From Verrucomicrobiaceae bacterium (GTDB lineage Bacteria > Pseudomonadota > Gammaproteobacteria > Pseudomonadales > CAMLJR01), in NCBI GenBank assembly GCA_028293825.1, contig JAQGNY010000019.1:1-64000 (forward strand): a DNA stretch of 64,000 bases, given 5' to 3'. This document shows, piece after piece, positions 1 to 64,000 of the stretch (positions are counted from its first letter, which is position 1; every line of letters starts with the position of its first letter). Both the position numbers and the translations under genes were made by a program. The notes under the pieces were generated by a model. The model was not told the origin of the DNA. It made no database searches and saw only the letters and a program-made list of their open reading frames with translations.

Positions 1-511
1 GGGCAAGCAATAATGTGGTGGTGTTGGTGGTCGTTAATAACGTGTTGAGGTTGTGAATAAAACTCGCCAATGCGCGCGGCGATTCCGCGAATTCGCGGGC
101 GCTGGCAAAACCGTCGAGAACCAGAAAAGTTGTTTTATAGCGGCGGACGTTTTCAGCAAGAAATTTAAACAGCGCATCCAGCCCGCCGGTAATCAATTCG
201 TTGAAGCCGCTTAGCATTACCATTTGCCGAGAGAATACTTCTTCATCGAAGAAACTAAATTCGCGCAAATGGCGCAGCAGTTTTCCGTGCGATTCGGCAA
301 TCAACGTAATAAAAAGTACCGGCATTCCTTTGCGCGCAATATTGAACGCAATCTGGCTGGCGAGAATGGTTTTGCCCGCTCCCGGCATGCCTTCAATCAG
401 ATAAAGTCCGTTGGCGACTAAACCTCCACCAAGCAACTCATCAAGGCCGGCGACGCCTGTTTGGAGGCGTTTATTCGCGGAGAGAGCCGAGTCATCAGAT
501 GTATTTGTCAT
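1..511 (-). CDS. KaiC/RadA-like RecA-family ATPase, N-terminal part (runs off left edge)
   Basis: The minus strand reads an open frame from the ATG at 509-511 to the window edge, so only about the first 170 residues are visible. A Walker A motif GMPGAGKT lies at residues 41-48, and a hydrophobic Walker B-like segment ending FLVLDG follows about 100 residues later. The opening TGVAGLDELLGGGL is typical of the KaiC/RAD55 branch of RecA ATPases, which bind ATP and often work with histidine kinases or GGDEF proteins in signalling. The C-terminal half, which would show one or two KaiC domains, lies outside. The family call is firm; the cellular role is unknown. Confidence 0.8.
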   Translation of the reverse strand, partial: MTNTSDDSALSANKRLQTGVAGLDELLGGGLVANGLYLIEGMPGAGKTILASQIAFNIARKGMPVLFITLIAESHGKLLRHLREFSFFDEEVFSRQMVMLSGFNELITGGLDALFKFLAENVRRYKTTFLVLDGFASAREFAESPRALASFIHNLNTLLTTTNTTTLLLA

Positions 512-926
512 GAGTTGAAATTTATTGTGGAGGGGGGCGAAGAATAGCTTTTTTACCGCGCACTAGCCATCTATAAAAGCGCTGAGAACTTTGAGTTTTT
601 CCGCTGTTTCTAAGGGGTTTTTTGTAAAAGTAACAATTAGAGGGTGCTCACTTGGAAGGCTAATTTATTGGATAAATTTAGCGACAAGTAAGTAGCGTGA
701 GTTTGCTTTTTAAAAAGCTTCATTATTGAAATTGGGCGGTACAAAGGGGCTGCGTTCAATAATCTAATGCCGCTTAATACCCGCAGCATTGCGGATATGC
801 ATCGCAACATGCTCAGCAACAGTTGCCCTTTGTAATGACGCAATCCGATGTAAAAAGCCACAATGTGCGCACGCGAGTAATTGCCCTTTGATTTTAAGTT
901 CATGCATACGTGTTTAAGAGAAACCG
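512..926. other. intergenic, no supported gene
   Basis: This is the divergent gap between the KaiC-like ATPase (minus) and the TlpA-like gene (plus), so it should hold both promoters. A minus-strand frame at 637-903 has no recognisable domain, is rich in Leu/Ser/Arg and has no convincing ribosome site. I see no repeat or RNA gene. Confidence 0.5.
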
Positions 927-1478
927 ATGAATAGACTGCCTCCCCGTTTCCTCACTGGCTTAATCCTGTGTCGGAACGCACTGCTCTGCGCTTTATTACT
1001 TGAAGCGTTCCCGACTCTGGCGGCCTCGTTGACCGTCGGTCGGCCCGCGCCGTCACTGTCTGCCCTCACGCTCGACGGAAGTGCTTTTAATCTGGCGGCA
1101 GACGGCAAAGGAAAAGTGGTGATCGTGAATTTCTGGGCGAGTTGGTGCAGCCCTTGCCGTCAGGAAATGCCCGCGCTCGATGAGTTCTATAAAGAACACA
1201 AAGCCGATGGCTTATTAGTGATCGCCATCAATATGGATGAACCACAAAACGAAAAGGCCGTGCGCGACATCATGCGGGATTTCAGTTTTCCCGCCGGATT
1301 TGCGCGCGACGCGCATATTGAGGGCTATGGAAGAATATGGCGGCTGCCGATGACGTTTGTTATCGATCGTCAGGGGCTCTTGCGTAAGGACGGCAGCGTT
1401 GGCGAGCCTAAGATCGATCGCTCGTTGCTCGAAACATTGGTGATCCCTTTGTTAAAGGCATCACCGGACCCATCCTAG
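927..1478 (+). CDS. TlpA/ResA-family periplasmic thioredoxin-like protein
   Basis: The 183-residue protein starts with a basic n-region and a hydrophobic stretch (about residues 10-32, ending LAA), which suggests export or an N-terminal anchor. The thioredoxin fold follows: the active site WCSPC has Cys74 and Cys77, and the cis-proline loop RLPMTFVID has Pro141. Proteins of this AhpC/TSA-Redoxin type reduce disulfides in the periplasm, often for cytochrome or metal-protein maturation. It converges on an outer-membrane protein that carries a CASCGC cluster near its mature N-terminus, a possible thiol client (inference). Family assignment is secure, partner is not. Confidence 0.85.
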   Translation: MNRLPPRFLTGLILCRNALLCALLLEAFPTLAASLTVGRPAPSLSALTLDGSAFNLAADGKGKVVIVNFWASWCSPCRQEMPALDEFYKEHKADGLLVIAINMDEPQNEKAVRDIMRDFSFPAGFARDAHIEGYGRIWRLPMTFVIDRQGLLRKDGSVGEPKIDRSLLETLVIPLLKASPDPS

Positions 1479-1513
1479 ATGCCTAATAAATACCTACTGA
1501 ATACTTGTTTCCG

Positions 1514-2524
1514 TCAGAAGGAAAACCGAGCGCCAATAGACGCCGTGTAGCGTGGCGCCAATTGCACGCCATTTACGTCCTGATACACAGGTAACTGCAC
1601 GAAGCTATAGATCGACGCCTTCTTGGTCAGCGGCACCGATACACCGGGGCTCAAATAAATCAGCGTGCCGCCAGTGCTGAATACATCGGCGTTAGCCCCC
1701 GAGTCGCGTTCAACGTGACGGGCATTTAGCTGGAGCTGTGGCGTAAAGCTCGCGAATTCCTGGTAGCGCACACCCAGATTCACATTGATCGCATCGCCGG
1801 GTTTGTACTGATCCTTTGCGTTCAGCGCTTTCTGGAACAGGCCCTGCGCAAAGTAATCCCAGTCTTTATTAATGCTGTCTGTGTAATACGCGCCGAGGAT
1901 GCCATCGGTGGTACCGGTGCCAGGTTGCAGACCGCGATCGATAAGTACGGGCTCGGGTGCTGTCAGGTCGGTGGAGGTGCCGTATTTAGTGTGGCTGCCG
2001 GTCGCCAATTTCAGCCCGAATAAAATGCCGAAATTGTGTTGCTCGCTGAAGCCCTGATAGCGGCCCACCAATTTAATATCGCCAAGGTCGGAAGTATCCG
2101 ATTTGTACTGGCCGCCGTCATCGCCCGGGGTGACGCCATCCGATGCTGTGCCGAGCGTGCCATGGCTGCGATTGATATAGGGTATTTGCACATTCACACC
2201 CCAATCGCCATTGATGGCGTAATTCAGACCGAGCGTCAGGTAATCGTTTTTCGTGTAATCCTCCACTTCCTGCGCGTCACCGCGATTGAGTCGCTGGCTA
2301 GCTGCCGTGGAAGAAATGGTATTGGTACCGCTGCGCAATTGGTTTTGATTCAGATAGTCGTAGCGCAGATCCACTGTAAAACCGGTAGCGCCGGTAAAGC
2401 TTAAATTATCCCACTCGGTGCTAAGCGTGCAGCCACAGCTCGCACAGGCGAAAGTTTCAGTTGAGACAAACGTGGTCATTGCGGCAATAACCGCTGTGTA
2501 CAGTGAAAGGCGGGGCAATTTCAT
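1514..2524 (-). CDS. outer-membrane beta-barrel protein with N-terminal CASCGC motif
   Basis: The 336-residue product begins MKLPRLSLYTAVIAAM, a signal peptide, followed in the mature N-terminus by CASCGC, and ends in ARFSF, the terminal aromatic pattern of outer-membrane barrels. The rest alternates short aromatic strands with Gly/Asp/Asn-rich turns. I chose the ATG at 2522-2524 because the longer frame begins with TTG. The cysteine cluster could bind metal or be kept reduced by the convergent TlpA-like protein 35 bp away; this is inference. The protein resembles uncharacterised barrels annotated as transporters, and I cannot name its substrate. Confidence 0.7.
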   Translation of the reverse strand: MKLPRLSLYTAVIAAMTTFVSTETFACASCGCTLSTEWDNLSFTGATGFTVDLRYDYLNQNQLRSGTNTISSTAASQRLNRGDAQEVEDYTKNDYLTLGLNYAINGDWGVNVQIPYINRSHGTLGTASDGVTPGDDGGQYKSDTSDLGDIKLVGRYQGFSEQHNFGILFGLKLATGSHTKYGTSTDLTAPEPVLIDRGLQPGTGTTDGILGAYYTDSINKDWDYFAQGLFQKALNAKDQYKPGDAINVNLGVRYQEFASFTPQLQLNARHVERDSGANADVFSTGGTLIYLSPGVSVPLTKKASIYSFVQLPVYQDVNGVQLAPRYTASIGARFSF

Positions 2525-2635
2525 GGTCGGGGCAGCTCGCACCAAGGACAGTTTGGGAAGCCGCGCAGCCTAACATTCGGCAAAACCGCTGGAGTGCGAC
2601 ATATTGCCGCACGAAGAGGAATGTCCGCCTGTACC

Positions 2636-2845
2636 TTAGAAGTTGTAAACCACGCTGCCACGCACAGTGCGCGGTTCAACCGGATGAAAGTGTCGATCGT
2701 CGATGTCTTCTGCGGCTTCCCCGTTGAGGCGCGAGGTGTAGTAATAATCGATGTCGCTGGTTTTGCGATCGAACAAATTAAAAATATCGAGGGCGAATTG
2801 CCAGTTGTTGTCGATGCGATAGCCGCCGCGTAAAAATTGCCGGCA
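2636..2845 (-). pseudogene. C-terminal fragment of a TonB-dependent receptor
   Basis: The minus strand from about 2845 down to a TAA at 2636-2638 encodes a typical TonB-receptor tail. It contains RGGYRIDNNWQFALDIFNLF, then DIDYYYTSRLNGEA, then HFHPVEPRTVRGSVVYNF and stop, matching the last barrel strands with a terminal Phe. Upstream the frame soon meets a stop, and nothing like a plug or the rest of the barrel is present before the NTF2-like gene. A full receptor has 700-900 residues, so this is a remnant. It lies directly upstream of the outer-membrane protein on the same strand, suggesting the two were once neighbours in an uptake locus. Confidence 0.7.
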
Positions 2846-2933
2846 AGGTATTCTCTCAGGATCGTATCGAAGTTAAGCAGCGGTCAGTAGTTGTGGTTTA
2901 TGTGTAAGCGATTCATGCGTTATTTGCCGATGA

Positions 2934-3335
2934 TTATCGCGTGAACACACGCGCAGCTTCGGCTGTATCGAAATATTCCTTGCCCACTTTTATTTGTTGA
3001 TCGCACACGATAAATAAATAGTGATAGGTGTTGCTGTAAACCGTCGTTGGCATTTGAAAGTGGCCGAGGGCTTCGACAGCCACTCGATCCGCTTCCGCAG
3101 TCACGCCGATAATTTGCAGCGACCGCTCGCTCGACATCGCAATCGTTGCATGCAGACTCGCGATAAAACTCGTGCGATCGAATTCGCCGAAACCAAGTAC
3201 CCACCACGTCAACTCGGGATGCAGCAGCTGTTCAATTGCCGCGTGATCACCGTTCGCAATCGCCGCTAAAAAAGCGCGGGCTATTTGTTTGTTTTGTTCG
3301 TAGTGCGTGTGGGTGCTTGTTTCTTCGGTGGTCAT
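2934..3335 (-). CDS. SnoaL/NTF2-like protein
   Basis: The 133-residue protein has the cone-shaped NTF2 pattern: an N-terminal helix (NKQIARAFLAAIANGD), a HPELTWWV strand, and alternating strands to KVGKEYFDTAEAARVF. This fold includes ketosteroid isomerases, SnoaL cyclases and limonene epoxide hydrolases; I see no residue set that fixes one activity. A good ribosome site (GGAGAAC) lies about 7 nt before the ATG at 3333-3335. It lies next to a decayed TonB-receptor fragment and may be a survivor of a lost catabolic locus. A second protein of the same superfamily is at 42822-43250. Confidence 0.7.
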   Translation of the reverse strand: MTTEETSTHTHYEQNKQIARAFLAAIANGDHAAIEQLLHPELTWWVLGFGEFDRTSFIASLHATIAMSSERSLQIIGVTAEADRVAVEALGHFQMPTTVYSNTYHYLFIVCDQQIKVGKEYFDTAEAARVFTR

Positions 3336-3728
3336 TGGTCGTTCTCCAGTGCTGTGATCGTCCTTCAGTGCTGTGAATTATGCTGTCGTAGCAAAGAATC
3401 GTTACAAAATATTTGGTGGGCGCGACGCCTGTCTGGTCCCGACGAGTGAAGTTAAAAATAGATTTCTGTAATAGGTTTTCGATAGCCGGCGCTGGTATTC
3501 GGCTGCATCTCCGCGCTTGATTTTGACCACGTCGCTTGCTCCGTTTTTGATCGGTCGCGCAGCCGCTGCGAAATAAAGAAAGAGCCGATCCGTGCTGCGG
3601 CATCAGTAGTTGATGCGAGCCGAAAGCTGAACAAGTCTGGTACTGTGCACAGAGATCAAGAGCGTCTGGCAAACTAGCCGAAAACAAAAAAACTTGCGGT
3701 CATAACGCCGACTAGATGGTACGCGCCA
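3336..3728. other. intergenic, no supported gene
   Basis: This is the divergent gap between the NTF2-like gene and the diguanylate cyclase. Frames at 3247-3687 and 3452-3634 (minus) overlap each other and the NTF2-like gene, have no domain and look random. No repeat or RNA gene was recognised. Confidence 0.5.
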
Positions 3729-6308
3729 ATGGTAAGACGACTTAAATACGGCATCCTGCTCGGACTTGTGATCCTAATCACCGATGCAGCTATCCCCCTC
3801 GTTATATCCCACCTTGTCACCGTTAAGCGCGCCGAAGCCGACGCCGCCGTAGACGTTAAGGAACAACTGCAATTGCTCCTGTCTGCCTATCAGGATGCCG
3901 AAACCGGACAGCGTGGTTTCATGATCACCGGGCAGGACGTCTTTCTCGGGCCTTATTACAAAGGCCGCGAAGCGCTGGCGAAATTGCTTCCGGCCGTGGG
4001 GCCTTTGGTCAGTGACGTCGCCGCGCAAACGCAGCGCTGGCAGGCGTTGCAAACACTGACGGCGCAGCACGCGGATTTTCAAGAAAATCGCATCTCGTTG
4101 CGTCGCCGCAATGAATCAATCGATATTGCCGGCGCCGAGCATGGCAAGAAATTGATGGATGGCATTCGTGCCGAAATTGCCGCGATGGGCCTTGCCGAAG
4201 AACAGAGCATCGCCAAGTTGATGGGCGACGTGCGCCACCTGCAGGCTTGGTCTAACCGCTCCATCATTCTGGTTACCGCTCTCGATCTGTGTCTGTTCGC
4301 CTATCTCTACTGGCTTGCCATAACCTCGTTGCGCAAACTCGAGCACGCACAAGGCGAACAGCATCTGTTGAACACTCAGCTGGAACAGGAAGTGCGGTTG
4401 CGCAGCGACGCACTGGAGCGTGTCGAGTGGCAGGCCGCACGGCTCAACGAAATCGTATTGATGCAGGGCACGCTCGCGCAGTCTCAGCTTGACGCCAAAG
4501 TCCTGCTCGACCAGATCGTGCACAAAATTCTGAACGTTGTCCCCGGCAGTGGCGCGGTGGTCGAGATGATCGAGGGCGAGGAGATGGTCTACCGCGCGAC
4601 CAGCGGCAGTCTCGCCGAATTCACGGGCTTGCGCCTGAAGCGCCTCGGCAGTTTGTCGGGCCAGTGCATCACCGAAAACCGCGTATTGATCGCGAGCGAT
4701 ACCCACACCGATCCGCGCGTCGATCGCGCCGCCTGCGAGAAGGTTGGCGCACGGTCGATGATCGTGGCGCCGCTGATGCGCGAAGGTCAGCCGGTCGGCG
4801 TACTCAAGGTGATGGCGGGTACCGCCGATGCGTTCGAACACGCCGACGTACAAACCCTGCAATTGATGGCGGGTTATCTCGGCGCGACATTGGGGCATCA
4901 GCTGCAATTCGAGAAAAACCAGCTGTTGCTGGGCGAACGCGACATTACGCTCACCGCACTTGAACATGAGCTGGAGCGGCGGGAGGAGTATGAACGGCAG
5001 ATTGAAGGACAGCGCCAGCGCACTGAAACCATTCTTGAGTCCTCGCATGAGGCGTTCATTTGCATCGATCAGCACGGCCTCGTGCTCGAATGGAACGAAA
5101 CGGCAGCGAACACTTTTGGCTGGTCGAAGGCCGAGGTGTTGGACCGAGAACTGACCGGGCTGATCCTGCCCGAGCGTCACCGCGAGGCGCACAATCGCGG
5201 TTTAGCGCACTTCCTGCAGACCGGCGAAGGTCCAGTGCTGGGCAAGCGCATCGAGCTGCCGGCGCAGTGCCGAGATGGGCGCGAAATTCCGATCGAGATG
5301 ACGATTTCCGCGCTGCGTATTGGCGACGGTTTTGAGTTCTCGTGTTTCTTGCGCGATATTTCCGAACGCAAGCAGGCGGAAGCGGCGCTGTTGAATCAAC
5401 AGGCCACGTTGCGCTCGCTCACTAATGCGATTCCGGCGCTGGTGTCGCTGGTGGATGCGAACGAACGCTACGTCTACTGCAACGAGTATTACCAGTCGGT
5501 TTTTGGGCGGGCGCCGGCGGAGTTGATCGGCACGCCATTGCGCGATTTTCTCGGCGATGCGCTCTATCTCGAATGCAAACCACACTTAGTTAAGGCGCTT
5601 AGCGGTCAGAGCGTGGTGTACGAGCGCACCATCCAGACCACGACCGGGCTGCATCATCAGGAGTGCCGCCACGTTCCCCAGTTCGATGCGAACGGCCAAC
5701 CCTCGGGGTTCTACCTGATCGCCTGGGACGTTACCGAGCGTAAAACCCAGGAAATCGCGTGGCAGTCGCGCGCCTCCACCGACCAGCTCACCGGCTTGAT
5801 GAATCGTGATTTTTTCATCGAGACGTTGTCGCTTGCTATTGCGCGGCATCGGCATTTTGGTGGCGCCCTGGCTGTGTGTTATCTCGATGTCGACCGCTTC
5901 AAGCAAATCAATGACACCTACGGCCATGCCGCAGGCGATGCCGTGCTGCAAGCATTCTCGGCAAATCTAACGATGTCGGTGCGGCAGTCGGATACGGTCG
6001 CGCGGCTCGGCGGCGATGAGTTCTGCATTCTGCTCGATAACATTCACACGCCCGAAAACGCGGCCGCGGTCGCCCAAAAAATTCTCGCGTTTGCGCGCTT
6101 ACCCGTGAATTACAACGAACACACACTGAGTATTTCGACCAGCATCGGCATCGTCTTCACGTATGAGGCCACGCTCGACGCCCCCGAGCTGATTGCCCTT
6201 GCCGATGCGGCGCTGTACAAAGCCAAACAAACAGGGCGCAATCGTTACGTGATCGATAGCGTCGCCGCGCAATCCCAAACATCGATGCTATCGGCTGGTG
6301 ATAACTAA
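3729..6308 (+). CDS. membrane diguanylate cyclase, CHASE3-GAF-PAS-PAS-GGDEF
   Basis: This 859-residue protein should make cyclic di-GMP from two GTP. An N-terminal membrane segment is followed by a CHASE3 sensor with the hallmark DAETGQRGFMITG (about residues 56-68) and a second membrane segment near 178-200. A short coiled coil, a GAF domain (about 245-400), two PAS domains (about 440-555 and 560-680) and a C-terminal GGDEF domain follow. DQLTGLMNR marks the GGDEF start near 685. The active site RLGGDEF is near 760, preceded five residues earlier by RQSD, a complete inhibitory I-site. No EAL domain follows, so it should be a product-inhibited cyclase. The signal sensed is unknown. Confidence 0.9.
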   Translation: MVRRLKYGILLGLVILITDAAIPLVISHLVTVKRAEADAAVDVKEQLQLLLSAYQDAETGQRGFMITGQDVFLGPYYKGREALAKLLPAVGPLVSDVAAQTQRWQALQTLTAQHADFQENRISLRRRNESIDIAGAEHGKKLMDGIRAEIAAMGLAEEQSIAKLMGDVRHLQAWSNRSIILVTALDLCLFAYLYWLAITSLRKLEHAQGEQHLLNTQLEQEVRLRSDALERVEWQAARLNEIVLMQGTLAQSQLDAKVLLDQIVHKILNVVPGSGAVVEMIEGEEMVYRATSGSLAEFTGLRLKRLGSLSGQCITENRVLIASDTHTDPRVDRAACEKVGARSMIVAPLMREGQPVGVLKVMAGTADAFEHADVQTLQLMAGYLGATLGHQLQFEKNQLLLGERDITLTALEHELERREEYERQIEGQRQRTETILESSHEAFICIDQHGLVLEWNETAANTFGWSKAEVLDRELTGLILPERHREAHNRGLAHFLQTGEGPVLGKRIELPAQCRDGREIPIEMTISALRIGDGFEFSCFLRDISERKQAEAALLNQQATLRSLTNAIPALVSLVDANERYVYCNEYYQSVFGRAPAELIGTPLRDFLGDALYLECKPHLVKALSGQSVVYERTIQTTTGLHHQECRHVPQFDANGQPSGFYLIAWDVTERKTQEIAWQSRASTDQLTGLMNRDFFIETLSLAIARHRHFGGALAVCYLDVDRFKQINDTYGHAAGDAVLQAFSANLTMSVRQSDTVARLGGDEFCILLDNIHTPENAAAVAQKILAFARLPVNYNEHTLSISTSIGIVFTYEATLDAPELIALADAALYKAKQTGRNRYVIDSVAAQSQTSMLSAGDN

Positions 6309-6722
6309 TACCTGGCGTAGCGCCGTTGAATCCACTCCAAAGAAAACTCCCAGCGTCAACATCGACAAAATAAATGGTGCGATCAAATCGCATCGTTAAA
6401 AGATTGGCGTAAGGGATGAATGATTAGCGCCTGCCGTGAATCGATTCGGCAGCGACGATGGCGATAATTATTTGGCAGTGCTCGCTCGATATTTCCCAGG
6501 AAACACGGGTAATACCTCTCCATTAATGCCGCGAAAAAAGCAAACTGCATCACAGGGGCTGCGCGCGAGCGCTGCTAACATTCGCGCCGGGCACAGGGAA
6601 CACAGTGCGATGGTTTTTCTCTTCGAACGGGCAAGTTAAGTTTGGGAGGAGGGGTTACAGAGTTGCGCTTGTTCCCTGCGTGCTCATTCAACCGACAATC
6701 AAATCAGCTAAGGACCAGCAAC
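6309..6722. other. intergenic, no supported gene
   Basis: This is the gap between the diguanylate cyclase and the conserved hypothetical at 6723. Short frames here (for example 6436-6639 plus) lack domains. A ribosome site AAGGA at about 6710 belongs to the next gene. No terminator with a T-run is visible after the cyclase. Confidence 0.4.
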
Positions 6723-7208
6723 ATGCCGCAAGAAAATCTTATTCAAGTAAATATTCCCGCCGACGATCTGCAAGCGATTCAGGACGCGATCCAAGTGCTG
6801 ACCACCAAGCTTGCCCCGCATCTAATCAGCCTGACCACCGACGCTCGCCGCGAGCTGCCGAAGATGGGCGATAAGACATTGGCCTTCGTGAAAAAAGCGC
6901 AGGAATACGCGCAGCGCCATCCCGATCTGGTGCCGAGCTTTATCAGCATGGAATTGTTCGATGCGGATATGCGCGGCGTCGATACGCTGACCAATTTGCA
7001 GCGCTCGTTACTGCCGTTATTCACCAACCTCGAAGACAGCTTGATGCTGAGCGGCAGCGAAGCCTATCAGGCGGCGCTGGTGTTCTACCGCAACATCAAA
7101 ACCGCCACGCAGTCCGGCGTGCCGAACGCGAAAGCCATTCACGAAGAACTGTCCGCGCGTTTCCCCGGCGGCGGCCGCAGCAGTAAAACGGAGGCGACTC
7201 CTGCTTAA
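6723..7208 (+). CDS. conserved hypothetical protein, alpha-helical
   Basis: I start this gene at the ATG at 6723, because AAGGA lies 8 nt upstream and the sequence from MPQENLIQVNIPADDL has the look of a real N-terminus; the upstream in-frame extension does not. The 161-residue product is predicted to be soluble and mainly helical, with RRELPKMGDKTLAFVKKA and a later LSGSEAYQAALVFYRNIK segment, and a Gly/Ser/Arg-rich tail (ARFPGGGRSSK). It resembles a conserved family of unknown function that I cannot name. Nothing in the neighbourhood suggests a role. Confidence 0.65.
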   Translation: MPQENLIQVNIPADDLQAIQDAIQVLTTKLAPHLISLTTDARRELPKMGDKTLAFVKKAQEYAQRHPDLVPSFISMELFDADMRGVDTLTNLQRSLLPLFTNLEDSLMLSGSEAYQAALVFYRNIKTATQSGVPNAKAIHEELSARFPGGGRSSKTEATPA

Positions 7209-7345
7209 CCCACAACGCTCGCGTAATTGGTAACAGTGGTTTAACCCGGCTGCGGATTCGTTAATCAAACAATCCGCAGCCGGTTTCAATAATGAAGTAC
7301 CCACCTCGACAACCCCTCCGACCCCTCTTCGAACTACCGGCACCT

Positions 7346-7681
7346 ACTTAAGAAGTACTCCCCCCGACCTCGGAGGTACCCCTCCCCACCTCAAAGGTAC
7401 CCCTACCTACTTCGGAAGTACCCCCTCCCACCTCTGAGGTACTCCCCCCTACTTCAGAGGTACCCCCTCCCACTTCAAAACGAGGAAATCCTCCAAAAAA
7501 GCTCCGGCATCCTCTGAAAAAGCTCCGATGCCGGAGCTCTCGGATGGGTCGTACCCTTAAAAAGAGAGGACACCGCACCAAAAAGCTGCGCCATCCTCCA
7601 AAAAAGCTCCGACGTCGGAGCTCTTGGATGGGTCGTACCCCTAAAAAGAGAGGCCAGCGGAGCAAAAAGACTCGGCATCCT
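7346..7681. repeat. 21-bp-period tandem array, 16 units, palindromic cores
   Basis: From 7346 the sequence can be cut into 16 consecutive 21-bp units without a phase break. The first six carry an 11-nt core: ACTTAAGAAGT, ACCTCGGAGGT, ACCTCAAAGGT, ACTTCGGAAGT, ACCTCTGAGGT and ACTTCAGAGGT. The arms change together (ACCT with AGGT, ACTT with AAGT) in five of six. From about 7493 the units are a different set, where a four-unit block recurs (7514-7597 and 7598-7681), including an 18-bp perfect palindrome at about 7607-7624. Frames through the array in both strands give only heptad-like peptides and are not genes. Confidence 0.8.
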
Positions 7682-7828
7682 TGTTTGGAGGTGGGGGTGG
7701 CTGGCTGGGAGGAGGGAAGTCGCAGCGATGAAGTGCGATTTGCTGACCGTAAGTCAGCAGCACTGGTCGATAAAAGACATTCGGTCTAATCTGGATAGCA
7801 ACTAGGGACAGTTGCCTCATCCCCAGCG

Positions 7829-7974
7829 CTGGTACGGCTTCGAAAATAAATCAAAAAGCCGTTTTAATGGAATGCATCAACCGACGCGTCTGTATGAATA
7901 CTCAAAAACCAAGATCAAACGATGTGTCGAGTTTAGTTTTTAAATGCGGATGTGTCTGCTCAATAAATAGTTAG
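7829..7974 (+). repeat. cassette-spacer repeat R1 (attC-like?), ends GTTAG before next ORF
   Basis: This copy is nearly identical to R3 (9245-9392) and, over its 3' two thirds, to R2 (8625-8724); R4 (10178-10266) is more diverged. Landmarks are CAACCGACGCGTC near the middle, then TTTAGTTTTTAAATG, GGATGTGTC and a final GTTAG at 7970. The blocks GACGCGTC and GATGTGTC can pair with two G-T wobbles, and CAAC can pair with GTTG/GTTA. Similarity stops at GTTAG, and the next gene starts 14 nt later. This resembles the edge of an integron cassette, but the canonical R''/L'' boxes are not clear. Confidence 0.55.
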
Positions 7975-7988
7975 AGAGAAGAATAAAT

Positions 7989-8495
7989 ATGTCAGATAGC
8001 TCATCAAAAAAGCTTTTAGAAACCATTGCGGGGATAGGTGGAGCTGCGGCCGGAATCTATTCTGGAATTAATCTAATTATTCCTCTGCTGTTTTCTGCGC
8101 TCGCCGCATGGCTCGCCAAGCGATTTCTTCCCGAGCAAAAGAAAATTATAGCTCCCGCATTTTCAGTTCAATGCGGCTATGTCTTATGGTTATCGCTAGC
8201 TTTTTTTACGACTGGTTTGTTCAATAATCCAAACACTGCCGATGTAGCTATATTGATAGCGGGTCTGGCGTGGCTATTAATCAAGCCTAGTTTTGGCCCG
8301 CTCTATCTCTTGTCTGCCTACCAGCTTTTAGGGCTTTGTTTTAACTCCTATCTGTTTTACGGCGCAGCTCTTGGAAGCCCCACGCATCGCGCGCTACTTG
8401 TGCATGTAATCTGGCGCGTGTTGGCACTATTTTACATGTCCAAAGTTTTCCGTGAACTTCGCAAAAGAAATTCGGAGGTGCCGGTTGCTCTGTAA
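7989..8495 (+). CDS. small multi-pass membrane protein, unknown function
   Basis: The 168-residue protein has a polar start (MSDSSSKKLLETIAG) and about four to five hydrophobic segments (roughly 15-45, 58-77, 85-105, 108-125, 132-148), ending in a basic, charged tail. I do not recognise the family. It is the first small gene of the island, starts 14 nt after the GTTAG end of repeat R1, and is AT-richer than the flanking core genes. A purine-rich AGAGAGAAG precedes the ATG. Its boundaries, composition and isolation point to acquisition by transfer. Confidence 0.6.
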   Translation: MSDSSSKKLLETIAGIGGAAAGIYSGINLIIPLLFSALAAWLAKRFLPEQKKIIAPAFSVQCGYVLWLSLAFFTTGLFNNPNTADVAILIAGLAWLLIKPSFGPLYLLSAYQLLGLCFNSYLFYGAALGSPTHRALLVHVIWRVLALFYMSKVFRELRKRNSEVPVAL

Positions 8496-8535
8496 CAAAC
8501 CAATTAATTTCGCGCCTATCGGCGTCGGTAGTAAT

Positions 8536-8611
8536 TAGGGCGCAATAAATGAAATGCATTGCGCCACGAATCTAGATCGCTGGCGCAATGCTCTCTGGTT
8601 ATTGCGCCCTA
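8536..8611. mobile_element. 76-bp MITE-like hairpin element, copy A
   Basis: The ends are inverted repeats TAGGGCGCAATAA and TTATTGCGCCCTA (13 bp, perfect). Inside is a second inverted pair, GCATTGCGCCA and TGGCGCAATGC (11 bp), so the whole unit can fold into one long hairpin. Copies B, C and E are nearly identical, D has a replaced middle and F is truncated. No transposase is in the window; it is probably mobilised in trans or spread with the island. Confidence 0.75.
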
Positions 8612-8624
8612 CGTCCTACGTGCT

Positions 8625-8724
8625 GCATCAACCGACGCGTGTGTATGAATACTCAAAAACCAAGATCAACCGATGTGTCGCGTTAGTTTTTAAATGTGGA
8701 TGTGTCTGCGTACTAACTAGTTAG
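8625..8724 (+). repeat. cassette-spacer repeat R2, ends GTTAG
   Basis: This copy shares the CAACCGACGCGT block, the ACTCAAAAACCAAGATCAA block and the GGATGTGTC block with R1 and R3, but lacks their upstream GGTACGGCTTCG part, which here is replaced by the end of hairpin element A. Similarity ends at GTTAG (8720-8724), 28 nt before the next start codon. Confidence 0.55.
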
Positions 8725-8752
8725 AGCAATTTATTCATCAGCGGAGTAGCGA

Positions 8753-9148
8753 ATGAGAAAACGGATTTACATTTTTTTATCTTTGATTATCTTTTCGGGA
8801 TGGGTATCTGCAGAAGAATGTGAGGATATGCTTGGGGGCAGCACGGGCGCATCAGCCTGCTTCGCGGCGAGAGATGCCAAAGATACCGATAAACAACTGA
8901 ACGAATCCTATGTCTTGCTTATGAAGGCTTTTATTAAGCACAACTACCCAAAAGAGAAGTTGGTAAATGCCGAACGGGCCTGGGTTAAGTATCGAGACCA
9001 ACAGTGTGAGTTAGAGAACGTAACATATGGCGGCATAGATAGCGTTTCTTGGGCGCGCTGCATGTCCGAAATTACCAATGAACGGCTAGCCAAAATTAAT
9101 GAATTGCTTGGAGCCTTTGACACCAGTGGTTTACAAAAATCACTCTAA
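8753..9148 (+). CDS. LprI/DUF1311-family exported protein
   Basis: The 131-residue protein has a clear signal peptide (MRKRIYIFLSLIIFSGWVSA, cleaved before EEC). The mature part shows the DUF1311/LprI pattern: paired cysteines, LNESYVLLMKAF, then AERAWVKYRDQQCELE and a further Cys in ARCMSEIT. Characterised members inhibit lysozyme in the periplasm or envelope; that activity is inferred here from family only. GGAG lies 9 nt before the ATG. It is the second gene of the island, flanked by repeat R2 upstream and element B downstream, consistent with an accessory envelope-defence cassette. Confidence 0.75.
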   Translation: MRKRIYIFLSLIIFSGWVSAEECEDMLGGSTGASACFAARDAKDTDKQLNESYVLLMKAFIKHNYPKEKLVNAERAWVKYRDQQCELENVTYGGIDSVSWARCMSEITNERLAKINELLGAFDTSGLQKSL

Positions 9149-9165
9149 CTATGACGCGTAGCAAT

Positions 9166-9241
9166 TAGGGCGCAATAAATGAAATGCATTGCGCCACGAA
9201 TCTAGATCGCTGGCGCAATGCTCTCTGGTTATTGCGCCCTA
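9166..9241. mobile_element. 76-bp MITE-like hairpin element, copy B
   Basis: This is identical in plan and almost in sequence to copy A, with 13-bp terminal inverted repeats and the inner GCATTGCGCCA/TGGCGCAATGC pair. It starts 17 bp after the stop of the LprI-like gene and is followed within a few bases by repeat R3. Confidence 0.75.
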
Positions 9242-9244
9242 GGA

Positions 9245-9392
9245 GCTGGTACGGCTTCGAAAATAAATCAAAAGGCCGTTTTAATGGAATGCATCAACCG
9301 ACGCGTCTGTATGAATACTCAAAAACCAAGATCAAACGATTTGTCGCGTTTAGTTTTTAAATGTGGATGCGTCCAATTCTATAAGTAGTTAG
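9245..9392 (+). repeat. cassette-spacer repeat R3, ends GTTAG
   Basis: This full-length copy matches R1 over about 120 bp, including GGTACGGCTTCGAAAATAAA and CAACCGACGCGTC. It diverges only in the last 15-20 bp before GTTAG (9388-9392), which lies 8 nt before the next ATG. A conserved body with a variable edge at a GTTAG boundary is what would be expected of a recombination site. Confidence 0.55.
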
Positions 9393-9400
9393 GGGTAGAA

Positions 9401-10075
9401 ATGCGCTGGTTCAAATACATGGAACGTCAATTTGCAGAGCAACTTGCAAATTATGGAAATCTTCGGATTCGGCGCTTAAGCTATTACGAAGATATTGAAA
9501 GTCACGGCGCCGCTATTGGCGATCCTGAGGAAAACAAAATAACTTTATATTCTCACGCTCACGCCAAGACTGGTGCAGAGTTAAATGACTTTGAAAGAGA
9601 GGGTTTTGTTACCTTTGCAAACGAAGAAGAAGCTCAACGCGCGATGTTCTTTAATGTTCAGTTTGAACGGAAATTCGTCGGTAGACCCTCTTATGCGTTC
9701 TGCGCTACACAAGTTCAATCAGAAGATATAAGACAAAAATTCAACGACGAAAATAAGCTTTCCAGAAAACCAGAATACGATGCCTGCGTAGAAATAGTCG
9801 ATCATATTAGCTTCGTTAACGCCTTAAAAAAGCACATGAACGAAGCCAGCCTTAAGTATTACGGTCATGGAAACTGTTTTTATCGTGAAAAAAAGGTGAG
9901 ATGGAATCAATGGAATCCGAATGTTGATCAATGCCCCGCTTTTCTCAAAGCCCTTAAGTATAAGTGGCAAGGAGAAGTACGAATTCTTTTTGAATCTATT
10001 GAGGTGGATCCCAATGAATTTATAGATCTGAACGCACCTGAGCTAATTCCGCTCTGCCGGCTTCACCTTTATTAA
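9401..10075 (+). CDS. hypothetical protein of accessory-island type
   Basis: The 224-residue protein is soluble, charged and without signal peptide or membrane segment. Its N-terminus (MRWFKYMERQFAEQL, then LRIRRLSYYEDIESHGAAIGD) is reminiscent of families in which a short FRY/KY motif leads into an R-I-x-x-L-x-x-Y segment followed by an acidic His-Gly loop, as in DUF2971-like proteins. This resemblance is weak and from memory. Four cysteines are scattered and form no pair. It begins 8 nt after the GTTAG end of R3. It could be a defence or toxin-type cassette protein, but nothing proves this. Confidence 0.55.
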   Translation: MRWFKYMERQFAEQLANYGNLRIRRLSYYEDIESHGAAIGDPEENKITLYSHAHAKTGAELNDFEREGFVTFANEEEAQRAMFFNVQFERKFVGRPSYAFCATQVQSEDIRQKFNDENKLSRKPEYDACVEIVDHISFVNALKKHMNEASLKYYGHGNCFYREKKVRWNQWNPNVDQCPAFLKALKYKWQGEVRILFESIEVDPNEFIDLNAPELIPLCRLHLY

Positions 10076-10092
10076 AAGAAATGTAGAGCGCG

Positions 10093-10168
10093 TAGGGCGC
10101 AATAAATAAAAAGCATTGCGCCACGAATCTCGATCGCTGGCGCAATGCCCTCTGGTTATTGCGCCCTA
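10093..10168. mobile_element. 76-bp MITE-like hairpin element, copy C
   Basis: This copy has the same terminal and inner inverted repeats as A and B, with small changes in the arms. The flanks read GCGCG on the left and CGAGCT on the right, so the true inverted repeat may extend a few bases further than in copies A and B. Confidence 0.75.
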
Positions 10169-10177
10169 CGAGCTACA

Positions 10178-10266
10178 CCAACCGACGCGTCTGCACTAAT
10201 GCCTAAGCAACCGGATACATCGCGTTTGATTTTAAGTGCGGATGTGTCCGTTCAATAAATTGTTAA
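10178..10266 (+). repeat. cassette-spacer repeat R4, diverged, ends GTTAAAT
   Basis: This shorter and more diverged copy keeps CCAACCGACGCGTCTG, CATCGCGTTTGATTTTAAG and CGGATGTGTC at the same order and spacing as R1-R3. It ends GTTAAAT, which fits the integron consensus GTTRRRY. The divergence of the intervening part (about 30 bp) while GACGCGTC and GATGTGTC stay fixed supports pairing of these two blocks. Confidence 0.5.
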
Positions 10267-10284
10267 ATTTTAAGGAGCAACACC

Positions 10285-11034
10285 GTGGCATTGCCCGATA
10301 CATTGCCGTGTAGGTGCACAAATTCGAACTGCGGTTTTACCTTCTTTGCTCGAAACCCGGTCAGTGGAAGCGGCAGGCATATTTCCTTTGTCGGTAATAT
10401 GACTAATTGCCCACGCTGTGATGGAACCGCCATGTATGTCGATTGGCATACAGATGAAAATGGAGAGTTTCATCTCGGGCAATTTTTTGCTGTCTTTCGA
10501 CAGTTTGGTGATAGGCCGAAGCTCGAAGCTTTCAAAGCAGACCTCGAAGCGGCCAATGATGCAGTGACCGCCGTGGAGCTGGCAGAGACACTGTCGGAGT
10601 TAGACCCGCGATTTGAGAAATTTAGAGAGGTTATTGGCTTAATTCCAGCGGGGGCAATACCTAATTTTATTAGCGTGTTACTTCAGATAATCACGCTAGT
10701 CGTAACGATCCAAGCTTGGAGTTCGTCTGATGGCAACCACAACGAGGATGTTCAACTGCAACAGCAGCAGTTTCAGCTATCTCGTGAGCAGTTTGAATAC
10801 CAAAAACAGCAAGACGCTAAAAAAGCTAAAGAGCAAGAAGAGATCGAGCGTCGAATAAATAATCTGCAAGCAGAATTCAATCAAAAAATGCAGGAAATAT
10901 CCCGACACGGTGCGGTAAGTTTAGAGTCTGATGAAACAAATAGTCACCGTAGTTTGAAAGGTGCGCTACGGAATAAACCTTGCCCTTGTGGAAGCGGACT
11001 AAAAGCCAAAAAATGCCACCCAGCTGGGTGCTAG
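10285..11034 (+). CDS. zinc-ribbon, membrane-anchored coiled-coil protein with C-terminal SEC-C motif
   Basis: The 249-residue protein starts with GTG at 10285, with AAGGAG about 8 nt upstream. An N-terminal zinc-binding block has Cys9, Cys11, Cys16, Cys42 and Cys45. A hydrophobic segment at about 126-144 (FISVLLQIITLVVTI) is followed by a Gln/Glu/Lys-rich coiled coil at about 155-205. The C-terminus (about 233-249) contains CPCGSGLKAKKC, the SEC-C zinc motif first seen in SecA and found in many uncharacterised proteins. The role is unknown; possibly a protein-interaction or translocon-linked accessory protein. Three distinct parts in one short gene make it unusual among its neighbours. Confidence 0.65.
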   Translation: MALPDTLPCRCTNSNCGFTFFARNPVSGSGRHISFVGNMTNCPRCDGTAMYVDWHTDENGEFHLGQFFAVFRQFGDRPKLEAFKADLEAANDAVTAVELAETLSELDPRFEKFREVIGLIPAGAIPNFISVLLQIITLVVTIQAWSSSDGNHNEDVQLQQQQFQLSREQFEYQKQQDAKKAKEQEEIERRINNLQAEFNQKMQEISRHGAVSLESDETNSHRSLKGALRNKPCPCGSGLKAKKCHPAGC

Positions 11035-11038
11035 CGCG

Positions 11039-11150
11039 TAGGGCGCAATAAATGAAATGCACCTATAACCTTTGGGTTATTCCGCCGGGAAGCTAGATTG
11101 TTGACGCAATTTCCATTCGGAGCACAAGTGCCTCTGGTTCTTTCGCCCTA
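11039..11150. mobile_element. MITE-like hairpin element, copy D (diverged middle)
   Basis: The ends match the family (TAGGGCGCAATAAATGAAAT on the left and CGCCCTA on the right). The centre is replaced by an unrelated segment of about 60 bp, giving 112 bp rather than 76. It may be a recombinant with another small palindromic element: CCTATAACCTTTGGGTTAT inside it forms its own short hairpin. Confidence 0.55.
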
Positions 11151-11230
11151 CGAGCTTTGAACATGGCATCTAATAAACGCGTGAAATACGACGCTCGTAC
11201 CTCACGTGCTTTACGTGGACGTAAGCCCCC

Positions 11231-11593
11231 ATGAAAGCCTGTCTCGCTCAACTAATTATTTTTATCGCGATAATCTCATTGAATGCGCAAAGCGAATCCT
11301 TCGTTTTGATTCATGGAAAAGATGCAGCGCCGGACTTCATGCAAGCATTGATCAAATCCCGATATTCCGATGCCGGCTATTTCTCTAAAGATGGCCTGCC
11401 GGAAGCAGTAAATCCCCTTCAACTTGCTGCAGACCATCAGCTATATTTTTATTCAATACCGCGCAATCAGATCATTAATGATGGGCAGGGTTTTGAGCTT
11501 GTCGTCGATAAAACAGAGAACAAGTTTTGGATTCGTGTTTCTGGAGGGTTCGGAAATAAAAACTATGTTTTTGGTCCAGCTATTCTGCCGTAA
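11231..11593 (+). CDS. small exported protein, unknown function
   Basis: The 120-residue protein has a signal peptide (about residues 1-20, MKACLAQLIIFIAIISLNAQ), then a mature part with no cysteine and no motif I recognise. The mature sequence runs from ESFVLIHGKDAAPDF to GGFGNKNYVFGPAILP. There is no strong ribosome site; the ATG is supported by the signal peptide right behind it. It belongs to the AT-richer island. No repeat of the R1-R4 type precedes it; instead a different sequence with several short CGTGA/TCACG and ACGTG repeats lies at 11171-11225. Confidence 0.5.
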   Translation: MKACLAQLIIFIAIISLNAQSESFVLIHGKDAAPDFMQALIKSRYSDAGYFSKDGLPEAVNPLQLAADHQLYFYSIPRNQIINDGQGFELVVDKTENKFWIRVSGGFGNKNYVFGPAILP

Positions 11594-11627
11594 CGCTTTT
11601 GCCTACATGTGCGGCGTTATTACATCT

Positions 11628-12032
11628 ATGTCGCAGCTCATGCCTAGTCATGTTTGGGGATTATTTTTACTAACGCTCTTAACTGGCTGCACTATCTATC
11701 AAAAAAGAGAGTGCTCCATATTTATAACTGTCGAATCGCAACATGCTGCAGATTTAGCGGCCGTGGTAACTCCAAGTGTCGAACAAGCGCTGGTGTCTGC
11801 AGGCTACAAGAAACATTGGGATGACATATGGGTTAGAGGGCCACAAAGAGACTTAGTGAAACTCAAAAAGGAAAGTGAAAATCCGTTTGTGGTAAATGTG
11901 TACTTCTGGGATGACCCCGGTTCTTATGCCAGTTGCAGCATCAGGTCCGCTTCAATAAAAAAATATTTAGAGCAGTATTTATTATCTAACCATGTCCCAG
12001 CAGCGGTGCGCGAAGCAATTCCCGTTGATTAA
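11628..12032 (+). CDS. putative lipoprotein, unknown function
   Basis: The frame is open from further upstream, but the N-terminus that makes sense is MSQLMPSHVWGLFLLTLLTGC. Here LLTGC is a lipobox, so Cys would become the lipidated first residue; ATGs at 11607 and 11640 are alternatives. The mature part (about 115 residues) contains ECSIFITVESQHAADLAAVV and a later WVRGPQRDLVKLKKE segment with two further cysteines. I do not recognise the family. It starts 35 nt after the previous exported gene and may be co-transcribed with it. Confidence 0.55.
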   Translation: MSQLMPSHVWGLFLLTLLTGCTIYQKRECSIFITVESQHAADLAAVVTPSVEQALVSAGYKKHWDDIWVRGPQRDLVKLKKESENPFVVNVYFWDDPGSYASCSIRSASIKKYLEQYLLSNHVPAAVREAIPVD

Positions 12033-12084
12033 TGTCTCGTGAAGTTCTTTACAAATTTTCGGCACTTGAGAATTAAATAATTAA

Positions 12085-12104
12085 GTGGGAGGAAACCCTC
12101 CCAC
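12085..12104 (-). terminator. hairpin after leuA fragment (duplicated leuA terminator)
   Basis: Read on the minus strand it is GTGGGAGG, a GTTT loop, and CCTCCCAC, an 8-bp perfect stem followed by TTAATTATTTAATT. It lies in the same position relative to the leuA stop as the hairpin at 13522-13539, so it was duplicated together with the gene end. Confidence 0.55.
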
Positions 12105-12114
12105 CTAATTTTAT

Positions 12115-12458
12115 TTACGCCGCCACTCGCTGACTATCCGCATGCGAATTCGCTGCACTGAGTAACGCAATCAATGCCGCACGCATTGAGTCTTCGGCAA
12201 TGCCGACGCCCCAGCATTTATTGCCACCGATTTCGACATGCACATAACACACGGCTTTCGATGCGGTGCCTTGCTGCAATGCGTGTTCGTGATAGTCGAT
12301 GATTTCGATGGCGGCTGTTGCGATGCCGCGCAATGCGGAAACCGCTGCTTCCAACGCGCCGTTGCCTTCGCCGGTGAATGTCACCGATCTGTTGTCGCTG
12401 TTTTGCAATTGTGCCTGCAATGAGACGCGCGCGTTGTCGTGCGTTTGAATTTGATAGC
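12115..12458 (-). pseudogene. duplicated 3' end of leuA (C-terminal fragment)
   Basis: The frame encodes about 112 residues, from RYQIQTHDNARVSLQA to the stop, that match the C-terminal regulatory/dimer domain of the intact LeuA at 13548-15269, with about nine replacements. Nucleotide similarity includes the terminator hairpin and ends abruptly at about 12458, where hairpin element E begins. There is no start codon or catalytic domain, so it is not a functional isopropylmalate synthase. It is in direct orientation to intact leuA, 1.1 kb away, and the frame is still open, suggesting recent origin or gene conversion. Confidence 0.85.
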
Positions 12459-12461
12459 GCG

Positions 12462-12538
12462 TAGGGCGCAATAAATGAAATGCATTGCGCCACGAATCTA
12501 AGATCGCTGGCGCAACGCCCTCTGGTTATTACACCCTG
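12462..12538. mobile_element. MITE-like hairpin element, copy E
   Basis: The left end TAGGGCGCAATAA is perfect, the right end TTATTACACCCTG is degenerate. The inner pair GCATTGCGCCA/TGGCGCAACGC is kept with one change. It abuts the break of the duplicated leuA fragment exactly, so it marks one edge of that rearrangement. Confidence 0.7.
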
Positions 12539-12732
12539 CGAGCTGGCTAGGTATGTTGTGTTCCAGACATTCTGTCGGTGTCGAAGTTTTGTCGAGCTTG
12601 CCGTCAGTCGTGGCTGGTTTTTGACAAAGCCAGGTGAGTGGTTTTTTATTTGAGAGTTTGTTGCCTTGCGGTGGAGGGAGTGTTACTTTTTGCAACGTTA
12701 ATTTTTCTAATTATTTTCTGAGAATTATTCAA

Positions 12733-13320
12733 ATGGATTTTAAAAAAATAGCAGCAGTTTTTCTTGTTTTTAGTTCGCAAGCACATGCTTTTCCAGTTGA
12801 GTTTACTTTTAACACGCTTATTTCCTATGCGGGTATTTCTGGAGTTGAATCAGATGCTCCTTTGAGTATCCATCTGCTAATGGACAATGGCGGTAGTGAT
12901 TTAGTAGGGCGCCAAGCATGGTCGGTGGATAACATAATTTCTGGGCGGCTGGAAACTGGAAGTTATTCTCAATCATTCAGCGATGCGTGGTATGTCGGGA
13001 ATCCCGAATTCGTGTTCATGACTGATCCCAATGGTGCAGTTGTGCTGGCGGATTTTTATGGGACGGATTTGTCGGCCAATCATCAGGATTCGTTTGGTGT
13101 TGGCGGAAATATTCAATTATTTAATGGCGCTTTCCAGGACTTCTACGGAAATATGTCATATTTTTATACTCAATTAACACTTACTGATAACTGGAGTTAC
13201 AAGCCGGCAGTAACCGATGTTCCCGAACCCTCCCCCTTACCATTGGTTAGTCTTGGTGTCAGTTTAATGATCGCCGTAAGGTGCTTACGTAAAAGGCTTG
13301 TGGACACATTTATAGCTTGA
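12733..13320 (+). CDS. PEP-CTERM sorting-domain exported protein
   Basis: I start at the ATG at 12733, since MDFKKIAAVFLVFSSQAHA is a good signal peptide; a longer frame upstream is not convincing. The 195-residue product has a beta-rich middle (FTFNTLISYAGISG, later GGNIQLFNGAFQDFYG) and ends with VPEPSPLPLVSLGVS (from about residue 163), a hydrophobic helix and a basic tail (RCLRKR). That order (VPEP, membrane helix, Arg cluster) is the PEP-CTERM signal processed by exosortase for surface display, often with exopolysaccharide. No exosortase is in the window. The gene lies between the two leuA ends, so it was probably brought in by the event that duplicated them. Confidence 0.75.
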   Translation: MDFKKIAAVFLVFSSQAHAFPVEFTFNTLISYAGISGVESDAPLSIHLLMDNGGSDLVGRQAWSVDNIISGRLETGSYSQSFSDAWYVGNPEFVFMTDPNGAVVLADFYGTDLSANHQDSFGVGGNIQLFNGAFQDFYGNMSYFYTQLTLTDNWSYKPAVTDVPEPSPLPLVSLGVSLMIAVRCLRKRLVDTFIA

Positions 13321-13361
13321 AGTTGTGTCTTTTCGGTACCGCTCTTGGTTTTTGCTGTTAT

Positions 13362-13395
13362 AAAAAAGCCCCGCATTGCGGGGCTTTTGTTTTGA
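13362..13395 (+). terminator. rho-independent terminator after PEP-CTERM gene
   Basis: AAAAAAGCCCCGC, a short ATT loop, and GCGGGGCTTTTG form a strong GC stem followed by TTTTG on the plus strand; the A-run also allows minus-strand use. Confidence 0.8.
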
Positions 13396-13428
13396 CATAA
13401 TCGATGTTGTTAGCATTTACGCAGCTCG

Positions 13429-13453
13429 TAGGGCGCAATAAATGAAATGCATT
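13429..13453. mobile_element. truncated MITE-like element, copy F (left half only)
   Basis: Only TAGGGCGCAATAAATGAAAT plus GCATT of the family remains; the sequence then changes. The left flank AGCTCG is the reverse complement of the CGAGCT found to the right of copies C, D and E, which suggests the inverted repeat extends to AGCTCGTAGGG. It lies between the PEP-CTERM gene and the leuA end. Confidence 0.6.
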
Positions 13454-13521
13454 CGTCGAACTCGGGAATGTTTCCCAGTGATGAATCTTGGAATACTTGC
13501 GCATCAAAAAAGGTTGTTGAA

Positions 13522-13539
13522 TGGGAGGAAAACCCCCCA
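13522..13539 (-). terminator. hairpin after leuA
   Basis: TGGGAGG and CCCCCCA around an AAAA loop form a 7-bp stem with one mismatch just past the leuA stop. It corresponds to the perfect hairpin at 12085-12104; here one arm has decayed, and no strong T-run follows. Confidence 0.4.
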
Positions 13540-13547
13540 CCTATTTA

Positions 13548-15269
13548 TTACGCCGCCACCTGTTGCCGATCCGCATGCGAATTCACTGCACTGAGTAATG
13601 CAATCAATGCCGCACGCATCGAGTCTTCGGCAATGCCGACACCCCAACATTTATTCCCACCGATTTCGACATGCACATAACACACAGCTTTCGATGCGGT
13701 GCCTTGCTGCAATGCGTGTTCGTGATAGTCGATGATTTCGATGGCCGCTATGGCAATGCCGCGCAACGCGGAAACCGCTGCTTCCAATGTGCCGTTGCCT
13801 TCGCCAGTAAATGTCACCGAGCTGTTGTCGCTATTTTTTAAATCCGCCTGCAACGAAACGCGCGCGTTGTCGTGCGTTTGAATTTGATAACGCTGCAATT
13901 GCCACGGCGTCGCGCGGTTTACATAAAGGGCATTAAATAATTTTTGAATTTCGGCGCTGCTGACTTCGTTGTCGATGGCTTCCGAATGTTTTTGCACGTG
14001 TTGGCTGAATGCGACCTGCAATGCGCGCGGCAATTGAAAACCGTAATCGCGTTCGAGCGAAAAGGCGACGCCGCCTTTGCCCGATTGGCTGTTCACGCGC
14101 ACAACGGCTTCGTAGGTGCGGCCGATATCGACCGGGTCGATCGGCAAATACGGTACATCCCACGCAGTAGTTTTATCCCACGCGCTTAAGCCTTTGCGAA
14201 TCGCATCCTGATGGCTGCCGGAGAAGGCGGTGTAAACCAATTCGCCGACCCACGGATGGCGTACGTGCGTGGGAATGTCGGTGCATTCTTCCGCGCATTG
14301 CACGATGGCGGCCATGTCGCTGAAATCGAGTTGCGGATCGACGCCCTGACTGTAGAGATTCATCGCCATGGTGATGATGTCCATATTGCCGGTGCGTTCG
14401 CCATTCCCGAGCAAGGTGCCTTCGACGCGATCCGCTCCCGCCAATACGGCGAGTTCCGCCGAGGCGACGCCGCAGCCGCGATCGTTGTGCGTGTGCACGC
14501 TGAGTCGCGTGTGTTCGCGGTATTTGAAATTATCGTTGAACCATTCGATGCGATCGGCGAACACGTTCGGTGTGTGTACTTCGACGGTCGACGGCAAATT
14601 GATAATCACCGGTTGGCCTTGATCGGGGCGCCAGATGTCGCAGACGGCGGTGCAGATATCGCGCGCGAATTCGAGTTCGGTTTGCGTGAAGCTTTCCGGC
14701 GAGTATTGAAAGATCCATTCGGTGTCGGGTTGTTCCGCCGCGAATTGTTGTACCCAGCGCGCGCCTTGCTCGGCAATGTTGCGAATGCCGTCGCGGTCGG
14801 TGTTGAACACATATTTGCGCTGCGCGGGTGAGGTCGAGTTGTACACGTGCACGATGGCGCGCTTGGCGCCGCGCAACGATTCGAACGTGCGCGCGATGAT
14901 GTCTTCGCGTGCCTGCGTCAACACCTGGATGGTGACATCGTCGGGAATTAAATCCTGCTCGATCAACTGCTGCACGAAATCGAAATCGAGTTGCGAGGCG
15001 GCGGGAAATCCCACTTCGATTTCCTTGAATCCTATCGCGACCAATTGCGCATACATGCGGTGTTTCTGCGCGGTGTTCATCGGCTTCGGCAAGGCTTGGT
15101 TGCCATCGCGCAAATCGACACTGCACCACTGCGGCGCGGCAATAAGACGGCGGTCAGGCCAGCGGCGATGGGTCATCGTCACGGCTTCGTTGGCGGTATA
15201 TTTTTTGTGGTTGAAAGTGGTGTTGTTGGAAGCGCTGTCGTTGGAAGTAGTGCGATTGAAAGTGTTCAT
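13548..15269 (-). CDS. leuA: 2-isopropylmalate synthase, long (yeast/actinobacterial) form
   Basis: The 573-residue enzyme condenses acetyl-CoA with 3-methyl-2-oxobutanoate to 2-isopropylmalate, the first committed step of leucine synthesis. Metal-binding residues appear in WCSVDLRDGNQAL near the N-terminus and in SVHTHNDRGCGVASAE in the TIM barrel. The C-terminal LeuA dimer/leucine-binding domain is complete (ending ADRQQVAA). The length and the APQWCSVDLRDGNQAL block fit the long LeuA class. The ATG at 15267-15269 follows GAGGAGCAACAC. Upstream is a leucine-rich leader with an attenuator, so translation of Leu codons should set expression. A second copy of its last third lies at 12115-12458. 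Confidence 0.95.
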   Translation of the reverse strand: MNTFNRTTSNDSASNNTTFNHKKYTANEAVTMTHRRWPDRRLIAAPQWCSVDLRDGNQALPKPMNTAQKHRMYAQLVAIGFKEIEVGFPAASQLDFDFVQQLIEQDLIPDDVTIQVLTQAREDIIARTFESLRGAKRAIVHVYNSTSPAQRKYVFNTDRDGIRNIAEQGARWVQQFAAEQPDTEWIFQYSPESFTQTELEFARDICTAVCDIWRPDQGQPVIINLPSTVEVHTPNVFADRIEWFNDNFKYREHTRLSVHTHNDRGCGVASAELAVLAGADRVEGTLLGNGERTGNMDIITMAMNLYSQGVDPQLDFSDMAAIVQCAEECTDIPTHVRHPWVGELVYTAFSGSHQDAIRKGLSAWDKTTAWDVPYLPIDPVDIGRTYEAVVRVNSQSGKGGVAFSLERDYGFQLPRALQVAFSQHVQKHSEAIDNEVSSAEIQKLFNALYVNRATPWQLQRYQIQTHDNARVSLQADLKNSDNSSVTFTGEGNGTLEAAVSALRGIAIAAIEIIDYHEHALQQGTASKAVCYVHVEIGGNKCWGVGIAEDSMRAALIALLSAVNSHADRQQVAA

Positions 15270-15294
15270 GTGTTGCTCCTCATAAATTCTGTCG

Positions 15295-15359
15295 AAAAAA
15301 TCAAACAGGCGGCTGGTGAGGAGCCGGTGTGCGCCGCCTTAAGTCATGGCACACCGGCT
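15295..15359 (-). promoter_or_regulatory. leu attenuator (antiterminator/terminator pair)
   Basis: On the minus strand AGCCGGTGTGC (15349-15359) and GCACACCGGCT (15322-15332) form an 11-bp perfect stem. The second arm also overlaps CGGCT/AGCCG (15310-15326), a smaller hairpin followed nine bases later by TTTTTT (15295-15300). The two structures exclude each other. The first arm lies inside the last codons of the leader peptide, just after its leucine run. Ribosome stalling on Leu codons would therefore change which stem forms, as in classical amino-acid operon attenuation. The exact stalled state that favours termination needs structure probing. Confidence 0.7.
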
Positions 15360-15455
15360 GCGAAGCAGTCGCAGCAGCAGCGCAGACAGAAGCACAGCAG
15401 CGAAGTTAATCGAAACGGCGGCGGAATTAATAGATTGGGTGGAGCGAGTTTTCAT
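15339..15455 (-). CDS. leuL: leucine-rich leader peptide of leuA
   Basis: This 38-residue frame begins at ATG 15453-15455 and ends at TAA 15339-15341, 69 nt before the leuA start. Residues 21-32 read VLLSALLLRLLR, with seven leucines in ten positions (Leu22, 23, 26, 27, 28, 30 and 31; codons CTG and CTT). The segment overlaps the first arm of the attenuator stem. Leu-rich leaders of this kind control leu operons by attenuation in enteric bacteria; the same role here is inferred from position and structure. No strong ribosome site is visible before its ATG. Confidence 0.75.
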   Translation of the reverse strand: MKTRSTQSINSAAVSINFAAVLLSALLLRLLRSRCAMT

Positions 15456-15732
15456 AATTAAGCGATCGAGTTGTGAAGTTGAAAAACCGAAAAAGCTAAG
15501 CGCCCGCGTTACAGTCGCAGCAGGGCCAGTCGATCGCTTTTGAGAGAGGGGTTCGGTTTCATGGCGTTGAGACTAGATGCTCTACGCGGCTTGAGTCAAC
15601 TATTTTGTCGTGCGTAATTTCCGCAGCGCGTGAAATAGAAGGGGCAGCGTTCGATGGGATGGATCAACCTTGGGGCCGATAACTCGCGATGATTTATGCA
15701 AAACATCGCGAAATTAAAGAAGGCGAGCCGGT
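15456..15732. other. intergenic, presumed leu promoter region
   Basis: This gap holds the upstream side of the leu leader and the end of the next minus-strand gene. No clear -35/-10 pair was found for the leader, and no repeat or RNA gene is seen. Confidence 0.4.
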
Positions 15733-16068
15733 TTAAATGGAATCGGAGTCTTCGGCGATATCGCTAAGTTCAGGCGCTGACGTTTGCTCTGCTCCTGGCT
15801 CCAGCTCGGACTCTGGTTCTTGCTCCGGCGCTGACTCTGGTTCTACTGCCGCCGCGTCGATGCGCGGATTGCCTTTGGTGTCGAGCTCGCACACCACGAC
15901 TTCAGCGCGAAGATAGATATCCCGCGAGCTGACTTCGAAAACGGTGTTGATGGCCTCATCTCTGTGCGTGGTGCGATACAGGCTGTGGGCTTCGGTCGCG
16001 CTGACCCATTCCTGTTGTTTGGTGAGGTAAAGTCCGTGCTGATTTTTGATAACGAAAGCAGTGTTCAT
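15733..16068 (-). CDS. hypothetical protein with acidic Pro/Glu tail
   Basis: The likely start is the Met of MNTAFVIKNQHGLYLTKQQ (ATG 16066-16068), giving 111 residues; the longer frame adds an unlikely Arg/Cys-rich lead. The first 75 residues look folded (VSATEAHSLYRTTHRDEAIN, then VVVCELDTKGNP). The tail from about residue 80 is almost only Glu, Pro, Ala, Ser and Asp, with repeated PE/EPE. I do not recognise the family. It is followed upstream on the same strand by another small gene; both may be one unit. The acidic tail could bind basic partners, but this is a guess. Confidence 0.5.
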   Translation of the reverse strand: MNTAFVIKNQHGLYLTKQQEWVSATEAHSLYRTTHRDEAINTVFEVSSRDIYLRAEVVVCELDTKGNPRIDAAAVEPESAPEQEPESELEPGAEQTSAPELSDIAEDSDSI

Positions 16069-16189
16069 AAAGTAAGCGCAGCAATATCCGGTTGACCCAA
16101 ATCGATGCGCGATTTTACTTGATGAGCGCGGCGCGTTACAGCGCCGCAATCGGAATGTGAAAAGGAATGGTGTAGCGGTGGTGCGGGGA

Positions 16190-16372
16190 TTAGTGCTGTG
16201 TCGCTGCTACCGGTATTAAGCGTTCAAGCTCATTTAAATAATGACGACGCAATTGCAGCTCGCCGGCAATGGCGCGCAACTCCTGCGAATCGACGCTGCT
16301 GCTGGCAGCCAGTTCCCACAATTTGCGGCTGCAAAGATTTTTAACATCCAGGTTTTGGTATTGCTGTTTCAT
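16190..16372 (-). CDS. small hypothetical protein, 60 residues
   Basis: This short frame is supported by a good ribosome site, GAGGAG, 8 nt before the ATG at 16370-16372, and by a plausible soluble helical sequence (DVKNLCSRKLWELAASSSVD, then AGELQLRRHYLNELERLI). No domain is recognised. It lies 121 bp upstream of the acidic-tail gene on the same strand and could share its transcript. Confidence 0.5.
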   Translation of the reverse strand: MKQQYQNLDVKNLCSRKLWELAASSSVDSQELRAIAGELQLRRHYLNELERLIPVAATQH

Positions 16373-16902
16373 TCGTTACGCTCCTCGTACCGCTCGGTAC
16401 CTACTGTTTCGTTCATTTTTACTATTACTTTTATATTCACTGTTGTTCTCTTTCTTGCTGGCCCATCACTTTCGGCGCTTTCTATGGTTTCGGTACTTCT
16501 GTTGTTTCGACACTTTCAGCACTTTTGGTCGTTTCGACTGTGCCGTGCCATTGTCTCGGGTCGTGGTTGCAGATTTATGACTCTGCATCAAAAGTTGTGT
16601 TCCCTCAGCAAATAAAGTTTTGCGATTTATGAGAGCTGATTCTTGTTTGTCCTCTAGTCGAGTCGGCCCCCTATCGAGACTAGCAAGAATTTTGCCTACT
16701 ACAACATTTCGCTTTTGTAATCGCGTGGATAGCTATGGCCGCATGGGCGGAGCTTTTCTGGCGTGTGGCTCAGCCTAAATCTTGCGCACCGATATGAGAT
16801 TAGTGAGATCGCGCTTGTTTCGGCATGGTGCAGTCATTATCATTGGCGCCCCGCGCGGGGTCAGTCGTTTATCGACAGGCCAGTTTGTTCGCTGTGGGGT
16901 TT
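16373..16902. other. intergenic, no supported gene
   Basis: This stretch between the small minus-strand gene and tRNA-Ser holds only domain-free frames rich in Phe/Leu/Ser (for example 16241-16615 plus, a shadow). It is T-rich at 16430-16560. The tRNA promoter must lie near its right end; no clear boxes were chosen. Confidence 0.4.
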
Positions 16903-16992
16903 GGAGAGGTGGCAGAGCGGTTGAATGTACCTGACTCGAAATCAGGCGTAGGTGTAAGCCTACCGAGGGTTCGAATCCCTCCTTCTCCGCCA
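16903..16992 (+). tRNA. tRNA-Ser(CGA)
   Basis: A full cloverleaf with a long class II variable arm: the acceptor GGAGAGG pairs with CCTTCTC, the anticodon arm CTGACTCGAAATCAG gives anticodon CGA (codon UCG), the T arm is GGGTTCGAATCCC, and encoded CCA is at 16990-16992. A terminator follows directly. The last 16 nt of the body (16974-16989) recur at 17142-17157. Confidence 0.95.
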
Positions 16993-17002
16993 AATAAAAA
17001 AG

Positions 17003-17029
17003 AACCCGGCCTTGCGCCGGGTTTTTTTA
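17003..17029 (+). terminator. rho-independent terminator after tRNA-Ser
   Basis: AACCCGGC, loop CTT, GCGCCGGGTT and a run of seven T, 11 nt after the tRNA CCA end. Confidence 0.85.
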
Positions 17030-17141
17030 TTTGTGGGGTAGAGACGGCAGAGAGCCCTCGCGGTTCGACAAAGTTGCGCAGCGATTTTGGACGACCGGAG
17101 CACAGCGACGGCGCCCGTGGGGTGAGGGCGAAGCCCGAATC

Positions 17142-17157
17142 AATCCCTCCTTCTCCG
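17142..17157 (+). repeat. 16-nt direct repeat of tRNA-Ser 3' end (possible att remnant)
   Basis: AATCCCTCCTTCTCCG here is identical to 16974-16989, the T-arm/acceptor end of tRNA-Ser, and it is preceded in both places by CGAAT or a similar sequence. A displaced tRNA end is the usual trace of integration at a tRNA gene. Only about 150 bp lie between, so at most a deletion scar remains; chance or local duplication is possible. Confidence 0.45.
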
Positions 17158-17360
17158 TCCGCATTCTTAATTACAAAGAATTAACAACTCGGCGCCGCGC
17201 TAAGTTTTTCATTTATTGCTCCGCAGTTTATTTTTGCTGCAATGCAGTCACTGTAAAAATCAAAACCGACGTTTTTTGTGCGATGCATTTCTCTTAAAGC
17301 GTTTACACTTGAGCGAAGTTCGAAACTGTAAACGCGATGCCATTATTTTCATTGCGGAAA

Positions 17361-17390
17361 TTTACAATTCGCGCGCGGCTGGCGTATCAT
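17361..17390 (+). promoter_or_regulatory. candidate sigma-70 promoter of the nuo operon
   Basis: TTTACA (17361-17366), an 18-bp spacer and TATCAT (17385-17390) stand about 90 bp before the nuoA start. It is the best -35/-10 pair in the gap after tRNA-Ser; no regulator site was recognised around it. Confidence 0.4.
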
Positions 17391-17477
17391 GGCGCCGCCG
17401 CAAAATAGGGACAACGAAGTCCCTTTTGCGTTTCGACCTGCCGCCTTCAGCCGTATTTTTAGCCAGGGGACTCAAGC

Positions 17478-17909
17478 GTGTCGTCGACCGCAGCAACGTT
17501 TGCTAACGACTGGCCATTTGCCATTTATCTTTTGAGTGTCGCAGGACTTTGCGGCCTCATGCTCATCGTCTCTTATGTCGCCGGTGGGCGCGACTGGGGT
17601 CGCGCCAAAAACGATCCGTTTGAATCCGGGGTCGTGTCTTCCGGTGGCGCACACATTCGCTTTTCCGCAAAATTCTATCTTGTCGCTATGTTCTTCGTGA
17701 TTTTCGATGTCGAGGCGCTGTTCCTTTATGCGTGGGCGGTATCGGTTCGCGAAAACGGGTGGATTGGTTTTATCGAAGTGACAATTTTTATTCTGGTGCT
17801 GCTCGTGGGCCTCGTTTATGTGTGGCGCTTGGGCGCGCTCGATTGGGCACCCGATGCACGCAAGCGCAGAGCCTTGAAGCGCGCCGAGCAGGCGCAGCTC
17901 AGTAAATAA
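17478..17909 (+). CDS. nuoA: NADH-quinone oxidoreductase subunit A
   Basis: This 143-residue membrane subunit of complex I has three transmembrane helices (about 15-37, 70-90, 100-120) and the family block [20 protein letters not shown] followed by [20 protein letters not shown]. The start is GTG at 17478, with AGGGGA about 8 nt upstream. It is the first gene of the nuo operon; the 123-bp gap to nuoB is longer than most gaps in the operon. NuoA helps connect the peripheral arm with the membrane arm near the quinone site. The tail is basic ([11 protein letters not shown]). Confidence 0.97.
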
Positions 17910-18032
17910 TTAATTGATGAACCGTGGCCGCCATTAATAATGGTGGGCTTAGCAAAGACTCAACGTCGGTGCGAACATTTAGAGCACATGTCACAAACGT
18001 AGAACCAGTGCGATAAATTTAGAGAGAGTGCG

Positions 18033-18701
18033 ATGGAATATACGCTGACACGAGTGAATCAAGACGCTGCCGATTATCCGATGCGCAAGCAGGAAACGGT
18101 GAGCGATCCGCTCGAAGACCAGGTCCACAAAAACGTTTTTGTCGGCAAGCTCGAAACTGCTTTGCACTCGGCGGTTAATTGGAGTCGCAAAAATTCGCTG
18201 TGGCCTTACAACTTCGGATTGTCTTGCTGCTACGTGGAAATGGCTACCGCGTTTACCGCGCCGCACGATATGGCGCGCTTCGGTGCCGAGGTTATTCGCG
18301 CTTCACCACGCCAAGCCGATTTCATGGTCATTGCCGGCACCTGCTTTATTAAAATGGCGCCAGTGGTACAGCGCCTTTATGAGCAATTGCTCGAGCCGAA
18401 GTGGGTTATCTCGATGGGCGCCTGCGCCAACTCCGGCGGCATGTACGATATTTATTCCGTGGTCCAGGGCGTCGATAAATTCTTGCCGGTCGATGTATAT
18501 ATTCCCGGTTGCCCGCCGCGCCCCGAAGCTTTTTTGCAGGGCTTGATGTTGCTGCAAGATTCAATCGGCAAAGAGCGTCGCCCTTTGTCGTGGGTAGTTG
18601 GCGATCAAGGTGTTTATCGCGCCAATATGCCTTCGCAACGCGATGAAAAACGCGACGAGCGCATGATTGCAACAACGTTACGTTCGCCCGATAGCGTTTG
18701 A
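18033..18701 (+). CDS. nuoB: NADH-quinone oxidoreductase subunit B
   Basis: The 222-residue subunit carries the terminal iron-sulfur cluster N2, which hands electrons to quinone. The ligands are visible as the tandem Cys pair in [10 protein letters not shown], the Cys in [10 protein letters not shown] and the Cys in [11 protein letters not shown]. Length and sequence are typical of proteobacterial NuoB. A GAGAG stretch precedes the ATG. The gap to nuoCD is 41 bp. Confidence 0.97.
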
Positions 18702-18742
18702 TTTTCCGTCGCCCAAGCCTCTAATCAAGAACGAAGACAACA

Positions 18743-20521
18743 ATGGCAGAAGTAGCAACCAATACCGAAGCTTTGCCCGGCAGCGATTATGAAATCGTAC
18801 GCGAGCTGTCGGCGCGATTCGGTCCTTCTGCGCTGCAGTTTCAGCCCACCAAGGACGATGTGCCGACGCTGTGGGTGCCGCGCGCGCAATTGTTCGAAGT
18901 GCTGCAGTTTCTGCGCAGCGTGCCGCGTCCGTATGTGATGTTGTACGACTTGTCGGCTGTCGATGAGCGCATGCGCAAACATCGGCACGGTTTGCCCGCT
19001 GCCGATTTCACCGTTTTTTATCACCTGCTTTCAATCGATCGCAACAGCGATGTGCGGATTAAAGTCGCACTCGGTTTCGACGATCTGCATATGCCCACCG
19101 CGCTTTCAATTTGGCCGAATGCCAATTGGTACGAGCGCGAAGTATGGGATTTATTCGGTATCGTGTTCGATGGCCATCCGCATTTGCAGCGCATCATGTT
19201 GCCGCGCACCTGGCAGGGCCATCCGCTGCGTAAAGATTATCCGGCGCGCGCCACCGAATTCGATCCGTTTATGTTGACGACGGCACGTCAGGACGCGGAA
19301 CAGGAAGCGCTGTTGTTTCGGCCCGAAGAATGGGGCATGAAGCGCAGCACGACCAATGAGGACTTTATGTTCCTCAACCTCGGTCCGAATCACCCCAGCG
19401 CGCACGGCGCGTTCCGCATTGTGTTGCAATTGGATGGTGAGGAGATCGTCGATTGCGTGCCCGATATCGGCTATCACCATCGCGGCGCCGAGAAGATGGC
19501 CGAGCGCCAATCGTGGCACAGCTATATTCCGTACACCGACCGCATCGATTATCTCGGCGGCGTGATGAACAATCTGCCGTATGTGTTGGCAGTGGAAAAG
19601 CTTGCCGGCATTAAAGTGCCGCAGCGGGTCGAAGTGATCCGCGTGATGATGGCGGAGTTTTTCCGCATCACCAGCCATCTGCTATTTCTCGGTACGTATA
19701 TTCAGGATTTCGGCGGGATGTCGCCGGTGTTCTTTATTTTTACCGATCGCATGAAAGCGTACGACGTGATCGAAGCCGTCACCGGTTTTCGCATGCATCC
19801 GGCCTGGTATCGAATCGGCGGCGTAGCGCACGATTTGCCGAAGGGCTGGGAAAAATTGGTACGCGATTTTATCGAATGGCTGCCGCGCCGTTTGGTCGAG
19901 TACGAAAAAGCGGCGATGAAAAACGGCATCCTGCGCGCACGCGCCATTGGCGTCGCTGCATACAACACCAAAGAGGCGTTGGAGTGGGGCGTCACCGGCC
20001 CAGGCTTGCGCTCGACCGGTTTGGATTTCGATCTGCGCAAAGCGCGACCTTATTCGGGTTACGAGAATTTCGAATTCGATATTCCGCTGGCAGCGAACGG
20101 TGATGCTTACGATCGCGGCATGGTGCGTATCGAAGAGATGCGTCAAAGCCTGCGCATCATTGAGCAGTGCATGAACAATATGCCGGCCGGCCCGTACAAA
20201 GCCGATCATCCGCTGACGACGCCGCCGCCCAAAGAGCAGACGCTGCAGCATATCGAAACACTGATTACGCACTTCTTGAGCGTATCGTGGGGTCCGATTA
20301 TGCCGCACGGCGAAGCGAGTCAGATGATCGAGGCCACCAAAGGGCTGAACAGTTATTACCTGACGTCGGATGCGAGCACGATGAGTTATCGCACGCGCAT
20401 TCGCACGCCGAGCTTTCCACACTTGCAGCAGATTCCATCGGTGATTCGCGGCAGCATGGTCGCGGATTTGATCGCCTACTTGGCAAGCATTGATTTTGTG
20501 ATGGCCGATGTCGACCGCTGA
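18743..20521 (+). CDS. nuoC: NADH-quinone oxidoreductase fused subunits C/D
   Basis: The 592-residue protein joins NuoC (about 1-190; [20 protein letters not shown] and the RKDYPA block) to NuoD (about 205-592; [31 protein letters not shown] and the C-terminal [11 protein letters not shown]-like end). The fused form is usual in enteric bacteria, pseudomonads and relatives. NuoD forms the quinone pocket with NuoB, using the conserved His in HPSAHG and a Tyr nearby. The stop overlaps the region of the nuoE start. Confidence 0.97.
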
Positions 20522-20522
20522 T

Positions 20523-21026
20523 ATGACTACATCCGTGATTTCCAGTGATCGCCCGCGTTTCGAATTGCACCCGGACGACCGCGCTGCTATCGAGCACGAT
20601 ATTACGCACTACGCCGACTCGCGCGCCGCGTCGATTGATGCGCTGAAAGTCGTGCAAAAGCGACATGGCTGGGTGCCCGATGGCGCCATTTACGCCATTG
20701 GCGAAGTGTTGAAAATTCCCGCCTCCGACGTTGAAGGCGTGGCGACTTTTTATAATTTGATTTTTCGCCAGCCGGTCGGTCGTCATGTCATTACCATATG
20801 CGACAGCATCGGCTGTTTTCTGACGGGCTACGAAGAAACGCTGGCCGCGATTAAACAGCGCCTCGGTATTGAGTTGGGCGAAACCACGCCGGACAACCGT
20901 TTCACGTTGTTGCCAATTTGCTGTTTGGGCGCCTGCGATAAAGGCCCTGTGTTGATGATCGATGACGATACGCACGGCAATGTCGGCATCGCCGATGTCG
21001 ATAAATTGTTGGAGCAATACGCATGA
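20523..21026 (+). CDS. nuoE: NADH-quinone oxidoreductase subunit E
   Basis: This 24-kDa-type subunit binds the [2Fe-2S] cluster N1a through CDSIGC and CCLGAC (the usual C-x4-C and C-x3-C pairs). I start at the ATG at 20523, one base after the nuoCD stop (TGATATG), giving 167 residues. An ATG at 20508, inside nuoCD and in the same frame, would add five residues. Its end overlaps nuoF by four bases (ATGA), so the two are translationally coupled. Confidence 0.95.
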
Positions 21027-22348
21027 GCGCCACCAACAGTTCGGCCGCTCCTCTTTCCGCAGAGACGCATCCGCTGACCTACCGGCTCGGCACTGAGCCG
21101 TTGCTCGATATCAAAGCATATGAAGCGCTCGACGGTTACGCCGCCGTGCGCAAAGCATTAAAAGAAATGGCGCCTGCCGACGTTACGCAATTGGTAAAAG
21201 ACTCCAATCTGCGCGGTCGTGGCGGCGCGGGATTTCCCGCTGGCGTGAAATGGTCGTTGGTGCCGATGGGCCCAGATGCGCCGAAAGAGAAATACCTCGT
21301 CTGCAATGCCGACGAAATGGAACCCGGTACATTCAAAGACCGTTTACTGATGGAGCAGCTCCCACATCAATTAATCGAAGCGATGATCGTGGTCGGCTAT
21401 GCATTGCAAGCGTCGCACGGCTACATATTTTTGCGTGGCGAATACGTGGTCGCGTACAAGCGTTTGAATGATGCGCTGGCGCAGGCGCGCACTGCCGGTT
21501 ATCTCGGCGACAACATTCTCGGCACCGGCTGGAATTACGACGTCAATGTACACAGCGGCGCGGGTCGCTACATTTGCGGTGAAGAAACTGCGCTGATTAA
21601 TTCGCTCGAAGGTCGTCGCGCCAACCCGCGCGCGAAGCCACCATTCCCGCAAATTGCCGGTTTGTGGGGCAAGCCGACGGTCGTTAATAACGTCGAAACG
21701 CTGAGCAATATTCCGCACATTATTTTGCGCGGCGCCGATTGGTTTAAAGGTTTGTCCCAAGGCAAAAGCCCCGATAGCGGTACTAAGTTGTACGGCATTT
21801 CCGGTTGCGCCAAGCGCACCGGTGTGTGGGAATTGCCGATCGGCACCACGGGTCGTGAGCTGCTGTACGAATACGGCGGCGGCATGGCGGACGGCTATGA
21901 ATTGAAGTGCTGGTTGCCGGGCGGTGCATCGACTGACTTCTTGTTGCCCGAGCATCTCGATCTGGCGATGGATTACGACACCATCATGAAAAACGGTAGC
22001 CGCATGGGCACCGGTTTAATCACCGTGATCGACGACAAACAAAACATTATTTCCGTGGTACGCAATCTTGAGCAGTTTTTCGCGCGCGAATCCTGCGGCT
22101 GGTGCACACCGTGTCGCGATGGTTTGCCATGGACTGTGAAATTGTTGCAGGCCATCGAGCGCGGCGAAGGTGCCGAAGGCGACATCGAAATCCTTGAGCA
22201 ATTAACGCGTCAGCTCGGCCCAGGTAAAACGTTCTGTGCGCATGCGCCCGGTGCTATGGAGCCACTGCAAAGCGCGCTGAAGTTTTTCCGCGGTGAATTC
22301 GAGCGCGGTATCGCGAAAGAACTCGCAACACAAACTGTGACTGGTTGA
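21023..22348 (+). CDS. nuoF: NADH-quinone oxidoreductase subunit F
   Basis: The 441-residue NADH-oxidising subunit binds FMN and cluster N3. The FMN/NADH glycine-rich loop reads [15 protein letters not shown], and the [4Fe-4S] ligands are in [12 protein letters not shown] plus the later Cys in [10 protein letters not shown]. It overlaps nuoE by four bases and is followed 19 bp later by nuoG. All catalytic features are intact. Confidence 0.97.
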
Positions 22349-22367
22349 CGGCTGGGTGAAATAACGA

Positions 22368-25118
22368 ATGGCTACCATTCATGTAGATGGCAAGGATTTC
22401 GAGGTCGACGGCGCCGATAATTTGTTGCGCGCGTGTCTATCGCTGGGTCTCGATATTCCCTACTTCTGCTGGCACCCTGCATTGGGCAGTGTCGGTGCGT
22501 GTCGGCAATGCGCGGTCAAGCAATACGCGAATGCCGACGATAAGCGCGGCCGTTTAGTGATGTCGTGTATGACGCCGGCCACCGATAACACCTTTATTTC
22601 GATCGACGATGCCGAAGCAAAAGCCTTTCGCGAGAGCGTGGTCGAGTGGTTGATGACCAACCATCCGCACGATTGTCCAGTGTGCGAAGAGGGCGGTCAC
22701 TGCCATCTGCAAGATATGACGGTGATGACGCAGCATGCGAAGCGCCGGTATCGCTTCACCAAACGCACGCATCAAAATCAAGATCTCGGTCCGTTCGTCA
22801 GCCATGAAATGAACCGCTGTATCGCCTGCTATCGCTGTGTGCGCTACTACAAAGACTATGCGGGCGGCGAAGATCTGGGCGTTTACGGCGCGCACGACAA
22901 TGTGTATTTCGGTCGCGTCGAAGACGGCGTGCTCGAAAGCGAGTTTTCCGGCAACCTCACCGAAGTGTGTCCGACCGGTGTGTTCACCGACAAAACCCAT
23001 TCCGAGCGTTACAACCGCAAATGGGATATGCAGTTTGCACCGAGTATCTGCCAGCAATGCAGCGTCGGTTGCAACACCAGCCCCGGCGAGCGCTACGGCG
23101 AATTGCGCCGCATTGAAAATCGCTACAACGGCGATGTGAATCATTATTTCCTGTGCGATCGCGGCCGTTTCGGCTACGGCTACGTCAATCGCGACGACCG
23201 TCCACGCCAGCCGTGGGCACGCAAGAACGACAGCTTCGATATAGTGACCGTCTCTACGGCGTTAGCCACTGCTGCCGACGGCCTGCGTGCAGCGCAGCGC
23301 ATCGTTGGCATCGGATCGCCCCGCGCCAGTGTTGAGGCCAATTATTCGCTGCGCGAACTGGTCGGCGCTGAGAACTTCTACAGCGGCATCGCCGCTGATG
23401 AGCTCGCGCGTATTCGCTTAGTGCGCGATGTACTGCAACGCGGCCCGGTGCGCACGCCGTCATTGCGTGAAATCGAAAAAGCCGATGCGGTGTTTGTGCT
23501 CGGTGAAGACGTAACGCAAACCGCTGCGCGTATCGCATTGGCGTTGCGGCAAGCCTGTAAAAATGAAGCGCGCAGCGAAGCGGCAGCGAAAAAAGTATTT
23601 GAATGGCAGGCAGAAGCTATCGCCAATATCGGGCAGCGCACCAAAAGCCCGGTATTTATCGCAAGCTTCACCGAAACGCGGCTCGACGATATCGCTGCGC
23701 AAACTTACCGCGCCACGCCTACCGATATCGCGCGACTCGGCTTTGCGGTTGCTCACGCGATTGATGCGACTGCGCCGGCCGTGGACGGGCTCGATGCGGA
23801 CACTGCGCAGCTCGCACAAACCATCGCCGATACTTTATTGGCTGCTAAACAGCCGCTGATTGTGTCCGGCACCGGTGCCGGTTCCGAAGAAGTTATTCAG
23901 GCGGCCGCAAATATTGCAGCAGCGCTGCATGCTAAAGCTAAAACAGCGGCGATTTCTCTGGTTGTACCCGAAGCTAACAGCATTGCGCTGGCGTTACTTG
24001 GCGGCGAGTCGGTCGACGCGGCATTGATCGCATTGCGAGACGGTAAAGCCGATGCAGCGATTGTGCTGGAAAATGATTTGTATCGTCGTGCGCCGGCCGC
24101 ATTGGTCGAGGCCGGTTTGAACGCTGCAAAAACGCTGGTTGTGGTCGACCACCAACGCACGCAAACCGCCGAGAAAGCCACGGTGCTATTACCGGCGGCC
24201 TCCTTCGCGGAAGGCGATGGCACGCTCATCAACAATGAAGGCCGCGCCCAGCGTTTCTTCCAGGTTTACGATCCCGTTTATTACGAGCCAACCTGCCAAA
24301 TTAAAGAAGGCTGGCGTTGGTTGCATGCCCTGCAATGCGCGGTGCGCAATGAAGACATCAGCTGGACGCAACTTGACGAAGTCACTGCGCATTGCGCGCA
24401 AGCAATTCCAGCGCTGGCGCCGATTATCAAAGCTGCGCCCGATGCGAATTTCCGCGTTGGTGGTTTAAAAATCGCACGTGAACCGCATCGCTATTCCGGT
24501 CGCACGGCAATGCGCGCGAATTTATCCGTGCATGAGCCGCGCACGCCGCAAGATGGCGACACTGCGTTGGCGTTTTCGATGGAAGGTCATAACGGCGTGC
24601 AAGTCGGTGAGCGTCCTGGCTCGTTGATTCCATTCGCATGGGCGCCCGGTTGGAATTCGCCGCAGGCGTGGAATAAGTTTCAAGAGGAAGTCGGCGGTCA
24701 TCTGCGCGCAGGCGATCCCGGTGTGCGTTTGTTCGAACCTGCCGCCGATGCACAAGCGGATTACTACGGTCCGGTTCCTGCGGCTTTCGCTACTCGCGCT
24801 GACGAATATCTCGTATTGCCGTTGCAGCATATTTTCGGTAGCGAAGAGTTATCGTCGCGCGCAGCGCCGGTGCAAACGCGCATCCCAGCCGCGTATGCCT
24901 TACTGTCCAGCACAACTGCGCAGCAGCTGAACGTCGGTGCTGGTCAATCGGTAACGTTTACCTTTGCCGATGAAACCATCACGCTGCCCACGCAAATCAG
25001 TGCGGTATTTCCCGATGGCGCGATAGGTTTGCCGAGAGCACTTGCCGGGATTCCGGTGCTTGCCGCTGGGAATGTCGTGACTCAGCTCATCGCTGCTCCG
25101 ATTGGAGGTGCGGCATGA
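22368..25118 (+). CDS. nuoG: NADH-quinone oxidoreductase subunit G
   Basis: The 916-residue subunit carries the electron wire of the peripheral arm. Its N-terminus holds the [2Fe-2S] ligands ([20 protein letters not shown]), then the His/Cys-ligated N5 site ([12 protein letters not shown]) and N4 (CIACYRC and later VCPTG). ICQQCSVGC plus YFLCDRG is the extra N7 cluster found in the E. coli-type enzyme. The long C-terminal molybdopterin-like domain is rich in Ala and lacks cofactor-binding evidence, as in the family. It overlaps nuoH by four bases. Confidence 0.97.
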
Positions 25119-26104
25119 GTTGGCTAACGCCCGAAGTTATCGATGTTCTGATCAAGATTGTTCAAGCGCTCTTTATTTTGGTAGCCACGGTTTTTGTCGT
25201 CGCTAATTTGATTTGGTTGGAACGGCGCTTATTGGGTCTGTGGCAGGATCGGCACGGCCCGAATCGTATTGGGCCGTTCGGTGTTGGGCAAACCGTTGCC
25301 GACATGATGAAACTGATTTTCAAGGAAGACTGGCTGCCGCCGTTTGCCGACAAGATAACGTTTCTGCTGGCTCCTGTTATCGCCATGAGCGCGTTGTTGA
25401 TGGCGATGGCTATTATCCCGTTCACACCGAATTGGGGCGTGGCCGATCTCAATATCGGTATTTTGTTTTTCCTGGCAATGGCGGGTATCGGCGTTTACGC
25501 GGTGATGTTCGCGGGCTGGTCGAGCAACAGTAAATATTCGCTGCTCGGCGGCGTGCGCGCGACAGCGCAGACCATCAGTTACGAAGTATTTATGGGCATC
25601 GCGGTAATGGGCGTAGTCGCGGTGGCCGGCTCGTTCAATATGCGCGACATCGTAGCGGCGCAAAAAGACGTTTGGTTTATCGTGCCGCAGTTTTTCGGGT
25701 TTCTGGTGTTCTCGATGGCTGGCGTCGCTGTTGCTCACCGCGCTCCATTCGACTTGCCGGAAGCGGAATCTGAACTTGCTTCGGGTTACCACACCGAATA
25801 TTCCGGCCTGAAATGGGGCATGTTCTTCGTCGGCGAATACGCGGGCGTGGTGATGGTCTCGGCGCTGCTCGTGACTTTATATTTCGGCGGCTGGTACGGC
25901 CCCGGTCCAGAGTGGTTGGCATTTTTCTGGTTCTCGTTGAAAACACTGGTGTTTATCGTATTGTTTGTGCTGATTCGCGCCGCGTTGCCGCGCCCACGCT
26001 ACGATCAGGTAATGGATGCGGGATGGAAAGTGTGTCTGCCGCTATCCCTAATTAATTTGCTCGGAACCGGCGCGGTTATTTTGCTGCGCGCGGATCTCGG
26101 TTGA
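25115..26104 (+). CDS. nuoH: NADH-quinone oxidoreductase subunit H
   Basis: This 329-residue membrane subunit forms the heel of complex I and part of the quinone chamber. About eight transmembrane helices are visible. The first loop [20 protein letters not shown] and the acidic loop block [20 protein letters not shown] are the diagnostic conserved parts. The start overlaps nuoG by four bases (ATGA), indicating coupled translation. Confidence 0.97.
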
Positions 26105-26120
26105 GCGGGGGAGCAGAAAA

Positions 26121-26660
26121 ATGTTGATCTCAATGATTCGCGGAATCGGCAGCGTAGTGCGCAGCAACTACATGATCTTCATGCGCGGCTTTCGCAAACG
26201 CGACACGATTCAATACCCGGAACAAAAGCCCTATCTGCCACCACGCTATCGCGGTCGTATTGTGCTGACGCGCGACCCGGATGGCGAAGAGCGCTGTGTG
26301 GCGTGTAATTTGTGCGCCGTTGCGTGTCCGGTGGGTTGTATTTCGCTGCAAAAAGCGGAGACCGAAGACGGTCGCTGGTATCCCGAATTTTTCCGTATTA
26401 ATTTTTCGCGCTGCATTTTTTGCGGCATGTGCGAAGAGGCATGTCCAACCACGGCCATTCAGCTGACGCCGGATTATGAAATGTGCGAATACGATCGGCA
26501 GAATCTGGTTTACGAAAAAGAAGATTTGTTAATTGCAGGTACCGGTAAATATCACGATTACAATTTTTATCGCGTAGCGGGTCTGGCGATTGCCGGTAAA
26601 CCGAAAGGTGCCGCGCAAAATGAAGCGCAGCCGATCAACGTGAAATCGTTGTTACCGTAA
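26121..26660 (+). CDS. nuoI: NADH-quinone oxidoreductase subunit I
   Basis: This 179-residue ferredoxin-like subunit binds clusters N6a and N6b through two CxxCxxCxxxCP sets, [15 protein letters not shown] and [15 protein letters not shown]. An N-terminal amphipathic stretch and the ending [11 protein letters not shown] region are typical. GGGGGAG lies just upstream. A 112-bp gap without a gene separates it from nuoJ. Confidence 0.97.
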
Positions 26661-26772
26661 TTAATCATTACCGTATTAATTGTTGGTGATAAATCGGTAA
26701 ATTAAGAGCTGTCGTAATCAGGTCATGCGCAATCAATTGCCAGAATAGCCCGGCACAATAGAAGGGAACACC

Positions 26773-27273
26773 GTGCAAATTATTTTCTACATCGCTGCTG
26801 TCGTTGCGCTGCTCGCTACGGTGCGTGTGGTGTCCGCAACCAACCCCGTGCATGCGCTGCTCAATTTAATTGTGTCGCTGCTCGCCGTCGCGTTGATTTT
26901 CTTCACGTTGGGCGCGCCGTTCGCCGGCATTCTCGAAATCATCGTTTACGCCGGCGCCATCATGGTGTTGTTTGTGTTCGTGGTGATGATGCTCAATCTC
27001 GGCGACGCAACGGTTGCGCAAGAGCGTAAATGGCTGCAGCCGAAAGTGTGGATCGGACCGGCTTTTTTATCGCTGGTCCTGTTGATCGAGTTGGGAATGA
27101 TGTTGCCCCGCGACGGTGTTTTACATCCAGCGGGTCATACGTTGGTCGATGGCAAACAGGTTGGTATGGCATTGTTCGGGCCGTATTTATTAGTGGTTGA
27201 ATTGGCTTCGATGTTGTTATTGGCAGCATTAGTAGCGGCTTATCATCTCGGTCGCCAAGATGAGAAAGAATAA
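26773..27273 (+). CDS. nuoJ: NADH-quinone oxidoreductase subunit J
   Basis: This 166-residue membrane subunit has five predicted helices; the conserved [20 protein letters not shown] in helix 3 is the hallmark region of the proton path. The start is GTG at 26773 with GAAGGGAA upstream. It takes part in linking quinone reduction to the antiporter-like subunits. The gap to nuoK is 20 bp. Confidence 0.96.
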
Positions 27274-27293
27274 TTGTTGGAAAGAGTATTGAG

Positions 27294-27602
27294 ATGAACG
27301 CGATTCCGATGGAGCACGGCCTCATCCTCGCCGCCCTGTTATTTGCACTGGGGCTGATCGGCGTGATCGTGCGCCGCAATATTTTGTACGTTCTGATGTG
27401 CATTGAGGTAATGATGAACGCGTCCGCGTTGGCCTTTATCTCGGCGGGAAGTCGCTGGGGTACCGCCGATGGTCAAATCATGTTTATTTTAATTTTGAGT
27501 TTGGCCGCGTCCGAAGCAAGTGTCGGTCTGGCTATCGTGTTCCAGCTTTATCGTCGCTATCACACGCTCGATGTGGACGCGGCCAGCGAGATGCGCGGAT
27601 GA
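27294..27602 (+). CDS. nuoK: NADH-quinone oxidoreductase subunit K
   Basis: This 102-residue, three-helix membrane subunit is related to MrpC. The conserved acidic helix residues appear in [17 protein letters not shown] and in [15 protein letters not shown]. Its stop overlaps the nuoL start by four bases (ATGA), so L is translated in step with K. Confidence 0.96.
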
Positions 27603-29446
27603 ATCTGTTATTTCTGACTTTTCTATTTCCGCTGATTGGTTTTCTGTTGCTGGCTTTTGGTCGCACTCGTTTTTCCGAAAATGTCGCGGCAATCATCGGT
27701 GTCGGCTCGATTGGTTTGTCGGCATTAACGACGTTATATGTCGGCATCGATTTTATCCAGCACCCGCCGGCAGGCGCGGCATTTACCCAATTGTTATGGA
27801 CCTGGATGAGCGTCGGCGACTTCGAGCCGCGTTTCGCACTGCGCCTGGACGGCTTGTCATTGACGATGCTCGGCGTCGTTACCGGCGTGGGTTTTTTCAT
27901 TCATTTATTCGCATCCTGGTACATGCGCGGTGAAAGCGGTTACAGCCGATTCTTCGCGTATATGAATTTGTTTGTGGCGAGCATGTTGTTCCTGGTGCTT
28001 GGCGATAATTTGCTGTTTCTGTATTTCGGTTGGGAAGGCGTCGGTCTTTGCAGCTATTTATTGATCGGCTTTTATTATTCCGATCCGGCCAATGGTTTGG
28101 CGGCGCGTAAAGCATTCGTCGTCACCCGCGTCGGCGATACGTTTATGGCGATCGGTTTGTTTCTGTTGTTTCGTGAATTGGGTACTTTAAATATTCAGGA
28201 AGCATTGTCGATCGCGCCGCAGCATTTCTCTGCTGGCTCACCAATCATTACTGCCATTGCGTTATTGCTGCTCGGCGGCGCTGTTGGCAAATCGGCGCAG
28301 CTGCCGTTGCAGACTTGGTTACCCGATGCGATGGCGGGGCCGACGCCAGTGTCCGCGTTGATTCATGCCGCGACGATGGTGACAGCGGGTGTGTATTTAA
28401 TTGCACGCACGCATACCCTATTTCAACTTGCGCCGTTCGCATTGAATTTGGTCGGTGTCGTTGGCGCAGCGACATTGTTAATGGCTGGATTTGCGGCGCT
28501 GGTGCAGACCGATATTAAACGTGTGCTTGCGTATTCAACGATGAGCCAAATCGGCTACATGTTTCTGGCGTTGGGCTCGGGTGCATGGAGCGCAGCGGTA
28601 TTTCATTTAATGACGCATGCGTTTTTCAAGGCGCTGCTGTTTCTGTCTGCGGGCGCGGTGATCATTGCCTGTCATCACGAACAAGACATTTTCAAGATGG
28701 GTGGTCTGCGTAAAAAAATCCCGCTCGTGTATTGGTGCTTTCTCATTGGCGGCGGCGCACTCTCGGCTATTCCGTATCTGACCGCGGGCTTTTTCTCGAA
28801 AGACGAAATTTTATGGGAGGCATATGCCAGCGGTCATTTCGGCTTTCTGATCGCGGGCTTGGTCGGTGCGTTTCTGACGTCGATTTACACGTTCCGCTTA
28901 ATCTTTATTGTTTTCCACGGTGAAGAGAAAACGCACGCGCATGCCATCCATGGCACCTCGTATAGCTTGCCGTTAATTGTGCTGCTGGTGCTGTCGACTT
29001 TTGTCGGCGCGCTAATTCATCCGCCATTGGCGTCTGTGTTGCCAGCAAGTGTGGGCGAGCATGGCGGCGAGATGAAAGAGAAAATTGCGTTGCTGTCCGG
29101 TGCCATTGCATTGCTCGGTATCGCGATTGCGGCTTTTCTCTATCTGGGCGAGCGCCGTTTGGTCAATGCCATCGCCGCGTCTGCGATTGGCAAATTGCTG
29201 ACGAACTGGTGGCGCAACGCGTGGGGCTTTGACTGGTTGTACGACTGGGTATTTGTGAAACCTTACGTGGCCATTTCGACGTTGAACCGACGCGATATTT
29301 TCGATGCGGCAATTACGTTAATACCGCTGGCAACGCGTGGCGGTCACGATGTGCTGGCGGCGACAGAGAACGGGTCGGTGCGTTGGTACGCGGCCTCGAT
29401 AGGCATTGGTGCCATATTAATTTTGGCGGCAGTCTTTATTGTTTAA
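27599..29446 (+). CDS. nuoL: NADH-quinone oxidoreductase subunit L
   Basis: The 615-residue distal antiporter-like subunit has about 16 transmembrane helices, with [20 protein letters not shown] and [20 protein letters not shown] as the conserved proton-channel segments. The C-terminal part fits the long lateral helix and final membrane helix. It pumps protons at the far end of the membrane arm. It is followed by 214 bp with two hairpins before nuoM. Confidence 0.96.
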
Positions 29447-29449
29447 TCG

Positions 29450-29514
29450 TTGCGCGTTGTTTTTAGCGCGCAATGAAAAAGTGTTTTTGTTGATCGACAC
29501 CTTGTTGTGTCGAT
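29450..29514 (+). promoter_or_regulatory. two hairpins between nuoL and nuoM
   Basis: TTGCGCG/CGCGCAA (29450-29473) and ATCGACAC/GTGTCGAT (29493-29514, 8-bp perfect stem, 6-nt loop) stand in the longest gap of the operon (29447-29660). They lack a T-run directly after the stem, so they may be processing or stability elements rather than terminators. Confidence 0.4.
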
Positions 29515-29660
29515 GATGAATCCGGAAAGAAAGTTATTGTTCGATGATTTTTGTTTACGCGGCCACTGCCGCAAGCGCTTGTGATAAGAGCGTATTCGTC
29601 GCCAGAATTGTTATTTTTTGTGCGAATAATTACTGAATAAAACAAGGTGAACGGCCTGAC

Positions 29661-31193
29661 ATGATACTGCCTTGGCTATTTCTGATTCCTTTTATCGGCG
29701 GCTTGCTGTGTTGGCAAGGCGAGCGACTTGGGCTCGGTGTTCCGCGCTGGATCGCATTGTTCACGATGATTATCGTGTCTGCACTGTCGATCAAACTATG
29801 GATTGACGGCAATTATCATCTCGCGGGCGCTGTCAGCGGTGCTGGTCAATGGCAAATGGAATTTCAAGCGCCGTGGATTAAGCGCTTCGGTATCAGCTTC
29901 CATTTAGCGCTCGACGGACTTTCGCTATTGATGGTCATGCTGACCGGTCTGCTCGGCGTCATGGCGGTCGGATGTTCGTGGAGTGAAATTCAACGCAACG
30001 TCGGCTTTTTCCATCTCAATTTGTTGTGGAATCTCGGTGGTGTCATCGGCGTATTCCTCGCCATCGACATGTTCCTGTTCTTCTTCTTTTGGGAAATGAT
30101 GCTGGTGCCGATGTTTTTCCTGATCGCGCTGTGGGGGCACAACGCGCCAGGCGGCAAGGGGCGCATTTACGCGGCGACGAAGTTTTTCATTTTCACGCAG
30201 GCCAGCGGATTTTTATTGCTGATCGCGATTCTTGGTTTGGTATTCGTCCATTACCGTTCAACCGGCGTCTTCAGTTTTGACTATGAAGTGCTGCGTGGCA
30301 CGCGCATGGACCCGATCACCGAATATGTATTGATGCTGGGCTTCTTCATTGCCTTCGCGGTGAAGATGCCCATCGTTCCGTTCCATTCATGGTTGCCGGA
30401 TGCGCACTCGCAGGCACCCACTGCAGGTTCGGTCGATCTCGCCGGTATTTTGTTGAAGACAGCGGCTTACGGCATGTTGCGATTTGCTTTGCCGTTCTTC
30501 CCGAATGCCTCGGCCGATTTTGCGCCCATTGCGATGTGGCTCGGTGTTATCGGCATCATTTACGCGGCCGCGCTCGCGTTTGTGCAAACCGACGTTAAAA
30601 GATTGGTCGCCTACACCAGTATTTCGCACATGGGGTTTGTCGTGGTCGGGATTTATTCCGGCAATCCCATCGCGTTGCAAGGCGTGGTTATGCAGATGAT
30701 GGCGCATGGTATTTCGGCCGGCGCGCTATTTATTCTGTGCGGGGAATTGTACGAACGCCTGCACACGCGCGATCTGCGTTTGATGGGCGGATTGTGGTCG
30801 AGGCTTTCGAATCTGCCGCCGATAGCGATGTTTTTTATTGCCGCGTCGCTGGGTTTACCGGGTATGGGAAATTTCATCGGCGAGTTTTTAATTTTACTCG
30901 GTACCTTCCAAGTTGCGCCGGTTATTGCGGTGGTGTCCGCGAGCGGATTGGTGTTGGCAGCGGTTTATTCGTTGGTATTGATGCAGCGCGCGTTTTACGG
31001 CAAGCCGCAGAGTGAAGAGCGCTTACCCGATCTGTCGCGCCGCGAATTAGGCTTGATGTTCAGCTTGATGATTATCCTGCTGTTCCTCGGTCTGTATCCG
31101 CAAACGGTGTTGAATACTTCCGCAGCGGCGATGGCGCAAGTGCAACATTATTATTCGCCGGGGTTAACCCCTGCCATGAACGTGACTCCATAG
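29661..31193 (+). CDS. nuoM: NADH-quinone oxidoreductase subunit M
   Basis: The 510-residue antiporter-like subunit has about 14 helices. Conserved blocks include FFFWEMMLVPMFFLIALWG with the buried Glu, FHSWLPDAHSQAPTAGSVDL and VAYTSISHMGFV. AAGGTGA lies upstream of the ATG. It is followed 7 bp later by nuoN. Confidence 0.96.
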   Translation: MILPWLFLIPFIGGLLCWQGERLGLGVPRWIALFTMIIVSALSIKLWIDGNYHLAGAVSGAGQWQMEFQAPWIKRFGISFHLALDGLSLLMVMLTGLLGVMAVGCSWSEIQRNVGFFHLNLLWNLGGVIGVFLAIDMFLFFFFWEMMLVPMFFLIALWGHNAPGGKGRIYAATKFFIFTQASGFLLLIAILGLVFVHYRSTGVFSFDYEVLRGTRMDPITEYVLMLGFFIAFAVKMPIVPFHSWLPDAHSQAPTAGSVDLAGILLKTAAYGMLRFALPFFPNASADFAPIAMWLGVIGIIYAAALAFVQTDVKRLVAYTSISHMGFVVVGIYSGNPIALQGVVMQMMAHGISAGALFILCGELYERLHTRDLRLMGGLWSRLSNLPPIAMFFIAASLGLPGMGNFIGEFLILLGTFQVAPVIAVVSASGLVLAAVYSLVLMQRAFYGKPQSEERLPDLSRRELGLMFSLMIILLFLGLYPQTVLNTSAAAMAQVQHYYSPGLTPAMNVTP

Positions 31194-31200
31194 AATCGCC

Positions 31201-32652
31201 ATGAATCTGACTGCTGACTCTTTTATTGCTCTGCTTCCAATTTTGATTACCAGTGCCACCGCGGTGCTGGTGATGCTGTCGATTTCGGTTCGCCGCCATC
31301 ATTGGTGGAATGCAACGCTGACAGTGGTCGGATTAAATCTGGCTCTGTTGTCGATTATTTATGCCTCGCGCGTTATTCCGCAGGCGGTGACGCCACTGCT
31401 AATGGTGGACGGTTATGCGCTGCTGTATATGGCGATTATTTTGGTGGCAACGCTCGGTTGCGCGACGTTGTCGCACGCCTATTTAAAAGAGTACGGCGGC
31501 AATCGCGAAGAAATGTATTTGCTGTTGGTGTTGGCCGCGACCGGCGGTCTGGTGCTGACCTGTAGCCGGCATATGGCGTCGCTGTTTATCGGGCTCGAAT
31601 TATTATCGGTGCCGGTATACGCCATGGTTGCGTACATGTTCCGCGAGAAGCGTTCGCTGGAAGGCGGCATCAAATACATGATTTTATCGGCGGTGGCGTC
31701 GGCGTTTTTATTGTTCGGCATGGCGTTGTTGTATGCGCAATTCGGGCAACTGGGTTTTGCCGAAATCGGCGTTGAAATAGCGGGGGAGCACGCGCACGGC
31801 CCGCTGGTATTTGCTGGCGTTGCGTTAATGCTCGCTGGGCTTGGGTTCAAATTGTCGTTGGCGCCGTTCCATTTGTGGACGCCGGATGTTTATCAAGGTG
31901 CACCGGCGCCGGTCGGTGCGTTCTTGGCGACGGCTAGTAAAGTCGCTGTGTTTGCAGTGCTGTTGCGATTTATTGCTGAGGCACCTGCCGCGCACATGGG
32001 GATTTTGCGCGACGTGCTGCTGGCGATTGCAATTGCATCGATATTAATTGGCAATCTACTCGCGCTGACACAAACCAATTTGAAGCGTTTATTGGGTTAT
32101 TCGTCGATCGCGCATTTCGGTTATGTGTTGGTGGCGATTGTCGCCGGCAACAATATTACCTTTGAAGCCGTCGCGGTTTATTTGGTGACTTACGTGGTGA
32201 CAACCCTCGGCGCGTTCGGTGTGGTTGCATTGATGTCCAGCCCGTATCGCGGCCAGGACGCCGACGCGGTTTCACATTATCGCGGCATGTTTTGGCGCCG
32301 TCCGTATTTGACCGGTGTCTTTATCGCGATGTTGTTATCGCTGGCCGGGATTCCGGCGACGGCCGGATTTATCGGCAAGTTTTATGTCATTACCGCCGGC
32401 GTTGAATCGGGCGAGTGGTGGGCGTTGGCTGCAGTGGTTGTCGGCAGCTCGATAGGTCTTTATTACTATCTGCGCGTGCTTGTTACATCTTGTTTGCCCA
32501 CACCGGGCATGCAGAAATTTGACGCGGAGTTGGATTGGGGTCAGCAAACCGGTGGCTTGATGGTGCTGGCGATGACGTTCCTGGTGTTCCTTATCGGGTT
32601 GTATCCGCAGCCCATTCTCGAATTGATTCAAGCCGCAACGATTGCGTTGTAG
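31201..32652 (+). CDS. nuoN: NADH-quinone oxidoreductase subunit N
   Basis: The 483-residue third antiporter-like subunit is the last gene of the operon. Its conserved parts are LFIGLELLSVPVYAMVAYM, LAPFHLWTPDVYQGAPAPVG and LGYSSIAHFGYVLVAI. The usual C-terminal LYPQPILELIQAA end is present. No clear terminator with a T-run follows; an imperfect inverted repeat at about 32680-32720 is the only candidate. Confidence 0.96.
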   Translation: MNLTADSFIALLPILITSATAVLVMLSISVRRHHWWNATLTVVGLNLALLSIIYASRVIPQAVTPLLMVDGYALLYMAIILVATLGCATLSHAYLKEYGGNREEMYLLLVLAATGGLVLTCSRHMASLFIGLELLSVPVYAMVAYMFREKRSLEGGIKYMILSAVASAFLLFGMALLYAQFGQLGFAEIGVEIAGEHAHGPLVFAGVALMLAGLGFKLSLAPFHLWTPDVYQGAPAPVGAFLATASKVAVFAVLLRFIAEAPAAHMGILRDVLLAIAIASILIGNLLALTQTNLKRLLGYSSIAHFGYVLVAIVAGNNITFEAVAVYLVTYVVTTLGAFGVVALMSSPYRGQDADAVSHYRGMFWRRPYLTGVFIAMLLSLAGIPATAGFIGKFYVITAGVESGEWWALAAVVVGSSIGLYYYLRVLVTSCLPTPGMQKFDAELDWGQQTGGLMVLAMTFLVFLIGLYPQPILELIQAATIAL

Positions 32653-32883
32653 TTCGTCGCTTGTTTCCTCTATTTATAAACTAAGCAGGCGTTACCCGTT
32701 GATCGGCGTCTGCTCATCGTTGTGCTCCTTAATCTGCCCCAACAATCAATTGCATGGCCGCGTGAGTAAGTCGTGTAGACTCGCGGCTTCATTTAAATAC
32801 TGTTTTGGCCATGTTTTTTAATTCATCGTGCGTGATTGACACTAAATTTTTTTTAACCTGAACTAAGTGGAGGCTAGAGAACA

Positions 32884-33489
32884 ATGGGAGTACTCGTTGG
32901 TAAACCCGCACCGGATTTCACCGTCGGCGCCGTTTTGGGCAATGGCGAAATCGTCGATAAATTCACGCTGAGCGAAGCCATCAAAGGCAAATACGGTTTG
33001 GTGTTTTTCTACCCGCTCGATTTCACCTTTGTTTGTCCGTCCGAGCTGATCGCGCTGGACAACCGTGTTGAAGCGTTTAAAGCGCTCGGCGTCGAAGTGA
33101 TTTCTGTATCGATCGATTCCAAGTTCACGCACAACGCATGGCGCAATACACCAATCGATCAGGGCGGTATCGGCCCGGTGAAATACACGATGGCTGCCGA
33201 CATCGGTCACACCATCGCTCGCGATTACGATGTTGAAACTGCCGGTGCCGGCCCCGCTTTCCGCGGAGCATTTATCATCGACAACAAAGGTATTGTGCGC
33301 TCGCAAACCATTAACGATTTACCGCTCGGTCGCAACATCGACGAGCTGCTGCGTTTGGTCGAAGCGCTGCAATTCCACGAAGAAAATGGCGAAGTCTGCC
33401 CGGCAGGCTGGAAGAAAGGCGACGCTGGTATGACCGCTAACGCAGCTGGTGTTGCGTCCTACCTCGCGCAGAACTCCACCAAGTTGTAA
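32884..33489 (+). CDS. 2-Cys peroxiredoxin (AhpC/Prx1 type)
   Basis: The 201-residue cytosolic enzyme reduces hydrogen peroxide and organic peroxides. The peroxidatic Cys51 lies in DFTFVCPSE, and the resolving Cys172 lies in GEVCPAGW with the usual C-terminal tail, so it is a typical 2-Cys type. GGAGG lies about 12 nt before the ATG. It stands alone, bounded by the end of the nuo operon and a bidirectional terminator. The reductase partner is not in the window. Confidence 0.93.
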   Translation: MGVLVGKPAPDFTVGAVLGNGEIVDKFTLSEAIKGKYGLVFFYPLDFTFVCPSELIALDNRVEAFKALGVEVISVSIDSKFTHNAWRNTPIDQGGIGPVKYTMAADIGHTIARDYDVETAGAGPAFRGAFIIDNKGIVRSQTINDLPLGRNIDELLRLVEALQFHEENGEVCPAGWKKGDAGMTANAAGVASYLAQNSTKL

Positions 33490-33515
33490 GTTATTGTTAT
33501 AGAGACAACGTTAAT

Positions 33516-33543
33516 AAAAAAGCCGGCGTAAGCCGGCTTTTTT
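33516..33543. terminator. bidirectional terminator between peroxiredoxin and TonB receptor
   Basis: AAAAAAGCCGGC, loop GTAA, GCCGGCTTTTTT is a symmetric stem with T-runs in both directions, ending both convergent genes. Confidence 0.88.
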
Positions 33544-33628
33544 ATTAACTCGATTAATTAACTTGTTAACACTGCGATCTATAAAACGTGAATACAGAGC
33601 GGCCCGCGCCGCCCTGCATGGTTTGGAT

Positions 33629-36103
33629 TTAGAAGTTGTAGCGTACTGATGCGCCGTAAGTCCGTGGGTCGCCGTAGTAGCGGCTCGCGGTTCCGAAGGC
33701 ATTCCAGAAGTTAGATACGCCGGTAAAGTACTCTTTGTCCGTGGCATTTTTCACGTAAAGAGCAGCTTCCCAGTGTTTGTCATCCGTCCGCAATGTGGCC
33801 TGAGCATTTACTAAGCCATACGCTGGAACGGAGTTGTGTTTTTTCTCCTCAGTCTGAACTGCTTGAACTGCGGCGGTTTCGGCTGGGTTAACGGTGCTGT
33901 CCTGGAACCATGTTTCATCTACCCAGTGATAGTCCACGTGCAGATCGAGGCCGCCAATGGGGGTATCGAAGGTCTGCGTTGCTCCGATGCTAAGAGTCTT
34001 TTTCGGCGCATCAGGTGCGTGTTCGTTTGATCGATCCAAATTCACTAATACTGCCGGTACCCCAGTGTTACCTCCGGTTCCGGAGAGCAATTCAGTGGAC
34101 TCGTATTTCTCATACTTCATATTCAGGAAAGCCAGGCTGCTATTGATTTGCATACCGTGCCAGGGCAGCCAGGTCAACTCAAACTCTGCGCCAGTAGCTT
34201 GGGACTGCCCGGCATTTTGAATAAATTGTACTGGTGTAACGCCTACCGCAACGTTAATTGCACGTTGTTGGTCGGTCGCTTTCTCGTAGAAGAGTGCGCC
34301 GTTAAAGCGAACGGTACCGTCGAGGAGGTCAGATTTGAAGCCAAACTCGAGATCCCGTACATTTTCTGGGCTGAATGACGGGTTGTCCGAACTGCGGAAG
34401 TTCCAACCACCAGCCATCGAAGCGCCGCTAGTTTTGGCATAGATGAACAGGTTATCCAGCGCCTGATAGTCCATGCCAAAGGTCCAGGCAGGGTATTGGA
34501 AATTGGCAATTTGGGTTCTCTTACAGTTCACCCCATCGTCCCGATCTACTGGAGCAACCTTACAAGCTTGATCAGCGGCCAAAAGGGCGGCATAGGCAGG
34601 TTGGTCCGGTTCAACATTCAGGCTTGTAATGACTGTTTGGCGACGATCGAACGTATAGCGGAAGCCCAGAGTAGCGCGTAGCTTTTCGGTAAAGTGGTAG
34701 TTGGCTTGGACGAAACTGCCGTAAGAGGTATTGGTAGCTTGGGCTGTGTTGTCGCCAGTGGCCGTAATCGGGCCAACCCCTGGAAGCAGCAGTCCTTGTG
34801 GCGCCCCTGCAGGTATACCGAAGGCAGTATATGCATCGGCGCCGCCAAAGCGGTTGACGGAGAAGTCACCACTATCCTCGTTGAAATAATAGAGGCCGGT
34901 AATCCAGTCTAAATCCTCGTTCACGTTACCGCTCAGTTGGAATTCCTGGCTCCATTGCTTTTGGTCCCACTTGCTATAGAACGTCAGCAGTGACAGTGGC
35001 GTGCCATCGAGATCGACGGCGCCAGATGAGTTGGCTGTGCGGTAAGCTGTAATGGATTTCGCATACAGCGACGGATTGATGTCGCCCTCAACCTCAAGAA
35101 AGATGCCTTTGCCTTCATTAGTCGACAGCGGCGTATCTAGGCGCGAGTCGACATTGCGTGGGTTATTGGTCGAATTATCCATATTCCAGTACGAGTCGCC
35201 GGATTTTTGCTGGGCAAGAAAGTTGGCCGCATTAAAGTGACTTGCATTTGCAATGATGCCAGCAAAGCCGCCAGCGCCATTGGGGTTAAAACCCATTAGC
35301 TTGGTGCGTTGGCCAGTGTCATCCATCTTGCTGTAATCGATACCGAGAGTGGCGGTCATATCTATGTTGGTAGGCGACCACTTGAGCTTGCCGCGCAAGT
35401 ATTGGTTCTCATTAAGCTTGCTGCCTTCGCGATCCAAACCGTTCCAGTTAAAGCCTGCGGGGTCGTGATAGCCGAGGTAATCACCGTAGCCATCGTGATC
35501 GTTGTAGCGAACAGCGAAACGGCTGGCAAGCACTTCGCCCAGAATCGGAATGTTGACGACCGCTTCCACGCGCTTGGAGTTGTAATTACCGTATTCACCC
35601 TTGACGTAACCACCGAAGTCACCGGTGGGATCATTGGTATGAATGTTCAGCGCGCCGCCAGTAGTATTGCGGCCGAACAGTGTGCCTTGTGGGCCGCGCA
35701 GAACTTCAGCCTGTCCCACGTCGAACATATCGACGTTGCCGCCAGTCGGTCGGGCTAGGTAAACGCCGTCGACATAGGTCGCAACCGCGGGATCGGTACC
35801 GCCGCTAGGGGAAACCTGCGCGTTACCGCGAATGGACATGAAAATCAGTGCCGATGAACCGGTGCCACCTGTCATGATGGATAGGCTAGGGGCCATACGT
35901 TGCAGGTCGCTCACCGCGTTAACTTGCGCATGGACCAGCATGGTTTCGTTCATTGCAGAAACCGCAACCGGTGTGGTCTGCAGACCTTCTTCAGTTTTAC
36001 GTGCGGTGACGTAAATCTCCTCCATTTGCGCGAACGCGGATACGCTCGTTAAGCCTAAAGCCAGCGCGAGAGATGTCGATAGAGCTGTGCGTTGGAAATG
36101 CAT
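33629..36103 (-). CDS. TonB-dependent outer-membrane receptor
   Basis: The start is the ATG at 36101-36103 with GGAGA 8 nt upstream; a TTG fifteen bases earlier is less likely. The 824-residue protein has a signal peptide (about 1-25, ending SAFA) and a TonB box region MEEIYVTARKTEE. The plug follows (VSAMNETMLVHAQVNAVSDL and LRGPQGTLFGRNTTGGALNI), then a 22-strand barrel ending GASVRYNF. It imports an unknown large substrate with energy from TonB-ExbBD. The genes beside it do not suggest the substrate; it is 6.7 kb from the catabolic region and resembles sphingomonad/gammaproteobacterial receptors of unknown specificity. Confidence 0.9.
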   Translation of the reverse strand: MHFQRTALSTSLALALGLTSVSAFAQMEEIYVTARKTEEGLQTTPVAVSAMNETMLVHAQVNAVSDLQRMAPSLSIMTGGTGSSALIFMSIRGNAQVSPSGGTDPAVATYVDGVYLARPTGGNVDMFDVGQAEVLRGPQGTLFGRNTTGGALNIHTNDPTGDFGGYVKGEYGNYNSKRVEAVVNIPILGEVLASRFAVRYNDHDGYGDYLGYHDPAGFNWNGLDREGSKLNENQYLRGKLKWSPTNIDMTATLGIDYSKMDDTGQRTKLMGFNPNGAGGFAGIIANASHFNAANFLAQQKSGDSYWNMDNSTNNPRNVDSRLDTPLSTNEGKGIFLEVEGDINPSLYAKSITAYRTANSSGAVDLDGTPLSLLTFYSKWDQKQWSQEFQLSGNVNEDLDWITGLYYFNEDSGDFSVNRFGGADAYTAFGIPAGAPQGLLLPGVGPITATGDNTAQATNTSYGSFVQANYHFTEKLRATLGFRYTFDRRQTVITSLNVEPDQPAYAALLAADQACKVAPVDRDDGVNCKRTQIANFQYPAWTFGMDYQALDNLFIYAKTSGASMAGGWNFRSSDNPSFSPENVRDLEFGFKSDLLDGTVRFNGALFYEKATDQQRAINVAVGVTPVQFIQNAGQSQATGAEFELTWLPWHGMQINSSLAFLNMKYEKYESTELLSGTGGNTGVPAVLVNLDRSNEHAPDAPKKTLSIGATQTFDTPIGGLDLHVDYHWVDETWFQDSTVNPAETAAVQAVQTEEKKHNSVPAYGLVNAQATLRTDDKHWEAALYVKNATDKEYFTGVSNFWNAFGTASRYYGDPRTYGASVRYNF

Positions 36104-36641
36104 GCGTGTGTTCTCCAAGTAAAAATTATTTTTTTAATGCGTAAAAAAACACGTCAAACGGAATGCCGTTTATGAAGCCTCTTCAGTAGATGAATTGGAA
36201 GTTGTCAGCCAATTGCCCAGGAATAGCTTCCGCTGAGAAAGCGGCCGCGCCCAAGAAGGTATGAACAAAAGTCTGTTTAGCAGGGTTGTAACCACTTGAT
36301 TCCCTCAAGCTAATTCAATTTTACTTATTGTTATTTAGTGGGCTTTCCGTGCTGATCTGAACTATAACGTGGGACGGCTTATTGGTCTGGCGGAAGGCTC
36401 AGCTTAGACGTGTTAGCTCGTTTACATTAAGTTCCCTGTTATTCACACATATTATTGGCCCTAATACAATAGCTGACCAAGCGCTGACGTGCATAATTAT
36501 TTCACTTTCGTTGATTTAGCTGTCCTTTTAAGTGAGCTTTCCGCTCCGTGAGATGTAAATCAAAGCGCGTCTGCTTCAATTCGGGTTTGTGTGACGCGGC
36601 ATCGAAGCCAAAAGGCGCGACCTCGCAGCGTGAAGCGAAAA
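36104..36641. other. intergenic, no supported gene
   Basis: This region upstream of the TonB receptor must contain its promoter and any regulator site; I recognise none with confidence. It is AT-rich up to about 36550 and then passes into the 21-bp array. Confidence 0.4.
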
Positions 36642-36914
36642 ATAGGGCGCTCGGAGGGAGGAATAGCCGGTTCCGAACGACATTTAGCTCGTGTTGATCT
36701 CCATTTTGTTAGCTCGGAACTTGCTATTCCTCTCTCCGAGCTAGCTCTTTCTTGCTAAAAGCTGCCTTTAGCTAGCTCGGCGCTCGCTCTTTCTCGCTTG
36801 GAGCTGCCTATTGCTGGCTCTGAGGCCCCTGTTTCTCATTCTGAACTTCCCATCGCTCGCTTCGAGCACCAAATAGCTCCCTCTGAGCGAGCTTTTGCTC
36901 GTTTTGAACTCACT
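36642..36914. repeat. 21-bp-period degenerate array, 13 units
   Basis: The stretch divides into thirteen 21-bp units without a phase break, such as ATCGCTCGCTTCGAGCACCAA and ATAGCTCCCTCTGAGCGAGCT. Many have short arms around unit position 10, for example GCTCG..CGAGC, GCTC..GAGC, CTC..GAG and GTTCCGAAC. It has the same period and build as the array at 7346-7681. The minus-strand frame across it (36768-37007) is a low-complexity shadow rich in Ser, Glu, Arg and Ala. Confidence 0.75.
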
Positions 36915-37004
36915 GTGCGGAGTTAAACACTTCGAAAAGGGGTTTGAATGGGCGGGAGGCCTCGCTAAAAGGGCAACACAGACGCTCGCGTCGAAATTTG
37001 GGGA

Positions 37005-37035
37005 CAAAAAAGCCGACCTAAGTCGGCTTTTTTTG
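37005..37035. terminator. terminator after rnt
   Basis: ACAAAAAAGCCGAC, loop CTAA, GTCGGCTTTTTTTGT is a strong stem with T-runs on both strands, placed 12 bp past the rnt stop (minus strand). Confidence 0.85.
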
Positions 37036-37046
37036 TGCTCGGTGGT

Positions 37047-37703
37047 TTAAATCTCGTCGTCGTCGAGGTCCAGCGGTTGCCAGCCGCCGAGTTCGCGCCA
37101 GCGATTGACGATCTGACAGAACAGATGCGCGGTCTTCTCGCTGTCGTAAGCCGCGCTGTGCGCTAGCGCGTTATCGAAGGGGATTCCCGCCAACTGACAC
37201 GCCCGCGCCAGTACGGTATGGCCGTAGGCCAAGCCGGCGAGCGTAGCGGTATCGAAAACCGAGAAGGGGTGAAACGGATTGCGTTTGATGTTGCAGCGTT
37301 CTGCAGCCGCGACCAAAAAGCCCAAATCGAAATGCGCGTTGTGGCCGACCAGAACGGCCCGGTTGCAACTGTGGAATTTCACTTTGCCGCGAATAGCTTT
37401 GAACAGGTCGTCGAACACGATGAATTCCGGCTGCGCGTTGCGATCGGGATGCATCGGGTCGATACCGGTAAACTCCAGTGCCGCGGGTTCCAGATTGGCA
37501 CCGGGGAAGGGTTCCACCTGGAATTCGAACGTCTCGTCGATGCGCAATTCGCCGTCGTCGTCCATAGTTAGCGTGGTGGCGGCGATTTCCAAAATGGCGT
37601 CGGTGCGACTGTTAAAGCCGCCCGTTTCGACGTCGACAACAACCGGTAAAAAGCCGCGAAATCGCAGCGAAAGAGGGTGTTTAAGCTGATTTTTTTCGAT
37701 CAT
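37047..37703 (-). CDS. rnt: ribonuclease T
   Basis: This 218-residue DEDDh exonuclease trims tRNA CCA ends and other RNA 3' ends. Exo I is [11 protein letters not shown] (Asp, Glu), Exo II is HNAHFDLGF, and Exo III is [14 protein letters not shown] with the catalytic His and Asp. I start at the ATG at 37701-37703, which shares one base with the pyrC stop (TAATG), so it is coupled to pyrC. An in-frame start 24 bases earlier lies inside pyrC and is less likely. The two form a small operon ending at the terminator at 37005. Confidence 0.93.
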
Positions 37704-38746
37704 TAAGAATTTTCCACCACTCGCCACGCGATGGATTCACCGGCGCGTAATGGCACAACCGTATCGTTACCGAGCGGCAGTTCATTAGGTACGACCCAGC
37801 TGTCTCGGCGCAGTGTGATGGCGTCGCTATTGCGCGGCAGCCCGTAAAAATCCGCGCCATAGAAACTGGCGAAGCCCTCAAGTTTGTCGAGCGCTGCAGC
37901 CTGCTCGAATGCTTCGGCGTACAGCTCGATAGCGGCGTGCGCGGTGTAGCTGCCGGCGCAGCCGCAGGCTGCTTCTTTCTTGTCGCGCGCATGCGGTGCC
38001 GAATCGGTGCCTAGAAAAAACTTCGGACTGCCCGAGGTAGCCGCGTCGATCAATGCAGTCTGGTGCGTCGAGCGCTTCAAAATCGGCAGGCAGTAGAAAT
38101 GCGGACGAATATTGCCGGCCAGCATGTGGTTGCGGTTGTAGAGCAAGTGATGCGCCGTGATTGTCGCAGCCACATGGGCCGACGATTCGCGCACAAACGC
38201 GACCGCATCGGCCGTGGTGATGTGTTCGAACACGATTTTCAGCGCCGGAAAGTCTCGCGTCAGCGCGCGCAGATACCGATCGATAAACACTTGCTCGCGA
38301 TCGAAAATGTCGATGGCACTGTCGGTGACCTCACCGTGCACCAGCAGCGGCAGCCCTTCTTTTTGCAGCGCTTCCAGCACCGGATAAATGTGCTTGAGGT
38401 CGGTTACGCCTGAATCCGAATTCGTTGTCGCGCCGGCGGGATAGAGCTTTGCGGCAAACACAGCGCCCGAACTTTTCGCCACGGTAATTTCCTGTGGACT
38501 AGTATTGTCGGTCAGGTACAGCGCGAGCAGCGGTTGGAATTGCCGATGGCAGTCGCGCTGCGCCGCGTTGATGCGGTCGCGGTAAGCCAGCGCCTGTGCG
38601 GTCGTCAGCACGGGTGGCATCAGATTCGGCATGACGATGACGCGGCCGCAGTAGCGCGCGAGCGCCGGTGCGGTGGAGTTCAACGTAGCGCCGTCGCGTA
38701 AGTGGACATGCCAATCGTCAGGGCGGGTAATGCGCAGTTCATTCAT
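37703..38746 (-). CDS. pyrC: dihydroorotase (type II, homodimeric)
   Basis: The 347-residue enzyme closes carbamoyl aspartate to dihydroorotate in pyrimidine synthesis. The zinc-site motif [10 protein letters not shown], the carboxylated Lys in [17 protein letters not shown], the His in LVHGEV and FEHITT, and the catalytic Asp in LGTDSAPH are all present. The start [13 protein letters not shown] (ATG 38744-38746) fits E. coli-type PyrC; the frame is open for 24 more codons upstream, but that part does not look real. It is followed by rnt in an overlapping pair. Confidence 0.95.
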
Positions 38747-38923
38747 AGCTGAGTGGGCGATTTGGGCTGGCGGGTGAAGCGCGCATGCTACAGCAAGATG
38801 ACAGCGCAGGTCATGCATTACCCGGTCGCTGCCGTCGCGAGCGGCACCGCCTTGCTAGTTTTACCCGTGTAAGCGGTGGCGCTAAATGCCACTGCCGAGC
38901 GGGTCTTTGGATAAATCGGATCG

Positions 38924-39763
38924 ATGTTGTCGCGTAGTTTTTTATTGAGCGTCGCGCTGTTGTTAACGGCAGCAGTACCGGCGCACGCCGAACAGTTTAT
39001 GTCGCCGTTCGCGCGTTCGGACTGGCAGGTCGAGCGCTCGCGGATCAGTTGTCGGCTGCGGCAAGTGGTACCGCGCTATGGCGAGGGTGTGTTCGAGACA
39101 CGGGCCGGCGGGCGTCAAAGCTTCACGCTGCGGACGAAGCAAAATCCGATGGTGGAAGGGCCGACCGCGTTAGTTGCGGCGCCGCCGCCGTGGAATCCAA
39201 CGCGCGCGGCGGTCGATCTGGGCACGCACGATATCGACAGCGGCAGTGAGCCACTGCGTCTCGCCGGCGATGCCTCGCAGCAACTGCTCGACAGTCTCGA
39301 CGATGGCTTGATGCCGCAGTTTTCCAGACCGTTGCAGAGCAATCGCCTTGAGGAAGCATCGCTGGGATTGTCGCCGCTCAACTTTCGGCCGGCGTACCGC
39401 CAATATCGCGATTGCATCAAACAGATGGTGTCGGTCAGTTACGAGCAGATCGTCAATACCACGCTGATTTTTTCGCCCGAGCGCACCGAGCTATCGGCAC
39501 AGGCGCAGCAGAAAATCGATGCGATGCTGCGCTATGCGCTGGCCGATCGGGCGGTTAAAGGTTTCACGCTGCAAGCGGTCAGCGCCGACACGCCACGGCG
39601 TCTGGAGAATTTGCAGTTATCGAAGGAGCGGGCGCAGCAGGTGCACGAATATTTGCTCAGCAAGGGTATTGCGGCGGCAAAAATCAGCAGTGATTACCGT
39701 GGCGAGCGCGGCGGTAAAGGCGATGTGCGCACCGTGACGATTCGTCTGAATCGCGTTGAATAA
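38924..39763 (+). CDS. MotY-like OmpA-domain protein
   Basis: The 279-residue exported protein has a signal peptide (about 1-22, ending AHA). An N-terminal domain resembles MotY of sodium-driven flagellar motors (DWQVERSRISCRLRQVVPRYG, then GVFETRAGGRQSF). The C-terminal OmpA-like peptidoglycan-binding domain has TLIFSPERTELSAQAQQKID and LSKERAQQVHEYLLSKGI. In vibrios and pseudomonads MotY forms the T ring around the stator; a role here is inferred from the fold. No other flagellar genes are near, which is common for motY, usually found beside pyrC-rnt. That neighbourhood is what I see. Confidence 0.8.
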   Translation: MLSRSFLLSVALLLTAAVPAHAEQFMSPFARSDWQVERSRISCRLRQVVPRYGEGVFETRAGGRQSFTLRTKQNPMVEGPTALVAAPPPWNPTRAAVDLGTHDIDSGSEPLRLAGDASQQLLDSLDDGLMPQFSRPLQSNRLEEASLGLSPLNFRPAYRQYRDCIKQMVSVSYEQIVNTTLIFSPERTELSAQAQQKIDAMLRYALADRAVKGFTLQAVSADTPRRLENLQLSKERAQQVHEYLLSKGIAAAKISSDYRGERGGKGDVRTVTIRLNRVE

Positions 39764-39779
39764 CGGGAAGTTGAGTGCC

Positions 39780-41672
39780 TTACAAATGCAGCTGCTGCTG
39801 CGTTGCCATTGGATTGCGCTGCCCCAGCATGGGAATGCTGTGCACGCGATTGCGGCCGGCATCTTTCGCTTCGTACAGCGCGGCGTCGGCGGTGGCAATT
39901 AGTTGCGCCGGTTGCTGATCCATGCCTGGCGTGACGGTGCTGACGCCAATGCTGATAGTCACGCGGTATTCGTTCTCGCCATGATTGATCGGCATCCGTT
40001 CGATCGCGATGCGTAGGCCCTCGGCAATCGCGAGCGCTTTGTTCTGCTGCGTATCCGGCAGCAGAACAATGAACTCCTCACCGCCGTAACGCGCGACCAA
40101 CTCACCCGCGCGCTTGAATTGCTGATCGATTTCCATTGCCACCGAGCGCAGACAGGCGTCGCCGACCTGATGGCCGGCGCTGTCGTTGAGTTGTTTGAAA
40201 TGATCGGCATCGATCATTAGCAGCGACAGCGGCAGCCCTTGCCGCGAGCAGCGGCGCCATTCCTGCGCCAGTTGCTGCTCGAAGTACATGCGATTGTGCA
40301 CGCCGGTTAATCCGTCGGTGATCGACAGCTGTTGCAACGTCTCGTTGGCTTGCTGCAGCTCTATTTGGGTCTGTTCGAGCTTTTGATTCTTCGTGCTCAA
40401 TTCGCGCGTGCGAATTTCCACCTCCTCCTGCAAATGCGCGGACAGCCGCGCGGCAAGGCGGTAAGCGGCGCCGAAGCGCATGGCATAAATACAGGCGTGT
40501 ACGGCGACCAAAAGGGCGATGGCGTACGGCGTGTAAATCTCGATATTGCCCTGCTCAAAGTAGCGATACAGATCAACCGGCATCACCACCAGCAACGGCA
40601 GGCTCGACGCCAGCGTCAAATAGGCGTAATCGCGATGGAGGCGGCAGGCCAGAACCACCACGGCGTAACTGGCGCAGAGTTCGATGCCCCACAGTGCGAC
40701 CAGTGAGGTCGGATATGGCACCAAGCGGTTGGTCGCCACCACGAAGACCACATTCAGCACCACCGGCACCGCGATATTGACGACCTTCAGCCATCGCGGC
40801 AGCCCAATACTTAGCGTGTGCGAAAACAACATCAGCAGCGCCGGTGGCAGCCATGCCAGCGCCGAGTAGCAGCCGATAATGCGCAGGCGGTCCAGATTGC
40901 TGTTTGCCTCCGGTGGCAGCAGCATGCTGAGCAAACCGCTGACAGTAATCAGTAACAGCGCGCAGCCGATACAGACCAGTGTGAGCCATGGCGCCGCGCG
41001 ATCGCCGTTTTGCGAGCCGAGCAACAACGAGCCCAACGCCACCCCAAGTAACAGCGCTACTACGGTGACATTTTTAATGGTGCCGAGCGCACGCGTGTAC
41101 TCCATCGTCACGGCATCGCCCAACTCGACCGGCCCGCACAGCGCGCTGGCGCTGGCGTGGAGGCTCGATTGTTGAATCAGCAAATGGTAAGTGCCGGCGG
41201 TGAGAGCGGGCAATTTAACGACTTGATTGAACAGCATGTCGTTGTGGCGCGGATCGCTGAGTTTGCCAAAACGCGCCAGTGGCGCGGTGACGAGGTCGCC
41301 AGCGCGAAACAGATAAACCGTTGCCGCGCCGCAAATGCGTTGAAAGTGGATGGCTGGCTCGGCCAGCGGCGCGTCGACTAATAAATCCAGTAAATAGGTG
41401 CCGCTACTCTGCTGCAGACGCGGCGCGCGCGCCGGCCGTGTTTCCGCAGGCACGCGCACCGTGGTCGGCTGCATGATGCTGGCGAGTTCATCCGGCTGCA
41501 CCCAACGACCGGCGATGTAGTTCCATTCGCCGTTCAATGTGGTCGGCAATTTTTGAGCGGAATCGCCACGCAGCACCAGCTTGCCGTCTTCGGGCAACGG
41601 TATTTCGGCGTGCGACAACGCCATCTGCGTCAACAGACACAGCAGCGCCAGAAAGTAACGAAAAAACCCCAC
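39780..41672 (-). CDS. membrane diguanylate cyclase with 7TMR-DISM-like sensor
   Basis: I start at the GTG at 41670-41672, where GGAG lies 8 nt upstream and a signal peptide follows at once (FFRYFLALLCLLTQMALSHA). The 630-residue protein has a periplasmic, beta-rich sensor of 7TMR-DISM type (LNGEWNYIAGRWVQPDEL), about seven membrane helices between residues 200 and 390, a coiled coil, and a GGDEF domain (ITDGLTGVHNR). The catalytic RYGGEEF is intact, so it should make cyclic di-GMP. The I-site position reads RAGE rather than RxxD, so product inhibition may be weak. The sensed ligand is unknown. Confidence 0.88.
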   Translation of the reverse strand: MGFFRYFLALLCLLTQMALSHAEIPLPEDGKLVLRGDSAQKLPTTLNGEWNYIAGRWVQPDELASIMQPTTVRVPAETRPARAPRLQQSSGTYLLDLLVDAPLAEPAIHFQRICGAATVYLFRAGDLVTAPLARFGKLSDPRHNDMLFNQVVKLPALTAGTYHLLIQQSSLHASASALCGPVELGDAVTMEYTRALGTIKNVTVVALLLGVALGSLLLGSQNGDRAAPWLTLVCIGCALLLITVSGLLSMLLPPEANSNLDRLRIIGCYSALAWLPPALLMLFSHTLSIGLPRWLKVVNIAVPVVLNVVFVVATNRLVPYPTSLVALWGIELCASYAVVVLACRLHRDYAYLTLASSLPLLVVMPVDLYRYFEQGNIEIYTPYAIALLVAVHACIYAMRFGAAYRLAARLSAHLQEEVEIRTRELSTKNQKLEQTQIELQQANETLQQLSITDGLTGVHNRMYFEQQLAQEWRRCSRQGLPLSLLMIDADHFKQLNDSAGHQVGDACLRSVAMEIDQQFKRAGELVARYGGEEFIVLLPDTQQNKALAIAEGLRIAIERMPINHGENEYRVTISIGVSTVTPGMDQQPAQLIATADAALYEAKDAGRNRVHSIPMLGQRNPMATQQQLHL

Positions 41673-41993
41673 CTGAATTGCTCCATCAATAACCGGCCCC
41701 CGCACTGGAAAAAGCGGAGTCAATGCCTGGTTTAGCCGAGAAGCGTGAGCGGCTCAGTCAATAGCGAGCCGCGTTTTTTTATGTAATGTGCAATGCAGAA
41801 CGTATGTCGGGCTAACGTGTATCGAGCCAAAGCGCGCAACGCTGTCTGTGTTGGTTATGTGTGTTGCGCGATGTGGCCGTCGAATCTAGTTGAGCGAGCG
41901 GGAGCGAATTGCGACTTCGTCCGGCGCTCGATCGGCAGGCGCTATTATGCGGGTGGGCTGGCGATGGAGCAACTTGACCCGCTTAAGCCGTTT
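41673..41993. other. intergenic, no supported gene
   Basis: This gap between the GGDEF protein and the CBS-domain protein (both minus) holds only domain-free frames. No repeat or RNA gene is seen. Confidence 0.4.
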
Positions 41994-42431
41994 CTACGCC
42001 GCTTCAGTGCCGGGCGTCGGATGCGGGAATTGCTCGCGCAATGTTTGCGCGAGCAGGCTGCAGGCGTCGACCGCGGTAAATACGCCGGCCAATTCTCCTT
42101 CGCGCAGCACCAACACCGAGCCCAGCCTTTTCTCGACCATCGCGTCGAGCACGCGATCGAGCGGGTCGGAGATATCGACAAAATAAGGCCGCTGCGTGCA
42201 GATGTCGCCGACGCGTAATTCGGTTTCCTCGCTCAATGAGTGGCCGGGTGTTTTGGCGCGCTCTAAATCGCGCTCCGACAAAATTCCGAAGATATCGCCG
42301 GCTTCGATCACCGGCAGATGGCGAATATCGTGCTCATCCATCATTTGCGCAGCAACGGCGAGCGTTGCGCTGGCCTCGATATGGTGTGGAAAGGGCGTCA
42401 TAACCGTGAGCATTTGCTGAATGTGGCGCAT
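41994..42431 (-). CDS. paired CBS-domain protein
   Basis: The 145-residue protein is almost entirely two CBS domains (about 5-60 and 75-135; HDIRHLPVIEAGDIFGILSE and the later RLGSVLVLREGELAGVFTA). Such Bateman modules bind adenosine nucleotides and regulate partner proteins; no catalytic domain is attached. AAGGAGAGAG lies before the ATG at 42429-42431. About 150 bp upstream lies a palindrome TTTGAC-CTCAA-GTCAAA, which recalls an FNR/ANR-like site, and small CBS proteins are often made under low oxygen in this group. Partner unknown. Confidence 0.85.
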   Translation of the reverse strand: MRHIQQMLTVMTPFPHHIEASATLAVAAQMMDEHDIRHLPVIEAGDIFGILSERDLERAKTPGHSLSEETELRVGDICTQRPYFVDISDPLDRVLDAMVEKRLGSVLVLREGELAGVFTAVDACSLLAQTLREQFPHPTPGTEAA

Positions 42432-42821
42432 GCTTTCTCTCTCCTTGCCGATGCGGCATTTGCCGCGAAAACGAAATACGTCTGAAATTCTATTTCGTTG
42501 CCACTGAGCAGCAGTGCCATTCTGCGCCGCACGCTGCGGGATATCAAAATACGCGCTGATTTAAACCAACAGATCGCGCCGGGTTTGACCTCAAGTCAAA
42601 GAAACGCGCTTGCGGTGCACTGGTAAAAATGGTCCTATTGCGAGCGCATAGAAAATATAACGATCCGGCAAATTTGCGTTCTATTTACAGCTCAATAACG
42701 ATCAATAAAAAATTGGATTCGCTGATGTTGCGCGGGTGTTTCGCAAATCGGCGGTTCACTTTTCTGCCGCAGTATTCTTAATCTCAAATAACCGTTATTA
42801 AAATAATCAGAGGTGATTTAA
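42432..42821. other. divergent intergenic region, no gene
   Basis: This gap separates the CBS protein (minus) from the epoxide-hydrolase-like gene (plus). It contains the palindrome at 42584-42600 and AT-rich sequence after 42640, consistent with promoters for both. Confidence 0.4.
42584..42600. promoter_or_regulatory. palindrome TTTGAC-N5-GTCAAA, possible FNR/ANR-like operator
   Basis: The 6-bp inverted repeat is perfect. FNR/ANR sites are TTGAT-N4-ATCAA; here the spacer is one longer and T/A pairs are C/G, so a different regulator is also possible. It lies upstream of both divergent genes. Confidence 0.3.
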
Positions 42822-43250
42822 ATGGGCATAGCACAAGAAAATTTCATTCGCGAATTCTGCGACGCATGGGGTGATGGCTCCGATACCAGCCGTCCGCAAG
42901 TTGAAAAAATTCTGTCGATGATGGCTGAAGATGCGGTGTGGCAATTATGGGTGCCGGGCGGTCCGATCATTAAAGGCCGCGAAGCATTGCGCAAAGAGAT
43001 TTTGCTGCAGATGTCCTATGCGACGAATAATAAATGCGTTATCACGCATATTATTTCATCCGACACTATCGTCATGACCGAGCGCGCTGATCTTGCGATC
43101 ATCCATAAAAAACCATGCCCGCATCAAATGGTCGCGGTTTATGAGCTTGATGAAAACGGTTTGATTAAAGCATGGCGCGAATATCTGGATACAGCAGATC
43201 TGGCGAAGAAAACCGGTATTACGCCTGACGTGATGACGCGTCAGAACTAA
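42822..43250 (+). CDS. limonene-1,2-epoxide hydrolase-like (SnoaL/NTF2 fold) protein
   Basis: The 142-residue protein has the NTF2 fold with residues placed as in limonene epoxide hydrolase. The TERAD motif gives Arg88 and Asp90, and WREYLD near residue 120 supplies Asp123, matching the catalytic Arg/Asp/Asp set of that enzyme. It opens with ENFIREFCDAW and contains a Pro-Gly-rich turn WVPGGPIIKGREAL. If active, it would add water to an epoxide without a covalent intermediate. It ends before a strong terminator and is the first gene of the catabolic region. Ketosteroid-isomerase-like activity is an alternative. Confidence 0.7.
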   Translation: MGIAQENFIREFCDAWGDGSDTSRPQVEKILSMMAEDAVWQLWVPGGPIIKGREALRKEILLQMSYATNNKCVITHIISSDTIVMTERADLAIIHKKPCPHQMVAVYELDENGLIKAWREYLDTADLAKKTGITPDVMTRQN

Positions 43251-43310
43251 GTGCCGAAATAATGGCGAGCGCTTTTTAATGGCGTTCGCTAAGTTAAAAA
43301 ATGCAGCAAT

Positions 43311-43352
43311 AAAAAACCCCCGACAACCGTAAATGGTTGCCGGGGTTTTTTT
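43311..43352. terminator. bidirectional terminator
   Basis: AAAAAACCCC, CGACAACC, loop, GGTTGCC, GGGGTTTTTTT is a long stem with T-runs on both sides, shared by the convergent epoxide-hydrolase-like gene and the large hydrolase. Confidence 0.85.
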
Positions 43353-43367
43353 ATTTACGGCTATTAA

Positions 43368-45449
43368 TTAACTGACGATCACGCGCACCGACGCGACATT
43401 AGGAATGCGGCAATGTTTCGCCTGCACATCGCCTTGTCGATGCGATATAACACGCGCGGTTGGAAAATAAACGCCGGGTTTGTGGTACGTGTACGTCGTC
43501 GAAAAAGTACCACTCGCGTTGCGGCCATCGACCTCATGTTGAAACGCGAAATTACCCTGGCCCTCGAAATCCCATTCGACCGCGATAATTGCGCCGCCTT
43601 TTTCCGGCACTTCGCCGTGCACTTCCAGGCTTACGGTCTGCCCGGTTTTTACTTCGGTGCGAATTGCACCGTTGGCCTTAACGCTGACTACCGGTTGAAT
43701 GCCGCCGCGCTCGGCAGCGGTCGGCGGCAGCGACACTTTGCCGTCGGCAAATTCAAAGCTGGTGCTGGCGGGGACGATACCTTTTTCCGCCCAATCGCAT
43801 AAATCCACCAGACTCTGTTCGATGATCGGCACGAAATCGATCAGCCAACTGGTGCTGGCGCGATTGGGTTGTGACGACAGCATCATCGGCGGAATGTGTT
43901 CGGCATTTTCAGTCCAGCGCAAACGGAAACGCTCCTGCGCGCCCACAGCACCTTGCGCTTGCTGTACCGCGCGTTGATAAATAATTCCTTGCGGCGGCCA
44001 CAACGATGAATCGTGCGTGTGGTGAATCCACAGTAATTTGCCTTCGTACTGCCCGGAGTAGGGCACGCCCATCAACGGCGACGCCAATGGCACTTGGAAT
44101 TGCGGATAAATCGGTTTGCTGTCGACACGCAAAAAATCGTAAAGCGGATCGGCGGAGTTGTGATAGCGGTAGTAATAGCAGAACGCCAAAAATGCGCTGT
44201 TATCGATGTGCACTTGATCGCCGACTTTCACATCGGTAAAGCGTTTTAAATTTGCTTCGCGGCGACCGTCGCAGAACAACACATCTCTGCCGAAGTTCAT
44301 GCAATAGAGCTGGCGGCCGTTAGCATCGCCGCTGACGACTTTAACGCCAGTGCCGAGCCGATAACCGTCGCCGATGCCTTTCACTTCCACCGCAATCGGC
44401 AAATCGAAACGGCCGCCCGATGCCGCCATCAACATCGCCATCGGTCGCGCCTGATCGAATTCGGGTCCGGCGAAAGCCGGATCGTTCATCAAGTCCTGCG
44501 TGGTGATTACGCGCGTTACGGTTTTCACCGTATCGATGCGATCTTTGCTGACCCAGTCGGGTTGGTCGTGACCGACGTAGCCCGGTTTGGTCCAAAAATT
44601 CGAAAAGTATTCGGCGTCTTCTTCGAGCAGCATGTCGGCGATAGAAGTCCACAACCAGGTTTGTCCCATCGGGTTGCTGATAAGAAATTCATCGCCGCGC
44701 GGAAAGCCCAGGCGGTATAAATTCGCGAGCTCTTCGCGCTCATGCACGGTTAAACCGACATACGGATCGCCGCTGCCACCGGGTTGTGTTGCGTCGATCA
44801 CGCCGGCCAATTTGTCGCCGAGCAAACGTTGCACGTTGAACATCGAACCGAACGCCACCGGCTGATCGCTGCGCACGCGCGATTGCGTGCCGTGCGCTTC
44901 GATATTGCCGCCGCCCATAAATGGCAGCGCTCCAGCGTACACATCGGCGCCGTATTCCAAACATAACGGTGAGCGCCGACCGCCGCCGCTACCGCCCCAG
45001 ACATAACAATAATCCGGCGCTTTGCCGTAAACCTGCGCGGCGACAAAGCGCGAAAAACGCGCTGATTCGACGTTGGCGCGATGGCCGTAAATGGTGGGAT
45101 CGTCGCCACCTTTTTGGTCGATGTCATCGCCGATATGGCCCGAGTTCGATTCGACCATGTAGCCACCGAGCCGCGTGATCATGCCGAGACCGCCGATCAA
45201 TTCGCCCATTGCACCGGCGAAAGCATCCTCGTGTCCGGCGTGCGCACCCTCGAGCGGTTGAAACATGCGGCTTTGGTAATGCTGTTGTGGCGGGTAATAA
45301 AACGTAAAGCGCGTATCGGTGTCGCTGAAGCCGCCGTGAATTTGTCGATGCGGCGCGGGGCTGTCGCGCCACTCGTCGCGATCGATATAGGGTTTGCCGA
45401 AATAGGTGTCGACACCTTTGTAATTATCCAAATTAATTTTTTCTGCCAT
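43368..45449 (-). CDS. large alpha/beta hydrolase-like protein with C-terminal PKD-like domain
   Basis: The 693-residue protein has no signal peptide. A serine-hydrolase nucleophile elbow, GGSGGG at 152-157 (candidate Ser154), is followed by RRSPLCLEYGADVYAGAL, a layout that recalls tannase/feruloyl-esterase relatives. Candidate acid and His residues lie further on, for example LLWIHHTHDSSLWP. From about residue 615 a small beta domain resembles a PKD fold (VEWDFEGQGNF, then TYTYHKPGVYF). GGAGAACACGC precedes the ATG. I do not recognise a characterised enzyme; ester or lactone cleavage is inferred. Confidence 0.65.
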   Translation of the reverse strand: MAEKINLDNYKGVDTYFGKPYIDRDEWRDSPAPHRQIHGGFSDTDTRFTFYYPPQQHYQSRMFQPLEGAHAGHEDAFAGAMGELIGGLGMITRLGGYMVESNSGHIGDDIDQKGGDDPTIYGHRANVESARFSRFVAAQVYGKAPDYCYVWGGSGGGRRSPLCLEYGADVYAGALPFMGGGNIEAHGTQSRVRSDQPVAFGSMFNVQRLLGDKLAGVIDATQPGGSGDPYVGLTVHEREELANLYRLGFPRGDEFLISNPMGQTWLWTSIADMLLEEDAEYFSNFWTKPGYVGHDQPDWVSKDRIDTVKTVTRVITTQDLMNDPAFAGPEFDQARPMAMLMAASGGRFDLPIAVEVKGIGDGYRLGTGVKVVSGDANGRQLYCMNFGRDVLFCDGRREANLKRFTDVKVGDQVHIDNSAFLAFCYYYRYHNSADPLYDFLRVDSKPIYPQFQVPLASPLMGVPYSGQYEGKLLWIHHTHDSSLWPPQGIIYQRAVQQAQGAVGAQERFRLRWTENAEHIPPMMLSSQPNRASTSWLIDFVPIIEQSLVDLCDWAEKGIVPASTSFEFADGKVSLPPTAAERGGIQPVVSVKANGAIRTEVKTGQTVSLEVHGEVPEKGGAIIAVEWDFEGQGNFAFQHEVDGRNASGTFSTTYTYHKPGVYFPTARVISHRQGDVQAKHCRIPNVASVRVIVS

Positions 45450-45735
45450 GGCGTGTTCTCCGTTTTATTGATGGCCAGCGATAGCTGCGGTTTTTATCGG
45501 AACAGCATCTGAACTTAAGCAATGAGTTTTTTGTTTGAATGCGGTCGTGTTATTTTTATTTGACCGAAGTGTAACTTAATAATTGGTCTTTGGTGTAAAT
45601 TAAATATCGTCCATAGAGGGCGCTATGGAGGCGGTATTCGCAACGGAAAAATCGTGGATGTTGGGCGTGGTGAGCGGGCTTTGTGCTGTTGATGGCGTGG
45701 GGATGAGGGGTGGCGAAGTGTAGTTGCCCTAGATC
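45450..45735. other. intergenic, no supported gene
   Basis: This is the gap between the hydrolase and the TetR gene (both minus). It should contain the hydrolase promoter; no operator was recognised. Confidence 0.35.
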
Positions 45736-46500
45736 CTATTTCGGGTCGGCAAAGCCGACGCCGCGCAGGAAGCGTGCAACTAATTCTTTGATGCGTTTAT
45801 GTTGCGCCCGCGTGGTGGGGCGCGCGGACATTTTGTGGATCACTGGATAGACCAGTCCGAAAATAAGTGCCACGAAATCGCGCGATGCATCGGCGGGTTG
45901 CGCGATGACAATGCCAGCTTCGGCCGCTGTTTCGGTAAGATAATTGGCGATGCGTGCATGCGCGTCGTCGATGATTTGCGCGTTGACCTTGGCGATTTCA
46001 GGAAAACGATGAAATGCGGTATTCATGATTTGCATCGATTCGATGTAGTCGGGCGATAAATTAAAATCGTAAATGCGATTGCCGATATGTTCGAAGATCA
46101 GCCACGGATTTTGCGATTTCACGGCTGGGTCAAAATCGATCTCTTCAAAAAAACGAATTTCCCCGCCAACAACTACGGCTTCGAACAATTGCTGTTTATT
46201 GCCGAAGCGGTTGTGAATCATTTGTCGCGACACGCCGGCGTCGCGCGCGATAGTTTGCAGATTGGCGCCTTCAAGTCCATTCAGCATGAAATGGTGAAAG
46301 GCAATTTTGTACAGCTTTTCCAACTTGGCTTTACTGTCATCCAGGGTGGGGCGGCCGCGCTCAGTTGTGGTTGGTATTGAGGCGTCCGCAGTACTGATCG
46401 TGGCACCTCGCTGCGTTTCGAATTTAGTGGGCGAGCTGAGTTGTTTGGAAGAAGCGGATTTTTGTGGCGCTGCTTTTTGCTTCAATACTTTTTGCGTCAT
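45736..46500 (-). CDS. TetR-family transcriptional regulator
   Basis: The 254-residue protein has a long, low-complexity basic/Ser-Thr lead (about 1-50), then RGRPTLDDSK and the helix-turn-helix ANLQTIARDAGVSRQMIHNRFG (about 80-102). The C-terminal ligand domain ends GVGFADPK. Such proteins repress nearby genes until a small molecule binds. It is divergent from the second TetR gene at 47098 and likely controls catabolic genes on one side; the target is not shown by the sequence. Confidence 0.85.
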   Translation of the reverse strand: MTQKVLKQKAAPQKSASSKQLSSPTKFETQRGATISTADASIPTTTERGRPTLDDSKAKLEKLYKIAFHHFMLNGLEGANLQTIARDAGVSRQMIHNRFGNKQQLFEAVVVGGEIRFFEEIDFDPAVKSQNPWLIFEHIGNRIYDFNLSPDYIESMQIMNTAFHRFPEIAKVNAQIIDDAHARIANYLTETAAEAGIVIAQPADASRDFVALIFGLVYPVIHKMSARPTTRAQHKRIKELVARFLRGVGFADPK

Positions 46501-47097
46501 TTAGAGAGTCTCTTCCTCACGCCCTTGCGTGCCTTTCTAAAGATTAATTGCTGGGACGTTGGTAGTGTTCGAGTGCGTGCAGCTTTACTGATGTTTTCTA
46601 TTGATGCAGGTATGCGAAGTTGATGCCAGCATCGCTGACGCAATCATGACAGATGCGTAAAATAATTTCAGGCGCTGAAGTTTAATTAAGGCGATTGCCT
46701 GCTTAGCGAATATTTTTCTCGCTAAAATTTAGGAGTGATTGTTTTTCTTGATGACTCATCGTTCCGGTTTGGTTGTTCGGGTGTCATGTTCTGCTCCTAT
46801 CTGGTTTATAAAAAAGTTACGACCTGTTTTATAAAAAGTTACGACTGTGTAAATATTTGGTGCGCTTTGGCTGATCGGTTGCGGGCTGGCTTGACGTCTT
46901 TTGCAGTCGTATAGAGATGGTGTTATACAGGCGCAGCACTGAGTGGGTGTGCGATGGCCTAAGGTCGAAGTTCGCAGGCTGCGCAACCGCAAATGGTTCG
47001 TTAAGTAGAGTTTTGATAAAGCGAAAAGAATTGGTACCGGGCATTCGCGATATCAATTGTCTGCTTCGCTCTTCGGTATTTTCTGCGTGAGGTTGGT
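46501..47097. other. divergent region between two TetR genes
   Basis: This 597-bp region has no supported gene. Its main feature is the direct repeat at 46805-46848. Promoters of both regulators should lie here. Confidence 0.45.
46805..46848. repeat. direct repeat, TTTATAAAAAAGTTACGACCTG and variant
   Basis: Two adjacent copies of about 21 bp (TTTATAAAA..GTTACGAC..TG) stand in tandem between two divergent TetR genes, differing by one A and a C. Direct repeats in this place may be regulator-binding sites; neither copy is a clean palindrome, which TetR proteins usually prefer. Confidence 0.5.
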
Positions 47098-47742
47098 ATG
47101 GAAACGACGGCAATAAAACCACCCGTGCGCAAGCGCTCTCCGAAGGATACGATTGAGCGCATCATGGAGGCCGCGCGTCAGCAATTTTGCAAAGCCGGTT
47201 TAGCTGGTGCACGTATAGAGGAAATTGCGCGTGAGGCGGGCGTAACCAAGCAATTGGTCTATCACTATTATCGGACCAAGACCGAGCTTTATGTTTCGGT
47301 GCTCGAAGATTCCTCCTCTAAAACCATCGAAGAATTATTGCCGCACGAATACGATCACCTCGAGCCGCCGGAAGCATTGCGTTTATTTCTCTATCGGGTT
47401 TTCGATCAATACGTAAAGTGGCCTTTTCTTGCCAGTTTAATCACCGATGAGAATATTCACGAAGGTGTGCATTTATCGGCGCGCAATAAATTCGTATCGA
47501 AATTGCCGCTTTTACTGGATAAGTTTTCGCGTATTGTCGAGCGCGGAGTTGGCGCTGGATTGTTCCGCAGCGACGTCGATCCGCGCGTGTTATATGGCGA
47601 TGCATTGATTTTAATTACAGGCTGTTTTATTCACCGCAAAACGGTTTCTTCTTTTCTCGCCGTCGATTTAAATACGCCGCAGGGCATTGCATTTTGGCGA
47701 GAACATTCGATCGGTTTCGTGTTGGCGGCATTGCGGCCCTGA
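47098..47742 (+). CDS. TetR-family transcriptional regulator
   Basis: The 214-residue protein has the TetR helix-turn-helix at about 40-62 (ARIEEIAREAGVTKQLVYHY), preceded by the first helix RIMEAARQQFCKAGLAG. The ligand-binding part is helical and ends LAALRP. It lies 413 bp before a TonB receptor on the same strand, so it may control that receptor or the P450 beyond it. Its effector is unknown. Confidence 0.87.
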   Translation: METTAIKPPVRKRSPKDTIERIMEAARQQFCKAGLAGARIEEIAREAGVTKQLVYHYYRTKTELYVSVLEDSSSKTIEELLPHEYDHLEPPEALRLFLYRVFDQYVKWPFLASLITDENIHEGVHLSARNKFVSKLPLLLDKFSRIVERGVGAGLFRSDVDPRVLYGDALILITGCFIHRKTVSSFLAVDLNTPQGIAFWREHSIGFVLAALRP

Positions 47743-48154
47743 TTCATTTTAAGAGTGTGTATCGAGTGATTCTGAATTTCTTGCATTAATTATTTAGCAG
47801 AAGGATTGCAGCTTTATATTCTCTGCATGGATAAAATTTAATCTGAAATGTATTCGATTTTCGTACTGGTGCAGTCTATTTTTGCTGCGTTGCGCAGGGC
47901 TTTCACAATGTTTGCCTTTTCCATTGCAACTTTACAGAGTATATTTAGTCGCCGCTTATTTACTCACCACGTGGTTGATTGAGGATTAAGCAATCCTCGT
48001 CGAGCGGCCCCCCATTCTAATAATGATCTGATAATTGCTTGCGAACACCACTCTGCAAAATTTTTGCTTAGAGGGCCTATGTTTGCGCCAATAAATCGCT
48101 AGAGCCGTTTAACCGGCTCGCTGACGACAAAACAACGATGTTAGGAGAGGTAGA
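47743..48154. other. intergenic before the TonB receptor, no gene
   Basis: This is an AT-rich region with no convincing frame. GGAGAGG at about 48142 is the ribosome site of the receptor. No operator was recognised. Confidence 0.4.
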
Positions 48155-50617
48155 ATGATCGCTAAAAATATCCAATCCGCACTAAAGGTAGGTCTTGGCG
48201 TTGCCGCATTTGCCGCCACCATTCCTGCTGTACATGCGCAAGAAAGCGGTGGTCTTGAGGAGGTGTTCGTAACAGCGCGTAAGCGCGACGAAGGTGCGCA
48301 AACAGTACCTGTTTCGATGGCGGCGCTGTCTGCCGATACTCTCGAACAACGCAATGTTCGCGAAATCCAGGATCTGAACGTCGTAGTACCGGGTTTCCGT
48401 TTCGGTTCCGAGGGCGGTAAAGCTACTAACAACATCATCATGCGTGGTTTGTCGCGCGTTCCGCTCGGCGAAGGCGTACCTGCTGTCGTAACGTATTTCG
48501 CAAACGTTGCATTGCCGGGTTCCGGCTCGAACATTCCAACGTATGACATCGCCAATATCCAAGTGCTGAAAGGTCCGCAAGGCACCTTGTTCGGCCGTAA
48601 TACTTTGGGTGGCGCAGTTGTTGTAACGCCAGAAGCGCCTACCTATGAGTTTGGTGGCTATCTGCGCGGCGCGTATGGCACCAAAGACTATCGCACTGTC
48701 GAAGGCGCGGTGAACGTACCGATCGTTGACGATAAAGTGGCGCTGCGTATCTCTGGTCAGCTGCGTCGTCAAGATGGCTTGGCTAAGAACCTGAGCGGCG
48801 GTCCTGATTTCGATGATATTCATCAAAACAGCTACCGTATTTCGTTGTTGTTGCAGCCGACCGATAAGATCGAAAGCACCACTGTTTACGATCATTTTGA
48901 AGCGGCTGAACTCGGTTCCAACTATTACTTGTTCCGCGTGAACGAACCGGTTCTGGCTGGTTTGCAAAATGCGTTCAATACCAATCCAAATTTGAACGCC
49001 ATAGGCGTTACAAATGCTGGCGATCAGATTGCCGCACAGGTTCACAACTATGCTGCGCAAGCCAAAGCCGCCGGCGTGCACCACACGCTCACTGATATTG
49101 CAGACGGCGGTGCGGCCAATCGCAAGCTCTGGGGTATTTCGAACGATACTTCGATCGATATGGGCTGGGCGACTGTTCGTAACATTTTGGGTTATCGCCG
49201 CATCGACGTGGTTGAAAAAATCGCTTCAGCTGGCATGGGGCCAATCAATGTTGACTTTGCTCCCGGTGTTCCGATTCCGTTGACCGTGTTTAACGCTGGC
49301 GCCACTACTGCTCGCAGCTATTTGTCCGATGAATTGCAATTGTTCGGAACGGCTTTTGATGATCGCTTGGACTGGATCACCGGCGCCTATTACAACAAAG
49401 ATAAAGCAGTTGATCCGATGGGCAGTACCTTTACTGCCTTCGCTTTCGGTTCAGCGCCAGGCGTGCCGGCAGCTGGTGTACCAATCACTTCCAGCATCAC
49501 CAATAGAAACACCGCGCTGTTTGCTCAAACCGGCTTGGACATTTCCGAATGGACCACTGACGGCCTGAAACTTACCGCGGGTCTTCGTTACAGCTGGGAT
49601 AACGTATCGGCTTGCGGCGGTTCAAACCCGTCTGGCACCGGTTATCTGAGCAATGGCGAATGTGAAGCGATTGCCAAGACCGGAAATCCGACCGATGGCG
49701 TTGGTATCGTAAAAAACAGCGGCGAAGCACCTAGCTGGACTGTTGGTATTGATTGGCAGTTGAATCCGGACACTCTGCTGTATGCGGTTACGCGTCGTGG
49801 TTATCGCGGTGTGAACGTCAACACACCGGCTTTTGAATCGCCCTATACCACTGGCCAGTCTAATGCGTGCTTCAATGCGGTGACCGGCAGCAATGCTTGT
49901 CCGAATCTGCTTCCTTTCCAGAAAACGGAAAAAGAAACGCTTACGGACTATGAAATTGGTGTTAAGAACGATTGGCGTGTTGGTGACGTGAAAGGTCGTG
50001 CAAACGTTTCAGCGTTTATTTCGAAATACAAAAACGCGTTGCAATTCCTCAATGCGCAGCAAGATTTCAATTTGCCACCTAGCACGCCAGATACCCCTAC
50101 AAATGGTTCAGTCGGCGCGAACATTGCTGACTTGGATATTTGGGGTGTTGAGTCCGACTTCACAGTTGTGCCAGTACCGAGCTTAACTCTGACGTTGTCT
50201 GCTGCTTACACCAACCAGTCGGTTGCTAAGTTCAAGCTGCAACCAAACAGCGGTTACAACATGACCAAGAGCGATGTAACTCTGCCAAGCCCGGAAGTTA
50301 CTGCGACCTTTGGTTTCAATTGGGTGCTGCCAGTACAACCGCTTGATGGTGATCTCGCTGTTAACGGTGATTACTACTACACCGACGACTTCAGCGGCCA
50401 AGCAGGCGAAAACCTGCCGGGTTACGAAGTGGCTAATTTCCGTTTGACATGGAGCGGCATTGCTCACTCAGGTCTGTCTGTTGCGACCTACGTGAAAAAC
50501 GCGTTCGATAAAAAGTACTATGCAGGCCCTGATATTCTGCTGCCGAGCTTCCCGGTCGGTGTCGTTATCGCAGGCGATCCTCGCACTTGGGGTGTTGAAG
50601 CAACTTACCGCTTCTAA
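48155..50617 (+). CDS. TonB-dependent outer-membrane receptor of the catabolic region
   Basis: The 820-residue receptor has a signal peptide (ending AVHAQ near residue 29), a TonB box region LEEVFVTARKRDE, and a plug (REIQDLNVVVPGFRFGSEGG, VLKGPQGTLFGRNTLGGAVV). A complete barrel ends WGVEATYRF. It lies between a TetR gene and a cytochrome P450 on the same strand, so uptake of the compound degraded by the surrounding enzymes is a reasonable inference. A terminator hairpin follows at 50627. Confidence 0.92.
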   Translation: MIAKNIQSALKVGLGVAAFAATIPAVHAQESGGLEEVFVTARKRDEGAQTVPVSMAALSADTLEQRNVREIQDLNVVVPGFRFGSEGGKATNNIIMRGLSRVPLGEGVPAVVTYFANVALPGSGSNIPTYDIANIQVLKGPQGTLFGRNTLGGAVVVTPEAPTYEFGGYLRGAYGTKDYRTVEGAVNVPIVDDKVALRISGQLRRQDGLAKNLSGGPDFDDIHQNSYRISLLLQPTDKIESTTVYDHFEAAELGSNYYLFRVNEPVLAGLQNAFNTNPNLNAIGVTNAGDQIAAQVHNYAAQAKAAGVHHTLTDIADGGAANRKLWGISNDTSIDMGWATVRNILGYRRIDVVEKIASAGMGPINVDFAPGVPIPLTVFNAGATTARSYLSDELQLFGTAFDDRLDWITGAYYNKDKAVDPMGSTFTAFAFGSAPGVPAAGVPITSSITNRNTALFAQTGLDISEWTTDGLKLTAGLRYSWDNVSACGGSNPSGTGYLSNGECEAIAKTGNPTDGVGIVKNSGEAPSWTVGIDWQLNPDTLLYAVTRRGYRGVNVNTPAFESPYTTGQSNACFNAVTGSNACPNLLPFQKTEKETLTDYEIGVKNDWRVGDVKGRANVSAFISKYKNALQFLNAQQDFNLPPSTPDTPTNGSVGANIADLDIWGVESDFTVVPVPSLTLTLSAAYTNQSVAKFKLQPNSGYNMTKSDVTLPSPEVTATFGFNWVLPVQPLDGDLAVNGDYYYTDDFSGQAGENLPGYEVANFRLTWSGIAHSGLSVATYVKNAFDKKYYAGPDILLPSFPVGVVIAGDPRTWGVEATYRF

Positions 50618-50626
50618 GCGCTGTTT

Positions 50627-50660
50627 ATGGTGTCGCCTTCGGGCGGCACCATTTTCTTTT
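50627..50660 (+). terminator. terminator after TonB receptor
   Basis: ATGGTGTCGCC, loop TTCG, GGCGGCACCAT followed by TTTCTTTT: an 11-bp stem with one mismatch and a stable tetraloop. Confidence 0.85.
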
Positions 50661-50895
50661 CCAAGCTAGTTTCCGTTCTTCAGTAAAAACACCTCTCTGT
50701 AACTCCTGTAACAAACCATTTTCCCTCTCTTTTTTCACTGGTATTTGCCGGTTCGTCTAAGGCTTTCGCTTGTCGTTTGATTGGGCCGTCTGTAGCTTTG
50801 CTTGCTGCTCTGCCAACCATAATTCATAACGCACAGCGTCGATTTCGAGCACTCTTATCTCGCCGTCGCTCGCCCATTTCTGCAGGAGTTAAGCC

Positions 50896-52197
50896 GTGAG
50901 TAATCTATCCGCACAGCGCAGCAGCGCTGAGGATTTAGCCAAGACCTTTGTTCAGCTCAGCCAAAATTACGCGGGCAATTGTGCCGATCCGTATCCGATT
51001 TATGCCGAGAAGCGCGCGTCCTCGCCGGTCTATGCGGGCGATCTACTGCGCGATATGGGCGTACCTTCGCTCGCGGCTGGGTTAACCGGCACGCGGCCGG
51101 TGTACTCGCTGCTGAAATATGCCGATGTGCAGGCGGCGTTGATCGATACCAAAACATTTTCCCTGTCGCCGTACCGCGAAATGTTCGGGCCGGTGCAGGG
51201 CGAAACCATCCAAATGTTAGAGGGCGATCCGCACCAGTTCTGGCGCCGCATGCTGACTAATATTTTTCAGAAGTCTGTGCTCGACAGCTGGCTGGAGCGG
51301 CTATTTGCGCCGACTATTTTGCGCAGCGTTAAGGCGATTGCGCCGCGCGGTAAAGCGGAGTTGCTTGGCGATTTGATGCTCGGATTTCCCGCCGAGGTCG
51401 TCTATCAAATGATCGGTCTGCCCGCTGACGATAAAGACATGCTGCACCAATTTCAGGAGTGGGCGCTGCTTATGGCGATGGGTGGTCTGGCCGATTTCCG
51501 CAATCCCGAGCAGGCCGTCAAGGCCACCGCCACGGCGCAGAAAGCGCTGGATGAATTAACTACGCATATCACCAAAATCGTGGCGGAGCGCCGCCGTCAG
51601 GGTGCGACCGGTGACGATCTGCTCAGCGCGATGATTAACGCGCGTGTCGACGGCCAGGCGCTCAGCGATTTCGATGTCATTCAATTTACCCGCTCGCTGT
51701 TACCGGCTGCAGCAGAAACCACAACGCGCTCGTTCGCCAACGCAATGGCGTTACTGTTGGAGCGTCCCGATCAATTGAACCGACTGCGCGAAGACCGCAG
51801 TCTGATCATGGGCGCCATGAACGAAGCGCTGCGTTATGAAGCCACCGCCGGCGCGCTGCCGCGGGTGACGACGCGCGATGTCGAAGTGCGCGGCGTGACG
51901 ATTCCCGAAGGAACCGGCGTGAATTTGTTGGTGAATGCCGCCAATCGCGATGAGGACGCGTATCCGAACGCGGAAAACTTCGATATCACGCGTCGCGGCA
52001 AAGCCGGTCTTGGGTTTGGTTACGGGCCGCATATGTGTATGGGTTTGCAGCTGGCGAAAATGGAAATGGAGAGCGCGCTCAACGCGATGTTCGACCATAT
52101 GCCGAATTTGCGCCTCGATCCGGACGCCGATTTCCGTGGCGTGCAAGGTATTCACTTTCGTACGCCACCGAGCGTTCCGGTGATTTGGGATTGCTGA
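50896..52197 (+). CDS. cytochrome P450
   Basis: The 433-residue enzyme is a soluble bacterial P450 that inserts oxygen using electrons from a ferredoxin partner not seen here. The heme-binding loop GFGYGPHMCMG places the thiolate ligand at Cys381. The K-helix ExxR is in MNEALRYEA, and the I-helix reads LPAAAETTTRSF with the Thr cluster. It starts with GTG at 50896, AGGAG about 8 nt upstream. The substrate is unknown; neighbours suggest a hydrophobic ring compound. Confidence 0.92.
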   Translation: MSNLSAQRSSAEDLAKTFVQLSQNYAGNCADPYPIYAEKRASSPVYAGDLLRDMGVPSLAAGLTGTRPVYSLLKYADVQAALIDTKTFSLSPYREMFGPVQGETIQMLEGDPHQFWRRMLTNIFQKSVLDSWLERLFAPTILRSVKAIAPRGKAELLGDLMLGFPAEVVYQMIGLPADDKDMLHQFQEWALLMAMGGLADFRNPEQAVKATATAQKALDELTTHITKIVAERRRQGATGDDLLSAMINARVDGQALSDFDVIQFTRSLLPAAAETTTRSFANAMALLLERPDQLNRLREDRSLIMGAMNEALRYEATAGALPRVTTRDVEVRGVTIPEGTGVNLLVNAANRDEDAYPNAENFDITRRGKAGLGFGYGPHMCMGLQLAKMEMESALNAMFDHMPNLRLDPDADFRGVQGIHFRTPPSVPVIWDC

Positions 52198-52344
52198 GCT
52201 GCGCTAAATCGACAAGCTGTCGCCGGCTGCAAATAATGAGCGCGTTGCCGTATCGCCAGCGTTGATTACGCGCATTAACTTCTGCAAGCGCGCTGCCTAT
52301 TTGGCAGACGCGCCTTATAAAACTAATAGTTTTTCGGGTGTTTT

Positions 52345-53347
52345 ATGAAGCTGGTCAATATCCACGCACCAAATGATTTTCGAGTCGATGAAGTGCCGCT
52401 GCCCGTACTCGGCCCCAATGATGTCGTGGTGAAAATCGCTGCGTGCGGCGTCTGTGGTTCTGATTTGACGTTTATAAAGCTCGGCGGAGCGGGCGTGCCC
52501 GGCATGGCATCGCCGATGCCGCTCGGTCACGAAGCCGCCGGCATCGTTACTGAAGTAGGTGCGAATGTCGCCGACGTCTATCCGGGGATGCGCGTGATCG
52601 TGAATCCGATGGGCACGCCGCATATCATGGGTAACGGCAGCAATGAAGGCGCTTTTACCGACTATCTGTTGGTGCGCGACGCCGTGCTCAATCGCAGTCT
52701 GTACGAGGTGCCGCCCGGCATGCCATTGCATATCGCGGCGCTTAGGTGTGGCGCGGCATGGCGTTAATCGCGCTAATCCCCAGCGCGATTCGAAATGCGC
52801 AGTATTTGGTGTCGGTCCGATTGGTTTGGGCGCGGTGCTGTGGCTGAAGCGGCGCGGCGTGCGCAGCATTGTTGCCATCGACGTATCGGAAGAACGGTTG
52901 GAGGCAGCGCGGCAGTTGGGCGCGACGGCGACCATCGTGGCCGGCAGGAAGGATTTGTTCGCGACCTTGACCGAGTTGCACGGGCCGGCGACATCGGTAT
53001 TTGGCCCTGCGGTTGGCACCGACATTTTTTTCGATTTCGCCGGTGCGCCGCAGGTACTTACCGACTCGATTAATCTGGCGAAAACAGGCGCCATGCTATT
53101 GGTCGTGGCCATCCATCCGTATCCGGAAACGATCGACTTCACCAAATTGGTCGTTAAGGAAATGTCGATCCTGGGATCGTGCGGTTATCCAGACGAATAT
53201 CCGGCGGTGATCGCCGATCTGGCGGCAATGGGTGCCGATGCGGAACATCTGATCAGCCACCGCATTCCGTTCGCGCAATTCAGCGACGCGATTACCACGG
53301 CCAGATCGCCGCAGAGCACGAAAGTAATGGTGGAATTTCCGGCCTAA
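52345..53347 (+). pseudogene. zinc-type alcohol dehydrogenase, frameshifted
   Basis: The first frame (52345-52767) has the catalytic zinc residues Cys37 and His62-Glu63 (CGVCGSD, GHEAAG) and runs to a premature stop after AALRCGAAWR. The second frame continues from HGVNRANPQ through the Rossmann domain (VFGVGPIGLGAVLW) to 53347. At the junction (about 52740-52757) the usual EPL segment before the HGV sequence is missing. This is best explained by an 11-nt deletion between short CTTA repeats. The structural four-Cys zinc loop is also absent, as in some subfamilies. It is probably inactive, unless the break is an assembly error. Confidence 0.8.
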
Positions 53348-53375
53348 CGCTAAGGCGAACGAATGCCGAGCTCGA

Positions 53376-54980
53376 TCAGCCTTGCAGGATCAGTTCGGCT
53401 GCCTTTTCGGCAATCATCATCGTCGGCGCGTAGGTGTTGCCAGACGGCATGGTCGGCATAATCGAGGCATCCGCAACGCGCAAGCCGGCAATACCATGTA
53501 CGCGTAGTTGCGCATCGACCACCGCCAGCGGATCGCTCGCCGGCCCCATCTTGCACGATCCCACCAGATGATAAGAGCTCATGCCGTACTGGCGCGCAAA
53601 GCCGAGCCACTCGTCGTCTGAATTGACGCTCGATCCCGGCAATATTTCCTGCTGAAGCAACCCGGCGAGAGCGGGTGCCTGCAATACTTCACGCGCCTTC
53701 TTCAGCGCGGCTACCAGCAATAGGCGATCGGCTTCTTCGCCAAGATAATTGGGGTTGGCGATCGGTTTGGCGCGAGGGTCGCCGCTGCTGATGCGGACAT
53801 GGCCGCTGCTTTCCGGACGCATCTGCCAGACGCCGCAGGTCAGTCCGGGGGCATCGTCGATCACGCCGATAAATCCCTGTTTGTAACTTGCCGGTGTAAA
53901 TACCAGTGAGAAGTTGGGATAGGGCAGGTTTGGGTCGGTCTTGCCGAACACATGCGCCAGCGCGGGACTCAAGCTCAAAATACTCGGCTGGCCGAGCGCC
54001 CATTTCGCGATCTGAAGCAGCAGCGGCAGACCTTTCACATGCGCATTGATGCTGTCGATACCATCTTTAACGCGCGCCACTAAGCGTGGGCTGAAGTGAT
54101 CGCGAAAATTCAACCCGACGCCTGCCAATGCGTGCGCTACAGAGACGCCGTGCTGTTGTAATAAGGCGCTTGGGCCAATGCCGGAAAGCTGCAATAACTT
54201 GGGCGAGTTGATCGTTCCAGCCGCGACGATGACTTCTTTACGCGCGTTCACGGTGGTTACATCGCTCGACTCGCCGCGCAGGTACTTCACGCCGGTGGCG
54301 CGGCCTTTATCGAGCACAATTTGTGTGGCCAGCGCGTTAGTGCGTATATCGACCTGATAGTGGCGTCGCGCGGGATGCAGGAACGCACTGGCAGTGCTGA
54401 CGCGCCGGCCGCGATAAATCGCGCTTTGATAGAAGCCGACGCCTTCTTGCGTTGCGCCGTTGTGATCGGGGTTGAGCGGATAGCCCCGCTGCTGCGCGGC
54501 GGCGACAAAGGCATCGACCAATGGGTTTGGCCACGGCTGTGTGGTCGTGGTGAGCAGACCGTCGCGGCCCCGATAGTTGTCGTCGCCGGGGCCGATACGG
54601 CGCTCGGTGCGGCGAAAGCACGGCAGGACTTCTTGATAGCTCCAGCCAGGATTGCCGAGCGCGGCCCATGTGTCGTAATCGGCGGCTTGCCCACGGTTGT
54701 AAACCATGCCGTTGACCGAGGAGGAGCCGCCGAGCGTCTTGCCCTGTGTCACCTGAATCAGTCGATTGTTGGTCTGCGGCGATGGCTCGTACTGGTACTG
54801 CCAGGTCAGTTTCGGATCGAATAGCGTTTTCATAAAGCCGGCCGGCACGCGGATATACGGATTGCTGTCCGGCGGCCCCGCTTCCAGCACGCAAACGCTA
54901 TGACCTTGCTCGCCCAAGCGGTAAGCGATGATCGAAGCAGCAGTGCCGCCGCCGACGATGACGTAGTCAAAGGTTTCCAC
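53376..54980 (-). CDS. GMC-family FAD oxidoreductase (choline dehydrogenase-like)
   Basis: The 534-residue flavoenzyme oxidises a primary or secondary alcohol. The FAD-binding N-terminus YVIVGGGTAASIIAYRL, the QGKTLGGSSSVNGMVYNRG signature and the C-terminal active-site region SSYHLVGSCKMG (catalytic His) with DASIMPTMPSGNTYAPTM are intact. The electron acceptor may be quinone or a cytochrome. It converges with the broken alcohol dehydrogenase 28 bp away, so it may have taken over the alcohol-oxidation step (inference). Confidence 0.92.
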   Translation of the reverse strand: METFDYVIVGGGTAASIIAYRLGEQGHSVCVLEAGPPDSNPYIRVPAGFMKTLFDPKLTWQYQYEPSPQTNNRLIQVTQGKTLGGSSSVNGMVYNRGQAADYDTWAALGNPGWSYQEVLPCFRRTERRIGPGDDNYRGRDGLLTTTTQPWPNPLVDAFVAAAQQRGYPLNPDHNGATQEGVGFYQSAIYRGRRVSTASAFLHPARRHYQVDIRTNALATQIVLDKGRATGVKYLRGESSDVTTVNARKEVIVAAGTINSPKLLQLSGIGPSALLQQHGVSVAHALAGVGLNFRDHFSPRLVARVKDGIDSINAHVKGLPLLLQIAKWALGQPSILSLSPALAHVFGKTDPNLPYPNFSLVFTPASYKQGFIGVIDDAPGLTCGVWQMRPESSGHVRISSGDPRAKPIANPNYLGEEADRLLLVAALKKAREVLQAPALAGLLQQEILPGSSVNSDDEWLGFARQYGMSSYHLVGSCKMGPASDPLAVVDAQLRVHGIAGLRVADASIMPTMPSGNTYAPTMMIAEKAAELILQG

Positions 54981-55027
54981 GTTTCGATTACCTAGCTAAT
55001 TAATACTGCACGGTGCGAGCTGATCTG

Positions 55028-55143
55028 ACTGCTTATTTGCAGCGACCGTCGGCGGCATGGATACCCATAACAACTGGGCACATGTGCCGCCGTCGAGCCC
55101 ATAGGGATGGGTTTACGGCGTGTCGTCGCAAATAAGCAGGCTG
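55028..55143. repeat. palindromic element with CTGCTTATTTGC ends
   Basis: CTGCTTATTTGC (about 55030-55041) and GCAAATAAGCAG (about 55128-55139) are perfect 12-bp inverted ends. Inside are a second pair CGGCGGCA/TGCCGCCG and short CCCAT/ATGGG pairs, so the segment can form a branched fold. This looks like one copy of a dispersed palindromic repeat between genes, not a simple terminator. Confidence 0.6.
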
Positions 55144-55168
55144 AGCGGCGAATCAGATGACAGGTAAC

Positions 55169-56320
55169 TCAGTTGAGTCCAAGGCTCGATCTAATCACAT
55201 CGGCGATTTCCGTCAGAGGATTGTGCTCGGGCTTCATCGGCCGAATCATATGGTTATGGCAGTACGCTACGGCCAAACCGGTATCGGGGTCGGCCCAGCC
55301 GAGCGAGGCGCCGGCGCCGGGCACGCAAATCGTGCGCGCACCTTTGGCGGGCGCGGTGAACGACATCGTCGGCGAGTGCATCCAGTAACCGCCCTGGCTC
55401 AGTGTCATCGGCGCGTTGAAATAGACTGGGTCAATGTCGTCGTTATTGGCGCGCGGCACGCAAGCTGCGTCGACCCGAGCTTTTGACAAAATGCGCACGC
55501 CGTCGAGTTCGCCGCCGTTGGCCAACATTGCCCATAGCCGCGCTTCGCTGCGCGCATTGAAAATACCGCCGACTGCGGCGATGCAGGCACGGCGCACGTC
55601 GGGGCGCTCGAACACCGGCGGCGCTAATGCCACGTTAGTCGGCAGCGATTTGACAAAGTACGAATCAGGCGGAAAGTTGGCCGCCGAGCCGGTGTCGATC
55701 AATTTGGCGACACGGGATTCGACGCGGTCGGGAATGCCGAGCCACAAATCGGTGATGCCGAGTGGGGCGCAGATTTCTTCCTGCACGAAGGTGTTGAAGT
55801 CGCGATGTTTCGGGTCGGTGCGGCGCACGATTTCACCGAGCACCCAGCCGAACGACATCGACTGATAGGCAGGTTTGTCTTTCGGCAAAATCGGCGTGAG
55901 CTTGGCGATTTCACGCACCATGAAATCCCAGTCGCAAATTGTTTCTGGCGTGGTGCCTTCCGGCATCTGTGGCGTACCGGTGTGGTGATTCAATGCGTCG
56001 CGCACGGTGATGTCGGCTTTGCCGTTCTGCGCGAATTCCGGCCAATAAGTGGCAATTGGTTTGTCGTAGTCGAGGCGGCCGTGCTCAGCTTGAATATGGA
56101 TGGCGGTCGAACACACCGCTTTGCTGACCGAGAACACATTGAACAGCGTGTCGGCATCGACTTCGCGGCGCGTAGTCGGGTCGGCTAGGCCGGCCCAGCA
56201 GTCGATGACCAGCTCGCCTTTCAAATAGGCGGCGACTTGAATGCCGATTTCGCCCTGTTGCGCGATTGCGTGCTCGATGGCCGCTTGAACGGTGGCATTG
56301 GCAGTGTGGTTGATCGCCAT
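55169..56320 (-). CDS. EstB-like serine hydrolase (class C beta-lactamase fold)
   Basis: The 383-residue protein has the SxxK nucleophile SVSK in FNVFSVSKAVCSTAIH (about residue 70) and a Tyr motif AYQSMSFGWVLGEI. The fold's later blocks include TMSFTAPAKGARTICVPGAG. There is no signal peptide, so it is likely cytoplasmic and an esterase rather than a secreted beta-lactamase. Hydrolysis of a lactone or ester made by the nearby oxidative enzymes fits its place, but no substrate can be read from sequence. Confidence 0.88.
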   Translation of the reverse strand: MAINHTANATVQAAIEHAIAQQGEIGIQVAAYLKGELVIDCWAGLADPTTRREVDADTLFNVFSVSKAVCSTAIHIQAEHGRLDYDKPIATYWPEFAQNGKADITVRDALNHHTGTPQMPEGTTPETICDWDFMVREIAKLTPILPKDKPAYQSMSFGWVLGEIVRRTDPKHRDFNTFVQEEICAPLGITDLWLGIPDRVESRVAKLIDTGSAANFPPDSYFVKSLPTNVALAPPVFERPDVRRACIAAVGGIFNARSEARLWAMLANGGELDGVRILSKARVDAACVPRANNDDIDPVYFNAPMTLSQGGYWMHSPTMSFTAPAKGARTICVPGAGASLGWADPDTGLAVAYCHNHMIRPMKPEHNPLTEIADVIRSSLGLN

Positions 56321-56376
56321 GGTAAATCTCCTGTGCGCACCGTTTGCCGGCGCTGCGTCAATTATTGGTGTTGGTA

Positions 56377-56682
56377 TTAGCGTTGGATTTTGTAGGGCTG
56401 CAGGTCACCGTTGCGCGCGAGCGATGACTCAACCCGTCCCAACTGCGGCATCTGTTTGATGAAATTAGCGAAGTGCTCGCCGTTGAAGTGGTCAGCCAGC
56501 GCGGCTTCGTCCTCCCATAACTCAAGCAGATAAAAGGTCAGCGGATCGCCGAGATCGGCGGTGAAGCGATAAACCAAGCAACCTGGTTCGCGCTGCGAGC
56601 CAGCCATGGTCTGCTCCAGCAGGGCGATCAATTGTTCGCGTTCAGTGGTGATGGCGGTCAGCTTTACATCGATCAGGATCAT
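56377..56682 (-). CDS. antibiotic-biosynthesis-monooxygenase (ABM) fold protein
   Basis: I start at the ATG at 56680-56682, preceded by AGGAAA; an upstream in-frame start is weaker. The 101-residue ferredoxin-like fold shows REPGCLVYRFTADLGDPLTF and LLELWEDEAALADHFNGEHF, typical of YgiN/ABM proteins. These are cofactor-free monooxygenases or quinol-handling proteins. It lies between the esterase and the VOC-hotdog operon on the same strand, separated from the latter by a terminator. Confidence 0.8.
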   Translation of the reverse strand: MILIDVKLTAITTEREQLIALLEQTMAGSQREPGCLVYRFTADLGDPLTFYLLELWEDEAALADHFNGEHFANFIKQMPQLGRVESSLARNGDLQPYKIQR

Positions 56683-56770
56683 TCTTATTTTCCTCGCGAG
56701 CACTCATTGGCTCGTTAACGCGGAGGTCGTATTCGCTATCTCTATCAACCTGAATCTGTATCTATAAATG

Positions 56771-56799
56771 AAAAATGCCGGCATCACGCCGGCATTTTT
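56771..56799. terminator. terminator between VOC gene and ABM gene
   Basis: AAAAATGCCGGC, loop ATCAC, GCCGGCATTTTT: a perfect 12-bp stem including A/T runs, active in either direction and likely ending the minus-strand operon that starts at the acyl-CoA dehydrogenase. Confidence 0.85.
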
Positions 56800-56841
56800 A
56801 CTTCTGGATCAGGCCGTCATTAAGCGGCGGCGAGACTCAGA

Positions 56842-57360
56842 TCAGCTGCCGTATTTCTTGTCCCAATCAGCTTGGGTTTCTGGCGCGTGGTGCCATACGC
56901 CGTCTTGATGGGTTTCGTAAGGTGCGGCAACTTCGATCAACACACCGTGTGCGCTTTTCGGGCCGACCCATGCCCATTGTTGCCAGGGCATTTCTTCGTC
57001 GTTGTAGGTTTTGCCGCCGCCCAGCACTTGAATGCCTTCAGCCGACAGTTTCGCCATCGCACCGGCGACGTCGTTGGTGGTAAAGCACAGGTGATGCACG
57101 TGCTCGCCGACTTTCTCCAGTCGATCGCCCATTGGCGTTCCAGCGGAGGGTTGAATGAATTGAATCTCGGTGCCGTGGTGCGATACGAACGTCGCCCACT
57201 TCATGCCTTCATCGGCGCCGCTGGAAAAGCTGTCAACGCGCACCAGCTTGTCTTGCAGTTGGCCGGGATCGAGCACGCGCAGGATTTTCGTCCAGTCGTT
57301 TACCGCAGCATCAAGATCTCTTACTACCATGCATACGTGTGCAAAGGGACCGCTTGGCAT
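56842..57360 (-). CDS. VOC-superfamily protein (methylmalonyl-CoA epimerase-like)
   Basis: The 172-residue protein has two beta-alpha-beta repeats of the vicinal-oxygen-chelate fold. The metal residues are likely His in FAHVCMVVRDLD, His/Glu in HGTEIQFIQPS, His in HVHHLCFTTNDV and Glu in GVLIEVAAP, as in methylmalonyl-CoA epimerase. I start at the ATG at 57358-57360, with GAGGAG 10 nt before. It is the last gene of an operon with two hotdog proteins and an acyl-CoA dehydrogenase, so action on an acyl-CoA is likely. The exact reaction is not fixed. Confidence 0.82.
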   Translation of the reverse strand: MPSGPFAHVCMVVRDLDAAVNDWTKILRVLDPGQLQDKLVRVDSFSSGADEGMKWATFVSHHGTEIQFIQPSAGTPMGDRLEKVGEHVHHLCFTTNDVAGAMAKLSAEGIQVLGGGKTYNDEEMPWQQWAWVGPKSAHGVLIEVAAPYETHQDGVWHHAPETQADWDKKYGS

Positions 57361-57409
57361 AATCAATTACTCCTCAGGATTAGACGCTTGCACGTCTTAT
57401 GACTTCAAA

Positions 57410-57832
57410 TTAAACGGCAATACTCACTACGGCGACGCCCTTGATGACCAAGTCACGTGCGTCGGCTTTCAGCCAAACATCGCATGTGATGCGCGTGCCG
57501 CTGGCATCGATCGCAATGTCGGTAACGCTGCCGGCCGCTTCAACAGCGTCGCCCCCCAACACGTTATCGACGTAACGAACGTCCAATGACTCAATAGTGC
57601 TACCGGGAATGGCCTTCTTCAACATGTTAATGATGTAAGCGAGGTTGGCCGGACCCTGGTTGATGACGCGATCGCCCAGCCCTTTGGCTTTCACGACCTC
57701 GACATCGAGATGGATTGGGTTGGGGTCATGCAAAGCCACGGCCCAGGTTTTCATCCACTCCGGATCGACAAATTCGAGACGGAAAGGTTGCAGTGCAGTA
57801 CCGACAGTCAGGTTGCTTGCGGACGATGTCAT
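57410..57832 (-). CDS. MaoC-like hotdog hydratase/dehydratase, C-type subunit
   Basis: The 140-residue hotdog protein carries the hydratase-type block VALHDPNPIHLDVEVVKAKG (Asp and His active residues) and VINQGPANLAYIINML. Its first four bases overlap the end of the FAS1-like partner (ATGA), so the two are co-translated. They probably form a heteromeric enoyl-CoA hydratase, as known for split MaoC pairs. Confidence 0.85.
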   Translation of the reverse strand: MTSSASNLTVGTALQPFRLEFVDPEWMKTWAVALHDPNPIHLDVEVVKAKGLGDRVINQGPANLAYIINMLKKAIPGSTIESLDVRYVDNVLGGDAVEAAGSVTDIAIDASGTRITCDVWLKADARDLVIKGVAVVSIAV

Positions 57833-58278
57833 ACCAGATTCCTCCGCGGTAGAGCCCAGGTATTGGTGGTGCTGAGCACGGGCGTGCCATCCGGCAAGCT
57901 CAGGCGCAATTCGTATTCGAGCATGTCCATCGCGCCGAATTTACGGCTGGGTTTGCGCGTCAGGCTTTTGATTTCGCCGGTGACAAGGTAGGGCTGATCC
58001 ACTTTCAACGGCTGTTGAAAAGTAACTTGCGAGCCGCCCATCATCGGGCCTTCTTCGACGTCGAATTCGCACACTTGGCACAAGCCGGCTACGGTTTGAC
58101 CCATACCGACCTGAGTGCCGATAAAGAAATAAATTTCATGCGCGGTGCCATCGGCTGCCGGCTCAACACCGGTCGAGCGGCACAGCGCGGCGTTTTCTGC
58201 CGAATCGATAGTAAAAGGCTTGTCGCCCGAGAGTGAAAATCCGGCAACGGCCGGCGCGGGTGGAAATTCAACAGTCAC
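57829..58278 (-). CDS. FAS1-like/MaoC N-terminal hotdog protein
   Basis: The 149-residue protein fits the non-catalytic N-terminal hotdog of split MaoC enzymes (AADGTAHEIYFFIGTQVGMG, then VTFQQPLKVDQPYLVTGEI), which binds the acyl-CoA tail while the partner supplies the Asp/His. Overlap with the next gene and the 51-bp gap after the acyl-CoA dehydrogenase place it in one operon. Bulky-chain (for example steroid side-chain) hydratases use such pairs. Confidence 0.75.
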   Translation of the reverse strand: MTVEFPPAPAVAGFSLSGDKPFTIDSAENAALCRSTGVEPAADGTAHEIYFFIGTQVGMGQTVAGLCQVCEFDVEEGPMMGGSQVTFQQPLKVDQPYLVTGEIKSLTRKPSRKFGAMDMLEYELRLSLPDGTPVLSTTNTWALPRRNLV

Positions 58279-58332
58279 TCAATATTCTCCTGCTTATCAT
58301 TGAGAGCGCGCCAGCTAAGGCGCGCGTGGGCA

Positions 58333-59496
58333 TCAGAACGAGCGTGGTAAGCCAAAGCTTTCAGCGATCGAATTGCGCACCATTTCGTTAGAGATTGGCG
58401 TCATCCGCAGAATACGATGATCGCGCCAGTAGCGTTGCATATCGGTTTCCGCCGAGTAGCCCATGCCGCCGAGGATCTGAATGCCGAGATCGGCAGCCTT
58501 GACGGCTTTTTCGGTGGCGACCATTTTCAGCATGTTCGCTTTGACGCCGCATTCCTGTCCGGTGCCTTGCAGCCACGACACGTAAAACAGCATCAACTCG
58601 ACTTCCTGCTGCCAAGTGGCGATATCGGCGATGTAATGCTGAATGATCTGGAACTGGCCGATGATTTTGCCGAATGCCTTGCGCTGTTTGACGTATTCGA
58701 GCGCATCTTCAAGCACCCCGTCGATGGCACCGAGGCACTGCGCGCCGACCATGATGCGTTCGTTGTTGAGCGTCGGCAGCATCATGTACCAGGCTTTGCC
58801 GGGCTCGCCGAGTACATCGGCGTCTGGTACGAACACGTCGTCGTAAGTGACCGAGCACGAACCCATCGCGCGCATGCCGAGCTTCGGCAACAGCGTGGCG
58901 GTGATGCCGGGCGTTTTAGCGTCGATGAAGAACAAGCTCAAACCGTGGTGACGTTTTTCGACATTTTTGTCGCTGCGTGCGAGCACCAGCAGACGATCGG
59001 CAACCTTAGCGCCAGTGGTCCACATTTTGGCGCCGTTAACTATCCAGCCGCCGTCCACTTTAGTGGCATAAGTTTTCATTGCGCCGAGGACGTCAGTTCC
59101 GCCGTCCGGCTCTGTCATCGACAACGCGACGCGCAGTTTGCCTTCGGCCATTGGCCGCAACCAACGCTCTTTCTGTTCGTCGGTGCCATAAACACCGATC
59201 GATTTGGCGCCGCCGAATGAGGTCAACCCCCAGGTCCACAGCAGGCCGCCTGCGGTGCGGGCGAATTCACGGGCGAAGATCATCTGCATGGTGATGTCAC
59301 CACCGAGACCGCCCCATTCCTCGGGAATGCCGATACCGAAGAAGCCGGCTTCCGCTAATTTGTCCCACAATGGCAGGGGATAGTTTTCCTCGTCCGCTTC
59401 GAGTTTGCGCATCCAGTCTTTAGGCGCTTCGGCGTTGACCCACCGGCGCACTACGTCCCGAAAAGCAATTTGTTCTTCACTCAGCGAAAAATCCAT
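58333..59496 (-). CDS. acyl-CoA dehydrogenase
   Basis: The 387-residue flavoenzyme introduces a double bond into an acyl-CoA. The ATG at 59494-59496 follows GGAGG. Family blocks include EEWGGLGGDITMQMIFAREF, ALSMTEPDGGTDV, WIVNGAKMWTTGA and ILGGMGYSAETDMQRYWRD. At the usual catalytic Glu position of the IxEGT motif the sequence is MTPIS with Pro367, so the base must be elsewhere, as in the subgroups with the Glu in an earlier helix, or activity differs. First gene of the operon with two hotdog proteins and VOC. Confidence 0.9.
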   Translation of the reverse strand: MDFSLSEEQIAFRDVVRRWVNAEAPKDWMRKLEADEENYPLPLWDKLAEAGFFGIGIPEEWGGLGGDITMQMIFAREFARTAGGLLWTWGLTSFGGAKSIGVYGTDEQKERWLRPMAEGKLRVALSMTEPDGGTDVLGAMKTYATKVDGGWIVNGAKMWTTGAKVADRLLVLARSDKNVEKRHHGLSLFFIDAKTPGITATLLPKLGMRAMGSCSVTYDDVFVPDADVLGEPGKAWYMMLPTLNNERIMVGAQCLGAIDGVLEDALEYVKQRKAFGKIIGQFQIIQHYIADIATWQQEVELMLFYVSWLQGTGQECGVKANMLKMVATEKAVKAADLGIQILGGMGYSAETDMQRYWRDHRILRMTPISNEMVRNSIAESFGLPRSF

Positions 59497-59848
59497 CAAA
59501 ACCTCCGGCGGGGAATGGCAAAAACAGTTGTGCGTTGTCGATTATAAAGATTCGACTAACAATGTGCGGCAAATTTGCTGCGGGCAAAGCCCGGCAATGC
59601 TAGGGCGCGGTCGCAATGGTGTCAACGCGACAGCTCGGATCGACTTACCGAGCTGCCGCATTTTTGAAAACCCGGATTTCAATTCGATGGTGATCCGAGC
59701 GGCGCAATCTCGAATTCCCGCTGTGGTTTTTCATCACTGCGCTTCTTTTTGAAAGTAGGCCCGAAAATTTAAAATAAGCCTGAAAATTTAAAGTAAGCGC
59801 GAAAAGAAAAATAAGTGCGTGACGTCCCGGGGTCCGTACTAAAGGAAT
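59497..59848. other. intergenic, contains 19-bp tandem repeat
   Basis: This gap lies between the P450 (minus, ends 59849) and the acyl-CoA dehydrogenase operon. At 59759-59815 three 19-bp units follow one another: GCCCGAAAATTTAAAATAA, GCCTGAAAATTTAAAGTAA and GCGCGAAAAGAAAAATAAG. No gene is seen. Confidence 0.5.
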
Positions 59849-61054
59849 TCACCACACCAGCGGCAGACAATCCGGCTGAATAACGCCGCCCAAAAACGTT
59901 TTTATTTTTGCGTTCGGCGCGATGCGAAACAATGGAATGGCTTTGAGGAATTCCTCCAGCGCGATAATTACTTCGCGCCGTGCCAGTGGTGCGCCCAAGC
60001 AGCGGTGCACGCCGTAACCGAAATTCAAATGGCGCGGATTGCGGTCGAGAATAATCGCATTTGGATTTTCGAAGGCCGCCGGATCGCGATTGGCCACCAT
60101 CGGCGTCATGATTACTTTGTCTCCGGGCATCACCTGCGCGCCGGCAATTTGCACCGGTTTTATGCAGGTGCGTGCCTGCATCGCGGGCGAATACGCACGC
60201 ATTAATTCTTCGACGGCGAGCGGAATTTTATCGGGATTTTCGCGCAGAAAAATCTGATCTTCGGGATGCTCAGCCAAATGCCGAAAATGCAAAGCAACCG
60301 TAGTCGAAACCGTATCCATGCCGCCGATAAATAAATTAAAACAGAAACCAAATAATTCATCGGTCGACCATTTGCGACCATCGATTTCGGCGTTGATGCC
60401 GTACGTAATTAAATCGTCGCGCGGATTTTTGCGGCGGTCTTCGATTTCTTCCAGCAAATAATCCTTAACCGAACGGGTCGCCGCAATAATGTTGTCGATG
60501 TTGGGATCATGCAGCAGGCCCTTTTCCCATTTTAGAAAATCCTCGACCTTGCTCATCGGCAAGCCCATTAATTCGAGGAAAACGGCAATCGGAAAGCGAA
60601 ACGCAAACTCGTTGACGAACTCGCACTGGCCGCGATCCTTGAATTCATCGATGTATTGCCGCGCATAAGTGCGCACGCGTTCATCCAGCGCTGCCATGCG
60701 ACGCGGTGCAAACAGCGGATTTAATACCGCGCGAAAAAAGCCGTGATTTGGCGGATCGATTTCCGCCGGCACCAAGCTCCAGGTATCGCCGAGAAACTTC
60801 GAAAACGGCGCGAAATCCTTCACCGAAAAATGCTCGGTATCCGCATACACGTTTTGCATGTCGACAGCGCGCGGGAAAAACCATGCGCCTTCAATGCCGA
60901 GATAACCGCCCGGCACATACACAGCGGCGGGGCCGTTGTGCAAATCGGGAATCATGTGATCGAAAGGATTTTCCTCGGTGACTTGACCGAGCACTAATGG
61001 AAACGTGCCTACTAAATGCGCTGGCACGTGAGCGGGAATCGTTGCTGCATTCAT
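59849..61054 (-). CDS. cytochrome P450
   Basis: The 401-residue soluble P450 has the heme loop NFGYGVHRCLGAP with Cys352, the I-helix FIGGMDTVSTTVALHF (oxygen-activating Asp-Thr) and the K-helix EELMRAY. It has no attached reductase. It is preceded by the AT-rich gap of 61055-61505 on its 5' side. With the other P450 at 50896 it gives two oxygenation steps. Sequence style is like P450s that act on terpenoids, but I cannot assign a substrate. Confidence 0.93.
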   Translation of the reverse strand: MNAATIPAHVPAHLVGTFPLVLGQVTEENPFDHMIPDLHNGPAAVYVPGGYLGIEGAWFFPRAVDMQNVYADTEHFSVKDFAPFSKFLGDTWSLVPAEIDPPNHGFFRAVLNPLFAPRRMAALDERVRTYARQYIDEFKDRGQCEFVNEFAFRFPIAVFLELMGLPMSKVEDFLKWEKGLLHDPNIDNIIAATRSVKDYLLEEIEDRRKNPRDDLITYGINAEIDGRKWSTDELFGFCFNLFIGGMDTVSTTVALHFRHLAEHPEDQIFLRENPDKIPLAVEELMRAYSPAMQARTCIKPVQIAGAQVMPGDKVIMTPMVANRDPAAFENPNAIILDRNPRHLNFGYGVHRCLGAPLARREVIIALEEFLKAIPLFRIAPNAKIKTFLGGVIQPDCLPLVW

Positions 61055-61505
61055 TGGCGTATCTCCTGTCTAGCGCGCCGAAATACGCGCCTGATTTTTA
61101 TAATTGCCGCGTCGAGTGCTGTTCGCGGATAGCTTCGCGGGCGGATAGGTGTTCCAGCTCGGTCATATTTTTCTTTCTTAGTGCCTGGCGTGGTTGGTTG
61201 GTGGGGGATATAGAATATATTATCCATCGCCCTGATCCTATGACAAAACCAATGAAACTCTAACCCTGCAAGACGAACGCGATATCGCTGCGGTTATCGT
61301 TTGTTATGGAACCGGAATCGATACGCGCGATTTGTTATTGTTCAGTACCTGCTTTGCTCGCTGGAAGATAAAAAAGCGCCGGTTTAACGCGGTGCGAATT
61401 ACCTAAATTTATTTTAGAAATCGGCAATACACTCTCGGTGTATTGCCGCTCAGCCGCATGTAATTGCGCGACCGCTATTGATGTTGTCGCCTTGGTAATT
61501 TATCT
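61055..61505. other. divergent intergenic region, no gene
   Basis: This gap lies between the second P450 (minus) and the glycosyltransferase-like gene (plus). A frame at 60997-61263 overlaps the P450 and has no domain. A hairpin GCAATACACTCTCGGTGTATTGC at about 61423-61445 has an 8-bp stem and may be a regulatory or dispersed element. Confidence 0.4.
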
Positions 61506-62858
61506 GTGAATCCATCTATTCAGGTTTTAATCATTGGTTATGTGTGGCCCGAACCGCGTTCGTCGGCTGCGGGCGCGCAGATGCTGCAATTGATCGAGTT
61601 ATGTTTAGCGCAGCAGTGGGCCGTAACCTTTGCAAGCCCGGCACAACCTGGCGCACAACGCGCGGATTTGTCGATATTAGGCGTTACCGAGCAGAGCATT
61701 GCGCTTAATTGCAGTAGTTTCGACACGTGGGTGCACGCGTTGCAGCCCGCTCTCGTTATCTTTGATCGTTTTATGATGGAAGAGCAGTTCGGTTGGCGTG
61801 TTGCCGAGCAATGCCCGCAGGCGCTGCGGGTGCTGGCAACAGCGGATCTGCACAGTCTGCGCGAAGCGCGTCAGCAACAATTACGTGAATGGTTGCGTGA
61901 AGGTGGAGCAGCGACCGGACTACTTGTGCCGAGCGTGACGCCGGCCTATCTTTACGCATTCATGGCAACGCTGGATGTAACGCAGCGCGAAATTGCTGCA
62001 ATTTTCCGCAGCGATATCACACTGCTGGTGTCGGATTTTGAAATCGAATTACTGACGCAATATTTTCAGGTTCCGTCATTTTTGCTAGCGTACTGTCCCT
62101 TGTTACCCGATGCCCCAGATACAGCTGCATGGCGGAGTTTTGCCGAGCGTGCAAATTTTATTAGCATCGGTAATTTTTTGCACGCGCCAAACTGGGATGC
62201 TGCGCTGTTATTAAAAGAAGCAGTGTGGCCGTTGATTCGCGCGCAATTGCCTGCAGCACAATTATTTGTTTACGGTGCATACACGCCGCAGAAAGCAGTG
62301 AACCTGCACAATCCTGCGCAAGGTTTCAACGTGATGGGTTGGGCTGCAGATGCGTTCACGGTCATGCATAGCGCGCGTGTTTGTTTGGCGCCGCTGCGCT
62401 TTGGTGCCGGCATCAAAGGCAAGCTTATCGATGCAATGTTATGCGGCACGGCCAGCGTAACAACGTCGATTGGCGTAGAGGGAATGGGGGCGAATGATCC
62501 CGTCGAAATGAATAAGCCGGTATGGAGTGGCGCAGTGACGGATAGCGCTCAAGCGTTTGCCGATGCAGCGGTGCAGCTGCATGAAAACGCTGCGAGCTGG
62601 CAGCGTGCGCAACAACAAGGGCTGCTAATTCTGCAGCAGCGTTTTGATAAAGCAGTATTTGGCGCGGCGCTGATTGAGCGGCTGCAGCAAGCGCTTGAAC
62701 ATCGCGAACGCAATCGCCGCAATAATTTTATCGGCGCCATGTTGCAGCATCATCAACATAAGAGCACGCATTACATGGCGCGTTGGATAGAAGCTAAAAA
62801 TATCGAAGCTAAAAATAACAAAGGCACCAACGTCGAAAAATCGCCCACAGTATCCTGA
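61506..62858 (+). CDS. glycosyltransferase-like protein (GT-B fold)
   Basis: The 450-residue protein starts with GTG at 61506. The N-terminal half (VLIIGYVWPEPRSSAAGAQM) and the C-terminal donor-site region (VYGAYTPQKAVNLHNPAQGF, MHSARVCLAPLRFGAGIKGK and then IDAMLCGTASVTTSIGVEGM) follow the GT4-type glycosyltransferase pattern. The acidic residue before GxGxxGK marks the nucleotide-sugar site. The tail is basic with repeated IEAKN. No sugar-modifying genes are near, so its acceptor is unknown; it converges with the SDR gene. Confidence 0.75.
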   Translation: MNPSIQVLIIGYVWPEPRSSAAGAQMLQLIELCLAQQWAVTFASPAQPGAQRADLSILGVTEQSIALNCSSFDTWVHALQPALVIFDRFMMEEQFGWRVAEQCPQALRVLATADLHSLREARQQQLREWLREGGAATGLLVPSVTPAYLYAFMATLDVTQREIAAIFRSDITLLVSDFEIELLTQYFQVPSFLLAYCPLLPDAPDTAAWRSFAERANFISIGNFLHAPNWDAALLLKEAVWPLIRAQLPAAQLFVYGAYTPQKAVNLHNPAQGFNVMGWAADAFTVMHSARVCLAPLRFGAGIKGKLIDAMLCGTASVTTSIGVEGMGANDPVEMNKPVWSGAVTDSAQAFADAAVQLHENAASWQRAQQQGLLILQQRFDKAVFGAALIERLQQALEHRERNRRNNFIGAMLQHHQHKSTHYMARWIEAKNIEAKNNKGTNVEKSPTVS

Positions 62859-62864
62859 CGAGTT

Positions 62865-63638
62865 TTAAATGTGCATGCCGCCGTCGACAATAATTGTTTG
62901 CCCATTGATATAGCGCGCGCGATTCGACGCTAAAAAAACCACCGCCTCAGCCACTTCCTCGCCGGTGCCGAAACGACGCAACGGCACACGCTTGCGCTGC
63001 GTTTCCCATATTTCCGGCGTGTACATGGTCTGCATAAATTGTTCGCCGAGGCCGGCGTTGATAATTCCCGGTGCCACCGAATTCGAACGAATATTGTAAC
63101 GGCCTTCCTCGCGCGCAATTGCTTTGCCGAGCATTTCGATACCGGCTTTCGGTACCGCCGACAAAGCATCGCCGGGTGGATAGCTGTACATCGCGAACGA
63201 AATGACATTGACGAAATTGCCGCCACCGTTGCGGCGCAAAATCGGAATCGCCGCGCGCGCAAGTTTGGTGTAACCGATCAATTCGGTTTGAAAGACATCG
63301 TCCCATTGCTCGTCGCTGATGTCGGAAACGAACGGTTGCGCAATGCTGGCGCCGCACGCAAAAACTACCGTGCCGATTGGGCCCAATTTTTCTTCGGCCT
63401 GCTGCAATGCCGTGCGAATCGATTGCTGATCGCGAATATCGAGCGGCGCATAAGCGCTATTGCACAGCGGCGCCAATTCTTCGCTCAGCGCGCTCGCCGC
63501 CGTTTGATTCGAGCGATAGGTAAAAAATACGTTGTCCCATTCCGCGGCTAACAATTTACATATGGCGCGACCGATACCGCCGGAGCCGCCGACAACAAAG
63601 GCCGTACCTGATTGGGATTTTGATTTTGATTCGGTCAT
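62865..63638 (-). CDS. short-chain dehydrogenase/reductase-like protein lacking the catalytic Tyr
   Basis: The 257-residue protein has the nucleotide-binding GGSGGIGRAICKLL, the NAG-like VFACGAS and the C-terminal INGQTIIVDGG. The active Ser (Ser147 in NVISFAM) and Lys164 are in place, but the YxxxK Tyr is replaced by Ser160 (SAVPK). Spacing from Ser147 to residue 160 is the usual 13, so this is a true substitution and not a misalignment. It may have changed chemistry or no redox activity. It lies next to the tRNA-Gly and converges with the glycosyltransferase gene. Confidence 0.85.
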   Translation of the reverse strand: MTESKSKSQSGTAFVVGGSGGIGRAICKLLAAEWDNVFFTYRSNQTAASALSEELAPLCNSAYAPLDIRDQQSIRTALQQAEEKLGPIGTVVFACGASIAQPFVSDISDEQWDDVFQTELIGYTKLARAAIPILRRNGGGNFVNVISFAMYSYPPGDALSAVPKAGIEMLGKAIAREEGRYNIRSNSVAPGIINAGLGEQFMQTMYTPEIWETQRKRVPLRRFGTGEEVAEAVVFLASNRARYINGQTIIVDGGMHI

Positions 63639-63721
63639 CGCGGTCTCTTTTTTTAGGAGCCGTTGCGGTTGCGGGCAGCGTGCTAATTCGCAGAATTTAA
63701 ATTAATAAGAGGGCGCGAAAA

Positions 63722-63795
63722 TGGAGCGGGTGATGGGAATCGAACCCACACTAGTAGCTTGGGAAGCTACAGTTCTACCATTGAACTACACCCGC
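63722..63795 (-). tRNA. tRNA-Gly(CCC)
   Basis: Minus strand: acceptor GCGGGTG pairs with CACCCGC, D arm region AGTTCAATGGTAGAACT, anticodon arm GTAGC-TTCCCAA-GCTAC with anticodon CCC (codon GGG), T arm GTGGGTTCGATTCCCAT, and encoded CCA at 63722-63724. A tyrosine recombinase gene lies 117 bp to the right, on its 5' side. Confidence 0.95.
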
Positions 63796-63912
63796 ATAGC
63801 CTAAGCTATTGAAATTAAATAGCTTTATCTCTTTGCTTTGTCTCACGCAATATTGCCGATTGCGCTCATAAGATGTTGATTTGCCTTAATAGCGGGCTGC
63901 ATTGTGAGACAG

Positions 63913-64000
63913 CTATTTCGTTGGGTCAATGACGCGAATGCCGCGTCGATAATGTTTGCGTGTCATCGATACATTGGAGTGTCCGAGAATTTCTTGGGCG
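63913..64000 (-). CDS. tyrosine recombinase (phage-type integrase), C-terminal end
   Basis: The minus strand from the window edge to TAG at 63913-63915 encodes AQEILGHSNVSMTRKHYRRG and then IRVIDPTK. GHSN carries the conserved His of box C, and the Tyr in KHYRRG is the expected nucleophile. Only the last 28 residues are inside the window; the Arg and first His lie outside. It is probably the integrase of an element to the right of tRNA-Gly. Confidence 0.85.
   Translation of the reverse strand, partial: AQEILGHSNVSMTRKHYRRGIRVIDPTK

Follow-up and report, generated by a model that had tools for sequence, protein, structure and literature searches.

Upstream of leuA in the window, as we call the whole 64,000-nucleotide stretch of DNA analysed here, lies a leader element that is real and conserved. 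Its sequence features, their conservation, the covariation of one stem, the fixed spacing between that stem and a set of leucine codons, and the link to leuA were all directly observed. Judged from these features, the element very probably attenuates leuA in response to leucine by a ribosome-mediated mechanism, probably through two tandem leader peptides.

The leuA gene and its proximal leader

The leuA gene (13548..15269, minus strand; assigned with NCBIfam) encodes a long-form 2-isopropylmalate synthase of 573 amino acids, and starts 70 nt downstream of the leader element. An earlier note on this DNA had described a long-form LeuA standing alone rather than in a leuABCD operon, and this was borne out: another contig carries a leuC-leuD-methyltransferase-leuB-asd cluster with a divergent LysR-type gene beside it (all names except leuC being taken from translations). 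Because leuC, leuD and leuB sit on that other contig, a lone leuA is ordinary for the lineage of the window.

The leader frame closest to leuA, hereafter ORF2, has 38 codons (15339..15455, minus strand) and would encode MKTRSTQSINSAAVSINFAAVLLSALLLRLLRSRCAMT, followed by the stop; no Shine-Dalgarno sequence was seen before it in the window. Leucine takes seven of the ten codons in its block LLSALLLRLL (15363..15392, minus strand), which includes a conserved Leu-CGA-Leu, as the earlier note had claimed for a 38-codon frame. A run of seven in ten occurred in 2 of 400 neighbour-preserving shuffles of the 450-nt upstream region. Among 218 surveyed leuA upstream regions only two reached this density on the sense strand, the second being a true relative of the element, and none did so on the antisense strand. 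Plain counts of leucine runs across the order were too weak to be of use, the antisense strand being clearly exceeded only by runs of at least six.

Two helices follow the leucine codons. S1, the putative antiterminator, is a perfect 11-bp stem; its 5' arm, AGCCGGTGTGC (15349..15359), overlaps the leader frame and pairs with the 3' arm, GCACACCGGCT (15322..15332). S2, the putative terminator, pairs AGGCGGC (15333..15339), which adjoins the 3' arm of S1, with GCCGCCT (15307..15313), and a run of six U comes after it (15295..15300; all on the minus strand). The earlier note had proposed an 11-bp perfect stem that overlaps the frame and excludes a smaller hairpin followed by a T-run. The stem, the hairpin and the T-run are indeed present, but the shared arm that such a scheme implies is absent; instead, the 5' arm of S2 lies in the loop of S1, and the two helices interlock, crossing without common bases. 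Their exclusion would therefore be topological, or else they form a pseudoknot. S1 (11 bp) and S2 (6-7 bp) are separated by 0 nt, with L1 of about 10 nt and L3 of about 14 nt, and their stabilities are -21 versus -14 kcal/mol. The folding energy of the leader as a whole is unremarkable (z = -1.3, with 20 of 200 shuffles equally good); thus, the evidence for the leader is comparative, not energetic. Two other hairpins were discarded, namely a weaker overlapping one picked by a terminator scan (CGGCT/AGCCG), which is not conserved, and a 1:2 protector hairpin of the classical type, which pairs GCTGCGA with TCGCAGC in the window but is not consistently conserved in relatives.

The loop of S2 also contains GCTCCTCA (15317..15324, minus strand; p = 0.013 in the window), the complement of the Shine-Dalgarno region of leuA, TGAGGAGC (15275..15282, minus strand). 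Complementarity of this kind, involving the S1 3' arm and S2 loop, is unusual in four sequences (p = 0.003-0.055). With four sequences, sequestration of the Shine-Dalgarno region by the S2 loop at first seemed general, but most of 17 sequences do not show it; sequestration limited to the genus of the window and close relatives is a possibility.

Conservation, covariation and distribution

LeuA homologues were drawn from 57 relatives, from 294 genomes within the order and from 80 named contigs, and the upstream regions of about 218 to 238 fetched leuA loci were read. A relative of the same genus, with a LeuA 71% identical to that of the window, has a leader that ends in LLLVSALLRLLRSRCAMN and the stop, with the C-terminal block LLRLLRSRCAM in common with the window; its stems are the same, with one C-G to U-G change in S1, and its U run is U7. 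A second family includes six genomes with a far more diverged version of the element. In eight of eight sequences Leu-CGA-Leu is followed at a constant distance by the 11-nt arm, an alignment made by eye and reproduced by MAFFT. In this alignment S1 is 97.7% paired, double changes occur in 8 of its 11 pairs, and the covariation score was reached by none of 500 shuffles; in slid registers the whole structure is only 35-50% paired. Alignments of 17 and 31 sequences, which unlike the eight-sequence alignment were fitted to a model and so lean towards S1, gave 97% pairing of S1 and covariation scores unmatched in 500 shuffles; in the 31-sequence alignment 97.2% of the S1 cells pair, and 52 cells are doubly changed, compared with 12.6 in shuffles. 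The pairing of S2, adjoining S1, has a combined p of 5e-8 in 17 sequences, judged against base shuffles in which neighbours are not preserved. Relatives thus conserve both the leucine codons and the stems, with an exact spacing from codons to stem and a covarying S1, and this supports the leucine leader peptide and the putative antiterminator/terminator pair that the earlier note had placed before leuA.

The ORF2 peptides have similar C-termini (LLRLPHGHRA, LLRLTIGHRA, LRLRRGRRA, LLRLRSGRRA and LLRLPGGRRD, each followed by the stop), because the 5' arm of S1 encodes the GRRA block. The arginine of Leu-Arg-Leu is CGA in 17 of 17 aligned elements, whereas CGA makes up 6 of 136 arginine codons (4%) in six genes of the window. 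The covariance model itself contains CGACT, and the fairest count of CGA is therefore that over the eight seeds and 14 Halomonadaceae leaders. Most elements have the stop of ORF2 at model position 25, 31 or 37. From this geometry, a terminating ribosome would sit on the 5' arm of S1, and one at the first leucine codons would leave S1 free.

Covariance models of the eight sequences (R1) and of the 17 (R2) were run on whole genomes; the seeds had been chosen upstream of leuA, part of each model is sequence, and all counts are lower bounds because the search scores no more than a dozen or so candidates in each genome. Within the order, R1 matched in 7 of 391 genomes, all of them seed loci and all at leuA. 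Within the class it found nine new genomes at E<=0.01, each with the match directly upstream of long-form leuA (9/9). R2 contributed a further two from the class and ten from the phylum; seven of these ten belong to another class, and all the additions lie upstream of leuA. Together the two models yielded, at E<=0.01, matches in 21 further genomes, every one directly upstream of long-form leuA (21/21). Weak matches in L260, L261, L266 and L267 (E 0.018-0.028) were discarded, as they are not at long-form leuA. The fetched loci yielded two further genomes of the order with the element. Distribution is patchy: with the named contigs set aside, roughly 150 leuA regions of the order were examined and about 11 have the element, and among the 80 named contigs it occurs in Moritella only, a named case being Moritella sp. 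PE36. The element is thus associated with leuA and scattered over lineages from two classes of a single phylum. Rfam gave no match to Leu_leader (RF00512) in window positions 14900-15700 down to E=5, and no match at the gathering score in eight relatives.

Other short frames were seen before leuA. Family f21 (L185, L196 and L197) has a different conserved, leucine-containing short ORF, MKTSHTLIQLRQH(L/R)SLCLVSARLP(G/S), located 77-114 nt before leuA, with no S1 element. L052 (Parendozoicomonas haliclonae) has a short ORF, MKSSQSFTRTLSLLFSRRQK, together with a hairpin of 13 bp close to the leuA start, possibly another type of leader.

A probable second leader upstream and its predicted promoter

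The earlier note missed an upstream leader, ORF1, and its predicted promoter. ORF1 is a leucine-rich frame of 17 codons (15509..15562, minus strand; MKPNPSLKSDRLALLRL), which ends Leu-Leu-Arg(CGA)-Leu-stop. Equivalents precede 15 of 17 elements, with their ends 98-172 nt upstream of the element. The predicted promoter consists of a -35 box, TTGACT (15594..15599, minus strand), whose position recurs before ORF1 in relatives, and a weak -10 box, TAGTCT (15570..15575, minus strand; 3/6), which ends 7 nt before the ATG. The promoter script ranks an overlapping alternative, TCTAGT, above this -10 box, and a generic promoter scan of the leader gave no site above threshold, neither candidate passing. 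In most of 29 sequences ORF1 is preceded by a TTGACN box and by a hexamer resembling a -10 element, and a Shine-Dalgarno sequence is absent before ORF1 in 28 of the 29. Because the -10 boxes lie mostly 6-7 nt before the ATG and no Shine-Dalgarno sequence is found, ORF1 is predicted to be leaderless, its start codon usually coinciding with the transcription start.

After ORF1 the window has a U-rich stretch, GCTTTTTCGGTTTTTC (15481..15496, minus strand), a possible first termination site; the hairpin before it is weak. A hairpin and a U run come right after ORF1 in L255, L257 and the other-class genomes L271-L276. Halomonadaceae have ORF1 (e.g., MNTTFCYLSLNLRLLAGL, then the stop) without the S1 element. 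Separately, a 10-bp perfect inverted repeat, AAGCGATCGA/TCGATCGCTT (window 15539-15530 and 15469-15460), encloses the end of ORF1 and the U-rich stretch, its 3' arm lying just before the ORF2 start; it was not seen in the same-genus relative. Between ORF1 and ORF2, L271-L276 have a strong hairpin with CCATGG-type arms, then a long U run.

Relatives also differ at the other end of the leader. A U run stands directly after S2 in the window, in the same-genus relative and in G084, and a clear one is found in only some relatives. In relatives without it, the element may act through translation or through Rho. In L254 and L271-L276 ORF2 extends to the leuA start; in such relatives, too, control of leuA may be translational.

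Mechanism, alternatives and known systems

We propose that transcription would start from the predicted promoter (15599-15570), at or beside the ATG of ORF1, which would be translated as a leaderless leader before ORF2 is read in turn. When leucyl-tRNA is scarce, the ribosome would stall on the ORF2 leucine codons just short of S1; S1 could then form, trapping the 5' arm of S2 in its loop and blocking the S2 terminator, so that the polymerase would read into leuA. With plentiful leucine, the ribosome would reach the stop codon and cover the 5' arm of S1, S2 would form before the U run, and transcription would end. In several relatives ORF1 has a hairpin and U run of its own behind it, and for this reason it probably contributes an initial sensing step. 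The placing of the ORF2 stop and leucine codons relative to S1 matches the geometry of ribosome-mediated attenuation.

The strongest competing explanation, unlikely but a serious one, is that S1 and S2 coexist as an H-type pseudoknot acting on leuA translation or on the translating ribosome, with no alternation between terminator and antiterminator. The crossing geometry of the helices is standard for pseudoknots, S1 is the stabler of the two and they could coexist, several relatives lack a U run, ORF2 overlaps the leuA start codon in some, and the Shine-Dalgarno complementarity stands out in the window and in certain relatives. However, that complementarity is not general, the geometry of the ribosome suits attenuation, and in the window, the same-genus relative and G084 S2 is followed immediately by a U run, which an intrinsic terminator requires.

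Much less probable is that only ORF1 functions as a leader, with ORF2 and S1 a duplicate in decay. This would agree with the Halomonadaceae, which retain only ORF1 with a hairpin after it, and with a promoter that belongs to ORF1, but S1 is the best conserved, covarying part of the leader and the leucine run of ORF2 is kept in very distant genomes. That the leucine-rich frame and hairpins arose by chance in G+C-rich sequence is barely credible: the folding energy is not exceptional, and antisense strands also contain short leucine-rich frames (though rarely with more than five in ten), yet neither would account for the covariation of S1 or for 21 of 21 further genome matches lying at leuA.

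Ribosome-mediated attenuation thus remains the preferred reading, and leader-peptide attenuation of leucine synthesis is textbook knowledge. In enteric bacteria and their relatives the leader of the leucine operon is leuL, before leuABCD, and its Rfam family is Leu_leader, RF00512. In Shewanella, a leucine leader forms an attenuator before leuA (PMC2659441). Like these, the window element combines a leader peptide containing a leucine run with a putative antiterminator and terminator before the isopropylmalate synthase gene; unlike them, it has no Rfam match, precedes a lone long-form leuA, and features interlocked rather than shared-arm hairpins, Leu-CGA-Leu and a second leader upstream. The actinobacterial LEU element is a leucine-rich leader before leuA for which crossing helices (a pseudoknot) have been proposed (PMC1262725), and LeuL1 of Streptomyces lividans, MRFGLLLLSCRGEGL, is a leaderless leader before leuA (PMC8079986). 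A leucine-rich leader upstream of leuA, a leader that is leaderless (by prediction here) and crossing helices are thus common to both systems. The LEU element, however, has a single leader and no typical terminator, and its leucine run itself pairs with the leuA Shine-Dalgarno region, whereas the window has two ORFs, an S1 that follows the leucine codons, and a U run. A LEU-type base stem between the leucine run and the leuA Shine-Dalgarno region was not found in the window, where the complement lies in the S1 3' arm and S2 loop. Tandem attenuators occur in the Salmonella mgtCBR leader, whose two short ORFs sense ATP and proline (PMC3641672), different signals, while both ORFs of the window are leucine-rich. 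The trpL leader ORF of Sinorhizobium meliloti, part of an amino-acid attenuator, is leaderless (PMC10117765), as predicted for ORF1, but responds to tryptophan and is single.

Rfam 15 lacks the element, which now has its own covariance model and whose single conserved 11-bp stem connects scattered lineages in two classes. The literature searched, which includes leucine leaders before leuA in Actinobacteria and Shewanella, gave no description of the element. The original survey of proteobacterial attenuators (Vitreschak et al. 2004, FEMS Microbiol Lett 234:357) lies outside that coverage and may list some of these leuA leaders, which limits any claim of novelty. A single attenuator is the normal case (PMC3641672); two leaders for one amino acid, one of them leaderless, in one mRNA would, if true, make the layout of this biosynthetic attenuator unusual, and would give a direct test of why a cell reads the same signal twice. 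A wider picture, conceivable though on balance doubtful, is that of an ancient leuA RNA element in two proteobacterial classes, with two serial leucine leaders, the first leaderless with its own terminator, and ORF2 acting via a pseudoknot-like S1/S2 switch on transcription or translation depending on lineage, Leu-CGA-Leu being a slow reading site.

Two observations concern the surroundings of leuA. On the minus strand at 12115-12471, the window contains a stray 118-aa copy of the C-terminal (regulatory) domain of LeuA, with 92% protein and 90% DNA identity to the end of leuA, from which it is separated by a PEP-CTERM-like gene on the opposite strand; its appearance suggests that part of the gene was recently duplicated in tandem. 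On the plus strand at 16905-16992, in the interval that separates the leuA leader from the nuo genes, a tRNA-like sequence followed by a hairpin and a T-run was noted, by eye only.
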